From Paraburkholderia caballeronis (GTDB lineage: Bacteria > Pseudomonadota > Gammaproteobacteria > Burkholderiales > Burkholderiaceae): 64,000 bases of DNA. Positions 1 through 64,000 of the stretch are shown piece by piece. A program made the position numbers and the translations under genes. Where the stretch lies: assembly GCF_900104845.1 (NCBI RefSeq), contig NZ_FNSR01000001.1:186001-250000 (forward strand), in the 5' to 3' direction. Within the stretch, counting starts at the first letter, position 1; each line of letters opens with the position of its first letter. Under the pieces are notes generated by a model that worked only from the letters and a program-made list of their open reading frames with translations, was not told the origin of the DNA and did no database searches.

Positions 1-1
1 C

Positions 2-163
2 GAGCAGAGCAGCGGCGTCACGCAGGTCGATCGCGCGGTCGGGGATCTGGACAACATCACGCAGCAGAACGCGGCGCTGGTGGAGGAGAGCACGGCCGCG
101 TCGGAGAGCTTGCGGCAGCAGGCGCGGAGTCTTGTCGAGGCGGTTAGTGTGTTTCGGCGGTGA
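2..163 (+). CDS. Methyl-accepting chemotaxis protein, C-terminal fragment
   Basis: Only the last 53 codons are in the window. They read ...NITQQNAALVEESTAA... and end in VSVFRR. The heptad-like helix with NITQQNAALVEES is the characteristic distal part of the cytoplasmic signalling coiled coil of methyl-accepting chemotaxis proteins, including a typical Glu-Glu methylation-helix segment. The product would sit in the inner membrane and relay ligand binding to CheA/CheW. The sensor half lies to the left of the window, so the ligand cannot be guessed. A GC-rich hairpin (arms 203-210 and 216-223) follows the stop codon but lacks a T run. Confidence 0.85.
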   Translation, partial: EQSSGVTQVDRAVGDLDNITQQNAALVEESTAASESLRQQARSLVEAVSVFRR

Positions 164-571
164 GGGCGAGACGATGCGCCGTGCCCGCTTCGGTCGCGTT
201 CAACGGGCGGCTGCTCCGCCCGTCGGCATCCGCCTGATCGCGCCGGCGCCGCTGCGCCATCGCGGCATACCGGCCCGGCGGCAACGTTCGCCGCGATAGT
301 CGGGTCGTGCCGCCGCCGACCGGGGCTCGGCACGCGTGCTGGAACGCGGCGCGTCGAGTCGTTCTCCGGCACGTCGAAGAGGGGAACCGCGCACCGGTAG
401 CCCTGAACGGCGCCGCCTCGCCACAGCATGTCTCGATGCGAAGCTTCAGGATCGCAAGGCTTGTTCACCCTCAAGGCCGGAACGACAGCGGACAGCGTGG
501 CCGGCATGTTCAAACCGGTATCATCGTCGCTATCCGCCGACCGCCATTGCTTCATTGCCTGCGTCCGTTCC
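164..571. other. Intergenic stretch without a supported gene
   Basis: About 400 bp between the chemoreceptor stop and the SWIM gene. Open frames here are shadows or an in-frame upstream extension of the SWIM gene with no protein-like composition. The only structure seen is an 8-bp GC hairpin at 203-223. Nothing else is recognised. Confidence 0.5.
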
Positions 572-2344
572 ATGTCCGAATCAGCAAAGCTTGCGAAGCT
601 GCTCACCCTCGCCGAAGTTCAGTCGCGCGCCGACCCGAAGACATTCGCGCGCGGCAAAGCCTATTTCCATGATGGCGCCGTGTCTCGTCTGGAAGAACAT
701 CACGGGGCCATTCGCGCCACCGTACGCGGCACGCACCGTTACCGGGTCGAACTCGCCGCCGGGGACGGCGAACTCGCTTACGACTGCAGTTGCCCGGTCG
801 GCGACGACGGCATTTTCTGCAAGCACGCGGTCGCCGTTGCGCTGTCCTGGCTGGAAAATTCCGGCGAGGAGGTGTTCCACGCCGACGAGCCCGATCGCGA
901 CAAACCGCGGAAGAAGCGGAAGACCAACGCGGAAACAATCCGCGAATACGTGGCGACGCTGGACAAGAATGCGCTTGAGGGTTTGTTGCTGGACGCGGTC
1001 GAGCGGGACCGGGCCCTGCGTGACAGGCTGCTGTTCGCCGCGCGCGCGGCCGGCGCATCCGACCTGTCCGGCATGAAAGCCGCCGTCAGGCAGGCCACGC
1101 GGATTGCCCGGCCGCTGGACTGGCGGGAGGCGGACGCATACGGCGACGGCCTGATGTCGCTGGCCGACATGTTGCGCCAACGGCTGGCCGGACCGACCGC
1201 GGCACAGGTCGTCGAGTTGTCGGAGCTGGCGATTGCCGGCGCGGAAAAGAGCCTTGAGCAGATCGACGACTCCAGTGGCAACGTGATGCCCGCCATCGTC
1301 GAGCTGGCATCGGTCCACCTCGATGCGTGCAGGCTGACCAGGCCAGACCCCGTGAAGCTTGCGGAGCGGCTCTTCCGGCTACAGACAGAAAGCGTGTGGG
1401 ACACGTTCTACGACGTGTTGCCGGCGTACGTGGAGCCGCTCGGCGAGGGCGGATTACGCCGCTATCGCCAGTTGGTCCTCGAAGCCTGGGAGGCGCTTCC
1501 TGCGCTTGCGCCGGACAAACCGCTTCGCCGCTCATATGACTCCCGGCGCATGAGACTTGAGCACGCCATGGAAGCCCTCGCGGAACAGGATGGCGATATT
1601 GACGCGCTTATCCGCATTCACGCGAAAGACCTGTCGAGTGCATCCCGCTTCCTGGAGTTGGCTGAGCTTTGCGTGCGGCACGGCCGCCCTGACGAGGGCC
1701 TCGCGTGGGCGGAGCGCGGCCTGCATGAGTCGGGCGAAAAGTTCGACCCGCGCCTGCTCGGCTTCTGCATCGATGGCTATCTGCATCGACGCGAGTTCGA
1801 TCGGGCCGATGCGTTTGCGTGGCGACGTTTCGAAGCTCACCCTGCGGCGAATGCGTTTGCCGCATTGATGAACGTTGCGACAGCCACGGGTCGATATGAC
1901 GAAACCCGCGAGCGCGCACTGCAGCACCTTTGGTCGCTGGTCAGGGAGGACGAGTCATCCGGTAAAGCGAAGCGAAACGTCTGGCGCGCCCATGCGCGGA
2001 CCGAACTGGTCAGGATTTTTCTCGCCGAAAACGAGAACGACGCCGCGTGGGATGCTTTCACAGGTGGCCCGGTTGCACGACATCTAGGGGCAGACATGGC
2101 TGCCGTGCGCGGCAGGACGCATCCACGTGATGCAATCGCGCTCTATCACCGGATGCTGCCTGTCGCGGTGGAAAACGGCGCGCGCAACGCACGTTATGAC
2201 GAAGCATTTGATGTTGTACGTGCCATCGGCGGGTTGCGGGTGCAACTCGGTGAACACGCGGAATTCACCGAAGAGCTGGACGTGATTCGCTCGACATATC
2301 GCGCGAAGCGCAACTTTATCAAGCTGCTCGCCACATTTATCTGA
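572..2344 (+). CDS. SWIM zinc-finger protein (DUF6880-like)
   Basis: A 590-residue protein. Near the N-terminus is a SWIM zinc finger, C72-x-C74-x8-C83-x-H85 (DCSCPVGDDGIFCKHAVAV), a module that binds zinc and mediates DNA or protein contacts. The rest is a helical repeat-rich region resembling the long helical tails (DUF6880 type) that follow SWIM fingers in bacteria; that family name is from memory. An upstream in-frame ATG at 428 exists, but the sequence before codon 572 is not protein-like, and MSESAKLAKLLTLAEVQ at 572 begins the usual SWIM-protein N-terminus. It is convergent with the leftward tubulin/caspase operon, so it is probably an independent unit. Function unknown. Confidence 0.8.
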   Translation: MSESAKLAKLLTLAEVQSRADPKTFARGKAYFHDGAVSRLEEHHGAIRATVRGTHRYRVELAAGDGELAYDCSCPVGDDGIFCKHAVAVALSWLENSGEEVFHADEPDRDKPRKKRKTNAETIREYVATLDKNALEGLLLDAVERDRALRDRLLFAARAAGASDLSGMKAAVRQATRIARPLDWREADAYGDGLMSLADMLRQRLAGPTAAQVVELSELAIAGAEKSLEQIDDSSGNVMPAIVELASVHLDACRLTRPDPVKLAERLFRLQTESVWDTFYDVLPAYVEPLGEGGLRRYRQLVLEAWEALPALAPDKPLRRSYDSRRMRLEHAMEALAEQDGDIDALIRIHAKDLSSASRFLELAELCVRHGRPDEGLAWAERGLHESGEKFDPRLLGFCIDGYLHRREFDRADAFAWRRFEAHPAANAFAALMNVATATGRYDETRERALQHLWSLVREDESSGKAKRNVWRAHARTELVRIFLAENENDAAWDAFTGGPVARHLGADMAAVRGRTHPRDAIALYHRMLPVAVENGARNARYDEAFDVVRAIGGLRVQLGEHAEFTEELDVIRSTYRAKRNFIKLLATFI

Positions 2345-2346
2345 GG

Positions 2347-2368
2347 ACCCCTTGTTTCAAGGGTTTTT
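2347..2368 (+). terminator. Rho-independent terminator after the SWIM gene
   Basis: A short stem (ACCCCTTG / CAAGGGT with one bulge, TTT loop) is followed by five T residues, starting 3 bp after the SWIM stop codon. Confidence 0.6.
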
Positions 2369-2468
2369 CCATCGAGCGACCTCGCACGAAAGCAGGTTGT
2401 CCCACCCGATTGCATCGGTAGATCAGCGGGAAAAGCCGCCCGCCTGCCCCGGAGCGGCTACCTCGAAC

Positions 2469-2684
2469 TCAGGTCCATTGGGTGATTTTGTTGCCGTTGC
2501 GATCCTTGAATGCGCCACACACCAGCATGATCAGATCGATCAGCGTCCAGATGCCGAGGCCGCCCAGCGTCAGCAGCATCAGAACGCCCGTACCGATCTT
2601 GCCGGCATAAAATCGATGCAATCCAAGGCTGCCCAAAAACAGGCAAAGCAAAAACGCTGGCAATAAGCGCTTGTCCGTATTCAT
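2469..2684 (-). CDS. TM2-domain membrane protein
   Basis: A 71-residue protein of the TM2 family. The sequence shows two hydrophobic helices (about residues 7-22 and 32-57) separated by the diagnostic turn GLHRFYAGKIGTG, with a charged C-terminus (CGAFKDRNGNKITQWT). TM2 proteins are small inner-membrane proteins of mostly unknown role. I chose MNTDKR as start rather than the in-frame ATG 57 bp upstream because the preceding residues are charged and not conserved-looking. It is the last gene of the leftward operon that includes the tubulin-like and caspase-like genes, 68 bp after the lipoprotein gene; membership in the same transcript is inferred from strand and spacing. Confidence 0.8.
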   Translation of the reverse strand: MNTDKRLLPAFLLCLFLGSLGLHRFYAGKIGTGVLMLLTLGGLGIWTLIDLIMLVCGAFKDRNGNKITQWT

Positions 2685-2752
2685 CTCGTCGTCTATTTCG
2701 TTTCGTTCGGGTTGAATTCGCCGATCCGCCAAGCTCGCCATTACGCAAGCGA

Positions 2753-3418
2753 CTATCGGTATCGGGCCACGAGCGCCTGATAACGCACGTCCGGGCGTAG
2801 CGCGTCGAAATTCCGGTCGGCATCCAGACGGTCGAACTGGCGGAAGCCTTCCCTGAAGGCATCGTTCAGGTGGGCAAGCGCTGCATCCCCGTCGGCGTCG
2901 TGTGCCGCACGCTCGGCCAGCACATAAGCCGCTTCGAAACCCGCCTGTGCCGCAGGTTGCGGTTGCGGTTGCGGTTGCGGTTGCGGTTGCGGTTGCGGTT
3001 GCGGTTGCGGTTGCGGTTGCGGTTGCGGTTGCGGTTGCGGTTGCGCAGTCAGCGTAGCCGGCGCGGGGGCCGGAGCATCATCCTTGACCCGCCGGTAGTA
3101 GATCTTGTCGAGAAACGGCACCTTGAAATACATCCGGTCCGGCCCGTCGAAATAGAACGACAAACCAACGCCATACGGCAGGTCGACAATCACTTCGTCA
3201 CCCTTGGTTTCGATCGACTTAACCGGAATGGCCAGATGCGTATCGGGATTCTCGATCCCGTCCGCCCTGATCTCGACGTCAGGACCGATCGGCAAGCTCG
3301 CGCTGAACAACTGCAAGCGCTCCGCGTGCCAGTGGCCGATGATCGAGGGGGGCGCTTTCTTCGCGCACCCCGCCGCCAGCAACAACGCCGCCAGTGCGGC
3401 CAGGACCCGGTATCGCAT
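2753..3418 (-). CDS. Lipoprotein with (Gln-Pro)15 linker and TPR-like C-terminus
   Basis: A 221-residue lipoprotein. Residues 1-18 are a signal peptide with lipobox LAAGC, so it should be anchored to a membrane facing the periplasm. Residues about 25-115 form a beta-rich domain (IIGHWHAERLQLFS...IYYRRV), followed by an Ala-Pro stretch and 15 Gln-Pro repeats encoded by a perfect hexanucleotide array. The C-terminal 60 residues (LNDAFREGFRQFDRL...YQALVARYR) closely match the C-terminus of the upstream gene (FEASFLNGFNYFDAM...FTALVKKYR), pointing to a shared repeat unit. Its ATG overlaps the TGA of that gene (TGATG), implying translational coupling. Function unknown; probably an envelope component of the tubulin/caspase machine. 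Confidence 0.85.
   Translation of the reverse strand: MRYRVLAALAALLLAAGCAKKAPPSIIGHWHAERLQLFSASLPIGPDVEIRADGIENPDTHLAIPVKSIETKGDEVIVDLPYGVGLSFYFDGPDRMYFKVPFLDKIYYRRVKDDAPAPAPATLTAQPQPQPQPQPQPQPQPQPQPQPQPQPQPQPAAQAGFEAAYVLAERAAHDADGDAALAHLNDAFREGFRQFDRLDADRNFDALRPDVRYQALVARYR
2955..3044. repeat. Perfect hexanucleotide array, 15 x GGTTGC
   Basis: Ninety bases of uninterrupted GGTTGC units, read on the minus strand as 15 Gln-Pro dipeptides in the lipoprotein gene. The unit length is a multiple of three, so slippage would change linker length without shifting the frame. Confidence 0.95.
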
Positions 3419-4194
3419 CAGACCGCCGGTGCGCGATATTTCTTCACGAGCGCCGTGAAGCGCGGATCGTTGCGGATGCCGTTCAGGTCCGGATCCTTGT
3501 CCATCGCGTCGAAATAGTTGAAGCCGTTCAGGAAGCTGGCCTCGAACTGCTTGAGCGCCTCATCGGTGTTCCCCTGCCGCAGACGCAGCACGCCGAGATT
3601 GTAGTAAGCGAGCGACTGCTTCGGGTCCTGGGCCAACGCGTCATTCAGCGCGTGCTCCGCCTCGTCCAGTTTGCCCTGCTTCATGTCGGCGACGGCGACC
3701 TTGATCATCTCCTTCGCGGCTGCGCCCTTGCTATCCGCCAGAGCGTCCGACGCACTGCCGCTCGCCAACTGACCCGCAGCGGCCTGGCTTTGCCGGGCAA
3801 TCTCGGCGTCGTCGGGTGCCAGCCCGGTCGCCGGAGCAGTCGCCGGCGCCGACGCGGCCGCCACCACCACGGGGGCCGAAGCCGAAACCGGCGCCGGAGC
3901 GGATTCGGACGCGACAGGCGGCACGACGGTCGCAGACCGATGCGCATGCAGATAGAAATAAGCGCCGCCGCCCACGACGATCACCACCGCCGCCGCGATC
4001 GCGGCAATGACGGGCGTACCGATGCCCTTCCCGCCGTCATCCCCCGGATTTTTCTTCGTACCGGGCCGAGCCACCGCTTCCAGCGTGGTTCCGCAAGTCG
4101 GGCAGCGCAGTTCTTCGCCCGGCGTGCGTTCGAATATCTCGCCCTTGTTCGCGCGCTCGCAATCGCCTAGCGCCGGGCACTTGTAATTTGCCAT
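3418..4194 (-). CDS. Zinc-ribbon, single-TM, TPR protein
   Basis: A 258-residue protein in three parts. Residues 6-34 form a zinc ribbon with C6, C12 and C31-x2-C34. A single transmembrane helix follows (about 61-83, VIAAIAAAVVIVVGGGAYF). Then come an Ala/Pro/Ser-rich stretch and tetratricopeptide-like repeats from about 150 to the end (LDEAEHALNDALAQDPKQS, LAYYNLGVLRLRQGNTDEAL). The likely topology is cytoplasmic ribbon and periplasmic TPR, suiting a connector between the cytoplasmic tubulin-like protein and exported partners; this is inference. The gene starts 67 bp after the tubulin-like gene, and its stop overlaps the next start by one base. Confidence 0.85.
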   Translation of the reverse strand: MANYKCPALGDCERANKGEIFERTPGEELRCPTCGTTLEAVARPGTKKNPGDDGGKGIGTPVIAAIAAAVVIVVGGGAYFYLHAHRSATVVPPVASESAPAPVSASAPVVVAAASAPATAPATGLAPDDAEIARQSQAAAGQLASGSASDALADSKGAAAKEMIKVAVADMKQGKLDEAEHALNDALAQDPKQSLAYYNLGVLRLRQGNTDEALKQFEASFLNGFNYFDAMDKDPDLNGIRNDPRFTALVKKYRAPAV

Positions 4195-4261
4195 AGTGGT
4201 CCTTGTTCTCGTAACAGCAGCAGCCCCGGCGGACCAACCGCCAGGGCATCTGGCGGCGTCC

Positions 4262-7258
4262 TCAATCCTTCAAACCGATGATGTCGCGCACCAGCGGTTT
4301 CATCTCCACCAACGACCGGTACGCGGGATCGTCGTCCGATCCCGCCTCTTCGTAGATGGTCCGGGCGAACGCGTTGAACTTGTCGAGCAATGCGTTTTTG
4401 TCATCGCGGTGCCTGTAATCCGCTTCGATGCGGCGCGACACTTCCCGCTCGATCAGTTGCTGGGCCTCTTCGGGCTGCTCGCCTTCGAATACGGTCGGCC
4501 AGTCCCGGCCCTCCAGCACCTTCGACGTCGGCAAACCATCGGCTTCGTACATCAGCACCCACTCCGTCTCGCCGCTGGTGCGGTTCTGACGCGACTTCAC
4601 CATCTCCAGCAGACGCGCTACCAGCCGGTAAGGCCGGCGCTTCTGCTGTGCCTGGACCTGCGCGCCGGTCAGCGCGTAGAGCGGGGGCAAGCGCTTGCCG
4701 TTGCCTTCGCCATGCAGCAAATACGACTCGTTGTGGTCGCCGAGCAAACCGTCGTAGTGCTTCTTGAGCATGGCGAGCGACTCGACATAGCGCGCCGGCA
4801 TCAACGAGGCAATCTTCATGATGACGATTTCGTTTTCGAGCCGCCCGGTCTGCACCACCGTGTCCGACGCCGGGTCCTTCTGCTGGGCGAAAGCACTCGC
4901 CAGTTGCTCCCGGAACTCTTTCCGGCTCTCGCATTCCGGCAGGAACACGCAGACCGTCGTCACCCGGCCCGTACGGCCGCCCATCTTGTCCGACTCCAGG
5001 CCCCGGTCGACTTCCGACTTGTTGTATTGAAGCATCGTGCCCGACTTCCGGTAGAGCCCGAGCACGAAATCCTTCAAACCACTCTCGTTTGCGCCGTATT
5101 GCGCCTGCAGGCGCTCAACGATATTGACGTCGAGCACGCGCTGCTCTTTCGCCATTTCGTTGTGCACCCCCTGGACGATCTCGTCCGACTTCCGCGAAAG
5201 CGTAACGATGATGTCGGCGAGCGACAGGCCGCGGCTCAACGGTTCGAACGAATCGACCCCGGTGCCGACCTTGTCGATCAGAGCCTGGCGCACCTGCTGC
5301 GTGCGCACGATCTGCCCCGGCTCGTCGACCAGCATGGTCTTCATGACCTTCTTGATCGCGTCCAGGTCGAAGATGCGCTGCTGGTAGACCGAATCGGCAT
5401 TGCCGAGACGCGCTGCCTGCTCCTGATGCACCTTCTCGGTGGCGGCGGCCAGGTTTTGCTGAAGCCGATCGATGGTGCCGCGCAGCGATCCCAGTTCCTC
5501 CTTGACGAACGGAATCAGGCTGCCCGCGAAACGTTCGCCTTCCAGCCGCGTGCGCAGCACGAAAAGCTCGCGATATTTCTTGCCGATCTCGTCGAACAGA
5601 CTGCTGCGCTTGTCGGTCAGATGCTTGCCGAAGAAACCCACCTTGTTGAACTGGGCGGTGATCTCCGCGATCTCCTGCAAGATTGCCTGCTCGATGGCCG
5701 GCCCCTTCGTCAACTCGGCCTCGAACACCTTGTGCCGTTCGTCGAGCACGCTGGTCAGCGCATCGACCAGTTGGCGCAGCTGGATCAACGAGTGCGTGCC
5801 GGTCTTCCACTGACTGAACAGCTCCTTGTCGACCTGACGGCTGATGTGCCGCGCCATCTCTGGACGCGCCTTGCCCTTGATCTCGTAGAACTTGCGCACC
5901 CCGCCCATGGTCCGATAGGTCTCGTCGAACACCTTGGTCAGACGCTCGATCAGGCGGTTGGTCCAGTCGGCCTGCTCGATCGTCTGGTCGCTCTTGATCT
6001 GCGGCGACTGGCTGCTCACCACCGATTCCCAGTATTCCTGGGCTGGCTTCCACATGGCGTTGTTCGCGTCGTCGTCCAGGATACCCTTCTCAAGCATCAG
6101 GTGCGCGTCGCTGAGCAGCAGGCGCTGCACCACTTCGGGCTTGCGCACCTCCGACCCCCAGTCTTTCTGCACGGGTTCGTCGGCATACCCCTCGCCCTGG
6201 CGATAGTTGTTGTACATCAACTGCCGGGTCGCCTGCTCGGCGAACCCATAGGCCAGATACTCCTTGATTTCCTGCTCGGGCACCACGATGCGCTCGATGC
6301 CGAGCGAAAGGAACAGCTTGGCGCGCGCCTTGATGCTCCCTTCCATCTCGAAGTTCTTGATGTCGTTCTCGCCCTTCTCGGCGCGCCCCAGGCCATCCCA
6401 CTGCTTGTTGAGGATCTTCTGGTAGATGAATTCGGCGACGATGCGCGGAATCTCGTTGTCACCGTCGAACTGGATACCGTTCTCGTTGACGTTGCCGATG
6501 AGATAACAGCCGTTGAAATAGACGTCGTGCTTCATCCGCGAACCATCGAGCACGTTCACCGGATGGTACTGGCCGACCGCCATTGCATTGAGTTCCGACA
6601 GCGCCGCATACGCATTCGCGTAATACGGCGCAAAGCCGGCAGCGGTGTGGACATGCTTGAAATCGCGTTCGGGCAGCAACGCATAGACCAGGATCCGGCA
6701 CTCTTCGGACTTTTCGTACTTGTTGCGGATCTGCGCGATCGCGTCGACCACGGAGCCGCTGCCGGTCCCGCCGGCCAGACCGCAGACGATGTGCACGACC
6801 ACGCCGCCGCCTTGCTGGTCCCTTCCGAGTTCGCGCACGCGGTCTTCGATCGCTTTCACGAAATGCCCGGCGTTCTGCGCGAACACCACCCGCCCCAGCT
6901 TGCGGCGCTGCGCGGCGCCCGCCGTGCTCGGCGTGACGAAGTCGAAGATCGACTTCGGCTCGATCCAGTCGCGCAGCCCCGGGAACGAGGTCGGATCGTC
7001 AAGCACCGGGCGCACGCTGCCGGCCTGGTTGACGATGTACTGGCTACGGTCCAGCGCCACGTCCTTGCCGAGCACTTTCCATTCGTCGTGCCTGTCGAGT
7101 TCGTCAGTGGACGTATCGACGTACAGATATTCGAAGCGCGCGGACGGGCGGCCGCTGCTCTGCGCATGATTGCGTTCGATGGTCTTGCGAAGGTGACGAA
7201 TGATTTTGCCGCCGGAGCCGCCGAGGCCGACGATCAGGTGATTTTGCGGATCTGCCAT
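4262..7258 (-). CDS. Tubulin-like protein (Tubulin_2 family)
   Basis: A 998-residue protein with a tubulin/FtsZ-like nucleotide-binding N-terminal third. It begins MADPQNHLIVGLGGSGGKII, where GLGGSGGK (11-18) corresponds to the first glycine loop, and carries the tubulin signature GGTGSGS (163-169) within HIVCGLAGGTGSGSVVDA. These match the bacterial 'tubulin-like' family (Pfam Tubulin_2), which is distinct from FtsZ, TubZ and BtubAB and much longer. The remaining 700 residues are mainly helical with coiled-coil character (about 440-640) and have no known catalytic motif I can see. Cytoplasmic, since there is no signal or TM segment. It is the centre of a seven-gene leftward operon with a caspase and exported proteins. 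Whether it polymerises is unknown. Confidence 0.85.
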   Translation of the reverse strand: MADPQNHLIVGLGGSGGKIIRHLRKTIERNHAQSSGRPSARFEYLYVDTSTDELDRHDEWKVLGKDVALDRSQYIVNQAGSVRPVLDDPTSFPGLRDWIEPKSIFDFVTPSTAGAAQRRKLGRVVFAQNAGHFVKAIEDRVRELGRDQQGGGVVVHIVCGLAGGTGSGSVVDAIAQIRNKYEKSEECRILVYALLPERDFKHVHTAAGFAPYYANAYAALSELNAMAVGQYHPVNVLDGSRMKHDVYFNGCYLIGNVNENGIQFDGDNEIPRIVAEFIYQKILNKQWDGLGRAEKGENDIKNFEMEGSIKARAKLFLSLGIERIVVPEQEIKEYLAYGFAEQATRQLMYNNYRQGEGYADEPVQKDWGSEVRKPEVVQRLLLSDAHLMLEKGILDDDANNAMWKPAQEYWESVVSSQSPQIKSDQTIEQADWTNRLIERLTKVFDETYRTMGGVRKFYEIKGKARPEMARHISRQVDKELFSQWKTGTHSLIQLRQLVDALTSVLDERHKVFEAELTKGPAIEQAILQEIAEITAQFNKVGFFGKHLTDKRSSLFDEIGKKYRELFVLRTRLEGERFAGSLIPFVKEELGSLRGTIDRLQQNLAAATEKVHQEQAARLGNADSVYQQRIFDLDAIKKVMKTMLVDEPGQIVRTQQVRQALIDKVGTGVDSFEPLSRGLSLADIIVTLSRKSDEIVQGVHNEMAKEQRVLDVNIVERLQAQYGANESGLKDFVLGLYRKSGTMLQYNKSEVDRGLESDKMGGRTGRVTTVCVFLPECESRKEFREQLASAFAQQKDPASDTVVQTGRLENEIVIMKIASLMPARYVESLAMLKKHYDGLLGDHNESYLLHGEGNGKRLPPLYALTGAQVQAQQKRRPYRLVARLLEMVKSRQNRTSGETEWVLMYEADGLPTSKVLEGRDWPTVFEGEQPEEAQQLIEREVSRRIEADYRHRDDKNALLDKFNAFARTIYEEAGSDDDPAYRSLVEMKPLVRDIIGLKD

Positions 7259-7281
7259 GTGCTTGCCTATAACGGTTCGGA

Positions 7282-8304
7282 TTACTCGTGTGCGAGATTG
7301 ATCTTCAGATAAAGATGACCGCCTGACTTCGGCGCCTGCTTCACGACATACGAGGCCACCTGGCCGCCCGCCGCCGGCGCAGCGTCATCGCTGAACGCGA
7401 TGCCCTTCGCGGAATAGTCTTGCGTCTGCGTATTGCCGCAACCCGAAGCCGGACCCTGCTCGGGCGAAAATGCGATTCCTTTCGCTGCATAACCGGTCGA
7501 GGCATCCGCCATTTGCATCGGGGCGGGGTTCGCCTGGCTGTCCGGCATGGGCATCTGCATCGGGGCAGCGCCATTCGATGCGTCGGCCGTCTGCATCGGC
7601 GCGACGCCGCCCGACGCCGCCATGGCCGGCATGACGTCACCCGACGCGGCATCGGCCGTCGCCAGCCCCGGCGTCGTGCAGGTCGCGGCTGCCGTGTTCA
7701 TCGCGGCCGGCGTCGAAACCAGATCGGGGGCGACGTGGCGCAGGCGCTGCGTCACGTCCTGATGCTCGCGCTCGGGTGTGAGGAACACCATCAGTTTCTC
7801 CATGCCCGGCTTGTCGTCGAACACGAACGAACCCCTGGCCGGGAAAAACACCGTGCCCATTGCGTCGACAAAATTGTCCTGCGCGGGTTGCGGATAGATC
7901 TGCGTCACCGTCCCGTCCGGCGCTTCGTTGAGGATATAGACATAGGACGGCCGGTTGACCTTCACGCCCAACTGGAAATGCTCGCCACTCTTGAATACGC
8001 GCCGGGCGAGCACGTCGTGCGTCGTGCCGTCGGCATCCTTGAGGCGGATGAAATAGCTCACGCCGATCTGGGCAGGTTTCTTCTGCGCCACCTTGACGAT
8101 CTTGCCCGCGGGCTTGCCCTCGCCCGGCGCGGCGGCAACCGCGGTTGCCGAAGTTGCCGCGGTTGCGGAAGGCTGCTCCGTTCCCACCGCCACCACCGAG
8201 TTGTCCTGGCCGAAGAACAGGGACTTCGCGGTGTACTGCTGCTCCTGCGCAAACGCATGGCTCGCGAGTGCCGCTAGCGCGAGAGTGGCAAGGGGGTAAC
8301 GCAT
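7282..8304 (-). CDS. Exported DUF4384-type protein with YxAKGIxFS motifs
   Basis: A 340-residue protein with a signal peptide (cleavage near AFA-QE, residue 19/20). Residues about 80-180 (FIRLKDADGTTHDVLARRVF, VNRPSYVYILNEAPDGTV, LMVFLTPERE) look like the DUF4384 beta domain, which is often fused to or encoded beside caspase-like peptidases. The segment 181-270 is low-complexity Ala/Met/Pro. The motif YTAKSLFFG occurs just after the signal peptide (24-32). Related copies YAAKGIAFS and YSAKGIAFS occur at 272 and 297, and a third-party copy sits in the neighbouring caspase. The gene lies 23 bp upstream of the tubulin-like gene and 62 bp after the caspase. Precise role unknown. Confidence 0.8.
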   Translation of the reverse strand: MRYPLATLALAALASHAFAQEQQYTAKSLFFGQDNSVVAVGTEQPSATAATSATAVAAAPGEGKPAGKIVKVAQKKPAQIGVSYFIRLKDADGTTHDVLARRVFKSGEHFQLGVKVNRPSYVYILNEAPDGTVTQIYPQPAQDNFVDAMGTVFFPARGSFVFDDKPGMEKLMVFLTPEREHQDVTQRLRHVAPDLVSTPAAMNTAAATCTTPGLATADAASGDVMPAMAASGGVAPMQTADASNGAAPMQMPMPDSQANPAPMQMADASTGYAAKGIAFSPEQGPASGCGNTQTQDYSAKGIAFSDDAAPAAGGQVASYVVKQAPKSGGHLYLKINLAHE

Positions 8305-8366
8305 GTCGATTCTCCAGATAGGCAGAGTATTTTTTCGGTTGGAAGCGATCGCTCCCGGAAGCGGAC

Positions 8367-9707
8367 CTATTGAAACAGATCGTTTTGCTGAGCCGGGATC
8401 GTCGAGAACTGGCGCGGCACCTGGTGTGCATTGCCATGCGACACCTCGACCGCCGTACTGGAAGTAAAGCGCTGCGCGTCGCGGAAAGCCGGGTCGAGCT
8501 GACCGTTGTCGTGCGCCAGATAGTCGAACAGCGACTGCGTGAAATACGAGCCCCTCAGCGTGCGGCCCGGATCGAGCGGGCTGGCGAAATGGCCGGACTT
8601 CGGCCCGAGCGACTCCTCGTTCGTGCTCGTCGCGGTGATGATCTGGTAGCCGCTGCGGTTGCGGTCGACGGCCGTGTGCGCGGCCGCCCCACCAACCTGG
8701 CCGCCGCTGGCGCCGGCACCGGCGCCGTCGTCAGAGAAACGGATGCCCTTTGCGGTATAGGCCGGACCGGTCCACGAAGCCAGCGAAATACCCTCCCGCT
8801 CGCTGCGGCCGCCATTGGTTTGCAGGATATAGGTCGTGCTGTCGTCGCTGATGTCGTCGAGCATGTCGCCGCTATAGCAGGTGTCGATCACGACACGCGT
8901 CATCGCACTCGGCTTGCGCGCGAGATCCTGCACCAGCGTGTCGGGCACGGCATGGTTCTGGAAATGCAGCAGGATTTCGGTGCGGTCGTTCGACTTGACC
9001 GTATTCTGGTCGCCCGAGTCGTAGGCCATGATCGACATCTTGCGCTGGTCCTGGCCGGCCGGCGTCGGCACCGGGACATTGCCGTGGCTCGAAATGTAGA
9101 TGAATACCTGGTCGTTCGGACCGATCTCGCCGCCGAGCCTCGCGATGGCCGCCTCGATGTTGGCCTTCGTCGCGCGTTCGTTCAGCAGCGCCGTCACCGT
9201 ATAGCCCGCCTGCTTCAGGTACGCCTGCACGACCACAGCATCGTCGGCCCCCTGGATGTCGGGCAAGTGGTAAGGGTCGGCGAAATGATTGATGCCGACC
9301 ACCAGCGCACGCTTCACCGGCATGGCCGACGCGTGGCGAGCGCCATGCGCATAGGCGTCGAGCGCCTGGCCCGCTGCGCGCTCCCAGCGCTTTTGCAGAA
9401 TATGCGTGGGATAGAACGGCGACGTCGATTTGATCCCGACGATCGACTGCACGATCGTGAATGCCTGGTCGACTTCGTCCTCGTTGCGGTAAGTGCCGGT
9501 CAACTGAATCCGGCCCGTGCTGTCGCGGGCGACGCTCGCCTGGTCCAGCCCGTGCGCCTGAAACTTCGCCTTGATCCGCTCGACCAGCGGCTGCGGCACG
9601 TCATAAGCCCGATACGCATTCTGGAAACCGGGCAGGTCGCTGGCTGCGCAGGCCGAAAGCAGCAGAGCGCATGCAACGATCGAAATACGCGCAAAAAACG
9701 TTTTCAT
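8367..9707 (-). CDS. BON-caspase lipoprotein (family C14-like peptidase)
   Basis: A 446-residue lipoprotein. The signal peptide ends in lipobox LSAC (Cys20). Residues about 38-100 resemble a BON domain (LVERIKAKFQAHGL...IQLTGTYRNEDE). From 132 a caspase fold follows: KRALVVGINHF, GADDAVVVQAYLKQAGY, VFIYISSHG with the probable catalytic His208, and RVVIDTCYSGD with the probable nucleophile Cys277. The dyad is intact, so it should be a cysteine peptidase, unusually placed in the periplasm or on the outer membrane. A motif YTAKGIRFS (317-325) matches repeats in the DUF4384 neighbour. Two neighbours are exported, so its substrate may be one of them; this is inference. Confidence 0.88.
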   Translation of the reverse strand: MKTFFARISIVACALLLSACAASDLPGFQNAYRAYDVPQPLVERIKAKFQAHGLDQASVARDSTGRIQLTGTYRNEDEVDQAFTIVQSIVGIKSTSPFYPTHILQKRWERAAGQALDAYAHGARHASAMPVKRALVVGINHFADPYHLPDIQGADDAVVVQAYLKQAGYTVTALLNERATKANIEAAIARLGGEIGPNDQVFIYISSHGNVPVPTPAGQDQRKMSIMAYDSGDQNTVKSNDRTEILLHFQNHAVPDTLVQDLARKPSAMTRVVIDTCYSGDMLDDISDDSTTYILQTNGGRSEREGISLASWTGPAYTAKGIRFSDDGAGAGASGGQVGGAAAHTAVDRNRSGYQIITATSTNEESLGPKSGHFASPLDPGRTLRGSYFTQSLFDYLAHDNGQLDPAFRDAQRFTSSTAVEVSHGNAHQVPRQFSTIPAQQNDLFQ

Positions 9708-9824
9708 TTGAATTCAGCACGGCAATCGTGATTGCGCGCTTGCCGCGCAGACCACCGCACGTCCCCGAAGAAAAACAGAACATCCGCCATCCGGCCAGGC
9801 CTCGCGGCCGGACGGCGTCCATTG

Positions 9825-10571
9825 TTATTGCGTTACGGCAAATTGCTGGGTCATATCGACGGGCGGCTTATCGCCGGCCGCCACGCTGAATCGCATGCTA
9901 TAGAGACTGCCGGGCTTCGCGTCATGCGGAATGGGAATACGCACGGTATCCTGCTGCTCGCCGGGTTCGAACGTATGCTGCTCGGACGTAGCATGGCCCG
10001 GGAAAGGCACTTCGGTCTGCTCGCCCTTGTCATCCACGACGAACAGCTTGCGCTCGATCGTCACGGGAATTTCCGCACCATCGGGTGTCATCACGATGAA
10101 CGCGCTGTCGACCTCGGCAAAATCGCCGGCCTTGACCGGTTGAGCCACCTTGACGGATTCGACTCGCAGCAACACACCCTGCTTCGGTTTGTAGTGCGTT
10201 TCCCGCTTGACCTTGTTGTAATCCTTGGTGCGCTGGAGATTGGACTCGGGAATCCAGGACGGGTTTTCCTTGTAACAGCTATCGATCGCGGTGTAATAGG
10301 CGGTAGCGAAGCCTGCAATCCCGCCGACCACGGCGCCGATCGCCGCGCCGGTCACGGCATCCTTCTTGTTGTTACCGCCGAACAGCCCACCCGCCACACC
10401 GGCCAACGCCCCGACGACGGAGCCCTTGACGGTGGTGATGACCTGCTTCTGCCTGACACAGCTATCCAGATCACTGTTCGCCGACTCCTGCGCGAACAGC
10501 GCTGTCGATGAAAACAGCAACCCCATTGCCGTGACCACGCTGGCCACTTTTGCTTTTTTATTGCTCGCCAT
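9825..10571 (-). CDS. Exported glycine-zipper protein, first gene of tubulin/caspase operon
   Basis: A 248-residue protein. Residues 1-27 are a signal peptide (cleavage near LFAQ-ES). Residues about 49-92 are a glycine-zipper hairpin (GSVVGALAGVAGGLFGG, GAAIGAVVGGIAGFATA), a feature of proteins that insert in or associate with membranes. The C-terminal half is beta-rich with an immunoglobulin-like pattern (VLLRVESVKVAQPVKAG...TFEPGEQQDTVRIPIP). I recognise no named family beyond the zipper. It begins the leftward operon, 117 bp before the caspase gene, and an inverted repeat lies 62 bp upstream of its start. It may form a membrane-inserted part of the system. Confidence 0.75.
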   Translation of the reverse strand: MASNKKAKVASVVTAMGLLFSSTALFAQESANSDLDSCVRQKQVITTVKGSVVGALAGVAGGLFGGNNKKDAVTGAAIGAVVGGIAGFATAYYTAIDSCYKENPSWIPESNLQRTKDYNKVKRETHYKPKQGVLLRVESVKVAQPVKAGDFAEVDSAFIVMTPDGAEIPVTIERKLFVVDDKGEQTEVPFPGHATSEQHTFEPGEQQDTVRIPIPHDAKPGSLYSMRFSVAAGDKPPVDMTQQFAVTQ

Positions 10572-10632
10572 GATCCCCGTCTCTTGTTCGTATGCGCACT
10601 GTAATGTTGTTTCCCCGCTTGCTGCGCTTTGC

Positions 10633-10666
10633 GGTGTTTACTGCCGTAACCTCGATAGTAAACACC
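10633..10666. promoter_or_regulatory. Inverted repeat upstream of the tubulin/caspase operon
   Basis: Perfect 10-bp arms GGTGTTTACT (10633-10642) and AGTAAACACC (10657-10666) are separated by 14 bp. It lies 62 bp upstream of the first gene of the operon, where an operator would be expected. The half-site centre GTTTAC is also found in the DnaA-box elements near 57.5 and 61.0 kb; that match is short and may be coincidental. Confidence 0.5.
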
Positions 10667-11400
10667 GGGTAATACTGTAACACCGCAAGTGCGGCAAACC
10701 AATTACCATGGCATAAAGTTTCAATGCTTCGGTTTCACGAGGAATTGCGTCCACGGTAATCGCCCGAAGAGCCGGCTGGATCAAAAGTAGACTTTTCTCA
10801 TTGACGGGATGCTACGGAATGGGGAAGTCGAGACTCGCCGATAGCCCGAGCAGGCGGTATCGGATCTGTGCCGGGAGCGGTGTGTCAGCACGGCGACATG
10901 GACGTCTCGCTGATCGTGCGGATAAGCGGTGAACCACGCGGCTGCGCAGGATGTCCGTTACGGAAAAGATCAAGGCGAAGATGGTCGCAGAGATGCTCGC
11001 CAGAAAAGAGGACTGCGGCCATCCTGCCGGCGCGGGATGGCCATAGCGGCTGTGCCGGATCTATGATGGCAGCGGTGCGTTTCCCGGCGCGCAAAGACCA
11101 TCAACTGAAAAGACCTGTCTGATGCGCTGCCCGACTGCTACGCTCGGGAACAAACGTCTAGCCGGTAACTCCGGACGTATAACGTCTTCGATAATTTACT
11201 GCTTTACGTATTCTCAGCCGCATTAAATGGCTGGTCTCAATCGGCTTTGCATAGCGAAGTGGGCGCGCGTAAAGCGCAGCGATGTGTTCACAGGTGATCC
11301 TGGATGTCCAGCTTGTGAAGGTTGTAATCGCAACCACGATATTGCGCTTCGGCGTTTCGAAAAGCGTGCGCCGACGCATCGCCCAGCAATCTGTCTGTCG
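10667..11400. other. Intergenic stretch without a supported gene
   Basis: More than 700 bp between the operon promoter region and the gyrB terminator. The frames present (for example 10868-11122 on the plus strand) have shadow-like Arg/Pro/Ser composition and no ribosome-binding site. Parts around 11170-11240 are more AT-rich than the rest. No RNA gene or repeat is recognised. Confidence 0.4.
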
Positions 11401-11435
11401 AAAAAAAGACCCATAAGCTTCTCAACTTATGGGTC
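11401..11435 (-). terminator. gyrB terminator
   Basis: On the minus strand a perfect 10-bp stem (GACCCATAAG / CTTATGGGTC, 8-nt loop) is followed by seven T residues. It lies 38 bp beyond the gyrB stop codon. Confidence 0.9.
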
Positions 11436-11472
11436 CTCGTTTCTCAGGTTATGCGGCTACCTACACCCAGCC

Positions 11473-15175
<3,703 letters not shown>

Positions 15176-15471
15176 AGAGTTCCTTCGTTGATGTGACGGT
15201 CTGCTCGCCCCGCGCCGGGGCCGCCGCTGCCGCCGCGCGCCCCCGGCGCCGCCCTGCTGCGGGTGGCCGCGGCGTGGAATCCCGCCCCGGACCGCCGGGC
15301 GGTTAAACCCATATTGTGCCTTAAAACGGACCGCTTCCCTAAATTGGGGACTCGCTGCGAAATAAACAGAGCGCGCCGCCTGCCGGCGTGCAGCTTCCTG
15401 TCCCTGTTTGGGCCGCCGCCGCAACAACGTTGCGTCGCGACGCGCGACATGCGCAGCAATGCCGTTTCGGG

Positions 15472-17037
15472 TCAGCCCTTCAACGTCTGTTCGAGCACGT
15501 GCAGTTCGTGATTGAGCTGCGCATCCTTGCCGCGCTCGTCCGCGATCTTGCGCACCGCGTGCAGCACCGTCGTGTGATCGCGCCCGCCGAATAGCTCGCC
15601 GATTTCCGGCAGGCTCTTCTGCGTCAGTTCCTTCGCGAGATACATCGCGATCTGGCGCGGCCGCGCGATGTTCGCCGGACGCTTCTTCGAATACATGTCG
15701 GCGACCTTGATGCTGTAAAAATCGGCGACCGTCTTCTGGATGTTCTCGACGGAGATCTGCCGGTTCTGCACGGTCAGCAGATCCTTCAGCGCCTCCTTCG
15801 TCAGTTCGATCGAAATCTCGCGGCCGTGGAACTTCGAGTACGCGAGGATCTTGCGCAGCGCGCCTTCGAGTTCGCGCACGTTCGAGCGCAGATGCTTCGC
15901 GACGAAAAACGCGACGTCCTCGTTCAGGCTCACGCCTTCGGACTGCGCCTTGCGCATCAGGATCGCGACGCGCATCTCCAGCTCCGGCGGCTCGATCGCG
16001 ACGGTCAGGCCGGAGTCGAAACGCGAGATCAGCCGGTCGTCGATGCCGGAGATTTCCTTCGGATACGTGTCGCTGGTGATGATGACCTGCGCCTTGTTCG
16101 CGACGAGCGCCTCGAACGCGTAGAAGAACTCCTCCTGCGTGCGCGACTTGCCCGAGAAGAACTGGATGTCGTCGATCAGCAGCAGGTCGAGCGAGTGGTA
16201 GTAGCGCTTGAAGTCGTCGAACGCCTTGCGCTGATACGCCTTCACGACGTCGGACACGTATTGTTCCGCGTGGATGTAGCGGATTCGCGCGCCGGGCTTG
16301 TCCATCAGCAGCTGGTTGCCGATCGCGTGGATCAGGTGGGTCTTGCCGAGGCCGACGCCGCCGTACAAGAACAGCGGGTTGTACGAGATGCCGGGGTTGT
16401 CGGCCACCTGGATCGCCGCCGCGCGCGCAAGCTGGTTCGCCTTGCCGGTGACGAAGTTGTCGAACGTGAGCACCGGGTTCAGCTTCGAGCGCTCGTACAT
16501 CGGATCAGAATCGCCGCCGTTCGCGGCGGCGCCCTGGCCCGGGCGCCACGTGCGGCGGCCGGCGGCGGCCTCGTTCGCGTCGAGGCCCGGCAGGTCGAGG
16601 TCGGCGGCGTCTTCGCCGAGGTGCTGCGCGATCTGCGCCGCGTGCGCGGCCGCCGACGGCGCGGCGTGGGCAATATGCGCGGACTGCGCCGCCTGCACGG
16701 CGCCGACGGCCGCATCGACCGCGGCGGCGTGCGCGGACTGGCCGCCGAGCGGCATGCGCGGCGCGACGGCAGCTGGCGCGCGCGCGCCGGCCTTCGGATC
16801 GAGAACGAACTGGACGTCGATCGGCGCCTGCCAGAAATCGCGTGCCAGATCGGCAATGCGGCCCGAGAACTGGCTCTTCACCCAGTCGAGCTTGAAACGG
16901 TTCGGAGCGGCTATCTGCAGCGTGTTCGCAGCGGCATCGAAGGCGACCGGGGCCAACGGTTTAATCCACGTCACGTACTGCTGGGGCGTCAACTCGCGCT
17001 CCAGCAGTGCGGAACAGTGTTGCCAGAAATCGTTCAT
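15472..17037 (-). CDS. dnaA: Chromosomal replication initiator DnaA
   Basis: A 521-residue initiator. Domain I starts [20 protein letters not shown]. Domain II (about 90-170) is a long Ala/His-rich linker typical of this group. The AAA+ domain has Walker A ([19 protein letters not shown]) and Walker B ([12 protein letters not shown]) motifs. Domain IV carries the DnaA-box binding helix-turn-helix with [15 protein letters not shown]. It binds TTATCCACA boxes and melts the origin. The start at 17037 is chosen by homology; the longer open frame upstream crosses the spacer towards rpmH. It is transcribed away from rpmH, leaving about 400 bp of origin-type sequence between. Confidence 0.98.
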
Positions 17038-17238
17038 CGAGTAGCTGTGTTCATTTTGTCTGCACGCGAATGCCGCGGCGCGGCCCCTGTCGCGCTGCGA
17101 CGAGGCCCGAGGCCGGCGACGGCAAATGCCCCGGAGGCCCGGTGCGCAAGGATTTGCGGCGGAGCGGGCGGGCCGGAGCGGCGTACAGGATTCTTGGGAT
17201 GACCGAGATTCTACCGCCAAATCGAAGCCGCCAGTAAG

Positions 17239-17282
17239 TTATCCACAGGGACCGATCAGCGCACGAACTCGCCTGTGGACAG
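17239..17282. promoter_or_regulatory. DnaA-box pair in the dnaA-rpmH spacer
   Basis: A perfect DnaA box TTATCCACA lies at 17239-17247, and an inverted weaker box (TGTGGACAG) at 17274-17282. Together they make an inverted repeat of TCCACAGG / CCTGTGGA. The site sits between divergent dnaA and rpmH, the classical origin position, and could also serve dnaA autoregulation. Only one perfect box was seen here, which is few for a full oriC. Confidence 0.6.
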
Positions 17283-17314
17283 AATCGCCCAGCGCCCGGC
17301 GGCCCTCTAAGCTA

Positions 17315-17343
17315 TTGACGGCCAACGAAAAACCGGCTTAAAT
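17315..17343 (+). promoter_or_regulatory. Sigma-70 promoter of rpmH
   Basis: TTGACG (17315-17320) and TTAAAT (17338-17343) are separated by exactly 17 bp and lie about 94 bp upstream of the rpmH ATG, pointing rightward. Confidence 0.7.
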
Positions 17344-17436
17344 AGCGGGTTCCGCGAAAACCAATCCTGTACCACCGGCCACTGCAACGTTGCTCGATGC
17401 CCGCCGCGGTCCATATTCTCAACAAGTGAGAGCAAA

Positions 17437-17571
17437 ATGAAACGTACTTACCAACCTTCCGTTACGCGCCGCAAGCGCACCCATGGTTTCCGCGTGCGCA
17501 TGAAGACCGCCGGTGGCCGCAAAGTGATCAACGCACGCCGTGCGAAGGGTCGCAAGCGTCTCGCGATCTAA
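17437..17571 (+). CDS. rpmH: 50S ribosomal protein L34
   Basis: A 44-residue, very basic protein beginning [20 protein letters not shown] and ending GRKRLAI, the full and highly conserved L34 sequence. It is part of the large ribosomal subunit. It is the first gene of the rightward rpmH-rnpA-yidD-yidC-mnmE series found beside dnaA in most proteobacteria. A GTGAG element lies just upstream of the ATG as ribosome-binding site. Confidence 0.98.
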
Positions 17572-17645
17572 CAACGGTTGCGGGCGGATTGCGCGTCTTG
17601 ACCGACGCCGTGGCGGCCGGATCGCCGGCTGCATCGCCTGACGTC

Positions 17646-18137
17646 ATGTCGCCGCAAACGCAGGCCGCTTTCCCGAAGGCCGCAAGGCTGCTGAAAACGG
17701 ATGAATTCTCATCCGTTTTTCGTTTGCGCCCCTGGCGCCGCTCCGCGCATTTCGTGATGTACGGGCGGGAAACCGGCGGCGAAGCGCGGCTCGGTCTGGT
17801 GATCGGCAAGAAGTACGCGCCGCGCGCCGTCACACGCAACCTGGTGCGCCGGATCGCGCGCGAGGCGTTTCGCGTGCGCCGCGCGCAGTTCGACGGCTTC
17901 GACCTGCTGCTGCGGCTGCATACGCGCTTCGACCGCAAGACGCTGCCGTCCGGCTCATCCCTGCCGCTGAAGACGCTGTGCCGCGACGAGATCGCGATGC
18001 TGCTCGACAAGGCCGAACGCGAAGTCGCGAAACGCGGCCCGCGCGCGAAAGCGGAGCCGTCGGGCAGCACGGACACGACGGGTACGGCCGGCGCGGCGGA
18101 CACGACGACGGAACCCGGCTCGCCGGCCGGATCATGA
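17646..18137 (+). CDS. rnpA: Ribonuclease P protein component
   Basis: Basic protein subunit of RNase P, which with the rnpB RNA trims tRNA 5' ends. The core reads [38 protein letters not shown] and [11 protein letters not shown]; the last two are the RNR-type RNA-binding signature. From the ATG at 17646 it has 163 residues. A TTG at 17589 would add 19 residues but they are not conserved-looking. The C-terminal 30 residues are a Thr/Ala/Gly-rich extension beyond the usual end of RnpA. It is cotranscribed with rpmH (74 bp gap) and followed by yidD. Confidence 0.93.
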
Positions 18138-18210
18138 GTCTGCTCACGCCGTTCCATCCGGCGCAATCCGGCGCCCGGTTCCATCAGCGGCGCTGCAAGG
18201 CCGCATTGCC

Positions 18211-18462
18211 ATGCAAACGGTACTGATCGCACTACTGCGTTTCTACAAGCTTGCCGTGAGTCCCCTGCTCGGCAACCGGTGCCGTTTTTATCCTTCCTGT
18301 TCGGATTACGCGCGCGAGGCAATCCAGTATCATGGCGCCGCGCGCGGAACTTACCTCGCCGCACGGCGCCTGTGCCGCTGCCACCCGTTTTCCGCGGGCG
18401 GCATCGATCTCGTCCCGCCCGCAACTCCGAAAGGCGCTGAAGCGCCACCCCATCGACACTGA
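18211..18462 (+). CDS. yidD: Membrane protein insertion efficiency factor YidD
   Basis: An 83-residue protein of the YidD family. It has an N-terminal amphipathic helix ([18 protein letters not shown]), the cysteine-bearing core [15 protein letters not shown], and [18 protein letters not shown]. It sits at the inner face of the membrane and helps YidC-dependent insertion. It lies between rnpA and yidC, the conserved order, and stops 8 bp before yidC. Length and cysteines are as expected for the family. Confidence 0.95.
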
Positions 18463-18470
18463 GACAACGC

Positions 18471-20132
18471 ATGGATATCAAACGCACCGTCCTATGGGTC
18501 ATCTTTTTCATGTCGGCGGTCATGCTGTTCGACAACTGGCAGCGCGACCACGGACGCCCGTCGATGTTCTTCCCGAGCGCGACGCAGCAGACGCAGAACG
18601 CAGCGGGCACGTCGCCTGACGCGAACGCGCCGGCCGGTGCCGGCTCGCAGCTGCCGGCCCCGGCCGGCGGCGCCGCGCCCGGCAACGCGGCGCAGCCCGC
18701 CGCCGCGCAGGCGCAACTGGTCCATTTCCGCACCGACGTCTACGACGGCGTGATCGACACGCGCGGCGGCACGCTCGAACGGCTGTCGCTGCTGAAGGAA
18801 AGCGACGGCAAGCCGGACACGTACGTCACGCTGTTCGATCGCACGAACGATCACACGTATCTGGCGCGCACGGGCCTGCTCGGCGGCGACTTCCCGAACC
18901 ACAACGACGTGTTCACGCCGGCCGAAGGCCCGCGCGAGCTGACGGGCGACGCGCAGTCGTTCCAGATCAGCCTCGAATCGCCAGTGCGCGGCGGCGTGAA
19001 GGTCGTGAAGACCTACACGTTCACGCGCGGCAGCTACGTGATCGGTGTCGACACCAAGGTCGTCAACGTCGGCACCCAGCCGGTGTCGCCGACGGTCTAC
19101 ATGGAACTCGTGCGCGACAGCAACCCGGTCGAGACGCCGCGTTTCTCGCACACGTTCATCGGACCGGCGGTGTACTCGAACGAGCATCACTTCCAGAAGA
19201 TCAGCTTCAGCGACATCGACAAGAACAAGGCCGACTACACGAACCAGTCGGACAGCGGCTGGATCGCGATGGTGCAGCATTATTTCGCGACCGCGTGGAT
19301 TCCGCAGACGGGCGTGAAGCGTGACATCTACGTCGAGAAGTTCGATGCGAACCTGTACCGCGTCGGCCTGAAGGAGCCGCTCGGCACGATCGCGCCGGGA
19401 CAGACGCAGACCGTGTCCGCGCGCCTCTTCGCCGGCCCGCAGGAAGAGCGGATGCTCGAAGGCATCGCGCCGGGCCTCGAACTGGTGAAGGACTACGGCT
19501 GGGTGACGATCATCGCGAAGCCGCTGTTCTGGCTGCTCGAAAAGATCCACAGCTACGTCGGCAACTGGGGCTGGTCGATCGTGCTGCTGACGCTGCTCAT
19601 CAAGGCGGTGTTCTTCCCGCTGTCCGCGGCCAGCTACAAGTCGATGGCGCGGATGAAGGAGATCACGCCGCGCATGCAGGCGCTGCGCGAGCGCTTCAAG
19701 GGCGACCCGCAGAAGATGAACGCGGCGCTGATGGAGCTGTACAAGACCGAGAAGGTGAATCCGTTCGGCGGCTGTCTGCCGGTCGTGATCCAGATTCCGG
19801 TGTTCATCTCGCTGTACTGGGTGCTGCTGTCGTCGGTCGAGATGCGCGGCGCGCCGTGGATCCTGTGGATTCACGACCTGTCGCAGCAGGATCCGCTGTT
19901 CATCCTGCCGGTGCTGATGGCCGTGTCGATGTTCGTGCAGACCCGCCTGAACCCGACGCCGCCGGACCCGGTCCAGGCAAAGATGATGATGTTCATGCCG
20001 ATCGCGTTCTCGGTGATGTTCTTCTTCTTCCCGGCCGGCCTCGTGCTGTACTACGTGGTGAACAACGTGCTGTCGATCGCGCAGCAGTACTACATCACGC
20101 GGATGATGGGCCAGAAGAAAAAGAAGGACTGA
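18471..20132 (+). CDS. yidC: Membrane protein insertase YidC
   Basis: A 553-residue YidC/Oxa1 insertase. The N-terminal signal-anchor helix ([18 protein letters not shown]) is followed by an Ala/Pro-rich linker and the large periplasmic beta-supersandwich domain (about 80-340). The conserved transmembrane core runs from [19 protein letters not shown] to [18 protein letters not shown], and the tail ends in KKKKD. It inserts and folds inner-membrane proteins alone or with SecYEG. A terminator follows 30 bp after the stop codon, separating it from mnmE. Confidence 0.98.
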
Positions 20133-20162
20133 CGCTCCGCTTCATCAAGCGCGAATGCAAAG

Positions 20163-20191
20163 CCGCCCGGTGCGAACCGGGCGGTTTTTTT
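20163..20191 (+). terminator. yidC terminator
   Basis: A perfect 9-bp stem CCGCCCGGT / ACCGGGCGG with GCGA loop is followed by seven T residues, 30 bp after yidC. Confidence 0.92.
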
Positions 20192-20233
20192 CATTCATGG
20201 ACGCTTTGTGCGGGAAGCACGGGGCAGGGCGGT

Positions 20234-20656
20234 TCAACGCTTGTTCGAGTCGCCGTAGAACTGCTCGATCAATTCCTGCACGAGGTAACGGTGATGCGGC
20301 GTCAGCGCCTCGATCTTCGACGCAAGTTCGAGCGTCTCCTGCGACGGCGGATAACGGTCGTCGCGCGGGACCGGCTTCGGCACGCTCACCGACGTGCCAG
20401 CCGGCGACGGTCCGTAATGCAGCCAGTGCTTGTCGACGTTGAACCATTCGGCGAGGGTGGCCAGCTTGTCGTCCGTCGGAATGGTGCGGCCGCTCAGCCA
20501 CTTGTGCGCGGTCTGAGGCGAAACCGGATGGCCGTCGCGGTGACGCAGGTTGAAGTGCATCGCGAGATCCGTGCCGCCCCGCAGCTTTTCCGGGGCGCGC
20601 TTCATCGCGAACTTCAGGCGTTCGGCAAAGGCGATTTTTTCTTCGACGGTTGGCAT
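20234..20656 (-). CDS. XRE-type helix-turn-helix regulator
   Basis: A 140-residue protein. Residues about 8-75 form a lambda-repressor-like helix-turn-helix domain: ERLKFAMKRAPEKLRGG, then HPVSPQTAHKWLSGRTIP with the recognition helix, then KLATLAEWFNVDKHWLHYG. The C-terminal half is helical (SQETLELASKIEALTPHHRY). It is transcribed convergently with yidC and divergently from mnmE. Its target is not known; repeated CTTATCC half-sites in the spacer with mnmE could be its operators. Not obviously phage-derived, since composition matches neighbours. Confidence 0.8.
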   Translation of the reverse strand: MPTVEEKIAFAERLKFAMKRAPEKLRGGTDLAMHFNLRHRDGHPVSPQTAHKWLSGRTIPTDDKLATLAEWFNVDKHWLHYGPSPAGTSVSVPKPVPRDDRYPPSQETLELASKIEALTPHHRYLVQELIEQFYGDSNKR

Positions 20657-21019
20657 GGGCCAGATTGTGCAATCCGGCTTCTACGTCGACGACAACCTGT
20701 CAGGCAATATTTAGCTTATCCAGGAATTAATTAGCCTTGTGTTGCGCGCCCCGAAACGCCTGACTATACCGTTTGACGCGGTGAAATTCCTTGTATTGAA
20801 AAGCGTTTTGCTGCGCCAGTGTGCCGCAGCCCGGCCCTACGATGACGGGAACTTTCTTATCCAACTCAGGATAAGTCTCCGCCTGTTTCGTCCCAATCCG
20901 ACAGGCAGGCCCGCGCCGGTTGACGGCGTTACAATGCCGGGCACTCGCCGATGCCAGCCGGGCATGCCGCCCACCGCATCCGCAAACGCCATTTCGCTCC
21001 CCGTCTGCCCGATTCCACC
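20657..21019. promoter_or_regulatory. Divergent spacer with CTTATCC half-sites
   Basis: The 363-bp spacer between the XRE gene and mnmE holds CTTATCC at 20715-20721. It also holds an inverted pair CTTATCC (20856-20862) / GGATAAG (20869-20875) with a 6-bp centre. The stretch 20700-20880 is more AT-rich than its surroundings. These are candidate operator half-sites; no gene is seen. Confidence 0.4.
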
Positions 21020-22420
21020 ATGCTCGCCAACGACTCCGATCCGATCGTCGCCATCGCCACCGCCCCCGGACGCGGCGGGATCGGCGTCGTCCGGGTGTCG
21101 GCCGGCCGCGCCGGCGCGGCCGGCGCCGAGACGCTGATGCGCGCGCTGACCGGCCAGCAGCTCGCGCCGCGTCATGCGAGCTACGTGCCGTTCGTCGACG
21201 GCGAAGGCAACGTGCTCGATCGCGGCATCGCGCTGTACTTTCCCGCGCCGCATTCGTACACCGGCGAGCACGTCGTCGAACTGCAGGGCCACGGCGGCCC
21301 GATCGTGCTGCAACTGGTGCTGCAACGCTGCGTCGATGCGGGCCGCGCGTTCGGGCTGCGGCTCGCGGAGCCGGGCGAATTCACGCGGCGCGCGTTCCTG
21401 AACGACAAACTCGACCTCGCGCAGGCAGAGGCCGTCGCGGACCTGATCGAGGCGAGCACCGAGGCCGCCGCGCGTTCGGCGGGCCGCTCGCTCGACGGCG
21501 CGTTCTCGCGCGACATCCACGCGATCGTCGACGACGTCGTCACGCTGCGGATGCTCGTCGAAGCGACGCTCGATTTCCCGGAAGAGGAGATCGACTTCCT
21601 CGAAGCCGCCGACGCGCGCGGCAAGCTGGCGGCGATCCGCGCGCGGCTCGCGCACGTGCTGGCCGACGCGCGCCAGGGCGCGCTGCTGCGCGAGGGGCTG
21701 TCGGTCGTGCTGGCCGGGCAGCCGAACGTCGGCAAGTCGTCGCTGCTGAACGCGCTGGCCGGCGCCGAACTCGCGATCGTGACGCCGGTGGCCGGCACGA
21801 CGCGGGACAAGATTTCGCAGACGATCCAGATCGAAGGGATTCCGCTGCACGTGATCGACACCGCCGGCCTGCGCGACACCGACGACGAGGTCGAGAAGAT
21901 CGGCATCGAGCGCACGTGGAGCGAGATCGGCCGGGCGGACGTGGTGCTGCATCTGCTCGATGCGCGCGCCGGCGTGACCGAAGAGGACCGCGCGATCGCC
22001 GCGCGTTTTCCGGCGAACGTGCCGGTGGTCCGCGTGTACAACAAGACCGATCTGGCCGGTGTGCCGGCTTCGGTTTGCGCGGGTGCGGAAGCGGACGGCG
22101 TGGCGGACTGCGAAGTCCGGCTGTCCGCGAAAAGCGGCGACGGCATCGCGCTGCTGCGCGCGGAACTGCTGCGGATCGCCGGCTGGCAGGCGGACGCGCA
22201 GAGCGTCTACCTCGCGCGCGAACGCCATCTGATCGCGCTGCGCGCGGCGCGCGACCATCTCGACCAGGCGGCCGCGCACGCAGACCAGAACGCGCAGGCG
22301 CTCGATCTGTTCGCGGAGGAGTTGCGGCTCGCGCAGGAAGAGCTGAATTCGATCACCGGGGAATTCACGTCGGATGATCTGCTGGGGGTGATTTTCAGCC
22401 GGTTTTGTATTGGGAAGTGA
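21020..22420 (+). CDS. mnmE: tRNA modification GTPase MnmE
   Basis: A 466-residue GTPase. With MnmG it installs the 5-carboxymethylaminomethyl group on U34 of certain tRNAs. The N-terminal folate-binding domain starts [19 protein letters not shown]. The inserted G domain has [14 protein letters not shown] (P-loop), the TTRD-type switch ([11 protein letters not shown]), [10 protein letters not shown] and NKTD. The C-terminal motif FCIGK contains the essential cysteine. The start MLANDSDP at 21020 fits homology better than the in-frame ATG 69 bp upstream. Fifth gene of the conserved rpmH series, but separated from yidC by the XRE gene. Confidence 0.97.
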
Positions 22421-22476
22421 CGCGGCGTCCGTCGCGATTCCTCCCGTTTCCCCCGCGTCAGCGCCGCTCGCACGAC

Positions 22477-22599
22477 ATCTCCGACACACTCCGTATCGCG
22501 AACGACAGCATGTACGGATTATCCGGATCGATCTGGACCGCGAACCGCGAGCGGGATCTCGACGCCGCGTCGCGGATCCGCGCCGGCAGGCTGTCGGTG
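22477..22599 (+). pseudogene. Aldehyde dehydrogenase remnant
   Basis: In one frame these bases encode about 41 residues including DTLRIANDSMYGLSGSIWTA and DLDAASRIRAGRLSV. This is the conserved region of aldehyde dehydrogenases following the catalytic cysteine (typically ALRIANDTRYGLSGSVWT...A.RIRAGTVSVN). No start, nucleophile or Rossmann part is present nearby, and the frame runs into non-homologous sequence on both sides. It is therefore a decayed fragment of a lost gene between mnmE and a LysE exporter. Confidence 0.75.
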
Positions 22600-22673
22600 C
22601 GCAGCGGACAGGCCGGCTTTTCGCCGCTCGTTCGATTAAACTGGACCGCCTTCCTCTCCCGCCGGGCCTTCGC

Positions 22674-23291
22674 ATGATCGACTCGTCCGCTGTCGCCGCC
22701 GTCTTTTCCGTCTATGTCGCCGGCGTCGTGATCCCCGGGCCGAATTTCGTCGCCGTCGCGCACAAGGCGGCGTCCGGCAACCGGTCCGAATCGCTCGCGC
22801 TCGTCGCCGGCATCGTGACGGTCAGCCTGTTCTGGGCGAGCTGCGCGATCCTCGGCATCGGAATCGTCTTCGCGGTGTTCCCGTGGCTCGCCACGGTCGT
22901 GAAGATCGCCGGCGCCGGTTATCTCGTCTGGTTCGGGCTGCGGCTCATCCTGTCGTCGCGCACCGTCGCCGGCGCGGGCGCGCCGGCCGACCGGCAAGGC
23001 GGCCTGAGTCCCGCCTATCTGCAAGGCGTCGCGACGAACATCTCGAACCCGAAGTCGATCGCATTCTTCGCCGCGGTGTTTTCGTCGGCGACGCCCGCGC
23101 ACGTGTCGGCGGGGACCTTCTCCGCGATGTTCGCGACGGTCGGCGTCGTCGCGGCCGGCTGGTACGGGTTCGTCGCGCTCGCGCTATCCCATCCGGCGAT
23201 TTCGTCCGCGTATCGGCGCGCGAAGAAGTGGGTCGATCGGGTATGCGGCTCGTTGATCATCGCGCTCGGCGTGAGGCAGATGATTCGTTGA
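22674..23291 (+). CDS. LysE/RhtB family exporter
   Basis: A 205-residue inner-membrane protein with about six hydrophobic segments. It has the family N-terminus VAGVVIPGPNFVAVAHKAAS, which contains the conserved PGPNF motif, and the mid-protein NISNPKSIAFF motif. Members export amino acids or related metabolites by proton antiport. The start ATG at 22674 precedes the first membrane helix; longer frames upstream run through the aldehyde dehydrogenase remnant. No adjacent LysR regulator is present, so the substrate cannot be assigned. Confidence 0.9.
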   Translation: MIDSSAVAAVFSVYVAGVVIPGPNFVAVAHKAASGNRSESLALVAGIVTVSLFWASCAILGIGIVFAVFPWLATVVKIAGAGYLVWFGLRLILSSRTVAGAGAPADRQGGLSPAYLQGVATNISNPKSIAFFAAVFSSATPAHVSAGTFSAMFATVGVVAAGWYGFVALALSHPAISSAYRRAKKWVDRVCGSLIIALGVRQMIR

Positions 23292-23515
23292 GCGGGGCGG
23301 GGCGGGCGCTTGCCCGGCTCGCAGCGGGTGAAAGTCCGCGCGGTCCGGCGACCAGCGGTTAAACGCAGCGCAAAAACGCGTGCAACGCGGCAGCTACGCG
23401 TTTTCCGGGAGCACGTCGGCTAGCCGGCAATCGGCGGCGCGCGCCACGTCCGCATCCCGATACTCATGTCCGAAAGCGGCCAAAAGCCCGGGTCCGGATG
23501 GGCTACAGTCGCGCC

Positions 23516-23791
23516 ATGAACATCGACCCGGACACCTGCTACGCCGCGATACTCGCAAAAGACCGCCGCTTCGACGGCTGGTTCTTCGTCGGCGTGTCGT
23601 CCACCGGGGTCTATTGCCGGCCGGTCTGCCCGGTGCGGCCGCCGAAGCGGCGCAACTGCCACTTCTATGCGACGCACGTTTTTCTCGGCGAGACGATCAC
23701 GCCGACGATGCTCGCGGGCTGCGCGATCGTGCTGTTCGGCACGGCGCTCGCGAGCGGAAAGATACGGCTGTGGACGGCGCGGCAGGCGTGA
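23516..23791 (+). pseudogene. Ada-type N-terminus fused to EamA-transporter C-terminus
   Basis: An open frame of 91 codons made of two unrelated pieces. Residues 1-48 (DPDTCYAAILAKDRRFDGWF, STGVYCRPVCPVRPPKRRNC) match the zinc-binding methyl-phosphotriester domain that starts Ada/AlkA-type DNA repair proteins. From about residue 52 (VFLGETITPTMLAGCAIVLF and GTALASG) it matches the last helix of EamA/DMT drug-metabolite transporters. The zinc domain is cut before its second cysteine pair and the transporter lacks nine helices. This is best read as the scar of a deletion joining two genes. Whether the product is made is unknown. Confidence 0.7.
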
Positions 23792-23997
23792 CGCGGCGGA
23801 GTGTGGGCGCGCGTCGAAAGTACGGATAAGTGCTTCGAAAATGCTTCAACGCGGAAAGGTAGCTTGTCTTTTCATTACGCCATTCCCCGCACCGTGGCGC
23901 GCCGATGCCTACAGATCGAAAGAAAAAAAGACCGGCACACAGTGCACGAACTTCATGGGATGATGGTCTCCCTTAGCTATTTTTTCGGGAGCGTACG

Positions 23998-24201
23998 ATG
24001 GGAATTCTGGACAAGGTGGGCGAGGTCGTCGGAGCGGTGGCCGCGGTCGAGGCGCTTGAAAAAGTCGATTCCGATGCGGGTCTGCTCGCGAAGGCCGCCG
24101 CCGCGGTAGCCGGCTTCGAAGGCGCAGGCAAACTGGAAGAGACGCTCGAAAAGAAAGACGACGACACGCAGGCAACCGACGGCGCGGATTCCCAGGCGTA
24201 A
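23998..24201 (+). CDS. Small acidic helical protein, hypothetical
   Basis: A 67-residue open frame beginning MGILDKVGEVVGAVAAVEAL and ending in an Asp/Glu/Lys-rich tail (LEEKKDDD-like, then TQATDGADSQA). The composition is Ala/Val/Glu-rich and predicted helical, unlike the Arg/Pro/Ser shadow frames nearby. A purine-rich GGGAG element precedes the ATG by about 8 bp. No family is recognised. It stands alone between two gene remnants and the HtrA-like gene. Confidence 0.55.
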   Translation: MGILDKVGEVVGAVAAVEALEKVDSDAGLLAKAAAAVAGFEGAGKLEETLEKKDDDTQATDGADSQA

Positions 24202-24498
24202 TTGTCTGTGCATATGCAGTGCGGGCGACGCTTCGTCCGCACCGCGCTAGCGGCGCAACGCTGCGCCGCTCAGGCACCGACGTAGTTCCTCTGCTGAAAT
24301 CGCTTCACCCCTCCGCATCGGCCCCGCGCGAACCTTCTTCGCCCCCTTGGGGGACGCCCGCAAAATCCGCTTCCGCACGCCGGCAAGCCCTGGCCGCCGC
24401 CCGATCGCGAGCCGGCTCGGCGGCCCGCCAGCGCAGCTCTTGAAAAACCCCGCCTGGTCCCCGCAACTGCTGGCCTTCTTTTTCGGAGGTTTCTGATC

Positions 24499-25539
24499 GT
24501 GGGTAGCCGTCCTTCTTTCATCGACGACCTCGCGCGCGGTCCGTCCGGCGACCACTCCGGCCCCGCTCCGCTCGCAGGCGGCAACGACGACATCCTGCTC
24601 GACGCGTACTCGCGCACCGTGATCGGCGCGCTCGAACGCGTTCAGCAGGCAGTCGCATTCGTCTCCGTAGATCGTGGTTCGCCCACTGACGCCGCAACGC
24701 GCGGCGCACGCGGCGGCACCGGCTCGGGTTTCCTGTTCACCCCCGACGGTTATCTGCTGACGAACAGTCACGTCGTGCACGGCGCGAGCGCGCTGCGCGT
24801 GACGCTCGGCGACGGCTCGACCTACGACGCGAGCATTGTCGGCGACGATCCGAGCACCGACCTCGCGGTCGTGCGGATCGGCTCCGCCGAGCCGCTGCCG
24901 CACGCGGAACTCGGCGAATCGGCGAAGCTGCGCGTCGGGCAGATCGCGATCGCGGTCGGCAATCCGCTCGGGCTCGCGCAGACGGTGACGACCGGCGTCG
25001 TGTCCGCGCTCGGCCGCTCGCTGCGTTCGACGTCGGGCCGGATGATCTACGACGTGATCCAGACCGACGCGGCGCTGAACCCCGGCAACTCCGGCGGCCC
25101 GCTCGTCAATTCGGCCGGACAGGTCATCGGCGTCAACACGGCGATCATTCCTGGCGCGCAGGCAATCTGCTTCGCGACCGCGATCGACACCGCGAAGTGG
25201 GTGATCATGCAGTTGTTCGCGCATGGCCGCGTGCGGCGTGCGCATATCGGCGTCGCGGGTACGACGGTGCCGGTCGCGCGCAAGACGCAGCGCTATTTCG
25301 AGCTTTCGACGACGAGCGGCGTGCGCGTGATGGAAGTGGTCAAGGGCAGCCCGGCCGCGCAGGGCGGCCTGCGCGTCGACGACACGATCGTCGCGATCGA
25401 CGCAATTGCGGTGGACGGCGTCGATACGTTGCAGCGCGTGCTCGACGGATCGCGAATCGACCGCGTCGTCGAGGTGACGGTGCTGCGTTTGACGCAGAAG
25501 CTCGTGCTGCGGGTCACGCCGGTCGAACTGGCAGGCTAG
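24499..25539 (+). CDS. HtrA/Deg-like serine protease with PDZ domain
   Basis: A 346-residue trypsin-like protease. The catalytic triad is visible: His91 in LLTNSHVVHG, Asp121 in DPSTDLAVVRIG, and Ser198 in NPGNSGGPLVNS. The oxyanion-side loop IAVGNPLGLAQTVTTGVVS is also present. Residues about 255-346 form one PDZ domain (GVRVMEVVKGSPAAQGGLRVDDTI). There is no evident signal peptide or N-terminal membrane helix, unlike DegP/DegQ/DegS, so it may act in the cytoplasm or lack a conventional signal. The GTG start is supported by GGAGG 9 bp upstream. A bidirectional terminator follows. Confidence 0.92.
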   Translation: MGSRPSFIDDLARGPSGDHSGPAPLAGGNDDILLDAYSRTVIGALERVQQAVAFVSVDRGSPTDAATRGARGGTGSGFLFTPDGYLLTNSHVVHGASALRVTLGDGSTYDASIVGDDPSTDLAVVRIGSAEPLPHAELGESAKLRVGQIAIAVGNPLGLAQTVTTGVVSALGRSLRSTSGRMIYDVIQTDAALNPGNSGGPLVNSAGQVIGVNTAIIPGAQAICFATAIDTAKWVIMQLFAHGRVRRAHIGVAGTTVPVARKTQRYFELSTTSGVRVMEVVKGSPAAQGGLRVDDTIVAIDAIAVDGVDTLQRVLDGSRIDRVVEVTVLRLTQKLVLRVTPVELAG

Positions 25540-25597
25540 GCGGGGGGGGTTATCGCACCGGTTGCGTCCGGAACCGCAAGGCATCCGGGCGCGCCCC

Positions 25598-25642
25598 AAA
25601 AAAGAAGCCGGACACGCGTGTGCGTGCCCGGCTTCGATCTTT
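25598..25642. terminator. Bidirectional terminator
   Basis: The stem GAAGCCGG (25604-25611) / CCGGCTTC (25628-25635) is flanked by an A run on the left and TCTTTT on the right, so it can end both the HtrA-like gene and the opposing glycine-zipper gene. Confidence 0.8.
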
Positions 25643-25672
25643 TCAGGCCGCCGGATTCAAAGCCGGCGGATC

Positions 25673-25990
25673 TCACCAGCCCGCAGGCTGGCCGTATCTG
25701 TAGCCGTACTGCGGCACCGGCGCCGGCGCGCACGGCACATAGCCGTTCTGATACGGGTTGTAGCAATATCCGCCCTGTTGCTGTGCATAGACCGGAGCCG
25801 GCGCGGCATAAACGGGCGGCGCCTGGTACGCAACCGCCGGCGCGCTGTTCAACGCGCCCGCGACCACCGCGCCGATCAGCGCACCGCCGACCAGCGCGCC
25901 GACCACGTCACCGCCGCGACCGTGGGCGTCCGCCTGGCTCGCCACACCGAGACATCCCACCATCACCATTACGGCCGCCATCTTTCGCAT
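25673..25990 (-). CDS. Small exported glycine-zipper protein
   Basis: A 105-residue protein with a signal peptide (MRKMAAVMVMVGCLGVASQADA). A glycine-zipper helix follows (DVVGALVGGALIGAVVAGAL). The C-terminal half is rich in Pro, Tyr and Gln (YQAPPVYAAPAPVYAQQQ, then a paired-cysteine segment CYNPYQNGYVPC). Such proteins are usually outer-membrane or cell-surface associated; no specific role is known. The ATG at 25990 has GGAG 7-8 bp upstream, so it is preferred over the GTG four codons earlier. Confidence 0.8.
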   Translation of the reverse strand: MRKMAAVMVMVGCLGVASQADAHGRGGDVVGALVGGALIGAVVAGALNSAPAVAYQAPPVYAAPAPVYAQQQGGYCYNPYQNGYVPCAPAPVPQYGYRYGQPAGW

Positions 25991-26198
25991 GTTGTTCTCC
26001 ACCAGGACTCAATGTCCGAAACGCATGCGACAGATTGTGGGCCGGATTCGCGGAAATAGATGCTGCAAGAGGTAACGATGAATTACGCGCGACCTGACAG
26101 CGCGCGGCGCGCCATTGCGCGTCGGCGTCGGTCTGGAACGAATGGTCGGGTCAGTTGGCGGCGCCAGGCGCAGCGCCGCCATGGCGACGCGCATCGCG

Positions 26199-26360
26199 TC
26201 AGTGATGCATCAAGCTGCGCAGCGGATGACGCCAGTCGATGTGATGTTCGCCCGCTTGTGCACGCTGCCGGTGTTCCTCGATGATCTCGTCGGAAAACAG
26301 GAAAACCACCAGAACGAGGGGGATCACCAGAAACGCGCCCAGTATTACGTGTTCGATCAC
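26199..26360 (-). CDS. Small single-span membrane protein (GTG start)
   Basis: A 53-residue protein. The GTG at 26360 has a perfect AGGAG with 6-bp spacing, which decides the start. Residues about 2-20 ([21 protein letters not shown]) form one membrane helix. A polar, His-rich cytoplasmic tail follows ([20 protein letters not shown], then [11 protein letters not shown]). No family is recognised. It lies between the glycine-zipper gene and speG and has no neighbour close enough to suggest an operon. Confidence 0.65.
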
Positions 26361-26606
26361 GATAAACTCCTGGCTGTCAAGCGGTTGTCCATCCATTGTA
26401 GTCGCCACGCGACAGATTGCACCGTGCGCGAATACTCACTAACGTCGGCTGGCCCACATTCGCCGGCGCCGTTGACCAAGCATCAACCGTACCCGTGCGG
26501 CGCACGCGCGATCCGACGCTCCCGCGTCCACAATCGGACGCTGCCCTATGATGGAGACGGACCGGACCCGGCGCCGGCCGCGCGAACGAAGAAAAGGGGA
26601 TTTGCG

Positions 26607-27158
26607 ATGACCGTCGAACAGGACAGCCGGCTGACGTTACGCCCGCTCGAACGCCACGATCTGAAGTTCGTCCACGAACTGAACAACGACGCGAAGATCA
26701 TGCGCTACTGGTTCGAGGAGCCGTATGAGACGTTCACCGAACTGTCGCAGCTTTACGATCGCCACGTGCACGACCAGCGCGAGCGCCGCTTCGTCGCGAT
26801 CGACAACACCGGTGAAGTGGTGGGGCTCGTCGAACTGATCGAACTCGATTACATCCACCGTCGCGGCGAATTCCAGATCATCATCGCGCCGGGCGCGCAG
26901 GGACACGGCTACGCGACCAGCGCGACGCGGCTCGCGATCGACTACGCGTTCTCGGTGCTGAATCTGCGCAAGCTGTATCTGATCGTCGACCGCTCGAATA
27001 CCGCCGCGATCCATGTCTATGAGAAGTGCGGTTTTCAGCACGAAGCCGAACTGATCGAGGAGTTTTTCAGCAACGGCGACTATCACAACGCGTTGCGCAT
27101 GTGCCTGTTCCAGCGCGACTTCTTCGCGCGCCGCCAGCCGGACGGACCGGCGGCCTGA
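26607..27158 (+). CDS. speG: Spermidine N1-acetyltransferase
   Basis: A 183-residue GNAT acetyltransferase closely resembling SpeG of enterobacteria. It shares [55 protein letters not shown] (containing the acetyl-CoA-binding Q-x-x-G-x-A loop) and RMCLFQRDF. The enzyme acetylates spermidine and spermine to relieve polyamine toxicity. The ATG at 26607 is preceded by a GGGGA element; the long upstream open frame is not coding-like. It is convergent with the LysE-type exporter (25 bp gap), which is not evidently related in function. Confidence 0.92.
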
Positions 27159-27183
27159 ACGCCGCCGGCTCCGCGCGGACCGC

Positions 27184-27810
27184 TTACGCGGCCGACTTCT
27201 TCCACGCCGCCGCAAACAGGCCGGCGCCGATCAGCAGCGAGCCGCCCGTGCGGTTCACGATCCGCTGGACGCGCGCGTTGCGGACCGCCTTGCGCGCCGC
27301 CGCGGCGAGCATCGCATACGCGAACGCGTTCAGCGCCGCGAACACGATGAACGTCGTTTCGAACACGACGATCTGCGGCAGCGCGCGCGCATGCGGATCG
27401 ATGAACTGCGGCACGAACGCGACGAAGAAGATGATGCTCTTCGGGTTCAGCGCGGTCACCGCGTATGCGTGCGCGACGATACGGCTGGTGCGCGTCTCGG
27501 ACGTGTCCGGCGTTTCGGCCGCCTGGACCGGCGCGCGCCACAGCTTGATGCCGAGATAGATCAGATACGCGGCGCCGACCCACTTCAGCGCGGCGAACAG
27601 CGTCGCGGACGCCGCGAGAATCACGCCGAGGCCGAGCATCGACGCGGTCATCGCGGTGAAATCGCCGAGCGCGACGCCGGCCGTCGTCGCGAGCGCGTAG
27701 CGGCGGCCGTGGCCAAGCGCATACGACACGACGAGCAGCACGGTCGGGCCGGGAATGGCAACGAGGATGGCCGACGCGATCGCGAACGGCAGCCAGTGGG
27801 CAAGGGTCAT
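27184..27810 (-). CDS. LysE/RhtB family exporter
   Basis: A 208-residue inner-membrane exporter with about six helices. It shows the family motifs IPGPTVLLVVSYALGHGRRY near the N-terminus and AVTALNPKSIIFFVAFVPQF in the middle. It is the second LysE-type exporter in the window and only distantly similar to the one at 22.7 kb; its sequence looks closer to the RhtB/homoserine-lactone-efflux-like branch. The start is set at MTLAHWLPFAIASA, with GGAG 6-7 bp upstream. Substrate unknown. Confidence 0.92.
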   Translation of the reverse strand: MTLAHWLPFAIASAILVAIPGPTVLLVVSYALGHGRRYALATTAGVALGDFTAMTASMLGLGVILAASATLFAALKWVGAAYLIYLGIKLWRAPVQAAETPDTSETRTSRIVAHAYAVTALNPKSIIFFVAFVPQFIDPHARALPQIVVFETTFIVFAALNAFAYAMLAAAARKAVRNARVQRIVNRTGGSLLIGAGLFAAAWKKSAA

Positions 27811-28246
27811 CGGGGGCTCCGGAAAGGTTCGAATCTGCCGATTTATCCATGAAGTCGATGCCCGTGCAAGCAGCGGGTGGCGATTCCGCGTGCCGCCGCC
27901 ACACGCACCGGCCTGCCGGGTTCGAATCGGGCTGGCATCTTTTTTATTCGCCAGCCGCATCTTTAATGAACGCCCTTTAATCCGCCGCGCAAATTACTTT
28001 ATGTGCGGCGCAATATTAATTTTGCGATGTAGCGGCCTGCTTAAAATGGCCCGCTTTTTATGAGGCGATTTTTCGCCGCGGCTTGCCGGATAAGGCTGAG
28101 AGGATAGAAATACCGCTCAGAACGGAGACAGATCGTGGCATTCGGCCGGCCGCCAGCGCTCGCAGCACCCCGCGACAATTCGCCGCTACCGCAATCGCAC
28201 ACAAGTCCTGCTTGCGGTAACAGCCAGTTTTTCTACATTGAAACTT
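27811..28246. other. Intergenic stretch, partly AT-rich
   Basis: About 430 bp with no supported gene. The stretch 27950-28070 is noticeably AT-rich and contains a small GGCGA/TCGCC hairpin near 28064-28078. No promoter could be assigned with certainty. Confidence 0.4.
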
Positions 28247-28298
28247 GCGGGTAAGCGATGGAAGTTAAATACATAGCTAAACCTCACTATTTACCCGC
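28247..28298 (+). promoter_or_regulatory. Inverted repeat overlapping the leader of the exported-protein gene
   Basis: Arms GCGGGTAA (28247-28254) and TTACCCGC (28291-28298) are perfect. The right arm abuts the Shine-Dalgarno AGGAG of the gene at 28310. It could be an operator or an RNA hairpin limiting ribosome access. Confidence 0.4.
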
Positions 28299-28309
28299 AG
28301 GAGACAGAC

Positions 28310-28648
28310 ATGAAAATGCTATCCGGCATTGTCGTCGCACTGGCGGGTGTCGTTTGCGCCGCCGCTTATGCGCAGGACGCCGCGGTCAAACCGCAGCAAA
28401 CCGTGCAACTGAAACCCGGCTCGTATGGCTGCCTGTCGAAAGACAAGCTCGACGCGGTCAGCCTGCACGAAAAAGCCGGCGAAGCGCAGCAGATGCAGGA
28501 ATACTTCACCGGCTTCCAGTGCCTGTCCACGCCGGCGAACCAGTCGTTCCGGGTCGTGCGGGTCGAAGGCCACGACATCGAGTTCGTGAACGCAGCAAAC
28601 GCCGACCAGCAAGGCCTCTGGACGTCGGACCGCTTCATCAAGCAGTAG
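28310..28648 (+). CDS. Small exported protein, hypothetical
   Basis: A 112-residue protein with a clear signal peptide (MKMLSGIVVALAGVVCAAAYA, cut before QDAAVK). The mature part has two cysteines (YGCLSKDKL and FQCLSTPA) that could pair, and a region FRVVRVEGHDIEFVNAANAD with beta-strand character, ending LWTSDRFIKQ. No known family is recognised; the pattern suggests a small periplasmic protein. A strong AGGAG precedes the ATG. It stands alone. Confidence 0.8.
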   Translation: MKMLSGIVVALAGVVCAAAYAQDAAVKPQQTVQLKPGSYGCLSKDKLDAVSLHEKAGEAQQMQEYFTGFQCLSTPANQSFRVVRVEGHDIEFVNAANADQQGLWTSDRFIKQ

Positions 28649-28958
28649 GTCCGCCGGCGGCGCTTCGTCCGGCGACGGCGCGAAGCGCGCGGGCATGCGA
28701 CGTAAAAACCGTCCGCGCGAGCGTGCAGGGACGGGTTTGCGCGTCGCGCTTCAGCTTCACGCGTGCGCGACCCACGCGAGCGCCATTCGTTGGCGGTCCA
28801 AACCAGCTTCATCCCCCTGTCGCCCTCTCAAACAGCCGTCATCGCGGCAGCCGACCATCGGCGTTGCAGCGGGGCGCGAACGCCCGCGGCCTCCGCACGG
28901 CACATGAATTGCGGCGAACTCCGCTATCATTTGCAGCTTTGCTGCGCGCGGACCCGGG
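28649..28958. other. Intergenic stretch
   Basis: About 310 bp before yaeQ. Frames present are Arg/Pro-rich shadows. No hairpin, repeat or promoter stood out. Confidence 0.4.
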
Positions 28959-29513
28959 ATGGCTCTCAAATCGACGATATACAAGGCTGAACTGCAGATC
29001 GCGGACATGGACCGGCACTACTATGCGGACCATGCGCTGACGATCGCACGCCATCCGTCCGAAACCGACGAGCGGATGATGGTCCGCATCGCCGCGTTCG
29101 CGCTGTTCGCCGGCGAGCGCCTCGAATTCTGCAAGGGGCTGTCCGACACCGACGAGCCCGACCTGTGGGCGAAAGACCTGACCGGCGCGATCGAAACGTG
29201 GATCGAAGTCGGCCAGCCCGACGAGCGGCGCATCGCGAAAGCGAGCGGCCGCTCGAACGAAGTGATCGTGATCGCATACGGCGGCCGCGCGTCGGACATC
29301 TGGTGGCAGGGGGTGCGGAGCAAGGTCGAGCGGCTGCGCAACGTGACCGTCTGGTCGCTCGGCGAGAACGTCGCCGCCGCGCTCGGCGCGCTCGCGGAGC
29401 GCACGATGCGGCTGCAATGCACGATCCAGGACGGCGCCGCGTGGATCGGCAATGCAAGCACGGAGCCGGTCGCGGTCGAGTGGAGCGTGTTCAAGGCACC
29501 CGAAAAGGTCTGA
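28959..29513 (+). CDS. yaeQ: YaeQ family protein
   Basis: A 184-residue protein matching YaeQ. It begins MALKSTIYKAELQIADMDRH and has LTIARHPSETDERMMVRIAA, LWAKDLTGAIETWIEVGQPD and a C-terminal VTVWSLGENV. The family has a PD-(D/E)xK nuclease-like fold. It was once proposed to suppress rfaH defects, but its actual function is unclear. Cytoplasmic. It is convergent with a glyoxalase-fold gene (3 bp between stop codons). Confidence 0.93.
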   Translation: MALKSTIYKAELQIADMDRHYYADHALTIARHPSETDERMMVRIAAFALFAGERLEFCKGLSDTDEPDLWAKDLTGAIETWIEVGQPDERRIAKASGRSNEVIVIAYGGRASDIWWQGVRSKVERLRNVTVWSLGENVAAALGALAERTMRLQCTIQDGAAWIGNASTEPVAVEWSVFKAPEKV

Positions 29514-29516
29514 GCG

Positions 29517-29927
29517 TCACGCGTCCGGCGGCCCCTTCAGCTCGATCATGTTGCCTTCCGGATCGAACAGATACAGCGACGGGCCGTAACCTTCGGCGCC
29601 GTACCGCCGTGCTTCTTCGCCCAGCGTCGAGCAACGATCCGCGAGATGCGCGCGCAGCGCGGCGGCGTCGAACGGCTCGACGCGCAGACACAGATGGTCC
29701 ATGTTCCGCCCGGCGCCCGCCGGGCCGCTGTCGGCCCTGTCGATCGGCGCACCCACCGCAATCAGGTCGATCAGCGAACGCCCCGCGCGCAACTGCACGA
29801 GGCCGAGTTCGCGCTGCTCGCGCTCGACGCGGCAGCCCAGCACATCGCAATAGAAGCGCACCATCGCCGGCAGGTCGGCGGCGCGGATCACCACGTGGTC
29901 GATTTCGCGGATCCGGAACGGCATCAT
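29517..29927 (-). CDS. VOC (glyoxalase-fold) family protein
   Basis: A 136-residue protein of the vicinal-oxygen-chelate superfamily with two beta-alpha-beta-beta-beta units. The first is REIDHVVIRAADLPAMVRFY with CDVLGCRV. The second is MDHLCLRVEPFDAAALRAHL with YLFDPEGNMIELKGP. His10, His77 and Glu131 occupy positions usual for metal ligands, so an active metal site is likely. Substrates in this family are diverse (methylglyoxal adducts, antibiotics, dioxygenase substrates) and cannot be told from this. Either of two adjacent ATG codons may start it. Confidence 0.88.
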   Translation of the reverse strand: MMPFRIREIDHVVIRAADLPAMVRFYCDVLGCRVEREQRELGLVQLRAGRSLIDLIAVGAPIDRADSGPAGAGRNMDHLCLRVEPFDAAALRAHLADRCSTLGEEARRYGAEGYGPSLYLFDPEGNMIELKGPPDA

Positions 29928-30048
29928 CGAACGCTCCTTCGCGGCTGAATCGCCGGTAATGGTCAGATGCCGAGTGTAGGCCGGCGCACGCTGGCGGAAA
30001 ATCGGGAAAGACGCACGACCGTGCTGGAAGCGCGCAAAAACGCTGGAC

Positions 30049-30110
30049 GAAAAAAAGCCCGCTTCAGTGAGCGGGCTTAATCCATATCAGGAGGAGACAT
30101 GGAGGAGACA
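30049..30110 (-). ncRNA. Putative anti-Shine-Dalgarno small RNA
   Basis: On the minus strand a compact transcription unit of about 62 nt is visible. From a predicted start near 30110 it has two tandem copies of TGTCTCCTCC, then a short spacer, then a perfect 9-bp terminator stem (AAGCCCGCT / AGCGGGCTT, 30055-30078) with a T run at 30050-30056. The CCUCC repeats are complementary to ribosome-binding sites, the layout of small RNAs that block translation of many mRNAs. From memory, an sRNA of this design (NcS27) is described in Burkholderia cenocepacia; homology was not tested. Confidence 0.65.
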
Positions 30111-30116
30111 GGAACC

Positions 30117-30145
30117 ACTATACACAGCGCCCTGCCGCGATGCAA
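30117..30145 (-). promoter_or_regulatory. Promoter of the putative small RNA
   Basis: On the minus strand TTGCAT (30140-30145) and TATAGT (30117-30122) are separated by 17 bp, placing a start site near 30110, just before the CU-rich repeats. Confidence 0.6.
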
Positions 30146-30313
30146 CAACTTTTTAAGGGAAAACCCGCAAATCGTGTCGTTTCACCGTGACCAGCCCGGC
30201 TGGGCGCGCGCCGGCCGGCCATCGCCGCGAATGACACCGCAAGATCCGGCGCGTACGACAGCGGCCGCGCGGCTACAGTGGAGCCCTTACCAGCCGTATT
30301 CGGGAGTCCCGAC

Positions 30314-31600
30314 ATGAACGCCGCCCCGTCTCAAACCGACCCAGCCGACCCAGCCGACCAGAGCCGCCCGTCCGGCTGGTCCGGCGACGCCGCCCGCTGG
30401 CGCGCGGTGGCGTCGCGCGACTCACGCGCCGACGGCGCGTTCTTCTACGGCGTGCGCACGACCCGCATCTTCTGCCGGCCGTCGTGCGCATCGAGGATGC
30501 CCTTGCGGGAGAACGTCGAGTACTTCGACACCGCCGACGACGCGCGCGCGGCCGGCTACCGCGAATGCAAACGCTGCCGCCCCGGCGGCCTGCCGCGGGA
30601 ACTGGACGTCGTGCAGCGCGCGTGCGCGGCGCTCGACGCCGATCCGCAGCAGCGCCTGACGCTCGCGCAGCTCGGCGACGCGGTCCACATGAGCCCGTTC
30701 CATTTGCAGCGCCTCTTCAAGCGCGTGCTGGGCGTGTCGCCGCGCCAGTACCAGGCCGCGAAACGGGGCGCCGCGCTGCGCGGCGCGCTGGAGCAGGGCG
30801 CGGCCGTCACCCGCGCAAGCGTCGATGCGGGGTTCGGCTCGTCGTCGCGGCTCTATCACAGCGCGCCGGGCGAACTCGGGATGGCGCCGTCCGCGTATCG
30901 CCGCAAGGGCGCGGGGCGCGCGATCCGCTACGCGTATGCGCCGACGCCGCTCGGCGTCGCGCTCGTCGCCGCGACCGACAAGGGCATCTGCCGGATCGCG
31001 TTCGGCGACGACACGGCGACGCTGATCGCGAGCCTGCGCGCCGATTTCGTGAACGCCGCGCGAATCGACGAGGACATGCCGACGATCGCGCCATTCCTCG
31101 CGCAGATCGATGCGTATCTGCGCGGCGGCCGCGAACGTTTCGACCTGCCGCTCGACGTCGCGGCCACCGCGTTCCAGCAGCGCGTGTGGGACGCGTTGCA
31201 GCGGATTCCATACGGCGAAACACGCAGCTACACGCAGATCGCCGAGACGCTCGGCGTGCCGCGCGCGGTGCGGGCGGTCGCGAGCGCATGCGCGTCGAAT
31301 CCGGTCGCGCTCGCGATTCCGTGTCACCGCGTCGTGCAGAAGGGCGGGTCGCTTGCCGGCTATCGCTGGGGCCTCGCGCGCAAGGCCGCGCTGCTCGACA
31401 CGGAAGCGCACGGATTCGCCGGCGCGCAGTCGGACAACACGGACGACGGCGCAGACGCGAAGGACACCCTGAATCCGGCACGCGACGACGACCGCCGGAC
31501 ACGTCCGAGCCGCACCCGCGCGAAAACCGCCGACCGTCATGGCGACAAGCAGAGCGATAGGGAAACGGACACAGCACGATCCCAGGAGCCCGCCGTTTGA
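30314..31600 (+). CDS. ada: Ada bifunctional methyltransferase/regulator
   Basis: A 428-residue Ada protein. The N-terminal zinc domain has Cys54, Cys58, Cys85 and Cys88 (RIFCRPSCASR, ECKRCRP), where Cys54 accepts methyl groups from phosphotriesters. An AraC-type helix-turn-helix region follows (about 105-200, VHMSPFHLQRLFKRVLGVSP). The C-terminal O6-methylguanine methyltransferase domain holds IPCHRVV with the acceptor Cys337. Methylated Ada activates the adaptive response genes. An unusual charged tail of about 60 residues follows the domain. The start at MNAAPSQT is preferred to an upstream GTG. alkA overlaps its stop. Confidence 0.95.
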   Translation: MNAAPSQTDPADPADQSRPSGWSGDAARWRAVASRDSRADGAFFYGVRTTRIFCRPSCASRMPLRENVEYFDTADDARAAGYRECKRCRPGGLPRELDVVQRACAALDADPQQRLTLAQLGDAVHMSPFHLQRLFKRVLGVSPRQYQAAKRGAALRGALEQGAAVTRASVDAGFGSSSRLYHSAPGELGMAPSAYRRKGAGRAIRYAYAPTPLGVALVAATDKGICRIAFGDDTATLIASLRADFVNAARIDEDMPTIAPFLAQIDAYLRGGRERFDLPLDVAATAFQQRVWDALQRIPYGETRSYTQIAETLGVPRAVRAVASACASNPVALAIPCHRVVQKGGSLAGYRWGLARKAALLDTEAHGFAGAQSDNTDDGADAKDTLNPARDDDRRTRPSRTRAKTADRHGDKQSDRETDTARSQEPAV

Positions 31601-32562
31601 GCACCGTTCAGCCTGACCGCGACACGACCGCCGTCGCGACACTCGAACTCCCGTTTCGCGCGCCCTACGACTGGCCGCGCGTGCTGCGTTTCTTCGCCGG
31701 CCGCGCGACGCCCGGCGTCGAAACCGTCGAGGACGGCAGCTATCGCCGCGCAATCGAATGGAACGGTGCAAGCGGCACGCTCTGCGTGAGCCGGCCTCCG
31801 CGCCGCCGCTGCCTCGTCGCGACGATCGAAGGGCCGGTCAGCGCGCACGCGCAGCAACTCGCCGCGCCGGTCGCGCGCATGTTCGACCTGAACGCCAACC
31901 CCGCCGCGATCGACGCGCATCTCGCGGACGATGCGTGGCTCGCGCCGCTCGTCGCCGCGGCGCCGGGGCTGCGCGTCCCCGGCGCGTGGTCCGCGTTCGA
32001 ACTGGTCGTGCGCGCGATCGTCGGCCAGCAGGTCAGCGTGAAGGCCGCGACGACGATCATCGGCCGGCTCGTGCAGCGCGTCGGCGAACGCATCGATGGT
32101 CATCCCCATGCGTCCACCGCATGGCGCTTTCCGACACCGGCCGCGCTCGCGTCGGCGGACCTCGCGGCGATCGGCATGCCCGGCAAGCGCGTCGCCGCAT
32201 TGCAGGGTTTCGCGGCGGCCGTCGCGAGCGGCGCGGTCGCGATCGAACTGACCGACGACGCAAACGCAACGGCATCGTCACGCGCAAACGATTTCGACGC
32301 AATGCGCGCGGCGTTGCTCGCGTTGCCCGGCATCGGACCATGGACCGTCGAATATGTCGCGATGCGCGCATGGCGCGACGCGAACGCATGGCCCGCGACC
32401 GATCTCGTGTTGATGCAGGCGATCGCCGCGCGCGATCCCGCGCTCGTGCGCGCCACGCAGCAGCGCACGCGCACCGACGCGTGGCGTCCGTGGCGCGCGT
32501 ATGCGGCGATGCATCTGTGGAACGAAATCGCGGATCGCGCGGGCGCCGCGCGAGGCGGATGA
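31597..32562 (+). CDS. alkA: DNA-3-methyladenine glycosylase II
   Basis: A 321-residue HhH-GPD superfamily glycosylase that removes alkylated bases. It has the AlkA N-terminal domain (LPFRAPYDWPRVLRFFAGRA), FELVVRAIVGQQVSVKAATT, the helix-hairpin-helix LLALPGIGPWTVEYVAMRAW, and the catalytic Asp in WPATDLVLMQAIA. The start is a TTG at 31597 whose last two bases form part of the ada stop codon (TTGA), so translation is probably coupled to ada. The pair forms an adaptive-response operon. The lost Ada-type gene at 23.5 kb may have been a redundant relative. Confidence 0.93.
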   Translation: MSTVQPDRDTTAVATLELPFRAPYDWPRVLRFFAGRATPGVETVEDGSYRRAIEWNGASGTLCVSRPPRRRCLVATIEGPVSAHAQQLAAPVARMFDLNANPAAIDAHLADDAWLAPLVAAAPGLRVPGAWSAFELVVRAIVGQQVSVKAATTIIGRLVQRVGERIDGHPHASTAWRFPTPAALASADLAAIGMPGKRVAALQGFAAAVASGAVAIELTDDANATASSRANDFDAMRAALLALPGIGPWTVEYVAMRAWRDANAWPATDLVLMQAIAARDPALVRATQQRTRTDAWRPWRAYAAMHLWNEIADRAGAARGG

Positions 32563-32785
32563 CAACGCACGTCGCGAAGCACTTCATCCACGCGCGCGGC
32601 ACCGTGCCGCATCGCGCAAAGCCTTATCCATCAAGGCCCGGAAGCAGGCCGGAAAGCGCGCAAAAGCACAGCGCAGGCAGCCCCAAGCAGGTCTCGTGGC
32701 GAGATGTTAAAGTGCCCGCTACCGAAAAAATCCCGCCGGCCGGCGCGCGTTGCACCAGACGGCCGGTTTCGCCCGACCTGCTTCA

Positions 32786-34408
32786 ATGCCACATACGACT
32801 TCCAGCAGCACGAACGACGTTCTTCAGCAGCGCCTTTCCGTGCTGAGCGCCGGGCCGCAGCGCGATGCGCTGACGCGCGGTCTGCGCGGCATCGAAAAAG
32901 AAAGCCTGCGCGTGACGCGCGACGGTCGTCTCGCGACGACGTCGCATCCGGTCGCGCTCGGCTCCGCGCTCACGCATCCGTCGCTGACGACGGACTATTC
33001 GGAAGCGCTGCTCGAAATCATTACGTCCGCAGAGCCCGACGCGTCGATCACGCTCGACCGTCTCGACGAACTGCATCGCTACGTGTACGCGGTGCTCGAC
33101 AGGCAGAACGAGTTTCTGTGGAACCAGTCGATGCCGGGCCTGCTGCCCGACACCGACGAAGGCATTCCGATCGCGCATTACGGCACGTCGAACATCGGGC
33201 GTCTGAAGTACGTGTACCGCGTCGGCCTCGCGCTGCGCTACGGCCGCACGATGCAGTGCATCGCGGGCATCCACTACAACTACTCGCTCGACGACGAAGT
33301 GTGGCGCGTGCTGCACGCGGACCAGCAATCGACCGCGACGCAGACCGACTACCGGTCCGAGCGCTACCTCGCGCTGATCCGCAATTTCCGCCGCACGAAC
33401 TGGCTGCTGATGTACCTGTTCGGCGCGTCGCCGGCGCTCGACGCGCGCTTCCTGCGCGGCCGGCCGAACACGCTCGATACGTTCGACGCCGACACGCTGT
33501 ATCTGCCGTATGCAACGAGCCTGCGGATGAGCGATCTCGGCTACTCGAACACGACCGGCCAGTCCGCGCTGCATGCGGACTACGACACGCTGCCCGGCTA
33601 TCTCGATGCGCTCGCGCAGGCAGTGAGCCAGCCGTATCCGCCGTACGAGGCGATCGGCACGCATCGCGACGGCGAGTGGGTGCAGATCAACACGAACGTG
33701 CTGCAGATCGAAAACGAGTTCTACTCGACAATCCGTCCGAAGCGCGTCACGTATCCGGGCGAACGTCCGCTGCATGCGCTCGGGGCGCGCGGCGTGCAGT
33801 ACGTCGAAGTGCGCTGCATGGACATCGATCCGTTCGAGCCGATCGGCCTCTCGCTCGAAACCGCGCGTTTTCTCGACGCGTACCTGCTCGCCTGCGCGCT
33901 CGACGACAGCCCGTCGCTGCCCGCGCCGGCCTATGCGGAAGCAAACGAGAACTTCTCGGTCGTCACGAAAGAAGGCCGTCGTCCCGGACTCGAACTGAAG
34001 CGCGACGGCCGCAGCGTGCCGATGCACGAATGGGCCGACGAACTGTTCGGCAAGATCGATCGCACCGCCGCCGCGCTCGACACGCTGCGCGGCGACGACG
34101 TGCATACGCGCGCGGTCGCCGCGCAACGCGCGAAGCTCGCGGACGCATCGTTGACGCCGTCCGCGCGCGTGCTGCAAACGATGCGCGACAACGGGCAGAG
34201 CTTCCTCCAGTTCGGCCTCGCGCAAAGCGAGCGGCATGCAGCGGACTTCCTGTCGCGTCCGCTCGACGCCGAAACGACGCAGCACTTCGAGGCGCTCGCG
34301 CGCCAGTCGCTCGACGAACAGGCGAAACTCGAACGCGACGAAGTCGGCTCGTTCGACGCGTTCGTCGCCGCGTACCGCGCATATACGCTGAACCGCTTCA
34401 GCGTCTGA
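32786..34408 (+). CDS. gshA: Glutamate-cysteine ligase (GshA type 1)
   Basis: A 540-residue enzyme of the E. coli-like GshA class. It catalyses the ATP-dependent joining of glutamate and cysteine, the first step of glutathione synthesis. Visible motifs are LRGIEKESLRVTRDGRLA (glutamate/metal binding), LTTDYSEALLEIIT, MQCIAGIHYNYS, and SDLGYSNTTGQ-like substrate-binding residues. The start MPHTTSSSTND at 32786 fits the family. It stands alone downstream of ada-alkA, with no gshB nearby. A second, different glutamate-cysteine-ligase-like gene (ybdK) is at 59.7 kb. Confidence 0.95.
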   Translation: MPHTTSSSTNDVLQQRLSVLSAGPQRDALTRGLRGIEKESLRVTRDGRLATTSHPVALGSALTHPSLTTDYSEALLEIITSAEPDASITLDRLDELHRYVYAVLDRQNEFLWNQSMPGLLPDTDEGIPIAHYGTSNIGRLKYVYRVGLALRYGRTMQCIAGIHYNYSLDDEVWRVLHADQQSTATQTDYRSERYLALIRNFRRTNWLLMYLFGASPALDARFLRGRPNTLDTFDADTLYLPYATSLRMSDLGYSNTTGQSALHADYDTLPGYLDALAQAVSQPYPPYEAIGTHRDGEWVQINTNVLQIENEFYSTIRPKRVTYPGERPLHALGARGVQYVEVRCMDIDPFEPIGLSLETARFLDAYLLACALDDSPSLPAPAYAEANENFSVVTKEGRRPGLELKRDGRSVPMHEWADELFGKIDRTAAALDTLRGDDVHTRAVAAQRAKLADASLTPSARVLQTMRDNGQSFLQFGLAQSERHAADFLSRPLDAETTQHFEALARQSLDEQAKLERDEVGSFDAFVAAYRAYTLNRFSV

Positions 34409-34510
34409 ACGCGGCCGCAGACCCGCGCAGCGCGGCGGCGGGCGTCGAAATTGCCCGCAACGGAGTCGTCCGCGCGCGGTCCAACTGCGATCGAACCATC
34501 AAAAAAGACA

Positions 34511-34528
34511 GGGCGCGTCTACGCGCCC
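34511..34528. other. Hairpin upstream of the lipoprotein gene
   Basis: A perfect 8-bp stem GGGCGCGT / ACGCGCCC with a 2-nt centre, preceded by six A residues. Read leftward it would be followed by a T run, but no leftward gene precedes it. It lies 23 bp upstream of the lipoprotein start, so it may instead shape its leader. Confidence 0.45.
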
Positions 34529-34551
34529 GATCCTCTGGAGATCACCTCGCG

Positions 34552-35025
34552 ATGAAACGAACCCTGCTGACTCTTCTGTGCGTGCTCGCGGCCGGTTGCG
34601 CGACGCGCGGCCAGGTCAATCCGGACGTGATGCAGATCGCGACCGCGCCGCTCACGTGCTCGAACGCGGACCAATGCGCCGCGTGGTGGCAACGCGCGCA
34701 GCAATGGGTGCGCAGCCACTCGACGTACGAGCTGCAAACCGCGACCGACACGCTGATCCAGACGTCCGGCCCCGGCGGCGGCAAACGCGCGCTCGCCTAT
34801 CAGATCACGAAGACGCCGAACAACGACGGCACCGCGACGATCGGTTTCGCCGCCCACTGCGACAGTTCCCTCGGCTGCAAGCCGAACCCGTGGGAAGCGG
34901 GCGCGGCGTTCAAGCAGTTCGTTCGGACCGGCGTGGACCACTCGCCGGCCGCCGACACCGGCGACGATGCCGCGCCAGCCACGGCGGGAGCCGCGAGCGG
35001 CGCGCAGACGGGCAGCGCGCGCTGA
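34552..35025 (+). CDS. Lipoprotein, hypothetical
   Basis: A 157-residue lipoprotein with signal MKRTLLTLLCVLAAGC (lipobox LAAGC). The mature part has Cys pairs (LTCSNADQCAAWWQRAQQWV and HCDSSLGCKP) and a beta-rich segment with ALAYQITKTPNNDGTATIGF, ending in an Ala/Gly/Asp-rich tail. No named family recognised; similar short lipoproteins are common in Burkholderiaceae. SD CTGGAG is 11 bp upstream. It is rightward after gshA but separated by a hairpin, so probably separately transcribed. Confidence 0.85.
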   Translation: MKRTLLTLLCVLAAGCATRGQVNPDVMQIATAPLTCSNADQCAAWWQRAQQWVRSHSTYELQTATDTLIQTSGPGGGKRALAYQITKTPNNDGTATIGFAAHCDSSLGCKPNPWEAGAAFKQFVRTGVDHSPAADTGDDAAPATAGAASGAQTGSAR

Positions 35026-35104
35026 CGCGTCGCCAGTCCTGAAGCGAAGCCCGCGTTCCACGTCGAACGCGGGCCGCCGCAACCGCTCATGCGCGCCCGC
35101 TTCG

Positions 35105-36661
35105 TCAATGGCCGAGCGACATCCCCGCGCCTTTCTTCGGCTTCGTGATCCACACGAGCGCCGCGAGCACGACGAACGCAATCGCCGAGATTCGGAAGAA
35201 ATCGTTGGTCGCCATCATGTAACCCTGGGTCGTGACGACCTCGTTCAACTGCGCGGTCAACGCGTGTCCGGCGATGCCGAGACTCGACAACGCGTCGCTG
35301 TACGCGGACGTGCTCTGCGACGCCTGCGTGACCGACTCCGCGAGGATCGCATGATGGCGGATCGCGTCGTCCTCCCAGAACGTCGTGCTGATCGCGGTGC
35401 CGATCGCGCCGGACAGCGTGCGCAGGAAGTTCGACAGCCCCGATGCGCTCGCGAGCCGTTCGTCCGGCACGCTCGACAGCGTGATCGTCGTCATCGGCAC
35501 GAAGAAGCACGCGACGCCGATCCCCTGCACGAGACGCGGCAGGATCACGTGATCGAACGGCACGTCCAGCGTGAACGTCGAATTCCAGATCGACACGACC
35601 GCGAACACGACGAACGCGAAACTCGCGACCATCCGCAGATCGAGCTTGTGCATGTTGCGGCCGATCAGCGGCGACAGCACCAGCGCGAGGATCCCGACCG
35701 GCGCGGTCGCGAGGCCGGCGAGGCCCGGCGTGTAGCCCATCACGGTTTGCAGCCATAACGGGAAGATCACGACCGAACCGAAAAACACCATGAAGCCGAA
35801 CGAGATAATCAACGCGCCGAGCGCGAAGTTGCGGTCGCGGAACAGCGACAGATCGACGACCGGCTCCTTCTCGGTCGCCTCCCACACGAGCATGAACGCA
35901 AGCGACACCGCGGCGATGATCGCGAGCGCGACGATGAAGTTCGAATTGAACCAGTCGCGGTCCTTGCCGAGGTCGAGCATCATCTGCAGGCACGACACGC
36001 CGATGACGAGCAGCGCGAGGCCGATCGCGTCGATGCGCTGCTTCGTCGTCTTCGTCTCGCGGCCGCGCAGCAGCAGATACGCGCACACGCCGGAGAAGAT
36101 GCCGATCGGCACGTTGATGTAGAAGATCCACGGCCACGTGTAGTTGTCGGTGATCCAGCCGCCCATCACCGGGCCGAAGATCGGCGCGACGATCACCGTC
36201 ATCGCCCATAAGCCGAGCGCGAGGCCGCGTTTCGCGGGCGGATACGAGCGCATCAGGATCGTCTGCGACAGCGGCACCATCGGGCCGGATACGAGCCCCT
36301 GGATCAGCCGGAACGCGATCAGCGTCTCGAAGTTCGCCGCGAACCCGCAGGCGGCCGACGCGAGCGTGAACAGCAGCACGGACAGCGTGAAAAGCCGCAC
36401 CTCGCCGACGCGCCGCGCGAGCCAGCCGGTCAGCGGCACCGCGATCGCTGACGCGACCGAATACGACGAGATCACCCACGTCCCCTCGCTCGTCGCGACG
36501 CCGAGGCTGCCGGAGATCGTCGGCACCGCGACGTTCGCGATCGACGTGTCGAGCACTTCCATGAACGTGCCGAGCGCGAGGCCGACGGTCAGCAACGCGA
36601 GGGTGCCGCCGGACAACTGGGCGGGTTCGGCGGCGGGGGACGCTGCAACGGTGGCGGCCAT
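35105..36661 (-). CDS. DHA2-family (EmrB/QacA-type) multidrug exporter
   Basis: A 518-residue major-facilitator protein with about 14 hydrophobic helices. It shows the DHA2 signatures LGTFMEVLDTSIANVAVPTI (motif D1, first helix), GWLARRVGEVRLF (motif A region) and LRSYPPAKRGLALGLWAM. Such proton antiporters export hydrophobic drugs, often with an EmrA-type periplasmic adaptor, but no emrA gene is in the window. The start MAATVAAS is chosen because upstream codons cross the operator. It is downstream of a MarR-type gene on the same strand, with an operator-like palindrome in between, so MarR control is likely. Confidence 0.93.
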   Translation of the reverse strand: MAATVAASPAAEPAQLSGGTLALLTVGLALGTFMEVLDTSIANVAVPTISGSLGVATSEGTWVISSYSVASAIAVPLTGWLARRVGEVRLFTLSVLLFTLASAACGFAANFETLIAFRLIQGLVSGPMVPLSQTILMRSYPPAKRGLALGLWAMTVIVAPIFGPVMGGWITDNYTWPWIFYINVPIGIFSGVCAYLLLRGRETKTTKQRIDAIGLALLVIGVSCLQMMLDLGKDRDWFNSNFIVALAIIAAVSLAFMLVWEATEKEPVVDLSLFRDRNFALGALIISFGFMVFFGSVVIFPLWLQTVMGYTPGLAGLATAPVGILALVLSPLIGRNMHKLDLRMVASFAFVVFAVVSIWNSTFTLDVPFDHVILPRLVQGIGVACFFVPMTTITLSSVPDERLASASGLSNFLRTLSGAIGTAISTTFWEDDAIRHHAILAESVTQASQSTSAYSDALSSLGIAGHALTAQLNEVVTTQGYMMATNDFFRISAIAFVVLAALVWITKPKKGAGMSLGH

Positions 36662-36745
36662 GATGGTTATTCCTTGTTCGGATGATCTTGTCGCGGCAGA
36701 GAAAGGCGCAAGGTGGAGCGCCGGCCATCCCATGCTTCGACACTT

Positions 36746-36762
36746 TCTGCCCAGACAGATAA
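36746..36762. promoter_or_regulatory. MarR operator candidate upstream of exporter
   Basis: TCTGCCCAGACAGATAA, which shares the core TCTGCCCAGRCAGATAA with the site at 37391-37410 upstream of the marR gene. It lies 85 bp before the exporter start. Confidence 0.65.
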
Positions 36763-36835
36763 ATTCCGGCAATACGGCCCGGCCGGGGTAAGCGCAAGCC
36801 GCGTATTTCTGCGGCTGCGCGGGTCCGTCGTTCGG

Positions 36836-37354
36836 TCAGGGGCTTCCGTTATTCCCAGGCTGCGCCTGCGGGCAGCCGCCGGCGCCGGTGCAGATCGCGT
36901 CGGTCGCCGGGTCGTTCGCGATAAAGCGTTGCAGCAGCCGCACCAGCGTCGCGACGTCATCGGCCGAGAAGCCGTGCAACTGCTCGCGCAACACCGCGTC
37001 GATCAGCGCCGGCAGTTGCCGCGCGGCGTCCTGGCCTTGCGCCGTCAGCGCGAGTTCGACGACGCGACGGTCCGCGCTGCTGCGCTGCCGGTCCACGAAG
37101 CCTTTCTTTTCAAGGCGGTCGAGCATCCGCGTCATCGAGCCGGTGTCGTACGACAGCGCGCGCGACATCTCGAACGGCGTGCGCGCGCGGCCGAACCACA
37201 GCAGCAGGATCACGCCGATCTGCGACGACGTGAGCCCGAGCGGCGCCACCGCGCGATCCATCCGCGCGGCCAGCACGTTGCGCGCCGTCGACAGGAAATA
37301 TCCGAGGCTCGATTCGACCCCGATGGCGCCCGAAACCGGCGAACCTTCGCTCAT
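36836..37354 (-). CDS. MarR-family repressor
   Basis: A 172-residue winged-helix regulator. The core is FLSTARNVLAARMDRAVAPL, GLTSSQIGVILLLWFGRA, FEMSRALSYDTGSMTRMLDR (recognition helix) and the wing SSADRRVVELALT. The C-terminal tail carries two cysteines (ICTGAGGCPQ) beyond the usual MarR end. It probably represses itself and the DHA2 exporter through two matching palindromes, one on each side of the gene, and is released by an aromatic or oxidising ligand; the ligand is inference. Confidence 0.92.
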   Translation of the reverse strand: MSEGSPVSGAIGVESSLGYFLSTARNVLAARMDRAVAPLGLTSSQIGVILLLWFGRARTPFEMSRALSYDTGSMTRMLDRLEKKGFVDRQRSSADRRVVELALTAQGQDAARQLPALIDAVLREQLHGFSADDVATLVRLLQRFIANDPATDAICTGAGGCPQAQPGNNGSP

Positions 37355-37390
37355 CCGTCACCCTTTGTTCCGCGATTCATGCCGCGCATC

Positions 37391-37410
37391 TTATCTGCCT
37401 GGGCAGACAA
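37391..37410. promoter_or_regulatory. MarR operator candidate upstream of marR
   Basis: On the minus strand TTGTCTGCCCAGGCAGATAA contains an inverted repeat TCTGCC-CA-GGCAGA. It lies 37 bp before the marR start and matches the site before the exporter. Confidence 0.7.
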
Positions 37411-37472
37411 ATCCAAGTGGGACGTTTTCGACGCAAGAAAACAACACCCTTCCCACGATGGCGCAAAGTATC

Positions 37473-37524
37473 TTGAAAAGTAATTGCACAGTCAATATTA
37501 TGATCGACAACCATTCTCATTCTC
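37473..37524 (+). promoter_or_regulatory. Sigma-70 promoter with overlapping Fur-like site
   Basis: TTGAAA (37473-37478), a 17-bp spacer and TATTAT (37496-37501) form a near-consensus promoter. Immediately downstream, GACAACCATTCTCATTCTC (37506-37524) matches 13 of 19 positions of the Fur box consensus and would cover the start site. It drives the small membrane-protein gene at 37561. Confidence 0.6.
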
Positions 37525-37560
37525 CCGCGCCTAATCCGACGCCCTGACGACACCATCACG

Positions 37561-37911
37561 ATGCTGTACCTGAAAAACGCTCTCGGCGGCCTCGGCCGCT
37601 CCGTCACCGATACCGCCCGCCACGCGTTCGCCGGCGCGGACGGCGCGGCGCGCTGGCGCAAGCTCGCGCTGTACGCGGTGATGCTCGCGTTGCCGGGCGG
37701 CTCGCTGGCGGTGCTGATCTACGCATGGGCCGACCGCCGCCGCGCCCAGCGCGCCGCCGCACGGGCGAGCGCCGAAGCGGCCGCCGCCGCCGGCGCGCAG
37801 CCGTGCACCGGCGGCCAGCCCGCGTGCCGCGCCGCCTGCCCGGCACCGCGCGAGCGCAGCCGCCGGCCCGCGCTTCCGGCGCCGCGCCGTCCGCGCGGTA
37901 ACGACGCGTAA
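37561..37911 (+). CDS. Small membrane protein, hypothetical
   Basis: A 116-residue open frame. An amphipathic N-terminus (MLYLKNALGGLGRSVTDTAR) precedes one membrane helix (about 35-55, LALYAVMLALPGGSLAVLIY). A basic Ala/Arg-rich tail follows with three cysteines (QPCTGGQPACRAAC). No family is recognised. A strong promoter with a Fur-like operator lies directly upstream, which supports its being a real, possibly iron-repressed gene. The tail composition is close to shadow-frame composition, so the exact end is the weak point. Confidence 0.6.
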   Translation: MLYLKNALGGLGRSVTDTARHAFAGADGAARWRKLALYAVMLALPGGSLAVLIYAWADRRRAQRAAARASAEAAAAAGAQPCTGGQPACRAACPAPRERSRRPALPAPRRPRGNDA

Positions 37912-38087
37912 CCGGAAACACAGGTCCGGTAACACACCGGACATCGGCCCCGCATTAACCTTTCGGATTCCGCGCGGCGCAACCCGCCTGCGCTACCATT
38001 GCCGCATCGCGATATCCGCCTGCCAGCCCGCCGCGCGCCGTTCTGCGCCGGGCTCGCGGGCGGCTCGCATCGACAGGAATCCCTTGC

Positions 38088-39722
38088 ATGCCTTGCCGTT
38101 TCGTCCGTCTGCCGAAGTCCCCGACACGTCGCGTCGCCGCGCTCGCCGCAGCCGCACTCGCGCTCCAGCTTGCCGGCTGCGCCGTCGGCCCCGACTATCG
38201 GCGTCCGGCCACGTCCGTCCCCGCGTCGTACAAGGAAGCGCCCGAAGGCTGGAAAGTCGCGCAGCCGGCCGACACCGCGGACCGCGGCGACTGGTGGTCG
38301 ATCTACGGCGACCCGCAGCTGAACGCGCTGATCGATCAGTTGAACCATAGCAACCAGACCGTCGCCGAATTCGCGGCGGCCTACCGCCAGGCGCGCGCAC
38401 TCGTCGGCGAGGCGCGCGCCGCGTATTTCCCGGTGATCAGCGCGTCGGGCGACGGAAGCCGCTCGCGCACGCCGCTGCGCTCCAGCAACTCGAACTCGAA
38501 CTTCGGCAACAGCACGATCAGCAACAGCTTCAGCGCGTCGCTCGACGCGTCGTGGGAGCCCGACCTGTGGGGCAAGGTCAGCCGCTCGGTCAGCGCGCAG
38601 GAGGCGGGGCAGCAGGGCGCGGCGGCGGATCTCGCGAACGCGCGGCTGTCCGCGCAGGCGACGCTCGCGCAGACCTACTTCACGCTGCGCTCGCTCGACG
38701 CGCAGCAGCGTCTGCTCGACGACACGGTCGTCGCATACCAGCAGTCGCTGAAACTCACGCAGAACCGCTATGCACAGGGCGTCGCGGGCCGCGCGGACGT
38801 CGTGCAGGCGCAGACGCAGCTTCAGTCCGCGCAGGCGGCTGCGATCGACAACGGTATCGCGCGCGCGCAGAACGAACACGCGATCGCGGTGCTGGTCGGC
38901 CAGCCGGCGTCGACGTTCTCGGTGCCGCCGACTCCGCTCGACGCCACGCCGCCGACGGTGCCGCTGCAAATGCCGTCCGCGCTGCTCGAACGGCGGCCGG
39001 ACATCGCGTCGGCCGAGCGCAAGGCCGCCGCCGCGAACGAGCAGATCGGCATCGCGATCGCCGCGTATTTCCCGTCGCTGACGCTGTCCGCGAGCGGCGG
39101 GTTCGAAAGCTCGGTGTTCTCGCGGCTGCTGTCGATGCCGTCGCGCTTCTGGACGCTCGGGCCGTCGCTCGCCGGCACGGTCTTCGACGCGGGGCTGCGC
39201 CACGCGCAGACCGACGCCGCGCGCGCCGCGTACGACCAGCAGGTCGCGACCTACCGGCAGACGGTGCTCGCCGCGTTCCAGGACGTCGAGGACAACCTCG
39301 CGTCGCAGCGCATCCTCGCGCAGGAAATCGTGGTGCAGCAGCAGGCGGTCGAATCCGCGCAGCACGCGCTCGCGATCGTCACGAACGAATACAAGGCCGG
39401 CACGACCGACTTCCTGAACGTGCTGACCGCGCAGACGACCGCGTTCACCGCAGAGCAGCGGCTCGCGAACCTGGCCGGGCAGCGGATGGTGTCGTCGGTC
39501 GGACTCGTGAAGGCGCTCGGCGGCGGCTGGGACGCGTCGCAGATGAATCGCGAGACCGGCGACGTCGCCGCGCCGGCGCCGGCTTCCGGCGCGCAACCGG
39601 GCAACGGCCCTGCGAACGACGATGCGTCGGCGGGAAGCGCGAAGCAAGGCACGACGGAAACCGCGGCGGGTCAGCCGGCGACGACGGCCGCGACGCGCAG
39701 CACGAACGCAGCCGTTCAGTAG
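38088..39722 (+). CDS. Outer-membrane efflux lipoprotein, NodT/OprM type
   Basis: A 544-residue TolC-like channel. The signal peptide ends in lipobox LAGC, followed by AVGPDYRRPATSVPASYKE, the hallmark of NodT-type lipoproteins. Two outer-membrane efflux repeats follow (about 70-265 and 285-480), with LIDQLNHSNQTVAEFAAAYR, the second-repeat motif LLERRPDIASAERKAAAANE, and IAAYFPSLTLSASGGF. It would complete a tripartite exporter, but no RND or MFS partner with adaptor is adjacent. The last 50 residues are a low-complexity Ala/Thr/Gly tail whose coding sequence is repeated in decayed form after the stop codon. Confidence 0.93.
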   Translation: MPCRFVRLPKSPTRRVAALAAAALALQLAGCAVGPDYRRPATSVPASYKEAPEGWKVAQPADTADRGDWWSIYGDPQLNALIDQLNHSNQTVAEFAAAYRQARALVGEARAAYFPVISASGDGSRSRTPLRSSNSNSNFGNSTISNSFSASLDASWEPDLWGKVSRSVSAQEAGQQGAAADLANARLSAQATLAQTYFTLRSLDAQQRLLDDTVVAYQQSLKLTQNRYAQGVAGRADVVQAQTQLQSAQAAAIDNGIARAQNEHAIAVLVGQPASTFSVPPTPLDATPPTVPLQMPSALLERRPDIASAERKAAAANEQIGIAIAAYFPSLTLSASGGFESSVFSRLLSMPSRFWTLGPSLAGTVFDAGLRHAQTDAARAAYDQQVATYRQTVLAAFQDVEDNLASQRILAQEIVVQQQAVESAQHALAIVTNEYKAGTTDFLNVLTAQTTAFTAEQRLANLAGQRMVSSVGLVKALGGGWDASQMNRETGDVAAPAPASGAQPGNGPANDDASAGSAKQGTTETAAGQPATTAATRSTNAAVQ

Positions 39723-40040
39723 GCAGCTGGCCACATCGAGTACGGCCGCCGCCCGGCGGTAGCGCGTCGTACTTCGTACTCAGTACGCGCACGTCAAAGC
39801 TCGGCGGAAACGGTAGCGACCCAGCCGGCGACAACGGCTGCCGCACGCAGCACGAATGCGGCCGTTCAGCAAGCAGCCAGTCAGGCCATACATCGCAGAC
39901 TGCCGCCGCCCAACGGCGGCGGCGTACTTCATACTCGGTGCGCAAACATCGAAGCGTGACGAAAGGCACGACGAAAAGCACGACGGCCCAGTCCGCAACG
40001 ACGGCTGCGACGCGCGGAACGCCGCCGTCCACAGGCAGAG
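39640..40040 (+). repeat. Three degenerate tandem copies of the nodT 3' end
   Basis: The end of the efflux gene (from CAGCCGGCGACGACGGC at about 39673 to GCCGTTCAG) recurs at 39821 (CAGCCGGCGACAACGGCTGC ... GCCGTTCAG) and more weakly at 39989 (CAGTCCGCAACGACGGCTGC). Offsets are about 149 and 168 bp. The intervening GTACTTC.TACTC.GT segment also recurs. Copies 2 and 3 lie after the stop codon and appear non-coding. They fill the 366 bp between the efflux gene and gspN. Confidence 0.8.
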
Positions 40041-40088
40041 CCGGTCCCCATCACGCGCAGCGAAGGGCTGCCCCCGCGCCGCGCCCGC

Positions 40089-40868
40089 TCAGTGCGCGAA
40101 CGTCAGCGCGACAGTCCCCGGCCCGACCGGACGCCCGAGCAGGTTCAGCAGCCCCGCGAGATTGTCGCGCTGGTCCGGCGACGCGCTCGCGGTCCCCTGG
40201 AACGACGACGACCGGCGCGACAGCGTGCCCTGGCCGTTCAGCATCAGCGGCCCCTTCAGCGTCGTCAGGTCGAGCGTCGACGACGCGCCCTGCGCCTGCA
40301 ACACCACCTGATACGAGCCGAGCGGCTTGACCGGCGACGCGCGCGAACTCATGTCGGTCAGCGTCACGCTGAGCCGGCCGTACGCGTTGTTGCCAAGCAC
40401 GCGCCACGGGCTCCAGCTGACCCGCACCGCGCCGTCGAGCGCGAGCGTGTTGAACGGCGCGCCGAGGCCGCTCAGCAGCGACGCCGGCACCGCGATCGCG
40501 CCGGCCGACACCGTCGCGCCGCGCAGCGTCGCTTCGAGCGCGACCGAATCCGGCATCGCATCGGTCTGCCGCATCTCCATCCGCACGCGCCCCGCGAACA
40601 GCGGCCAGAACGCGGTCCGCCATTCGATGCGGCCCGGCAGCAGCGTCGCGCCGCCCGCCTCCTGGCCGGCCGCGAGCATCAGCGACGCGGAACCTCGCCA
40701 CAGCGATCCGGACGGTTCGATCAGGTTCACGTGCCCCTGCGTCGCTTTCGCGAACTGCGGCGCGATCCACGCGGCCGGCAGCCGCGCGAGCAGCACCGCG
40801 CCGCTCGCCAGCACCCCGACGGCGAGCCACGGCAACGCGGCGCGCACGCGCCGCATCCAGTACGTCAT
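40089..40868 (-). CDS. gspN: Type II secretion protein N
   Basis: A 259-residue inner-membrane protein of the GspN family. One N-terminal helix (ALPWLAVGVLASGAVLLARL) is followed by a periplasmic beta-rich domain (PSGSLWRGSASLMLAAGQEA, WRTAFWPLFAGRVRMEM, and a C-terminal NLLGRPVGPGTVALTF). GspN is an accessory, not universal, part of the type II secretion system. It is the last gene of the leftward gspG-to-gspN operon, 25 bp after gspM. Confidence 0.93.
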   Translation of the reverse strand: MTYWMRRVRAALPWLAVGVLASGAVLLARLPAAWIAPQFAKATQGHVNLIEPSGSLWRGSASLMLAAGQEAGGATLLPGRIEWRTAFWPLFAGRVRMEMRQTDAMPDSVALEATLRGATVSAGAIAVPASLLSGLGAPFNTLALDGAVRVSWSPWRVLGNNAYGRLSVTLTDMSSRASPVKPLGSYQVVLQAQGASSTLDLTTLKGPLMLNGQGTLSRRSSSFQGTASASPDQRDNLAGLLNLLGRPVGPGTVALTFAH

Positions 40869-40893
40869 CTGTTGGTCTCCTGGGCGGTCGCGG

Positions 40894-41400
40894 TCAACGC
40901 GCGTTCGCCGGTTGCAGCGATGCGGTCAGATCGACCTGGCCGTCGGCCTTCAGCGCGCTCACGTGCGCCTCGACCACCTGCACCTTGAACTGCCGCCGCA
41001 CGTCGTCGAGCCAGCCGGTCCAGGCGGCGAACGACGCGCTCTTCAACTGCACCTGCACCGCCGTGCCGATCGTCTGCACCTGCGCGCCCGCGAGGCCGTG
41101 ATCGTTCAGCGACGCGACGAGCGCATCCCGCAGCGCCGCGCCGCCCGGCACGACGCTCGCGGCCGCGCCCGACAGCGAACGCGCCTCGTCGGCCCCGGCG
41201 GTCATCTGCGCAAGCTGCCGCTGCAACGCCGGCAGGCTTTCGCGCAACTGTGCACGGCCGTCCGCCGCCGGCTGCCACAGCACCGACCAGCCGATCGCGA
41301 TCGCGACCAGCGCGCCGCCCCACGTGAGCAGCAGCTTTTCGCGCGCGTTGCGCGCATCCCAGAACTCGGCCCACACTTCGCCCAATGCCGTCGCCTTCAC
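40894..41400 (-). CDS. gspM: Type II secretion protein M
   Basis: A 168-residue bitopic inner-membrane protein. A short cytoplasmic N-terminus (ATALGEVWAEFWDARNAREK) is followed by a helix LLLTWGGALVAIAIGWSVLW and a periplasmic ferredoxin-like domain. It binds GspL and stabilises the inner-membrane platform. The GTG start at 41400 overlaps the gspL stop (GTGA), which indicates translational coupling and excludes the much longer open frame upstream. Confidence 0.93.
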   Translation of the reverse strand: MKATALGEVWAEFWDARNAREKLLLTWGGALVAIAIGWSVLWQPAADGRAQLRESLPALQRQLAQMTAGADEARSLSGAAASVVPGGAALRDALVASLNDHGLAGAQVQTIGTAVQVQLKSASFAAWTGWLDDVRRQFKVQVVEAHVSALKADGQVDLTASLQPANAR

Positions 41401-42791
41401 GATGCGCTCCTGATCGTCCACTTGCCCGTGCTGTTGTCCGCGGCGCCCGCGAGGCCGTTGCGCGCGAGCCGCTTCGCCAGATCCGCGTCGACGGTCACGT
41501 CCGGCTTGAACGTGACTTCGATGTGCCGGTCCCGATAATCGAGCGTCGCGATCCCGTTTGCCGGCAGCGGCCCGAGCGAGCGGGCGAGGCCGTCCGCGAG
41601 CGCGAGGAAATCGTCCGGCGACGGTTCGCCGGCGGCGACGCGCAACTGCTGCAGCTGCCGCGCCATCTGGCCCGGCGGATCGAGCACGACGGTCGTCTTC
41701 GGGAACGCGTTCAGCAGCAGCTCGGTCATCTGCGCGTTGATCGCATCGCGCTGGCGCGCCATCATCAGCCACTCGACGTTCGCGCCGATCACCGCGACCA
41801 CCAGCGACGCCGCCACCAGCAGCATCGGCACGCGCAACTGCCGCAGCGTCGCGCGGTCGAGCTTCCACGGCTGCACGACGAACTCGAACTGGCACAGGTC
41901 GAAGCGGCTCGCGAGCGCGTTGCGCGCGAGCGTTTCGAACGTCAGCGGCTGCGCGCCGGGCAGCGCGGCCGACGCGTTCGGCGCGCTGCGGCCGGACGGC
42001 TCGCCCGGCACGGCGGTCAGCGCATACAGCGCGACCGGCGCGTCGCCGGCGAGCGCGGCGACGGTCGCCGCGACGCCGGACGCCGGCACCGCGAGCCCTT
42101 CGGCCGACGCGCCGCGCACGACCGCGAGTTCGACCAGCGTGCCGACCGGCACGCTCGCCTGATCGCCGGCGAGCAACGCGGGCGCGGTCTGCATCGCAGG
42201 ACCGAGCACGCACGCGATCACCGGCTCGGCCGACGCAAGCGACGCAAGCGGCGCGGCTTCGGCCCGCGTTCCGATCGCCGCTTCCGCCGCCGCTTTGGCC
42301 ACGGTTTCACCGGCGACCGCTTCAGCAGGCACGGACGCCGTCACCGGCTGCGGCAGACCGCGCGTGACCGGCACCGCGCGCAGGTTGCGGTGCCCGGCCG
42401 CGGTGAACCCTTCGACGAGGAACCGGAACCAGCCGCGATCGATCGCGGCGACCAGTTGCCGGCCGTCCGCGAGCGGCTTCGGATCGAGCGCGAGATGGCA
42501 GGTCTGCGCGTCCTGGATCAGGTGATCCTCGACGACGTTCGGCAGCGCCTGGCGCAGCCGCGGCCCTTTCAGCGGCGGCACCGCCGTCGCGATCATCAGC
42601 AGGTCGCGCGCGGCGATCAGCAGCACGGTCGCCGACGCGCGCGGCAGCAGCGCGAGCGCGGAGCGGCCCGCGCGCTGCGTGCGCCCGGCCTTGTCGAGCA
42701 GCAGGAACGGCAGTTCGGGCAACTGCCACTCCTGCGAATGAACCGCCGGGTCGCGCGGCGGCATCAGGACGATCAGCGTGCTCAAACGCAC
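41397..42791 (-). CDS. gspL: Type II secretion protein L
   Basis: A 464-residue inner-membrane platform protein. The cytoplasmic actin-like domain (STLIVLMPPRDPAVHSQEWQ ... LPNVVEDHLIQDAQTCHLAL) binds the ATPase GspE. A long Ala/Val-rich stretch follows, then the membrane helix at about 317-337 (VPMLLVAASLVVAVIGANVE) and a periplasmic domain contacting GspM. The GTG at 42791 gives the shortest spacing to gspK (25 bp); a TTG two codons later is an alternative. It ends in a GTGA overlap with gspM. Confidence 0.93.
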   Translation of the reverse strand: MRLSTLIVLMPPRDPAVHSQEWQLPELPFLLLDKAGRTQRAGRSALALLPRASATVLLIAARDLLMIATAVPPLKGPRLRQALPNVVEDHLIQDAQTCHLALDPKPLADGRQLVAAIDRGWFRFLVEGFTAAGHRNLRAVPVTRGLPQPVTASVPAEAVAGETVAKAAAEAAIGTRAEAAPLASLASAEPVIACVLGPAMQTAPALLAGDQASVPVGTLVELAVVRGASAEGLAVPASGVAATVAALAGDAPVALYALTAVPGEPSGRSAPNASAALPGAQPLTFETLARNALASRFDLCQFEFVVQPWKLDRATLRQLRVPMLLVAASLVVAVIGANVEWLMMARQRDAINAQMTELLLNAFPKTTVVLDPPGQMARQLQQLRVAAGEPSPDDFLALADGLARSLGPLPANGIATLDYRDRHIEVTFKPDVTVDADLAKRLARNGLAGAADNSTGKWTIRSAS

Positions 42792-42816
42792 CTCTTCGCG
42801 ATGGGGGAGTCGTTCA

Positions 42817-44025
42817 TCATTGGTCGTTCACGCGCACGATGCGCGTCGTGTGGGTCAGCGGATCGCGCCAGACCAGCGTGGTCCGGTCCACTTCCGCGCG
42901 CTCGTGCTGCACGCGCGAGTGAATCAGAAAATAGCTCGTGTTCACGTCGAACTGCGTCGAATCGACGGTCACCTGCTGCGGCAGCCCCGCGCCATGCAGC
43001 GCGAGCTGCACGTCGCCGAGATTGCGGAAGAACACCGTCTGCCGCCGCGCGACGAACGCCTGCGCGCTCGACAGGTTCATGCCGGCGACGGTCGCCGCGA
43101 TCACCTCGGCGCTCGCGGTGTTCATGTTGATCGGCGTGACGGTCGGCAGCACGGTCACGAACGGGCGCAGCCGCGCGACGGCGTCCGCCGTGAAACCCGG
43201 CACGTCGAGCAGCGAATCGACGCCGGTCATCAGCAGCGGCGCGCCGGCGGTGTCGGTGCCGCCGTCCGCGATACCCGGCTTGTCGGTGAACGCCGCGCCG
43301 CCCGTCACGTTGCCGCCCGGCAGCGCCTGATCGGTCGTCGCCGCCGCGCCCGGCAGGTTCGGCGTCTGGAACCGCGTCGCCGAATACGACAGCGACGAAC
43401 GGATGGACACGGCCGCGTTCTTCGCCAACTGGCCGTCGATGCCGAACATCTGCAACAGGCGCGCGAACGCCTGGATCTGCGTGAGGTCCAGTTGCAGCGC
43501 GCCCGGCGCGGCGTTCGTCACGAGGTTGCGCAGGTTGAAGCGCGACTGCGCGTCCTCGATCGAGCCGGACAGCCACGTCGCCGCGCCCTGGTCGGCGCGC
43601 GCCTCGCCGATCTGGCCGAGGAAGTCGGACAGCCGCGTTTTCGCGACCGGCATCGCCCACACGCCGCCGAGATACGTGACGCCGGCCGACGTGTCGGCCT
43701 CCGAGCGCAGCACGAGGCGGGTCCAGTCGAGCGTGCCGCGCTCGACCCACTGCGCCTGCGCGATCAGCCGCTGGTTCTCGATGCGGCGCAACTGCACCTG
43801 CTGACGCCACAGCATCCCGGACACGAGGATCGCCGACAGCGCAACGACGAGCAGCGCGCTGATGATCGCCGCGCCGCGCTGCGATGGGCGGCGGCGCGGA
43901 CGGTCGCCATGCGGCGGGAGGCACGCATCGGCAGGCGCTATGGCGCGGGGAAAACCACCCGGCGCAAGCAGGCGGCAGCGCGCGCGCGTCGACCCGTCGG
44001 CGGAAAAACGCATGCGCATCGTCAT
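42817..44025 (-). CDS. gspK: Type II secretion minor pseudopilin K
   Basis: A 402-residue minor pseudopilin. Residues about 48-70 hold the class III signal and hydrophobic helix (SQRGAAIISALLVVALSAIL); the Glu at +5 of other pseudopilins is absent, as is usual for GspK. A large globular domain with NLRNLVTN, calcium-loop-like DGG and the C-terminal INMNTASAEVIAATVAG region follows. It caps the pseudopilus with GspI and GspJ. The ATG at 44025 overlaps the gspJ stop codon (ATGA). The first 47 residues before the prepilin site are unusually long and Arg/Pro-rich; the second or third Met could also be used. Confidence 0.9.
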   Translation of the reverse strand: MTMRMRFSADGSTRARCRLLAPGGFPRAIAPADACLPPHGDRPRRRPSQRGAAIISALLVVALSAILVSGMLWRQQVQLRRIENQRLIAQAQWVERGTLDWTRLVLRSEADTSAGVTYLGGVWAMPVAKTRLSDFLGQIGEARADQGAATWLSGSIEDAQSRFNLRNLVTNAAPGALQLDLTQIQAFARLLQMFGIDGQLAKNAAVSIRSSLSYSATRFQTPNLPGAAATTDQALPGGNVTGGAAFTDKPGIADGGTDTAGAPLLMTGVDSLLDVPGFTADAVARLRPFVTVLPTVTPINMNTASAEVIAATVAGMNLSSAQAFVARRQTVFFRNLGDVQLALHGAGLPQQVTVDSTQFDVNTSYFLIHSRVQHERAEVDRTTLVWRDPLTHTTRIVRVNDQ

Positions 44026-44705
44026 TCCCCCACCAGAAACACGCGGGTGATCGGCCGGTGCAGCGACGCCGCGCCGACGCTCACTTCGAGCCCGGTCACC
44101 GAACGCGGCAGCGGCGCGTTGCCGAGCTGCGGCGTCTTCAGCGCGTTCACGTTGCTCTGGATCTGCGCGCGCACGTCGGCCATGTCCGACGTCCAGCCGG
44201 CGGCCGGCACGAAAAAGCGCGCGCTGATGCGGCCGACGCCGCCCATCAGCGACACCGAGGTCCAGCCGTCGGTGTCGCCGCCGAGCGCGCCGCGCAACTG
44301 GCCGCGATTCGCGAGCGGCGGCGACGCGTAACGGATCACGCGGCCGTCCGACACGCGGTAGCGCACCACCTGCAGACGCGGCGCCGCGCCCGGCGCGACC
44401 GGAAACGCGCGGACGATCTGCAGCAGGCCGCCGTCGAGCGAGATCGCCGGCACGCCGGCTTCGTCGTCGGTCGCGGCGAGCCGCGTGTCGATCCGCATCT
44501 GGTCGAACATCTGCGCGAATACGCGCTCGTCGGCCATCGCGCGCGAGATCGTGTCGCGGCCGCGCACGATCTGGTCGAGCCCGCGCCACGACAGGATCGC
44601 GACGACCGCGAGGATCGCGATCGCGACCAGCAGCTCGATCAGCGTGAAGCCGCGCGCCGGCCGGCGCGGCGCGGGCGCGCGCTCACAGCGAACGGTTCGT
44701 TTCAT
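44022..44705 (-). CDS. gspJ: Type II secretion minor pseudopilin J
   Basis: A 227-residue minor pseudopilin. The prepilin peptidase site and helix read ARGFTLIELLVAIAILAVVA, with Glu at +5. The globular domain contains ILSWRGLDQIVRGRDTISRA and ISARFFVPAAGW, typical for GspJ. It forms the pseudopilus tip with GspI, GspK and GspH. The annotated ATG overlaps the end of gspI by 23 bp; its stop overlaps the gspK start. Confidence 0.95.
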   Translation of the reverse strand: MKRTVRCERAPAPRRPARGFTLIELLVAIAILAVVAILSWRGLDQIVRGRDTISRAMADERVFAQMFDQMRIDTRLAATDDEAGVPAISLDGGLLQIVRAFPVAPGAAPRLQVVRYRVSDGRVIRYASPPLANRGQLRGALGGDTDGWTSVSLMGGVGRISARFFVPAAGWTSDMADVRAQIQSNVNALKTPQLGNAPLPRSVTGLEVSVGAASLHRPITRVFLVGE

Positions 44706-45099
44706 TGCCGATCACCGTGACGAGTTGCGCGAGCGAGCCGCTTTGGCCGGGCGTCGATACCGACACCTCGACGCGGCGGAACACCGGATTCGGCGTCGCG
44801 CTGACGCGCTCGACGCAGACAAGCGGCAGGTTGCCCTGCGAACAGTCGAACTCGCGCTCGCCGACGTCCGGCCACGCGTGCGCGAGCCTCAATTGTGCAA
44901 GCGCGTTGTCCGCGCTCCAGCCGGCGAGCAGCCGGCGATGCAGGTCGGCTTCGCTGGTCGCGAGACTGCCGACCGCGCGCAGCGACGCCGCCAGCGCGAT
45001 CGCGACGATCGCGAGCGCGACCAGCACTTCGATCATCGTGAAGCCGCGCGCGCGGAGGGCGCGACGGCCGCACGCGCCGCGACGAACCGGGACGCGCAT
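44683..45099 (-). CDS. gspI: Type II secretion minor pseudopilin I
   Basis: A 138-residue minor pseudopilin with prepilin site ARGFTMIEVLVALAIVAIAL (Glu at +5). The globular domain holds ADNALAQLRLAHAWPDVGE and two cysteines (DCSQGNLPLVCVE) that could form the disulfide known in GspI. The start lies one base after the gspH stop codon (TGAGATG). It nucleates the pseudopilus tip. Confidence 0.95.
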   Translation of the reverse strand: MRVPVRRGACGRRALRARGFTMIEVLVALAIVAIALAASLRAVGSLATSEADLHRRLLAGWSADNALAQLRLAHAWPDVGEREFDCSQGNLPLVCVERVSATPNPVFRRVEVSVSTPGQSGSLAQLVTVIGNETNRSL

Positions 45100-45100
45100 C

Positions 45101-45628
45101 TCAACGCACCTCGAACCGGCCGCTGCCGGTGCCGACGATCGTCGCGCGCCCGGCCGCCGAGAACAGCGTGATCTGCACCGGCGTATCGACCGCCTCGGTG
45201 CCGAACACGATGCGCGACGCCTGGGTGTCGTCGCCCGCGCCCGGATACGCGATCGCCACGCCGGTCACGCCGCCTTCCCAGCGGCGCGGGCCGAGCAGGT
45301 CGTCGCGCAGCGGACGCCAGCCGTCGTCGGTGCGCACGTCGAAACGAAAGCCGCCGTCGAGCGGCTGCCATGCGATCGGCCGCGCGCGCACCTGCGCCTC
45401 GTCGCCGGCCGACTCGAACAGCAGCGCAAGCCGCTGTGCTTCCTCGTTCAGATCGGTGCGCGGATTGCGCGACAGCGTCAGCGACGCGAGCGAGATCAAC
45501 AGCCCGGCGATCATCAGCACCACGAGCATTTCGAGCAGCGTGAAGCCCGCCGCGCGCGAACGCGCGGACCGGCACGACCGCGCGAACGGCGCGGCGTGGA
45601 GCGGAACAGGGTGGCGGGACTGGCGCAT
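45101..45628 (-). CDS. gspH: Type II secretion pseudopilin H
   Basis: A 175-residue minor pseudopilin. The prepilin site and helix AAGFTLLEMLVVLMIAGLLI follow a basic 26-residue leader. The globular part has LNEEAQRLALLFESAGDEAQ and a WQPLDGGFRFDVR segment typical of GspH. It links the GspG shaft to the tip complex. It lies 95 bp downstream of gspG. Confidence 0.94.
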   Translation of the reverse strand: MRQSRHPVPLHAAPFARSCRSARSRAAGFTLLEMLVVLMIAGLLISLASLTLSRNPRTDLNEEAQRLALLFESAGDEAQVRARPIAWQPLDGGFRFDVRTDDGWRPLRDDLLGPRRWEGGVTGVAIAYPGAGDDTQASRIVFGTEAVDTPVQITLFSAAGRATIVGTGSGRFEVR

Positions 45629-45723
45629 GGTGCGAAAGGGGGGAGGGGAAGAGGGCGGGCCGGGCGTTGCGCGAAACGGCGCCGACCGGCGCGCCGTCCG
45701 CGTTCAGCGGATCCGGTTCGTTG

Positions 45724-46200
45724 CTACTGCCACGACCCCACGTCTCCGTCGTTGCCCTCGCCGCCGGCCTTGCCGTCGGCGCCGTAGCTGAACACGTCGA
45801 TCTCGCCGTGCACGCCCGGATTCAGATACTGGTACGCGTTGCCCCACGGATCGTTCGGCAGGCGTTCGAGATAACCGCCGTCCTTCCAGTTGTTCGGCAC
45901 CGGGTCGGTGGACGGCTTTTGCACCAGCGCCTGCAGGCCCTGGTCCTGGGTCGGATAACGGCCGTTGTCGAGGCGGTAGAGCTTCAGCGCCTGCATGATC
46001 GTGCCGATGTCCTGGTGCGCGGCGACGCGGCGCGCTTCGTCCGGACGGCTCATGATCTTCGGCACGATCAGCGCGGCGAGAATGCCGAGGATCGCGATCA
46101 CGACCATGATTTCGATCAGCGTGAACCCGCGCTGACGACGGCTGCGCGCGCGTTCGCCCGTTTGTTGGGGTTCGGCACGGCGTATGGCCCACATTTGCAT
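45724..46200 (-). CDS. gspG: Type II secretion major pseudopilin G
   Basis: A 158-residue major pseudopilin. The prepilin site RGFTLIEIMVVIAILGILAA is followed by the conserved globular region MQALKLYRLDNGRYPTQDQG, LQALVQKP, WGNAYQYLNPG and the calcium-binding end IDVFSYGADG. It polymerises into the pseudopilus that pushes substrates through GspD. The start MQMWAIRR is chosen because GGAGG lies 9-10 bp upstream. It is the first gene of gspG-H-I-J-K-L-M-N and is divergent from gspC. Confidence 0.96.
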   Translation of the reverse strand: MQMWAIRRAEPQQTGERARSRRQRGFTLIEIMVVIAILGILAALIVPKIMSRPDEARRVAAHQDIGTIMQALKLYRLDNGRYPTQDQGLQALVQKPSTDPVPNNWKDGGYLERLPNDPWGNAYQYLNPGVHGEIDVFSYGADGKAGGEGNDGDVGSWQ

Positions 46201-46349
46201 GACTTCTCTACCTCCTCGCAATGAAACTGTCCGGCGGGCGTTGCCCGCCGCCTTCGCCGGCTCCGCTTGTCGCGCGTCCGGCCGCCTATTCTAAGGTTCC
46301 GCGATGACCGCCCGGGGACGATCGCAAATTTCACAATACTTTCCGTACA

Positions 46350-46772
46350 ATGGCCCGCATGAATCCGCTGCCGACCCGCCTCCTGTCCCTCGCCGCGTTC
46401 GCGGTGTTCTGCGCCACCGCAACGTGGTGGGGCATCACGCTCGCGGCGCACCGCTCGTCGCCGGTCGAGGCCGCCGCCGCGCGCGCGCCGGTGTCGCAGG
46501 ACGAGGCCGCGACGCTGTTCGGCGGCAAGCCGACGCAGAACGCCGCGCAGAACATCCAGCTGTCCGGCATCCTCGCGCTGTCGCAGGGCGCGGCGGCGAT
46601 CGTCAGCGTCGACGGCGAGCCGCCGCAGGCGGTGTCGCTCGGCGGCCCGATCGGCCCCAATGCGAAGCTGGCCGAAGTGCGCGCGCGCTCGATCGTGATC
46701 GACCGCCACGGCGCGCACGCCGAAATCTTCCTGCCCGCCAACGCGCCCGGCCCGACCATCTACATGCGCTGA
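46350..46772 (+). CDS. gspC: Short type II secretion protein C
   Basis: A 140-residue GspC-like protein on the strand opposite to all other gsp genes. An N-terminal helix (LLSLAAFAVFCATATWWGIT) is followed by the homology-region domain (IQLSGILALSQGAAAIVSVD, AVSLGGPIGPNAKLAEVRAR), which contacts GspD. It ends soon after (GPTIYMR), lacking the C-terminal PDZ or coiled-coil module of enterobacterial GspC, the short form common in Burkholderia. Two ATGs three codons apart (46350, 46359) are possible; neither has a clear SD, and a TACAAT sequence overlaps the first. Confidence 0.88.
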   Translation: MARMNPLPTRLLSLAAFAVFCATATWWGITLAAHRSSPVEAAAARAPVSQDEAATLFGGKPTQNAAQNIQLSGILALSQGAAAIVSVDGEPPQAVSLGGPIGPNAKLAEVRARSIVIDRHGAHAEIFLPANAPGPTIYMR

Positions 46773-46788
46773 CCCGCGCCCGGCCTCG

Positions 46789-48006
46789 TCACTGCACGAG
46801 GTTGTTCAGCTCGATGATCGGCATCATCACCGCGAGCACGATCACGAGCACCACGCCGCCCATCGCGAGAATCAGCAGCGGCTCCAGCAGACTCGTCAGG
46901 AACATCGTGCGCCGCTCCAGTTCGCGCGCCTCGCCTTCGGCCGCGCGGTCGAGCATCGTCGTCACGTCGCCGGTCGCCTCGCCCGAGCGGATCAGGTGCA
47001 CCAGCACCGGCGGAAAGGTCCGCGTGTTGCCGAGCGCGCGCGACAGCGACGTGCCTTCGCGCACGCGCACGATCGCATCGTCGACGTTCGCGCGCATCGC
47101 GCGGTTGGACAGCGTTTCGCCCGCCGCCTGCAACGCGCGCAGAATCGGCACGCCGGCCGCCGTCAGGATGCCGAGCGTGCTCGCGAAGCGCACCGTGTTG
47201 TAGCCGCGCACGAGCTTGCCCGCGAGCGGCGCGGTCAGCAGCCAGCGGTCGAACGCGAGCCGCGGCCCCGGCTGCCTCAGCACCGCGCGCACGATCCACA
47301 CGACCCCCGCGACGACCAGCAGAATCGCCCACCAGCCTTTGCGCACGAAGCCGGACAGCGCCATCATCATTACGGTCAGAAACGGCAGTTGCTGCTTCGT
47401 GCTCGCGAACACGTTGACGACCTGCGGCACCACGTAGCTCAACAGGAACGTGACGATGCCGAACGCGATGATCGTGACGATCGTCGGGTACGTGAATGCG
47501 AGCACGATCTTCTGCTTCAGCGCGTTGCGCTGCTCGATGTAGTCCGCGAGCCGCGACAGCACGATGCCTAGCTTGCCGGTGTGCTCGCCGGCTGCGACGA
47601 GCGCGCGGTAGATGTCCGGGAAGTCGCGCGGATGCTGCGTGAGCGCGTTCGCGAGCGAATGGCCGCCGAGCACTTCCGCGCGGATCGCGGCCATCAGTTC
47701 GCGGATGTAGTCGCGCTCGGCCTGCTCGGTCAGCACTGCGAGCGCCTCGCCGAGCGGCAACCCGGCGATCAGCAGGCTCGCGAGCTGGCGCGTGAGGATC
47801 GCCTGCTCGCGCTGCGACAGCCGGCGTCCCAGCGCGAGCCGCTGCTGGCGCGCGCCGCGCGCGCGGCTGCCGGCCGGCTCGACGACGAGCGGCGTCAGCC
47901 CCTGGTTGCGCAGCAGCGCCCGCGCGCCGCGCGCGCTGTCCGCGTCGAGCACGCCTTTTTGCGCCTTGCCCGCTGCGTCGATCGCTTCGAAACGGAATGC
48001 CGGCAT
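46789..48006 (-). CDS. gspF: Type II secretion inner-membrane protein F
   Basis: A 405-residue polytopic platform protein. It begins MPAFRFEAIDAAGKAQKGVL and contains two repeats of the T2SF domain (about 70-195 and 275-395), with LTRQLASLLIAGLPLGEALA and FASTLGILTAAGVPILRALQ as corresponding segments. It has three membrane helices, the last near the C-terminus (LAMGGVVLVIVLAVMMPI). It is the central inner-membrane core rotated or contacted by GspE. It follows gspE by 15 bp. Confidence 0.97.
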   Translation of the reverse strand: MPAFRFEAIDAAGKAQKGVLDADSARGARALLRNQGLTPLVVEPAGSRARGARQQRLALGRRLSQREQAILTRQLASLLIAGLPLGEALAVLTEQAERDYIRELMAAIRAEVLGGHSLANALTQHPRDFPDIYRALVAAGEHTGKLGIVLSRLADYIEQRNALKQKIVLAFTYPTIVTIIAFGIVTFLLSYVVPQVVNVFASTKQQLPFLTVMMMALSGFVRKGWWAILLVVAGVVWIVRAVLRQPGPRLAFDRWLLTAPLAGKLVRGYNTVRFASTLGILTAAGVPILRALQAAGETLSNRAMRANVDDAIVRVREGTSLSRALGNTRTFPPVLVHLIRSGEATGDVTTMLDRAAEGEARELERRTMFLTSLLEPLLILAMGGVVLVIVLAVMMPIIELNNLVQ

Positions 48007-48021
48007 CGGTCGTTATGCTCC

Positions 48022-49557
48022 TTACACTCCGCCCGTCACGCGCAGCACTTCTTCGAGCGACGTCGTGCCGGCCGCGAGCCAGCGGTTGCCGTCCTCGCGC
48101 AGCGTGCGCATGCCCTGCGCGCGGCCGGCCGCGAGAATCTCCGCGTCGGCCGCGTTGCGATGGATCAGCGCGCGAATCGGCTCGTCGACGGTCAGCAGTT
48201 CGTACACGCCGCGCCGGCCCGCGTAGCCCGAATTCCCGCAGCGGTCGCAACCGACCGGATGCCAGCGGCGCTGGCCGTCGTCCTCGACGCGTTCTTCCTT
48301 GCAGTGCGGGCAGAGCTGCCGCACGAGCCGCTGCGCGAGCACGCCGAGCAGCGACGACGCGAGCAGATACGGCTCGACGCCCATGTCGGTGAGCCGCGTG
48401 ACCGCCGACGCCGCGTCGTTCGTGTGCAGCGTCGCGAGCACGAGGTGGCCGGTCAGCGATGCCTGCACCGCGATCTGCGCGGTTTCGAGGTCGCGGATTT
48501 CGCCGATCATGATGATGTCCGGGTCTTGCCGCAGGATCGAGCGCAGCGCGCGCGCGAACGTCATCCCGATCCGCTCGTTCACCTGGGTCTGGCCGATGCC
48601 GGACAGGTCGTATTCGATCGGGTCCTCGACGGTCATGATGTTCGTCGTCGCGGTTTCGAGCCGCGACATCGACGCGTACAGCGTCGTCGTCTTGCCGGAG
48701 CCGGTCGGGCCGGTCACGAGCACGATGCCGTGCGGCTTGCCGATCAGCTGGTCGAACTGGCCGAGCGTGTCGGACGCCATGCCGAGCGCTTCGAGGTTCA
48801 GGCGCTGCGCGTCCTTTTCGAGCAGACGCAGCACCGCGCGCTCGCCGTGGCCGGTCGGCAGCGTCGACACGCGCACGTCGACCGGCCGGCCGCCGACGCG
48901 CAGCGTGATGCGGCCGTCCTGCGGCAGACGTTTTTCCGCGATGTCGAGCTGCGCCATGATCTTGATCCGCGAGATCAGCGCACCGTGCAGCGCCTTCTTC
49001 GGGCGCACGACGTCGCGCAGCGTGCCGTCCACCCGAAAGCGCACGACCGACGCGTTCTCGAACGGCTCGATGTGGATGTCCGACGCCTGTTCGCGCGCGG
49101 CCTGGGTAAGCAGCGCGTTGATCATCCGGATGATCGGCGCGTCGTCCTCGGACTCCAGCAGGTCCTCGACTTCGGGAATGTCCTGCATCAGCCGCGACAG
49201 GTCCACTTCGCCTTCGACCTCGCCGACCACCTGCGCGGCGCTGCCGTCCTGGCGCGCGTAGGCCTGGTTGATCGCCTGCGCGAGTTCGTCGGCCGGCATC
49301 CGCACGATCGACAGCGCGCCGAAATTGCGCGCGACCTCCGCGAGCGCGGCGTTCGTCGTGCGCTCGCTGATCCACACTTCGAGGCCTTCCGGACGCTGAT
49401 GCGCGACGAGGATCTGGCCGCTTCTCGCAAAGCTGTACGGCACGAGACGGGCGGCGAGCGGCGACGGCGCTTCGCGCGGCGCGGCAGCGGCGCCTGCCGC
49501 GGGCGCGGCCGAAGCGGGTCCGGCGGCAGGCCGGGGCTCCGTTCGCGGCGTGTTCAC
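48022..49557 (-). CDS. gspE: Type II secretion ATPase E
   Basis: A 511-residue secretion ATPase that powers pseudopilus assembly. Walker A is GPTGSGKTT (283-291), the Asp box is TVEDPIEYDLSGIGQTQVNE, Walker B is DIIMIGEIRD, and the His box is LVLATLHTNDA. A tetracysteine zinc module (Cys416, Cys419, Cys437, Cys440) is intact. The GTG start at 49557 overlaps the gspD stop (GTGA), excluding the longer upstream frame. The first 35 residues are Pro/Ala-rich, unlike the GspL-binding start of enterobacterial GspE. Confidence 0.96.
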   Translation of the reverse strand: MNTPRTEPRPAAGPASAAPAAGAAAAPREAPSPLAARLVPYSFARSGQILVAHQRPEGLEVWISERTTNAALAEVARNFGALSIVRMPADELAQAINQAYARQDGSAAQVVGEVEGEVDLSRLMQDIPEVEDLLESEDDAPIIRMINALLTQAAREQASDIHIEPFENASVVRFRVDGTLRDVVRPKKALHGALISRIKIMAQLDIAEKRLPQDGRITLRVGGRPVDVRVSTLPTGHGERAVLRLLEKDAQRLNLEALGMASDTLGQFDQLIGKPHGIVLVTGPTGSGKTTTLYASMSRLETATTNIMTVEDPIEYDLSGIGQTQVNERIGMTFARALRSILRQDPDIIMIGEIRDLETAQIAVQASLTGHLVLATLHTNDAASAVTRLTDMGVEPYLLASSLLGVLAQRLVRQLCPHCKEERVEDDGQRRWHPVGCDRCGNSGYAGRRGVYELLTVDEPIRALIHRNAADAEILAAGRAQGMRTLREDGNRWLAAGTTSLEEVLRVTGGV

Positions 49558-51986
49558 TGTTGCGCTCCCGGCGCGATCGGCACCGGCTGGGTCGGCTGGA
49601 TCGTCTGCACGGGCGGGACCATTTGCGCAGGCGGGATCGTCTGCACCGGCACATCCGGCTGTGCGGACTGCGGCTGCGCCGTGCCGCTGCTGCCGCCAGG
49701 CACCGCATACGCGTTCACGCCGGCCGCGTTGCTCGCGGCAGCGGGCGCCGTGGGCGGCACTCCCACCACCTGCTGACGCCGCATCCGGTCGAGATCGAAC
49801 AGGTTCAGCGCCGAGCCGCCCTGGCTCGGGCCGAGCGGCATCGGCGGCACCACCGGGTCGTCCCGGTCCTTGATCAGGTTGTTGTCGGAGCGGTACGCAC
49901 CCGTCACGCCCTGAATGTAGTCGTAGCGGTTCGCCGTCACCGCCTGCGCGGTGTCGCGATCGTTGACGATCACCGGACGCAGAAACACCATCAGGTTGGT
50001 CTTCGAGCGCGTCTTGTTCTCCGAGCGGAACAACTGGCCGAGCCACGGAATGTCGCCGAGCAGCGGCACCTTGCTGTTGCTGACCTGGTAGTTATCCTGC
50101 ATCAGCCCGCCGAGCACGATGATCTCGCCGTTGTCGGCGAGCACGGTCGACTGGATCGAACGCTTGGTGAACTCGGGGCCGGACGGATTGGTCGCCACGT
50201 TGGTCGTGCCGTTCACGATCGCGGAGTCCTCCGTGTAGAGCGTCAGCTTCAGGATGCCGCCGGCCGTGATCTGCGGCTTGATGTGCAGCGTCAGGCCGAC
50301 GTCGACGCGGTCGAACGTGTTGAACGCCGTGCTCGCGGTGCTGCTCGTCAGGTTCGAATACGAGCCGGTCTGGATCGGCACGTTCGTGCCGACGACGATC
50401 TTCGCTTCCTGGTTGTCGAGCGTGATGAGGTTAGGCGTGGACAGCACGTTCGCGTCGCTCGTCTGCGACAGCGCCTGCAGCAGCGCGCCGAGCCCCTGCA
50501 CGCCGAAGATATTGTGCACCCAGCCGAGATTCAGGCCTTGCTGGAGTCCGCCCTGGGTGCCGGCGAGCGCCCCCGCGAGGCCGCCGCCGGCCGCTGCCGC
50601 CGCCGTCAGGTTGACGATGCTGTTGCCGCCGCCGGTGGCAAGATTGGTCCCGCCCAGCACCGCGCCGGTGCCGATCTGCCACTGGATGCCGAGATTGGCG
50701 TTGGTGTCCGAGTTCAGCTCGACGATCAGCGCCTCGATGTAGACCTGCGCGCGCCGCGCGTCGAGCTGGTCGATCACGGCCCGCAGGTTGCGGTACACCG
50801 CCTCCGGCGCGGTGATGATCAGCGAGTTGGTCGGCGGGTCCGCCTGGATCATGCCGCCCGCCGGGTTCGAGTCGTCGCTGTCGCTCTTGTCGCCGAGGAA
50901 CGGCGCGTCGCCGCTGCCGCCGCTACCGCTACCGCTTCCATACGACGAGCCGCCCGACGTCGAACTGCTGCCGAGCGACGAGCCCGTCGAACCGCCCGGC
51001 AGCGGCGGCGTGCCGGCCGTCCCGGTCGACGAGCTGCTGCTGCCGGAGCCTTCGCTGAACGAGTTCGCCTTGCCCGAACCGGACGACGACGTGTCGCTGC
51101 CGCCCTTGCCGAGCATCCCGCGCAGCGTCTTCGCGAGCTGCACGGCGTCGGCGTTGCGCAGCGGCACGACGTGGATGTTGCCCGGCATCTCGGTCGGCAG
51201 GTCGAGCTGCTTCGCGAGCTGCTTCGCGGCCGCGAGCCGCTGGGCGTTCGACGCGCGCAGCATCAGCGAGTTGGTGCGCGGATCGGCGACGACCGACACC
51301 TTCAGCGTCGGGTCGGAGCCGCCGATCGAACCCGGGTCGAGCATCTTCGACAGCGTCGGCGCGATGTCGAGCGCGTTCGCGTTGCGCAGCGGCACGACCT
51401 GCACCTGCTGGCCGGCGGCCGAATCGACGCCCGCGATGATCGACGCGATGCGGCGCACGTTGTCCGCGTAATCGGTGACGACGAGCGTGTTGTTCGACGG
51501 ATAGGCCGCGATCGTGTTGTTCGGCGAGATCAGCGGGCGCAGCACCGGCAGCAGGTTGTTCGCGGATTCGTTCCTGAGCGCGAACACCTGCGTGATCACC
51601 TGGTCGCCGCGCGCGGTCGGCGCGTTGCCGACGTAGGTCGGCACGCCTTGCAGCTTCGCGTCCGCCTCGGGGACGACCTTCAGCACGCCATGATCCTGCA
51701 CGAGCGAGAAACCCTGCATCCGCAGCGCGGATTGCAGCGTCTTCAGCGCCTGGTCTTCGGGGACGGGGTTCTCCGATACCAGGTTCAGCTGGCCCTTCAC
51801 GCGCGGATCGACGATGATCGTCTTGCCGGTCGCCGCGCCGATCGCCTTGGCGACCTGGTCGATGTCGGCGTTCACGAAGTTGAGCGTCACCTGCGCGTGG
51901 GCGACCTGCACCGAAAGGAGTCCGCCCACCAGCAGCGCCGTCACGATGCGGCGCAAAGCCAAACGATTTCTTCTCATGGATCTCAT
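49554..51986 (-). CDS. gspD: Type II secretion secretin D
   Basis: An 810-residue outer-membrane secretin. The signal peptide ends at VAHA-QV. N0 begins VTLNFVNADIDQVAKAIGAA; N1-N3 follow (PVLRPLISPNNTIAAYPSNN, VVPLRNANALDIAPTLSKML, HVVPLRNADAVQLAKTLRGM). N3 carries a Ser/Gly-rich insertion of about 75 residues (about 288-362). The secretin core includes VGTNVPIQTGSYSN and VPLLGDIPWLGQLFRS. The C-terminus is a Pro/Gln-rich tail rather than an S-domain. ATG codons at 51986 and 51977 are both possible. First gene of gspD-E-F. Confidence 0.96.
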   Translation of the reverse strand: MRSMRRNRLALRRIVTALLVGGLLSVQVAHAQVTLNFVNADIDQVAKAIGAATGKTIIVDPRVKGQLNLVSENPVPEDQALKTLQSALRMQGFSLVQDHGVLKVVPEADAKLQGVPTYVGNAPTARGDQVITQVFALRNESANNLLPVLRPLISPNNTIAAYPSNNTLVVTDYADNVRRIASIIAGVDSAAGQQVQVVPLRNANALDIAPTLSKMLDPGSIGGSDPTLKVSVVADPRTNSLMLRASNAQRLAAAKQLAKQLDLPTEMPGNIHVVPLRNADAVQLAKTLRGMLGKGGSDTSSSGSGKANSFSEGSGSSSSSTGTAGTPPLPGGSTGSSLGSSSTSGGSSYGSGSGSGGSGDAPFLGDKSDSDDSNPAGGMIQADPPTNSLIITAPEAVYRNLRAVIDQLDARRAQVYIEALIVELNSDTNANLGIQWQIGTGAVLGGTNLATGGGNSIVNLTAAAAAGGGLAGALAGTQGGLQQGLNLGWVHNIFGVQGLGALLQALSQTSDANVLSTPNLITLDNQEAKIVVGTNVPIQTGSYSNLTSSTASTAFNTFDRVDVGLTLHIKPQITAGGILKLTLYTEDSAIVNGTTNVATNPSGPEFTKRSIQSTVLADNGEIIVLGGLMQDNYQVSNSKVPLLGDIPWLGQLFRSENKTRSKTNLMVFLRPVIVNDRDTAQAVTANRYDYIQGVTGAYRSDNNLIKDRDDPVVPPMPLGPSQGGSALNLFDLDRMRRQQVVGVPPTAPAAASNAAGVNAYAVPGGSSGTAQPQSAQPDVPVQTIPPAQMVPPVQTIQPTQPVPIAPGAQQ

Positions 51987-52492
51987 ATCGAAGCCGGTGC
52001 CGGACGCCGCTCATGCGCGCTCCGGTGATCCGGCAAGCCGTCGTCTCGGCGCGTCGCCGGCCGTTGGCGGGCGCCGGCTTCCGCCTGCCGGCCACCCCCC
52101 GGTCAAAAGAACGGAACAGTAGCAGCTTTTCGTGTCGAAATTGTCACAAACCAGAATTGTCACAAACCGCGGGGGGCGCGGCTGGTCGTTCCCGTGGTCG
52201 TCCTCCTCGTCGTCTCCGTCATCGTCCCGTGGATCGGCGCCTTCCAAGCTGAATGTAAGCTCGGCGCAGGCGCCGGTCGTCCACGATGGTTGCCCGCGCA
52301 TGGGGCCTTTCCGCCACATCGATCACACGGCCAGCTTTGACGCGTCACGGTCTGCCGGTATGATACGGGCGGTTCGATGCGCCGGTGCTGCGTTGCGGGA
52401 GAGGGTTTTCCCGGGTTCCCGATGCCGTGCCGGCGAGCGCGACCTGGCCATTGTCGTTCCCGCTTCCTTCGTTAGTGATCTTGATGATCCGG
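51987..52492. other. Divergent spacer between gspD and the transglycosylase gene
   Basis: About 500 bp. Apart from the direct repeat at 52139-52168, it holds a CGTCCTCCTCGTCGTC-like tract near 52196-52225. No gene is supported; the transglycosylase frame extends into it only as a non-conserved upstream extension. Confidence 0.4.
52139..52168. promoter_or_regulatory. Direct repeat upstream of gspD
   Basis: AATTGTCACAAACC occurs at 52139-52152 and again at 52155-52168, a 16-bp period, in a locally AT-rich patch about 150 bp upstream of gspD. Tandem half-sites of this kind often bind activators; none can be named. Confidence 0.45.
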
Positions 52493-52939
52493 ATGAAACC
52501 GTTCCGAGCCGTTGCGTTAGCCGTCGCCGCGTTGAGCGCGGCGGGTGCGGCCGCGCCGGCGCACGCGGACTGTTTCGACGAAGCCGCGCGCTACCAGAAG
52601 GTGAATCCGCTGATCCTGCGCGCGATCGCATGGCAGGAGTCGCACAATCACCCGGACGCGCTTCACAGGAATGCGAACGGCTCGACCGACTACGGCGTCA
52701 TGCAGATCAACTCGGTCCATCTGCCGACGCTGTCCCAGTACGGGATCTCGTCGTCCACGCTGATGGAGCCGTGCAAGAACGTGTACATCGCCGCGTGGCA
52801 TCTGCGCCAGAAGATGAACAAGTACGGCAACACATGGGCGGCGGTCGGCGCGTATCACTCCGAGACGCCGCCGCTGCGCGACCGCTACGCGCAGCAGATC
52901 GCCGACATCCTGCGCAAGTGGAACCTGCTGACGCGCTAG
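52493..52939 (+). CDS. Lytic transglycosylase (SLT domain, VirB1/IagB-like)
   Basis: A 148-residue exported protein. A signal peptide (FRAVALAVAALSAAGAAAPA, cut near HA-DC) is followed by the goose-lysozyme-like SLT domain: CFDEAARYQKVNPLILRAIA, then WQESHNHPD with the catalytic Glu, GSTDYGVMQINSVHLPTLSQ, and GAYHSE. Such small transglycosylases open peptidoglycan for secretion systems or pili, so the position beside gspD is suggestive. ATGs at 52484 and 52493 are both plausible. Confidence 0.92.
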   Translation: MKPFRAVALAVAALSAAGAAAPAHADCFDEAARYQKVNPLILRAIAWQESHNHPDALHRNANGSTDYGVMQINSVHLPTLSQYGISSSTLMEPCKNVYIAAWHLRQKMNKYGNTWAAVGAYHSETPPLRDRYAQQIADILRKWNLLTR

Positions 52940-53107
52940 CCGCGCCAGCCGCGTTCATGTGTTCCGTTTTTCCAGCCTGATTTCCGGCCGCTTTCCTGGC
53001 CGAAGCGCCGCACGGCCGGCGAGCGCCCCGCGCATGATGCACAATGCTGACTCGCGCGCGGACCACGCGCATTCCGTCCTTTCCGTCTTTTCCGTGTGCA
53101 CACTGCG

Positions 53108-54373
53108 ATGAATCCGCCGCCCCTGCCCGTCACCGTGCTCGCCGGTTTCCTCGGCGCCGGCAAGACCACGCTGCTCAACCATATTCTCGCGAACCGCGCC
53201 GGACTGCGCGTCGCGGTGATCGTCAACGACCTCGCGTCCGTGAACATCGACGCGGCGCTGGTGCGCGACGCGTCCGCGCTGTCGCACGTCGAGGAACGGC
53301 TCGTCGAGATGTCGAACGGCTGCATCTGCTGCACGCTGCGCGACGATCTGCTGACCGAGATCCGCCGGCTCGCGGACGAAAAACGCTTCGACGCGATCCT
53401 GATCGAATCGACCGGCATCGCGGAGCCGATGCCGATCGCCGAGACGTTCACGTTCGTCGACGACGACGGCGTGTCGCTCGCGGACGTCGCGCGGCTCGAC
53501 ACGATGGTCACTGTCGTCGACGCGTTCAATTTCCTGCGCGACTACGCGAGCGCCGACGCGCTCGCCGAACGCGGGATCGCGGCGACTGAAGAAGACGACC
53601 GCACGCTGGTCGAACTGCTGATCGAGCAGGTCGAATTCTGCGACGTGCTCGTCGTGAACAAGGCGGACCTCGTCGGCGCGGACGAACTCGCGAAGCTGCA
53701 ACGCATCCTCGCGCGGATCAATCCGCGCGCGGTGCAGATCGTCAGCCGCTTCGGCGCGGTGCCGCTCGGCGAGGTGCTGAACACGGGCCGCTTCGACTTC
53801 GACGCGGCCGCCGCGGCGCCCGGCTGGCTCGCGTCGCTGCACGATCACGACCACGGACATCACGGCGAAGCGGACGAGTTCGGCATCGGCCACTTCGTGT
53901 ATCGCGCGCGGCGGCCGTTCCATCCGGAACGTCTGTGGGCGCTGCTGCACGAAGAATGGAAAGGCGTGCTGCGCAGCAAGGGTTTCTTCTGGCTCGCGAC
54001 GCGCAACGACGTCGCCGGGTCGCTTTCGCAGGCGGGCGGCGCGTGCCGGCACGGACCGGCCGGCATGTGGTGGGCCGCGCAACCACGCGACACGTGGCCG
54101 CAAGACGACGAACTCGCGAAGGAAATCGCCGCGGACTGGCATGGCGACCCGGATGACATGCGCATCGGCGACCGTCGCCAGGAACTGGTGATGATCGGCG
54201 TCGATCTGGATCATGCCGCGTGGCAGGCGAAACTCGACGCCTGCCTGTTGACCGATGCCGAGTTCGCGGCCGGCCCCGACGCATGGCGGCATTACGCGGA
54301 CCCGTTCCCGTCGTGGGATGTCGATGACGACGATCACGACGGCGAAGGCGAGATCGTCCATCGCGACGACTGA
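53108..54373 (+). CDS. COG0523 metallochaperone GTPase (CobW/ZigA-like)
   Basis: A 421-residue G3E GTPase. Walker A is GFLGAGKT (13-20), the metal site is the GCICC motif (71-75), and NKAD supplies base recognition (VVNKADLVG). The C-terminal CobW_C domain follows a His-rich stretch ([12 protein letters not shown]) and contains [14 protein letters not shown]. The tail is very acidic with DDDDHD. Members deliver zinc or cobalt to client enzymes, often under zinc starvation. No Zur box was recognised upstream, and no client gene is adjacent, so the metal is not certain. Confidence 0.92.
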
Positions 54374-54577
54374 CTCAACGCTGGACGATGATGCCGTGCA
54401 ACGCGGCATCCGCTCGATTGCATTCGTCCGCATCGATTCGCATGCTGCATGGCAAACACAGCAATGCGAATCAATGGCTGGAACAGCTAAAGGGCAAGCT
54501 CGCGATCCGTGTCGTCGTCAACGAATCGATGGCGCGCGAACCTCGCGAACGGCAGCGCGCACCAAAGCGCACGAACG

Positions 54578-54601
54578 AAAAAAAACCCGCCAGCGGCGGG
54601 T
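54578..54601 (-). terminator. HU gene terminator
   Basis: On the minus strand a 7-bp stem ACCCGCC / GGCGGGT (3-nt loop) is followed by eight T residues, 24 bp after the HU stop codon. Confidence 0.92.
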
Positions 54602-54624
54602 GTCAACTCAAAGCAGCGAATCGC

Positions 54625-54903
54625 TCAGCGCTTGTTGACGGCGTCCTTGAACGCCTTGCCAGCCGTGAACTTGACGGTCTTCGCAGCCGGAATCTTGATG
54701 GTTTCACCCGTCTTCGGGTTACGGCCCGTACGTGCCGCGCGCTTGCCCGAACCAAAGCTGCCGAAGCCGATCAGTTGCACCGCATCACCCTTCGACACGG
54801 ACTTCTTGATCACTTCGAGGAGCGTGTCCAGCGTTTCGCCGGTTTGCGCCTTGCTGGCGCCCGTCTGTGAAGCGACGGCGTCGATCAGTTCCTGTTTGTT
54901 CAT
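54625..54903 (-). CDS. DNA-binding protein HU
   Basis: A 92-residue HU/IHF-family protein. It begins [20 protein letters not shown] and has [20 protein letters not shown], then [20 protein letters not shown] with the intercalating proline arm, ending FKDAVNKR. It bends DNA as a homodimer or heterodimer, compacts the nucleoid and assists origin opening. The ATG at 54903 with AAGG SD is decided by the universal N-terminus; the open frame upstream is not conserved. It could be named hupA or hupB; the sequence alone does not decide. Confidence 0.97.
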
Positions 54904-55314
54904 TAAGGTTCCTTTCTGGTTTAGGTTGACACGAACAGCGCGAACGCGCCGATTATACGTGCGCGTGCCGCGCCGTCGAGCAGCGCCGGTTCCGGTACGC
55001 CCCGGAGATTCGCGTCGCGACGCGGGTTGTCCACGCAATCGCGACGTCCGTGCTGCCGCTACCCTGTGCGGCGCTTGCTATGATAGCGCAGCGCAAACCC
55101 AATAACGACAAGGGTTTCGAAGATTTACAGCGGGTTTCGCCCCGAACGGCGGAGAAAGTGCGCGACGTCATGAACGAGGCTCCGTTCCGACCTCCGGATT
55201 GACAATCTCTTACAGAAGCGCGTTGGTTTTTGCCAACGCCAGCCGGCCGCAAAGCCACGCCGGGCGGGGCTTTCAGGCTACCGGTAGCGATCCGCCCATG
55301 CCATTCCCTTCCTC
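54904..55314. other. Divergent spacer between the HU gene and mnmC
   Basis: About 410 bp, presumably containing both promoters. A hairpin GCGTTGG / CCAACGC (55220-55239) and an inverted CAAACCC / GGGTTTC pair (near 55096-55117) were seen. No gene is supported. Confidence 0.4.
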
Positions 55315-57276
55315 ATGACCACCACCCTGATCCCCGCCGAACTCGCGTTTCGCGACGACGGCACACCGTTTTCGCCGGTGTACGGCGACATCTATCACAG
55401 CGCATCGGGCGCGTTCGCGCAGTCGCACTACGTGTTTTTGCACGGCAACGGACTGCCCGAACGCTGGCACGGCCGCCGGATTTTCACCGTGATGGAAACC
55501 GGCTTCGGAATAGGCGTGAACTTCCTCGCGACGTGGTCCGCATGGCGCGACGATCCCGCTCGCTGCGAGCGGCTGCATTTCGTGTCGATCGAAAAACATC
55601 CGTTCGCGCGCGACGATCTGCGCGCGGTGCTCGATGCGGTGACGGCCGATTCGCCGCTGACGCCGCTCGCGCGCGAACTCGTCGATCGCTGGCCGATGCT
55701 CGTGCCCGGCACGCATCGGCTCGAATTCGACGGCGGCCGCGTGACGTTGACGCTCGCGTTCGGCGACGCGCCCGATCTGCTGCCGAAGCTGTGGCTGCGC
55801 GCGGATGCGTTTTATCTGGACGGCTTCGCGCCATCGAAGAATCCGGACCTGTGGTCGCCCGCGGTGTTCAAGGCGCTCGCGCGCGTCGCCGGCGAGCACG
55901 CGACGTTCGCGACGTGGAGCAGTTCCGGCGACGTGAAGCGCGCGCTCGAACAGAACGGCTTCGAATACCGGAAGGTCGACGGCTTCGGCACGAAGCACAC
56001 GATGCTCGTCGGCCGCTTCGCGCCGCGCTGGCGCGTGCGCCGCTACGAGCCGCCGCTGCCGTTCGCGGCGGACGACCGCCATGCGATCGTGATCGGCGCG
56101 GGCCTCGCCGGCTGCGCGATCGTCGAGCGGCTCGCCGCGCGCGGCTGGCGCACGACGTTGATCGAACGTCATGCTGCGCCCGCGCGCGAAGCGTCCGGCA
56201 ATCCGGCCGGCGTGTTCCATCCGCTGATCTCGCGCGACGACAGCAGCGCATCGCGGATCGCGCGCGCCGGGTTCCTGTACGCGCTGCAAAGCTGGGCCGC
56301 GCTCGAAGCGCGCGGTCACGCGCCGGTGCGCGGCAGCGGCGGCCTGCTGCATCTCGCGACCGACGACGAAGCGCGCGCGGTCGCGGCCGCACTTCGTTCG
56401 TTCGGCTATCCATCGGATTATGTGCAGCCGGTCACGCGCGAACACGCGCGGCAGATCGCCGGCGTCGACGTCGCTCACGACGGCTGGTTCTATCCGCACG
56501 GCGGCTGGATCGAACCGGCATCGTTGTGCCGCGCATCGTGCGCCGCGGCCGGCGACGCGCTCGATGCGCGCTTCGGCGTGCGCGTCGAACGGCTCGAACG
56601 AAGCGGCGACGAATGGGTCGCGTTCGACGAACACGCGCGCGAAATCGCGCGTGCGCCAGTGGTCGTGTTCGCGAACGCGCACGACGCGGCGCGCGTGGGC
56701 GCATTCGCATTCGCGCCGACGCGCATCGTGCGCGGCCAGTTGACGCTCGTGGCGAACAGTCCGCTCGCGAACCTGCGCGTGCCGGTAATCGGCGACGGTT
56801 ACGCGGTGCCGCGACCGCACGGCGTCACGCTCGCCGGCGCGACCTACGAAGTCGACGACGCGGACGACGCGGTGCGCGATGCCGGTCATGTCGAGAACAT
56901 CGAACGCGTGGCGTCGATGCTGCCGGACCTGCGCGACGCATTAAACGCGACGCGCAGCGAAGCGCCCGCCGGCCGCGTCGCGTTTCGCTGCGTGACGAGC
57001 GACCGGCTGCCGATGCTCGGCGCGCTCGCCGACGAGCAGGCGGCCGCACGCGACGCCGAACGGCTTCGCGGCGCGTGGCCGCTCGACCTGCCGCGCGCGC
57101 CCGGTCTTTATGGCGCGTTCGCGTATGGATCGCGCGGGCTGGTCTGGTCCGCGCTCGGCGCGGAACTGGTCGCGTCGCAGATCGAAGGCGAGCCGTGGCC
57201 GCTGGAACGCGAACTGGCCGACCACGTCGATCCCGCGCGTTTCCTGCAACGCGCGCTGCGCCAGCGCACCATCTAA
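55315..57276 (+). CDS. mnmC: Bifunctional tRNA wobble-uridine modification enzyme MnmC
   Basis: A 653-residue two-domain enzyme finishing the mnm5(s2)U modification begun by MnmE/MnmG. The N-terminal methyltransferase domain starts LAFRDDGTPFSPVYGDIYHS and has METGFGIGVNFL (AdoMet loop) and DAFYLDGFAPSKNPDLWSP. The C-terminal FAD oxidoreductase domain begins VIGAGLAGCAIVERLAARGW (dinucleotide-binding loop) and has EASGNPAGVFHPLIS and a late FAD-binding GLYGAFAYGSRGLVWSALGA segment. Length is as expected. The upstream substrate-providing enzyme mnmE is also in this window (21 kb). Confidence 0.96.
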   Translation: MTTTLIPAELAFRDDGTPFSPVYGDIYHSASGAFAQSHYVFLHGNGLPERWHGRRIFTVMETGFGIGVNFLATWSAWRDDPARCERLHFVSIEKHPFARDDLRAVLDAVTADSPLTPLARELVDRWPMLVPGTHRLEFDGGRVTLTLAFGDAPDLLPKLWLRADAFYLDGFAPSKNPDLWSPAVFKALARVAGEHATFATWSSSGDVKRALEQNGFEYRKVDGFGTKHTMLVGRFAPRWRVRRYEPPLPFAADDRHAIVIGAGLAGCAIVERLAARGWRTTLIERHAAPAREASGNPAGVFHPLISRDDSSASRIARAGFLYALQSWAALEARGHAPVRGSGGLLHLATDDEARAVAAALRSFGYPSDYVQPVTREHARQIAGVDVAHDGWFYPHGGWIEPASLCRASCAAAGDALDARFGVRVERLERSGDEWVAFDEHAREIARAPVVVFANAHDAARVGAFAFAPTRIVRGQLTLVANSPLANLRVPVIGDGYAVPRPHGVTLAGATYEVDDADDAVRDAGHVENIERVASMLPDLRDALNATRSEAPAGRVAFRCVTSDRLPMLGALADEQAAARDAERLRGAWPLDLPRAPGLYGAFAYGSRGLVWSALGAELVASQIEGEPWPLERELADHVDPARFLQRALRQRTI

Positions 57277-57298
57277 CCCCGTGTAAAAACCGCGCGAG

Positions 57299-57326
57299 GT
57301 TATCCACGCGAACCTGTGAATAACCG
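57299..57326. promoter_or_regulatory. Inverted DnaA-box pair A
   Basis: TTATCCACG (57301-57309) faces TGTGAATAA (57316-57324, the complement of TTATTCACA), making a near-palindrome framed by GGTTAT/ATAACC. It lies 23 bp after mnmC and about 170 bp from element A. Confidence 0.7.
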
Positions 57327-57493
57327 GCGGAATTGCGGGTGAAACCCGTGTGGAATCGATGTGGACGTAAACGGGGTAACCCCTCGCGCCGCACAGGCGA
57401 CCCAAAAGTTACCAGGAGAAGCGGGTTCGTCCCGCACACGCTTTGCGCGCGGTTGTGCGTTTCGTAAACAGCTGATCTGCTTCGGTAAACCGG

Positions 57494-57552
57494 GGTTATC
57501 CACAGAAAATGGCCCCCTTTGTTAACTCTTACTACGTATACATACGGTAAAC
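57494..57552 (-). promoter_or_regulatory. DnaA-box element A (inverted partner of the 61.0-kb element)
   Basis: On the minus strand: GTTTAC, then GTATGTATACGTAGTA and GTTAACAA, a 13-bp spacer, and CTGTGGATAACC, which contains a perfect DnaA box (57496-57504). It matches the element at 61008-61065 at 22 of 27 bases in the first block and 11 of 12 in the last, with identical spacer length. Five GTAAAC copies lie between 57368 and 57559. The gene-free DnaA-box region spans roughly 57277-57600. Confidence 0.7.
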
Positions 57553-57859
57553 CGTAAACCCGAGGCTAACGCTATCGCCATTGGCCGAAGAAGAAGCCGA
57601 AAAGGACAAACAGGAGCGAAGCGACGAAGCGCGCTTCGTCCGTCGAAGCGGTCACATCCAGCTCGCATCGGACGTACCCGGATCAGGCCCGTCGCGATGC
57701 GGCGGTCATTTTTTCCGTCCGTCTGGGCGTCGCCGGGCGCATTTACCGGATCGCCGAAACCGCCCGACAACTGTAAAAAAGCTGTGGCACAATCCCTGCT
57801 CTTCCCGCGTCACGTGCCGCAACAGACGGCCGACGCATCCATGGAACGGTTGTCGTTCG

Positions 57860-58020
57860 TCCCGAATCTGAATACTCGGGAGCCGGCGAGACCCGTTCAT
57901 CCATCGCGGGTCTCGCGCTTGCATACGCAGGCGCACCCGCACCGGCTGTCCGCCGCAATGCAAGAGCCGGCGCAGTTGTTTCCCGTCGTTGTGTTCCGGC
58001 CGGACGGCTGAAGGCCGTCC
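57860..58020 (+). promoter_or_regulatory. Structured leader upstream of the antiporter gene
   Basis: Three hairpins in a row can form: TCCCGA/TCGGGA (57860-57881), the perfect 10-bp GCGAGACCCG/CGGGTCTCGC (57886-57916, 11-nt loop), and GGACGGC/GCCGTCC (58002-58020). All are within the 350 bp preceding the antiporter. It resembles a structured 5' untranslated region, but I could not match it to a known riboswitch class. No gene is supported in 57600-58122. Confidence 0.45.
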
Positions 58021-58122
58021 CCGACCCGGCCGCCGCCGAACGCGGCGCGCCCGGCCCGCGCAACGACGCAGCGCCGCCGCGGCTGGATCGCCGACGCCAA
58101 GGACCAAGGAGAAGCCACCACG

Positions 58123-59328
58123 ATGAAGTCGGCGTTTTCGTTCTTTCCCGCCTGGCCGTTGCACCCGGACGGCATTTTCTGGGTGGGCCTCGCGCTGCTC
58201 GCGGCCGGTCTGTGCGGCGAGCTGTGTTATCGGGCGTGGCGCGTGCCGCGCATTTCCGGTTATGCGGTGATCGGGCTCATCGCCGGCTCGGCCGGCTTCG
58301 GTGTAATCAACGGCGACATCGCGGTCGCCGCCCGCCCGCTGCTCGACGTCGCGCTCGGCCTGCTGCTGTTCGAGCTCGGCAGCCGGCTCGACCTGCGCTG
58401 GATCCGGCGTAACCCCTGGTTGATCCTGTCAAGCATCGCGGAGGCGACGCTCACGTTCGTGCTCGTGCTCGCGGTGCTGCTGTTCCTGAACGTGTCGGTG
58501 ATGGTGTCGCTCGTCGTCGCGTCGATCGCGATGGCCACGTCGCCGGCCATGGTGATCCAGCTGAAGACCGAACTGCGCGCGGAAGGCCAGGTCACGCAGC
58601 GTCTGTTGACGCTCACCGCGCTGAACAGCATGTACGCGGTCGTCGTCGTGAAGCTCGCGTCCGGCTGGCTGCACCAGGAGATCTACGGCAACGTGTTCGC
58701 GACGATCCTGCAGCCGCTGTATCTGCTCGTCGGCTCGCTGGTGCTCGCGTATCTGCTCGCGCGCGCATGCGTGCTGTTCTATCGCCGGCTCAGTCCGCAG
58801 GACGAGCATTCGTTCGTCGCGCTGTTCGGCCTCGTGCTGCTCGCGATCGCGCTCGCGCATCTGCTGAAGCTGTCGACGATCCTGAGCCTGCTGGCCGCCG
58901 GCATCATCGTGAAGAATCTCGAAGCGAAGCCGCAGTTATGGCCGCAGCATTTCGGCACCGCCGGCTGGCTGCTCACCGTGATGCTGTTCGTGCTGACGAT
59001 GACCGTGTTCGAATGGCGCGACGTCGTGACGGGCGGCGTCGCGGCGGCCGGGCTGATCGTCGCGCGGCTCGTCGCGAAGCTGGTCGGCGTGCTCGCGTTC
59101 GCGAAGCCGAGCGGGCTGCACTGGAAGCAGGGGGTTGCGCTCGGGCTGTCGCTGTCGCCGATGTCGGCGCTCGCGCTGCTGCTCGTCGACGATACCTACG
59201 ACCTTTATCCGAACTTCGATCCGCAACTGAGCGCGATCGTGATGTGCTCGATCGTCGTGCTGCAGGTCGTCGGGCCGTGGCTCGTGTACCGGTCGCTCGC
59301 GCTCGTCGGTGAGCGGAGGGAGGGGTAG
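58123..59328 (+). CDS. CPA2-type cation:proton antiporter (Kef/Na+-H+ exchanger domain)
   Basis: A 401-residue inner-membrane protein with about 12 hydrophobic helices covering the Na+/H+ exchanger domain. It has RISGYAVIGLIAGSAGFGVI near the start, LLLFELGSRLDLRWIRR in the middle (the LFxxG-DL region of CPA2 members), and SIAMATSPAMVIQLKTELRA. There is no C-terminal RCK/TrkA-N domain, so it lacks the nucleotide/glutathione gating of KefB/KefC. Ion specificity is unknown. It has a long structured leader, which may regulate its expression. Confidence 0.88.
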   Translation: MKSAFSFFPAWPLHPDGIFWVGLALLAAGLCGELCYRAWRVPRISGYAVIGLIAGSAGFGVINGDIAVAARPLLDVALGLLLFELGSRLDLRWIRRNPWLILSSIAEATLTFVLVLAVLLFLNVSVMVSLVVASIAMATSPAMVIQLKTELRAEGQVTQRLLTLTALNSMYAVVVVKLASGWLHQEIYGNVFATILQPLYLLVGSLVLAYLLARACVLFYRRLSPQDEHSFVALFGLVLLAIALAHLLKLSTILSLLAAGIIVKNLEAKPQLWPQHFGTAGWLLTVMLFVLTMTVFEWRDVVTGGVAAAGLIVARLVAKLVGVLAFAKPSGLHWKQGVALGLSLSPMSALALLLVDDTYDLYPNFDPQLSAIVMCSIVVLQVVGPWLVYRSLALVGERREG

Positions 59329-59484
59329 TGGGCGTTGGCGGATGCGCGGCGGTGCTGCGTGGCGCTTTTGCCTGCGTGCCGAGGTAGGGCGCGTGGGGCT
59401 GAATTGAAACGATGGGCTGCGCTGTGCGCGTGTCGATGCGCGCGGCGTGGCTGGTACAGCAACCATCTTGCTTCTTGCATATGG

Positions 59485-59665
59485 GATCGGAGTAAGCGCT
59501 GAAGCGCTAACTCCGATCGACCGCTTTGCATGGGATCGGAGTAGGCGCTGAAGCGCCAACTCCGATCGACCGCTTTGCATGGGACCGGAGTAGGCGCTAA
59601 AGCGCCAACTCCGGTCGACCGCTTTGCATGGGACCGGAGTAGGCGCTAAAGCGCCAACTCCGGTC
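59485..59665 (+). repeat. Four tandem 49-bp hairpin units upstream of ybdK
   Basis: Units begin at 59485, 59534, 59583 and 59632 with an exact 49-bp period. Each has a 34-nt imperfect palindrome with one A-A mismatch (for example GATCGGAGT-A-AGCGCT / AGCGCT-A-ACTCCGATC) and the spacer GACCGCTTTGCATGG. Units 1-2 have GATCGG/CCGATC and units 3-4 GACCGG/CCGGTC, a compensatory change; unit 1 versus 2-4 shows another. The last hairpin ends 18 bp before the ybdK ATG. Confidence 0.9.
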
Positions 59666-59683
59666 GACACACAGGAAACCGAC

Positions 59684-60799
59684 ATGTCACTCGAACCGTT
59701 TGTCGATTCGAAACCGTTTACATTCGGAATCGAACTCGAAATGCAGATCGTGAACACGCACGACTACGATCTGACCAAGGCCGGCAGCGACCTGATGCGG
59801 CTCGTAAAGGACCAGGAGATACCCGGCAACATCACGCCGGAAATCACCGAAAGCATGATCGAGCTGTCCACCGGCATCTGCACGACACACGAGCAGGCGG
59901 TCGCCGACCTGCGCAAGATCCGCGACACGCTGGTCGCCGCAGCGGACCGGCTGAACGTGGGGCTGTGCGGCGGCGGCACGCACGCGTTCCAGCAGTGGAG
60001 CGAGCGGCGCATCGTCGATACGCCGCGCTTCCAGTACCTCTCCGAACTGTACGGCTACCTCGCGAAGCAGTTCACCGTGTTCGGCCAGCACGTGCACATC
60101 GGCTGCCCGGACCCGGACAGCGCACTGTTCCTGCTGCATTCGCTGTCGCGCTTCATTCCGCACTTCATCGCGCTGTCGGCGTCGTCGCCGTACGTGCAGG
60201 GCGTCGACACCGGCTTCCATTCGGCGCGCCTGAACTCGGTGTTCGCGTTTCCGCTGTCGGGCCGCGCGCCGTTCGTGCTCACGTGGGACGGCTTCAAGGA
60301 CTATTTCTCGAAGATGGTCCACACCGGCGTCGTCAACAGCATGAAAGACTTCTACTGGGACATCCGGCCGAAGCCCGGCTTCGGCACGATCGAGGTGCGC
60401 GTGATGGACACGCCGCTGTCGGTCGAACGCGCGGCGGCGATCGCGTGCTACATCCAGACGCTCGCGCGTCATTTGCTGATCGACCGGCCGGTCACTCCAC
60501 TGGAGGACGACTACCTCGTGTACACGTTCAACCGGTTCCAGGCGTGCCGCTTCGGACTCGCGGGCACCTGCGTGAATCCGCAGACGAATGAGCGCCGCAC
60601 GATTTCCGAGGACATCCTCGACACGCTCGAACAGATCGCGCCGCACGGCGACGCACTCGGCTCGACGCGCGCGTTGACCGAGATCGGCACGATCGCGCGC
60701 AATCAGATGAACGACGCGACATGGCTACGGGAAGTGGTCACGGAGGAGCGTTCGCTGCATGAAGCCGTTCGCCAGCAGTGCCTGCGCTGGCGCGCCTGA
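59684..60799 (+). CDS. ybdK: YbdK-type carboxylate-amine ligase (glutamate-cysteine ligase 2 family)
   Basis: A 371-residue ATP-grasp-like ligase. It has [60 protein letters not shown] and [11 protein letters not shown], matching the GCS2/YbdK family. YbdK shows weak glutamate-cysteine ligase activity; its physiological substrate is unclear. True GshA is encoded separately at 32.8 kb. The start at MSLEPFVDS follows an AGGAAA element and excludes an upstream frame that crosses the tandem hairpins. Confidence 0.93.
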
Positions 60800-61007
60800 T
60801 GTGCATGAAAGCTAAATGATTGGATGCGCGCGAAACTGACTGACTGCGCGTTCGGGTTTTCGATAATTCGTATGGTGATCGAAGGCGGCTTGAGGCCGCC
60901 TTCTGTATTTTTGGCCGGGTGATTCGATCGCACGAATGCAACACATCGCACGATCGTCAAAAATTTTTTCTTTGTCGCTCGGGTGACAAAGGTTTCATGG
61001 GTTTGAT
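60800..61007. other. Gene-free AT-rich stretch between ybdK and element B
   Basis: About 200 bp, with a GAAGGCGGCTTGAGGCCGCCTTC hairpin-like sequence near 60879-60904 that probably terminates ybdK (arms GGCGGC/GCCGCC). It is followed by an AT-rich run (AAAAATTTTTTC at about 60959-60970) that could be an unwinding region next to element B. Confidence 0.55.
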
Positions 61008-61065
61008 GTTTACGTATACATACGTGGTAGTAGTTAACAAGCATTGACGGAAACTGTGGGTAACC
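61008..61065 (+). promoter_or_regulatory. DnaA-box element B (inverted partner of the 57.5-kb element)
   Basis: Reads GTTTAC, GTATACATACGTGGTA, GTTAACAA, a 13-bp spacer, then CTGTGGGTAACC, which contains a one-mismatch DnaA box (complement TTACCCACA). It matches element A in order, spacing and most bases but lies in the opposite orientation. Confidence 0.7.
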
Positions 61066-61222
61066 TTGTTTTTCGTAGCAAAGTCAACGCACTGCGAAAA
61101 CGGCAACCCTGCGCACCGATTCGGTAAAACGATTGCGTTCCCGGGATAAAACCAAAATAGGACGTGTCCGGATTGCGCGTTATCAAGAATCCACCCACAT
61201 ACCATTAGCGTCCTTATCAACG

Positions 61223-61250
61223 GGTTATCCACAATTCGAGCTGGATAAGT
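61223..61250. promoter_or_regulatory. DnaA-box pair B
   Basis: A perfect TTATCCACA (61225-61233) is followed by TGGATAA (complement TTATCCA) within GGTTAT...TGGATAA, the same layout and 28-bp length as the pair at 57299-57326. It lies 169 bp beyond the DnaA box of element B. The remaining bases up to 61517 hold no supported gene. Confidence 0.7.
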
Positions 61251-61517
61251 TAGCTGTGCGATTCGGCGCTCTCGCATAGAATGTCGGTTCGTCGCGTCGG
61301 CTTACCGGCTGAAACAATGCTATCGACCATTGCGGTGGGCAAAGCAGCGACTACGCGAAGCGTGCAATCGGGCTAAAAACCTGGGCGCGCAAAGCCGATA
61401 TATTTCGAGAGACGACAGGGCATTCGGAAAACCGAAGCGGAATATTCATACAGGCTGTCGGCCGGACCGGCGGCTGACGACGATGCAGCGAGAGCTGTCA
61501 ATAACCAGCGAAAGACT

Positions 61518-62162
61518 ATGAGCGAAGGCGTATACGGAGAGCAGGCGGCCGGGCGGGTGACCCATAGCCTGCTGCGGCTGAGCACGGCAATGCGAAGCCA
61601 GGCGTGGGATTGGGCCGAGGGGGCAGGGCTCACGCCGACCCAGGGAGAAATCCTGGTGCTGCTGATGCAGCGTAAAGGGCCGATGCGTCTAGGGGAAATC
61701 GCGCGGGAAACTGCGTTGACTGCGGCAACGACGAGCGATGCGGTGAGCACGCTCGAAACCAAAGGACTCGTCGAAAAGCGCCGTGCGCTCGACGACGGTC
61801 GCGCACTCGCAGTCCGGCTGACCGCACGCGGTCGCACCGCGGCGAAGCGCGCCGCGCAATGGCCGGACTTTCTCGCGAAGGCGGTCGGCACGCTGCGCGG
61901 CGAAGAACAATCGGTGTTCTATCGCACGCTGCTGAAGACCGTCTATCAGCTCGAAGTGCAGGAGCAGATTCCGGCGCACCGGATGTGCCTCACGTGCACG
62001 CACTTCGAGGCGAGCAAGACGCCGAAGAAAACGCCGCATCGCTGCGAACTGCTCGGCATCACGATGGCCGACACCGACGTGCGGCTCGACTGCTCGGTGT
62101 ACGAACGGGCGGATGCCGCGACGCAGAAGAAGAACTGGAAGATCTTCTCGCAGCAAGGCTGA
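61518..62162 (+). CDS. MarR-family regulator with four-cysteine tail
   Basis: A 214-residue protein. Residues about 15-150 form a MarR winged helix (LTPTQGEILVLLMQRKGPMR, LGEIARETALTAATTSDAVS, LDDGRALAVRLTARGR). The C-terminal 60 residues add Cys157-x2-Cys160, Cys176 and Cys192 (MCLTCTHF, HRCELLGI, LDCSVYE), a spacing suited to a zinc site or an iron-sulfur cluster. That tail is absent from classical MarR, so it may sense metal, oxygen or redox state; this is inference. No obvious target operon is adjacent. The gene starts 268 bp after a DnaA-box pair. Confidence 0.88.
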   Translation: MSEGVYGEQAAGRVTHSLLRLSTAMRSQAWDWAEGAGLTPTQGEILVLLMQRKGPMRLGEIARETALTAATTSDAVSTLETKGLVEKRRALDDGRALAVRLTARGRTAAKRAAQWPDFLAKAVGTLRGEEQSVFYRTLLKTVYQLEVQEQIPAHRMCLTCTHFEASKTPKKTPHRCELLGITMADTDVRLDCSVYERADAATQKKNWKIFSQQG

Positions 62163-62220
62163 AAGCGGGGCTGAAGCATCCGGCGGCCGCGATGATCGCG
62201 GCCCCGGCGCCGACGAACGT

Positions 62221-62247
62221 CGCGCCGCCTGGCGGCGCGCTTTTTTT
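62221..62247 (+). terminator. Terminator after the MarR-type gene
   Basis: Stem CGCGCCGC / GCGGCGCG (3-nt loop) followed after one C by seven T residues, about 60 bp past the stop codon. Confidence 0.85.
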
Positions 62248-62291
62248 GCCGCGTTAGCCTTTGCCGTGTTAGCCGGCCCGGGAAATTGCCG

Positions 62292-63017
62292 ATGAATCGT
62301 GAAGTCCTGGCCATCCGCCACGTGCATTTCGAAGACCTGGGCAGCCTGGAGAAGGTGCTCGGCGAGCGCGGTCGCCCGGTGCGTTATCTCGATGTCGGCT
62401 TCGCGCGGATCGATGCGCCGAATCCGGTGTCCGCGTCGCTGCTGGTGATTCTCGGCGGCCCGATCAACGCATGCGACGACGCGCGTTATCCGACGCTCGC
62501 GCCGCTGGCCGCGATGATCGAGAAGCGCATCGCGGCCGGACTGCCGACGCTCGGCATCTGTCTCGGCGCACAACTGATCGCGCGCGTGCTCGGCGCGCGC
62601 GTGTTTCCCGCCGCGCAACGCGAGATCGGCTGGACGCCGCTCACGCTGACCCCCGCCGGGCATGTTTCGCCGTTGCGGCATCTGGACGGCGCGCACACGT
62701 CGATGCTGCACTGGCACGGCGACACGTTCGATCTGCCGCAAGGCGCGACGCGGCTCGCATCAACGCCGGTCTGCGAGAACCAGGCGTTTGCGTGGGGCGA
62801 TCATGTGCTCGCGCTGCAATGTCATCCCGAGATTCGTGCGGATCGTTTCGAACCATGGTTAATCGGCCATGCGTCCGAAATCGATTCGGCCGGCGTGGAC
62901 GTCAATGCGCTGCGCGCCGATACCGCGCGCTTCGGTCCCGCGCTCGAAGCGGCCGCGAGCCGCGCGTTCGGCGACTGGCTCGACGCTGTCGATGCGAAGG
63001 GCGCCGCGCAGCCCTGA
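62292..63017 (+). CDS. Class I glutamine amidotransferase domain protein
   Basis: A 241-residue protein with a class I glutamine amidotransferase fold. The nucleophile elbow is LPTLGICLGAQLIARVLGAR (Cys90) and the partner residues are in LALQCHPEIRADRFEPW (His178, Glu180), so the triad is complete. VILGGPINACDD is the usual preceding glycine loop. Such stand-alone 'GMP synthase-like' proteins hydrolyse gamma-glutamyl bonds of various amines; the substrate is not known. The ATG at 62292 is chosen over a TTG two codons earlier. Confidence 0.9.
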   Translation: MNREVLAIRHVHFEDLGSLEKVLGERGRPVRYLDVGFARIDAPNPVSASLLVILGGPINACDDARYPTLAPLAAMIEKRIAAGLPTLGICLGAQLIARVLGARVFPAAQREIGWTPLTLTPAGHVSPLRHLDGAHTSMLHWHGDTFDLPQGATRLASTPVCENQAFAWGDHVLALQCHPEIRADRFEPWLIGHASEIDSAGVDVNALRADTARFGPALEAAASRAFGDWLDAVDAKGAAQP

Positions 63018-63121
63018 AGCCCCGCGTATCGCGTGCGTAACGATGCACGCGATGCGCGCAGCAACGGTAAAAGTCGCGTGCTATTCTCGAACGCTCCGTT
63101 GATCTGCTGGGGATTCCTCCG

Positions 63122-64000
63122 ATGAGCAAGCTATTCACACCACTCGCGCTGCGTGGGCTGACGCTCGCCAATCGCATCGTCGTGTCGCCGATGTGCCAGT
63201 ATTCCGCGCAACGCGGCGAAGCGACCGACTGGCACATGATCCATCTCGGCCATCTCGCGCTGTCGGGCGCGGGGATGCTGTGCATCGAGGCAACCGCCGT
63301 CGAGCCCGACGGCCGCATCACGCCAGGCGACCTCGGCCTGTGGGACGACGTGACCGAGAACGCGTTGAAGCCGGTGCTCGAAACGATCCGCCGTTATTCG
63401 CCGATCCGCGTCGCGATGCAGATCTCGCATGCGGGCCGCAAGGCGTCGAGCCACGTGCCGTGGGAAGGCGGCCAGTTGATTCCGGTATCCGAAGGCGGAT
63501 GGTTGCCGCACGCGCCGTCGGCACTGCCGCACAAGGACGACGAAACGCCGCCGCTCGCGCTCGACGCGGCCGGCCTCAACCGGATCCGCGAAGCGTTCGC
63601 GGCGACCACGCGGCGGGCGGCGCGGCTCGGCATCGACGCGATCGAAGTGCATGCGGCGCACGGTTATCTGCTGCACGAGTTCCTGTCGCCGGTCGCGAAT
63701 CAGCGCACCGACGAATACGGCGGCTCGCGTGAAAACCGCATGCGCTTTCCGCTCGAAATTTTCGACATCGTGCGCGCGGCGTTTCCCGCTGACCGGCCGG
63801 TCGGCGTGCGCGTATCCGCGACCGACTGGGTCGAAGGCGGCTGGACGCCGGACGACACCGTCGCGTTCGCGCACGAGTTGAAGCGGCGCGGCGCGGACTG
63901 GATCGACGTGTCGTCGGGCGGCGTGTCGCCGTTGCAGAAGATCCCGGTCGAGCCCGCCTATCAGGTGCCGTTCGCGCGCAAGGTGAAGCAGGAGACCGGT
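63122..64000 (+). CDS. NADH:flavin oxidoreductase, old yellow enzyme family (3' truncated by window)
   Basis: The first 293 codons of an FMN-dependent ene-reductase. It begins MSKLFTPLALRGLTLANRIV and has VSPMCQYSA with Cys25 and Tyr27, as in YqjM/XenA-type enzymes, where this Cys tunes FMN. AMQISHAGRKASSH contributes flavin contacts, and IEVHAAHGYLLHEFLSP provides the substrate-binding His pair region. EYGGSRENRMRFPLEIF is also typical. It reduces activated alkenes using NAD(P)H. The gene continues beyond the window. Confidence 0.93.
   Translation, partial: MSKLFTPLALRGLTLANRIVVSPMCQYSAQRGEATDWHMIHLGHLALSGAGMLCIEATAVEPDGRITPGDLGLWDDVTENALKPVLETIRRYSPIRVAMQISHAGRKASSHVPWEGGQLIPVSEGGWLPHAPSALPHKDDETPPLALDAAGLNRIREAFAATTRRAARLGIDAIEVHAAHGYLLHEFLSPVANQRTDEYGGSRENRMRFPLEIFDIVRAAFPADRPVGVRVSATDWVEGGWTPDDTVAFAHELKRRGADWIDVSSGGVSPLQKIPVEPAYQVPFARKVKQETG

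Follow-up and report, generated by a model that had tools for sequence, protein, structure and literature searches.

The FtsZ-like-1 (Tubulin_2) proteins were described in 2010 by Makarova and Koonin (PMC2875224), who proposed that they act in membrane remodelling. Their genes lie in a membrane or envelope context, with partners listed in that paper as vWA, kinase, GTPase and OmpA; the vWA gene is found in a majority of FtsZ-like-1 operons and is typical rather than defining. The reviewer comments printed with the paper include the objection that an FtsZ-like protein of the cytoplasm could not be in one complex with partners in the periplasm. Caspases are not mentioned in its main text, and no tested function for FtsZ-like-1 is reported in the literature searched, including PMC2875224 and PMC9871819. 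The other family of concern here is peptidase family C14. According to PMC5756287, C14 relatives other than the animal caspases cleave after Arg or Lys; animal caspases are cut between their p20 and p10 parts, and type I metacaspases never are.

In the 64,000-nucleotide stretch of DNA analysed here (the window), a first-pass annotation made from sequence alone had described a run of seven leftward genes that brings these two families together. The seven open reading frames were confirmed at their coordinates, with the domains named and His208/Cys277 intact (Table 1). From the TM2 gene to the glycine-zipper gene the spacing is 11 bases, a one-base overlap at 3418, then 67, 23, 62 and 117 bases, which bears out the short gaps and single overlap that had been described. 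The exported protein called DUF4384-like is a true DUF4384 match. For the BON-caspase lipoprotein the caspase assignment stands and the BON region is weak (0.0017; 19.0 bits, cut-off 27); the glycine-zipper reading frame is likewise real, with a Pfam score below the cut-off. The TM2 gene is present and is not part of the core, as it was found at 4 of 19 related loci among the best 80 of 271. A terminator-like hairpin (9785-9817) lies in the 117-base gap between the glycine-zipper and caspase genes and may be a chance occurrence, the scan having returned 12 terminator-like sites against 8.2 in shuffled sequence.

Table 1. Genes and motif copies of the tubulin-caspase locus (positions within the window)
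Feature	Position	Strand	Basis or remark
TM2 protein	2469..2741	-	Pfam TM2 3.6e-19
Lipoprotein	2753..3418	-	Lipobox by eye; small domain and Pro-Gln repeat
Zn-ribbon/TM/TPR protein	3418..4194	-	Pfam TPR 3.9e-10; proposed inner-membrane adaptor
Tubulin-like protein, FtsZ-like-1 (Tubulin_2) family, 998 aa	4262..7258	-	Pfam Tubulin_2 1e-57
Exported DUF4384 protein, 340 aa	7282..8304	-	Pfam DUF4384 7e-16, 58.5 bits against cut-off 27
DUF4384 motif copy 3, YSAKGIAFSDD	7384..7416	-	Sequence pattern
DUF4384 motif copy 2, YAAKGIAFSPE	7459..7491	-	Sequence pattern
DUF4384 motif copy 1, YTAKSLFFGQD	8203..8235	-	Directly after signal peptide (read by eye)
BON-like and caspase (C14) lipoprotein, His208/Cys277	8367..9707	-	Pfam Peptidase_C14 3e-14; AlphaFold caspase fold
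Caspase motif YTAKGIRFSDD, residues 317-327	8727..8759	-	Low-confidence p20-p10 loop
Exported glycine-zipper protein, 248 aa	9825..10571	-	Pfam Gly-zipper 1.2e-5, 25.4 bits against cut-off 28.9

By sequence, the tubulin-like protein belongs to the FtsZ-like-1 family. It has the tubulin fold of the FtsZ-tubulin superfamily and carries the glycine-rich T4 loop, GGTGSG, at residue 163; the tubulin profile matched no PDB sequence at E 0.01. As in the systems of PMC2875224, the middle of the protein is long and helical and the C-terminus is helical: in the model, residues 349-760 are mostly helical, and residues 863-998 are mainly helical with three strands. The middle segment would be an insert of ~410 residues separating two tubulin-fold domains, and this insert, together with the C-terminal extension, sets the protein apart from the CetZ, tubulin and FtsZ members of the superfamily. 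The model thus suggests why the second tubulin domain escaped recognition in 2010. The gene content also differs from that listed in PMC2875224, in that the clade of the window has a caspase, a DUF4384 protein and lipoproteins; Pfam found no vWA domain among the seven proteins.

In order to see how the genes are distributed, tubulin loci were collected by an alignment scan of genome contigs and the best 80 of 271 were kept; a single-protein scan of the contigs found no relatives. Among these best 80, the 19 loci closest to the window have DUF4384 in 19 cases and the caspase in 18, and neither was detected at the remaining 61. A glycine-zipper homolog is present at 16 of the 19; of the other three, L032 and L035 start inside the operon, and at L042 the position is taken by a different reading frame, unmatched in the search. 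Within a 299-genome family sample, the caspase adjoins this tubulin in all six genomes that have it, a count to be taken as a lower bound because the Pfam C14 search of the window's own genome missed the window's caspase. In a quick tree that gave long-branch warnings, and from which L043 was left out because its tubulin is split into two reading frames, the caspase clade has a support of 93, short of the 95 mark. The gene set is therefore co-inherited and not a chance assembly. Tubulin_2, caspase and DUF4384 genes stay together in this clade, which removes the lack of co-occurrence that the first-pass annotation had named as counting against its proposal.

The commonest partner of the tubulin is the Zn-ribbon membrane protein, found at 71 of the best 80 loci, and this gene pair occurs in several phyla. 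In the window it has a ribbon formed by C6, C12, C31 and C34, one transmembrane span at 54-84 and then the TPR domain. Its outer part varies by lineage, and in the caspase clade consists of the TPR together with the lipoprotein caspase, DUF4384 protein, glycine-zipper protein and small lipoprotein. The predicted topology is a cytoplasmic tubulin, a Zn-ribbon protein with one membrane span, a lipoprotein caspase and an exported DUF4384 protein, with signal sequences judged by eye and the span and lipobox read from the sequence. A partner of this kind would provide a concrete bridge between cytoplasm and periplasm, against the objection raised by the reviewer in 2010.

The caspase has the catalytic His and Cys within a p20 domain that characterize family C14, and both H208 and C277 are invariant in 26 aligned caspases, the window's included. 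Among the matches listed, SSHG is found in 119 of 120 caspase homologs and DTC[YFH]SG in all 120. The AlphaFold model has a caspase fold, nearest to GSU0716 (3bij), MALT1 and metacaspase-4, with the p20-p10 loop at pLDDT < 50. Bacterial orthocaspases and metacaspases share the p20 domain, the His/Cys dyad and the DTC(Y/F/H)SG site; the window's protein differs from them in being a predicted lipoprotein with a BON-like N-terminal region and a motif-bearing loop, and in being co-inherited with a tubulin-like protein. By analogy with its relatives, it would be expected to cleave after Lys or Arg.

The new element, as read from the sequences, is a motif common to the caspase and the DUF4384 protein, [YF]xxK[GSA][IL]xF, that occurs once in the p20-p10 loop of the former and three times in the latter. 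When the KGI form is searched for as a DNA pattern, the 7.1-Mb genome has three matches, all within these two genes; seven genomes with the operon or remnants of it gave 16 matches, every one inside a caspase or DUF4384 gene. Among the proteins listed, the strict pattern is present in 108 of 120 caspases (shuffled mean 1.1) and in 119 of 120 DUF4384 proteins, with 339 copies (shuffled 1.3), and in none of 120 tubulins (shuffled 2.5), although the homologs are kin and such controls overstate their independence. The frequencies of the Lys, the aromatic residue, the G/S/A and the I/L in these proteins prove nothing, being fixed by the search pattern; F at Lys+4 is not fixed by it and is found in 92-100% of DUF4384 copies and 74% of caspases, and D at Lys+7 in 82-100% of caspases and DUF4384 copies 2 and 3. 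The 26-row caspase alignment shows no variation at Lys320 or Ile322. This dedicated motif bears on the idea that the genes form an ordinary envelope-maintenance set, in which the tubulin-like protein would have an organising role at the inner membrane and the caspase would provide slow, steady processing of envelope proteins, with no switch or tag. Tubulins in other clades do pair with PBP/OmpA envelope domains (four proteins; OmpA partners are also noted in PMC2875224), in keeping with the membrane remodelling proposed there, but a motif in two proteins whose KGI form appears nowhere else in those seven genomes is left unexplained, and we regard this alternative as improbable.

In diverged operons the motif changes in both proteins together. 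At L046 and L047, SKDLFVE replaces it in caspase and DUF4384 protein alike, an exact shared word reached by 0 of 100 shuffles; at L042 the joint change is less exact, with a longest common word of three residues that fails the exact-word test. The more distant L118 has a similar tag on the C-terminal tails of both proteins, found with a pattern that was widened after the sequences had been read. Overall, 5 of 17 loci (L030, L037, L039, L046 and L047) have a motif word reached by at most 6 of 100 shuffles, and at the other 12 the longest caspase-DUF4384 common word is of a length that chance also gives, owing to the degeneracy of the motif. The joint change thus rests on few independent contrasts. 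Within the main clade, where 29 of 30 caspase/DUF4384 pairs were readable and one was skipped, the residue after the Lys does not co-vary (24 G/no A, 3 A/no A, 1 G/A and 1 D/no A), the pairs having been matched by eye on contigs of equal length, a proxy, so that some may be wrong.

Given the Arg/Lys specificity of C14 relatives outside the animal caspases (PMC5756287), the motif could instead be the caspase's own cleavage site, with cuts by the enzyme in its own p20-p10 loop and, following the invariant Lys, in the DUF4384 protein, the fragments serving as the signal. Lys320 is indeed invariant, and the caspase copy sits within the loop that is the cutting site in animal caspases. However, conservation extends past the Lys to positions left free by the pattern (F at +4, D at +7), DUF4384 copy 1 is so near the mature N-terminus that a cut there would remove little, and in type I metacaspases the stretch from p20 to p10 stays uncut (PMC5756287). 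We lowered cleavage alone to a somewhat unlikely rival because the aromatic and small residues are changed in L042, L046 and L047, these diverged operons having no aromatic residue and an Asp after the Lys, and because in L118 the motif is on C-terminal tails, at the extreme end of the caspase and outside the loop. We read the motif as a docking tag common to the two proteins, which would bring them together in a single complex of the envelope and might in addition be a site of cleavage. A tag on both proteins suggests one coordinated machine and offers a directly testable handle on function.

Our preferred reading, to which we give a probability of about 45%, is that in this caspase-carrying form of the FtsZ-like-1 systems a membrane adaptor and a docking-tag complex control the protease. 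The cytoplasmic tubulin-like assembly would be tied to the inner membrane through the Zn-ribbon adaptor, whose TPR domain would extend into the periplasm. The tag would dock on one receptor, for which the TPR domain, the domain of the small lipoprotein, that of the DUF4384 protein and the caspase are candidates, and the caspase with its one tag and the DUF4384 protein with its three would compete for or share one complex. The caspase tag sits in the loop at which animal caspases are cut to become active. Under envelope stress, or if the cytoplasmic assembly changed, the complex could shift and free that loop, and the freed protease might then act on envelope proteins, presumably after Lys or Arg. 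The envelope-spanning device suggested in the first-pass annotation is to this extent upheld, in that the predicted topology fits and the genes are co-inherited. In a bolder form that we consider unlikely, the tubulin-family assembly would control the periplasmic caspase, the multicopy tag of a DUF4384 scaffold would compete with the tag in the caspase activation loop, and tag and receptor would co-evolve operon by operon; if true, this would be a cytoskeleton-to-envelope proteolytic switch.

A role in conflict had also been raised, and an anti-phage or programmed-death system, in which the caspase would bring about cell death once an infection upsets the tubulin-like assembly or the envelope, would fit the patchy spread of the operon (at least 6 of 299 family genomes). 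The Agitococcus operon comes after BREX PglZ and BrxL and, as judged by eye, before a resolvase-like gene, a distant Tubulin_2 gene of Meiothermus lies within a BrxL cluster, and the neighbour at 428-2344 in the window matches PDC-S62 (7e-55). Nevertheless, the operon proteins themselves matched no described anti-phage system in PADLOC 2.0.0 beyond a generic caspase model (8e-12). We scanned 110 of 118 selected flanking reading frames at 16 of the 19 loci, leaving out L032, L035 and L042; at 1e-10 four matched mad3 (best 5.5e-33), one BrxL (in Agitococcus), one RTasPolA and one DrmC, and most matched nothing, in a set that includes false reading frames from overlapping calls in GC-rich flanks. 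These raw PADLOC counts give no clear sign of a defence island among the 110, the case for a conflict role is weak, and we consider it improbable.

Fusions of caspase and DUF4384 in a single protein occur in Azospirillum TSA2s and in G555 (L118), each adjoining a Tubulin_2 gene, whereas the two proteins of the window are separate and linked by the common motif. In the small lipoprotein of the window a weak TPR-end match scores 23.7 bits, below the cut-off of 32, and in L118 the small domain of this lipoprotein sits on a Zn-ribbon/TM protein.

All seven minus-strand ORFs that the first-pass annotation had proposed as an operon are present at the claimed place in the 7.1-Mb genome (three contigs), and the GC content of the region is about that of its neighbours. 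The domains assigned to them stood (TM2, lipoprotein, TM/TPR, Tubulin_2, DUF4384, caspase and glycine zipper), with only a weak Pfam match for the BON part of the caspase protein. Likewise, the zinc ribbon of the TM/TPR protein is read from four cysteines, with weak Pfam matches only. His208 and Cys277 of the caspase can both be read from the window protein.

Features of the operon and its surroundings in the window
Feature	Coordinates	Strand	Remark
SWIM zinc-finger protein	428-2344	+	neighbour facing operon; matches PADLOC defence candidate PDC-S62 at 7e-55
Seven-gene operon	2469-10571	-
Lipoprotein gene	2753-3418		long Pro-Gln repeat inside
Terminator-like hairpin	9785-9817	-	13 pairs, 10 GC; between glycine-zipper and caspase genes; possible attenuator
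gyrB (presumably, from translation)	11473-14010		adjoins operon
Betaproteobacteria_toxic_sRNA	30049-30110	-	Rfam, 77 bits

The proposed association of tubulin and caspase genes holds in the family sample of 299 genomes. Counting the window's own, tubulin relatives occur in six genomes and caspase relatives in seven, and the caspase lies beside the tubulin in all six tubulin genomes, cut in G331 by a contig end. The seventh caspase genome, G281, carries a decayed copy of the operon (L021), in which the glycine-zipper gene is represented by two ORFs, the caspase is shortened and the lipoprotein is still present; DUF4384, tubulin and TPR genes were looked for there and none was found. The distribution is patchy, with presence in 1 of 250 genomes of the order sample, that one being the window's own, and Tubulin_2 in 6 of 398 genomes of the phylum sample, again with the window's own counted. 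Four of these six (all except the window's genome and G555) gave no caspase match near the tubulin and no DUF4384 match by family searches, which miss some true cases. The open-access library searched, with subscription papers and preprints outside its scope, yielded no paper on tubulin, caspase and DUF4384 together, nor on an FtsZ-like, caspase and TPR operon in Burkholderia.

Co-occurrence was also borne out among wider loci, scanned with 30 aligned tubulins as query (best 80 of 271). The 19 loci closest to the window (L030-L048), some from the same strains as the family sample, come from Paraburkholderia, Burkholderia, Caballeronia, Zoogloea, Azonexus, Janthinobacterium, Duganella, Massilia, Comamonas, Rhodoferax, Agitococcus and bins, one labelled Chitinophaga. 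DUF4384 and TPR genes are present in 19/19, the caspase in 18/19 (the exception, L035, starts inside DUF4384), the glycine zipper in 16/19, a separate lipoprotein gene in 15/19 and TM2 in 4/19. In Caballeronia arvi (L043) the tubulin gene is split over two ORFs. Neither caspase nor DUF4384 was found in the other 61 loci by profiles built from the window's clade, which could miss more distant members. On an 82-row tree, 19 rows with caspase loci, the window's among them, group together (support 93), and the distant Azospirillum TSA2s is a further caspase locus outside this group. There the Tubulin_2 gene is accompanied by OmpA genes, two caspase-DUF4384 fusions and a separate DUF4384 gene, whose 25.8 bits fall just short of the 27-bit cut-off. 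At L118, the locus of G555, the tubulin shares 32% identity with that of the window. After it come a Zn-ribbon/TPR protein (E 1e-45), another Zn-ribbon protein, in which the small domain of the lipoprotein from the window recurs (E 1.7e-18), and a caspase-DUF4384 fusion; a further DUF4384 gene is found upstream. A 1033-residue protein adjoining the fusion (L118 5117-8218, minus strand) has a C-terminal end that looks CHAT (caspase-like) by eye only.

In 71/80 loci (best 80 of 271), a pattern identifies a Zn-ribbon ORF no more than 1 kb downstream of the tubulin, two of the nine others being contig ends; a first version of the pattern gave 79 matches among all 4848 ORFs, tubulin-adjacent ones included. 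Four long Zn-ribbon proteins (L049, L057, L063 and L069) contain PBP_like_2 and OmpA domains, and two short ones (L079 and L102) gave no Pfam match. Because the Zn-ribbon ORF is so regularly present and the outer domains differ, the tubulin and the Zn-ribbon/TM adaptor constitute the stable pair, and the outer part is exchanged. Such an adaptor would, we infer, answer the objection on compartments for FtsZ-like proteins printed in PMC2875224.

One motif, [YF]xxK[GSA][IL]xF with acidic residues after it, occurs both in the loop of the caspase and in the DUF4384 protein. Searched as the strict pattern [YF]x[AS]K[GSA][IL], it matched 108/120 caspases (best 120 of 267) vs 1.1 in shuffles, and 339 copies in 119/120 DUF4384 proteins (best 120 of 201) vs 1.3; tubulins gave 0/120 vs 2.5, and a check of 17 further proteins of the operons did not find the motif. 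With a looser pattern for the linker, 113/120 caspases (best 120 of 267) matched; on reading, five of the seven missed show a variant and two (P0083 and P0113) none. Back-translation of the KGI form, a pattern that leaves out motif copy 1, gave three matches in the window's genome, two of them in DUF4384 and the third in the caspase (reversed control, 0). Across 26 further genomes, 13 of 16 matches fall in six genomes that retain the operon or parts of it, and each of the 13 lies within a caspase or DUF4384 gene; the other 20 genomes account for three (reversed control, 3 over all 26).

Joint change of the motif in diverged loci provides few independent contrasts. In L046 and L047, SKDLFVE occurs in both proteins; the caspase has it in that same loop and the DUF4384 protein in its tail, and this 7-residue word was reached by 0/100 shuffles in either locus. 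The L042 caspase has AKDIFAVED and its DUF4384 protein SKDLFAEED, with no exact word longer than three common to both. With a pattern widened after the L118 sequences were read (background 0.18 per 1000 residues, true cases included), only two of seven proteins match, each in its tail: the caspase-DUF4384 fusion (FASKDLVAVDE) and the DUF4384 protein (FAGKDLVFEED). The earlier, narrower pattern missed the DUF4384 tail and matched that of the caspase as well as another ORF at this locus. No such motif was seen on reading the L112 caspase, which has a similar layout; L112 holds a glycine-zipper, caspase and OmpA set with no tubulin or DUF4384 nearby.

Location within the envelope is predicted from the lipobox of the caspase, the one membrane span of the TPR protein and signal-peptide-like starts of operon proteins, read by eye. 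Alanine after the lipobox cysteine favours the outer membrane, and it is found in 109/120 caspase homologs (best 120 of 267).

BREX PglZ and BrxL genes lie directly upstream of the operon in Agitococcus lubricus (L041), with a resolvase-like gene, by eye, downstream; by term search, the main text of a BREX survey (PMC12839542) mentions neither tubulin nor caspase. On a Meiothermus plasmid (L026), the Tubulin_2 gene adjoins a vWA gene, with BrxL one hypothetical gene away. In the flanks of the 19 closest loci, four ORFs match PADLOC mad3 (best 5.5e-33) and one matches DrmC.
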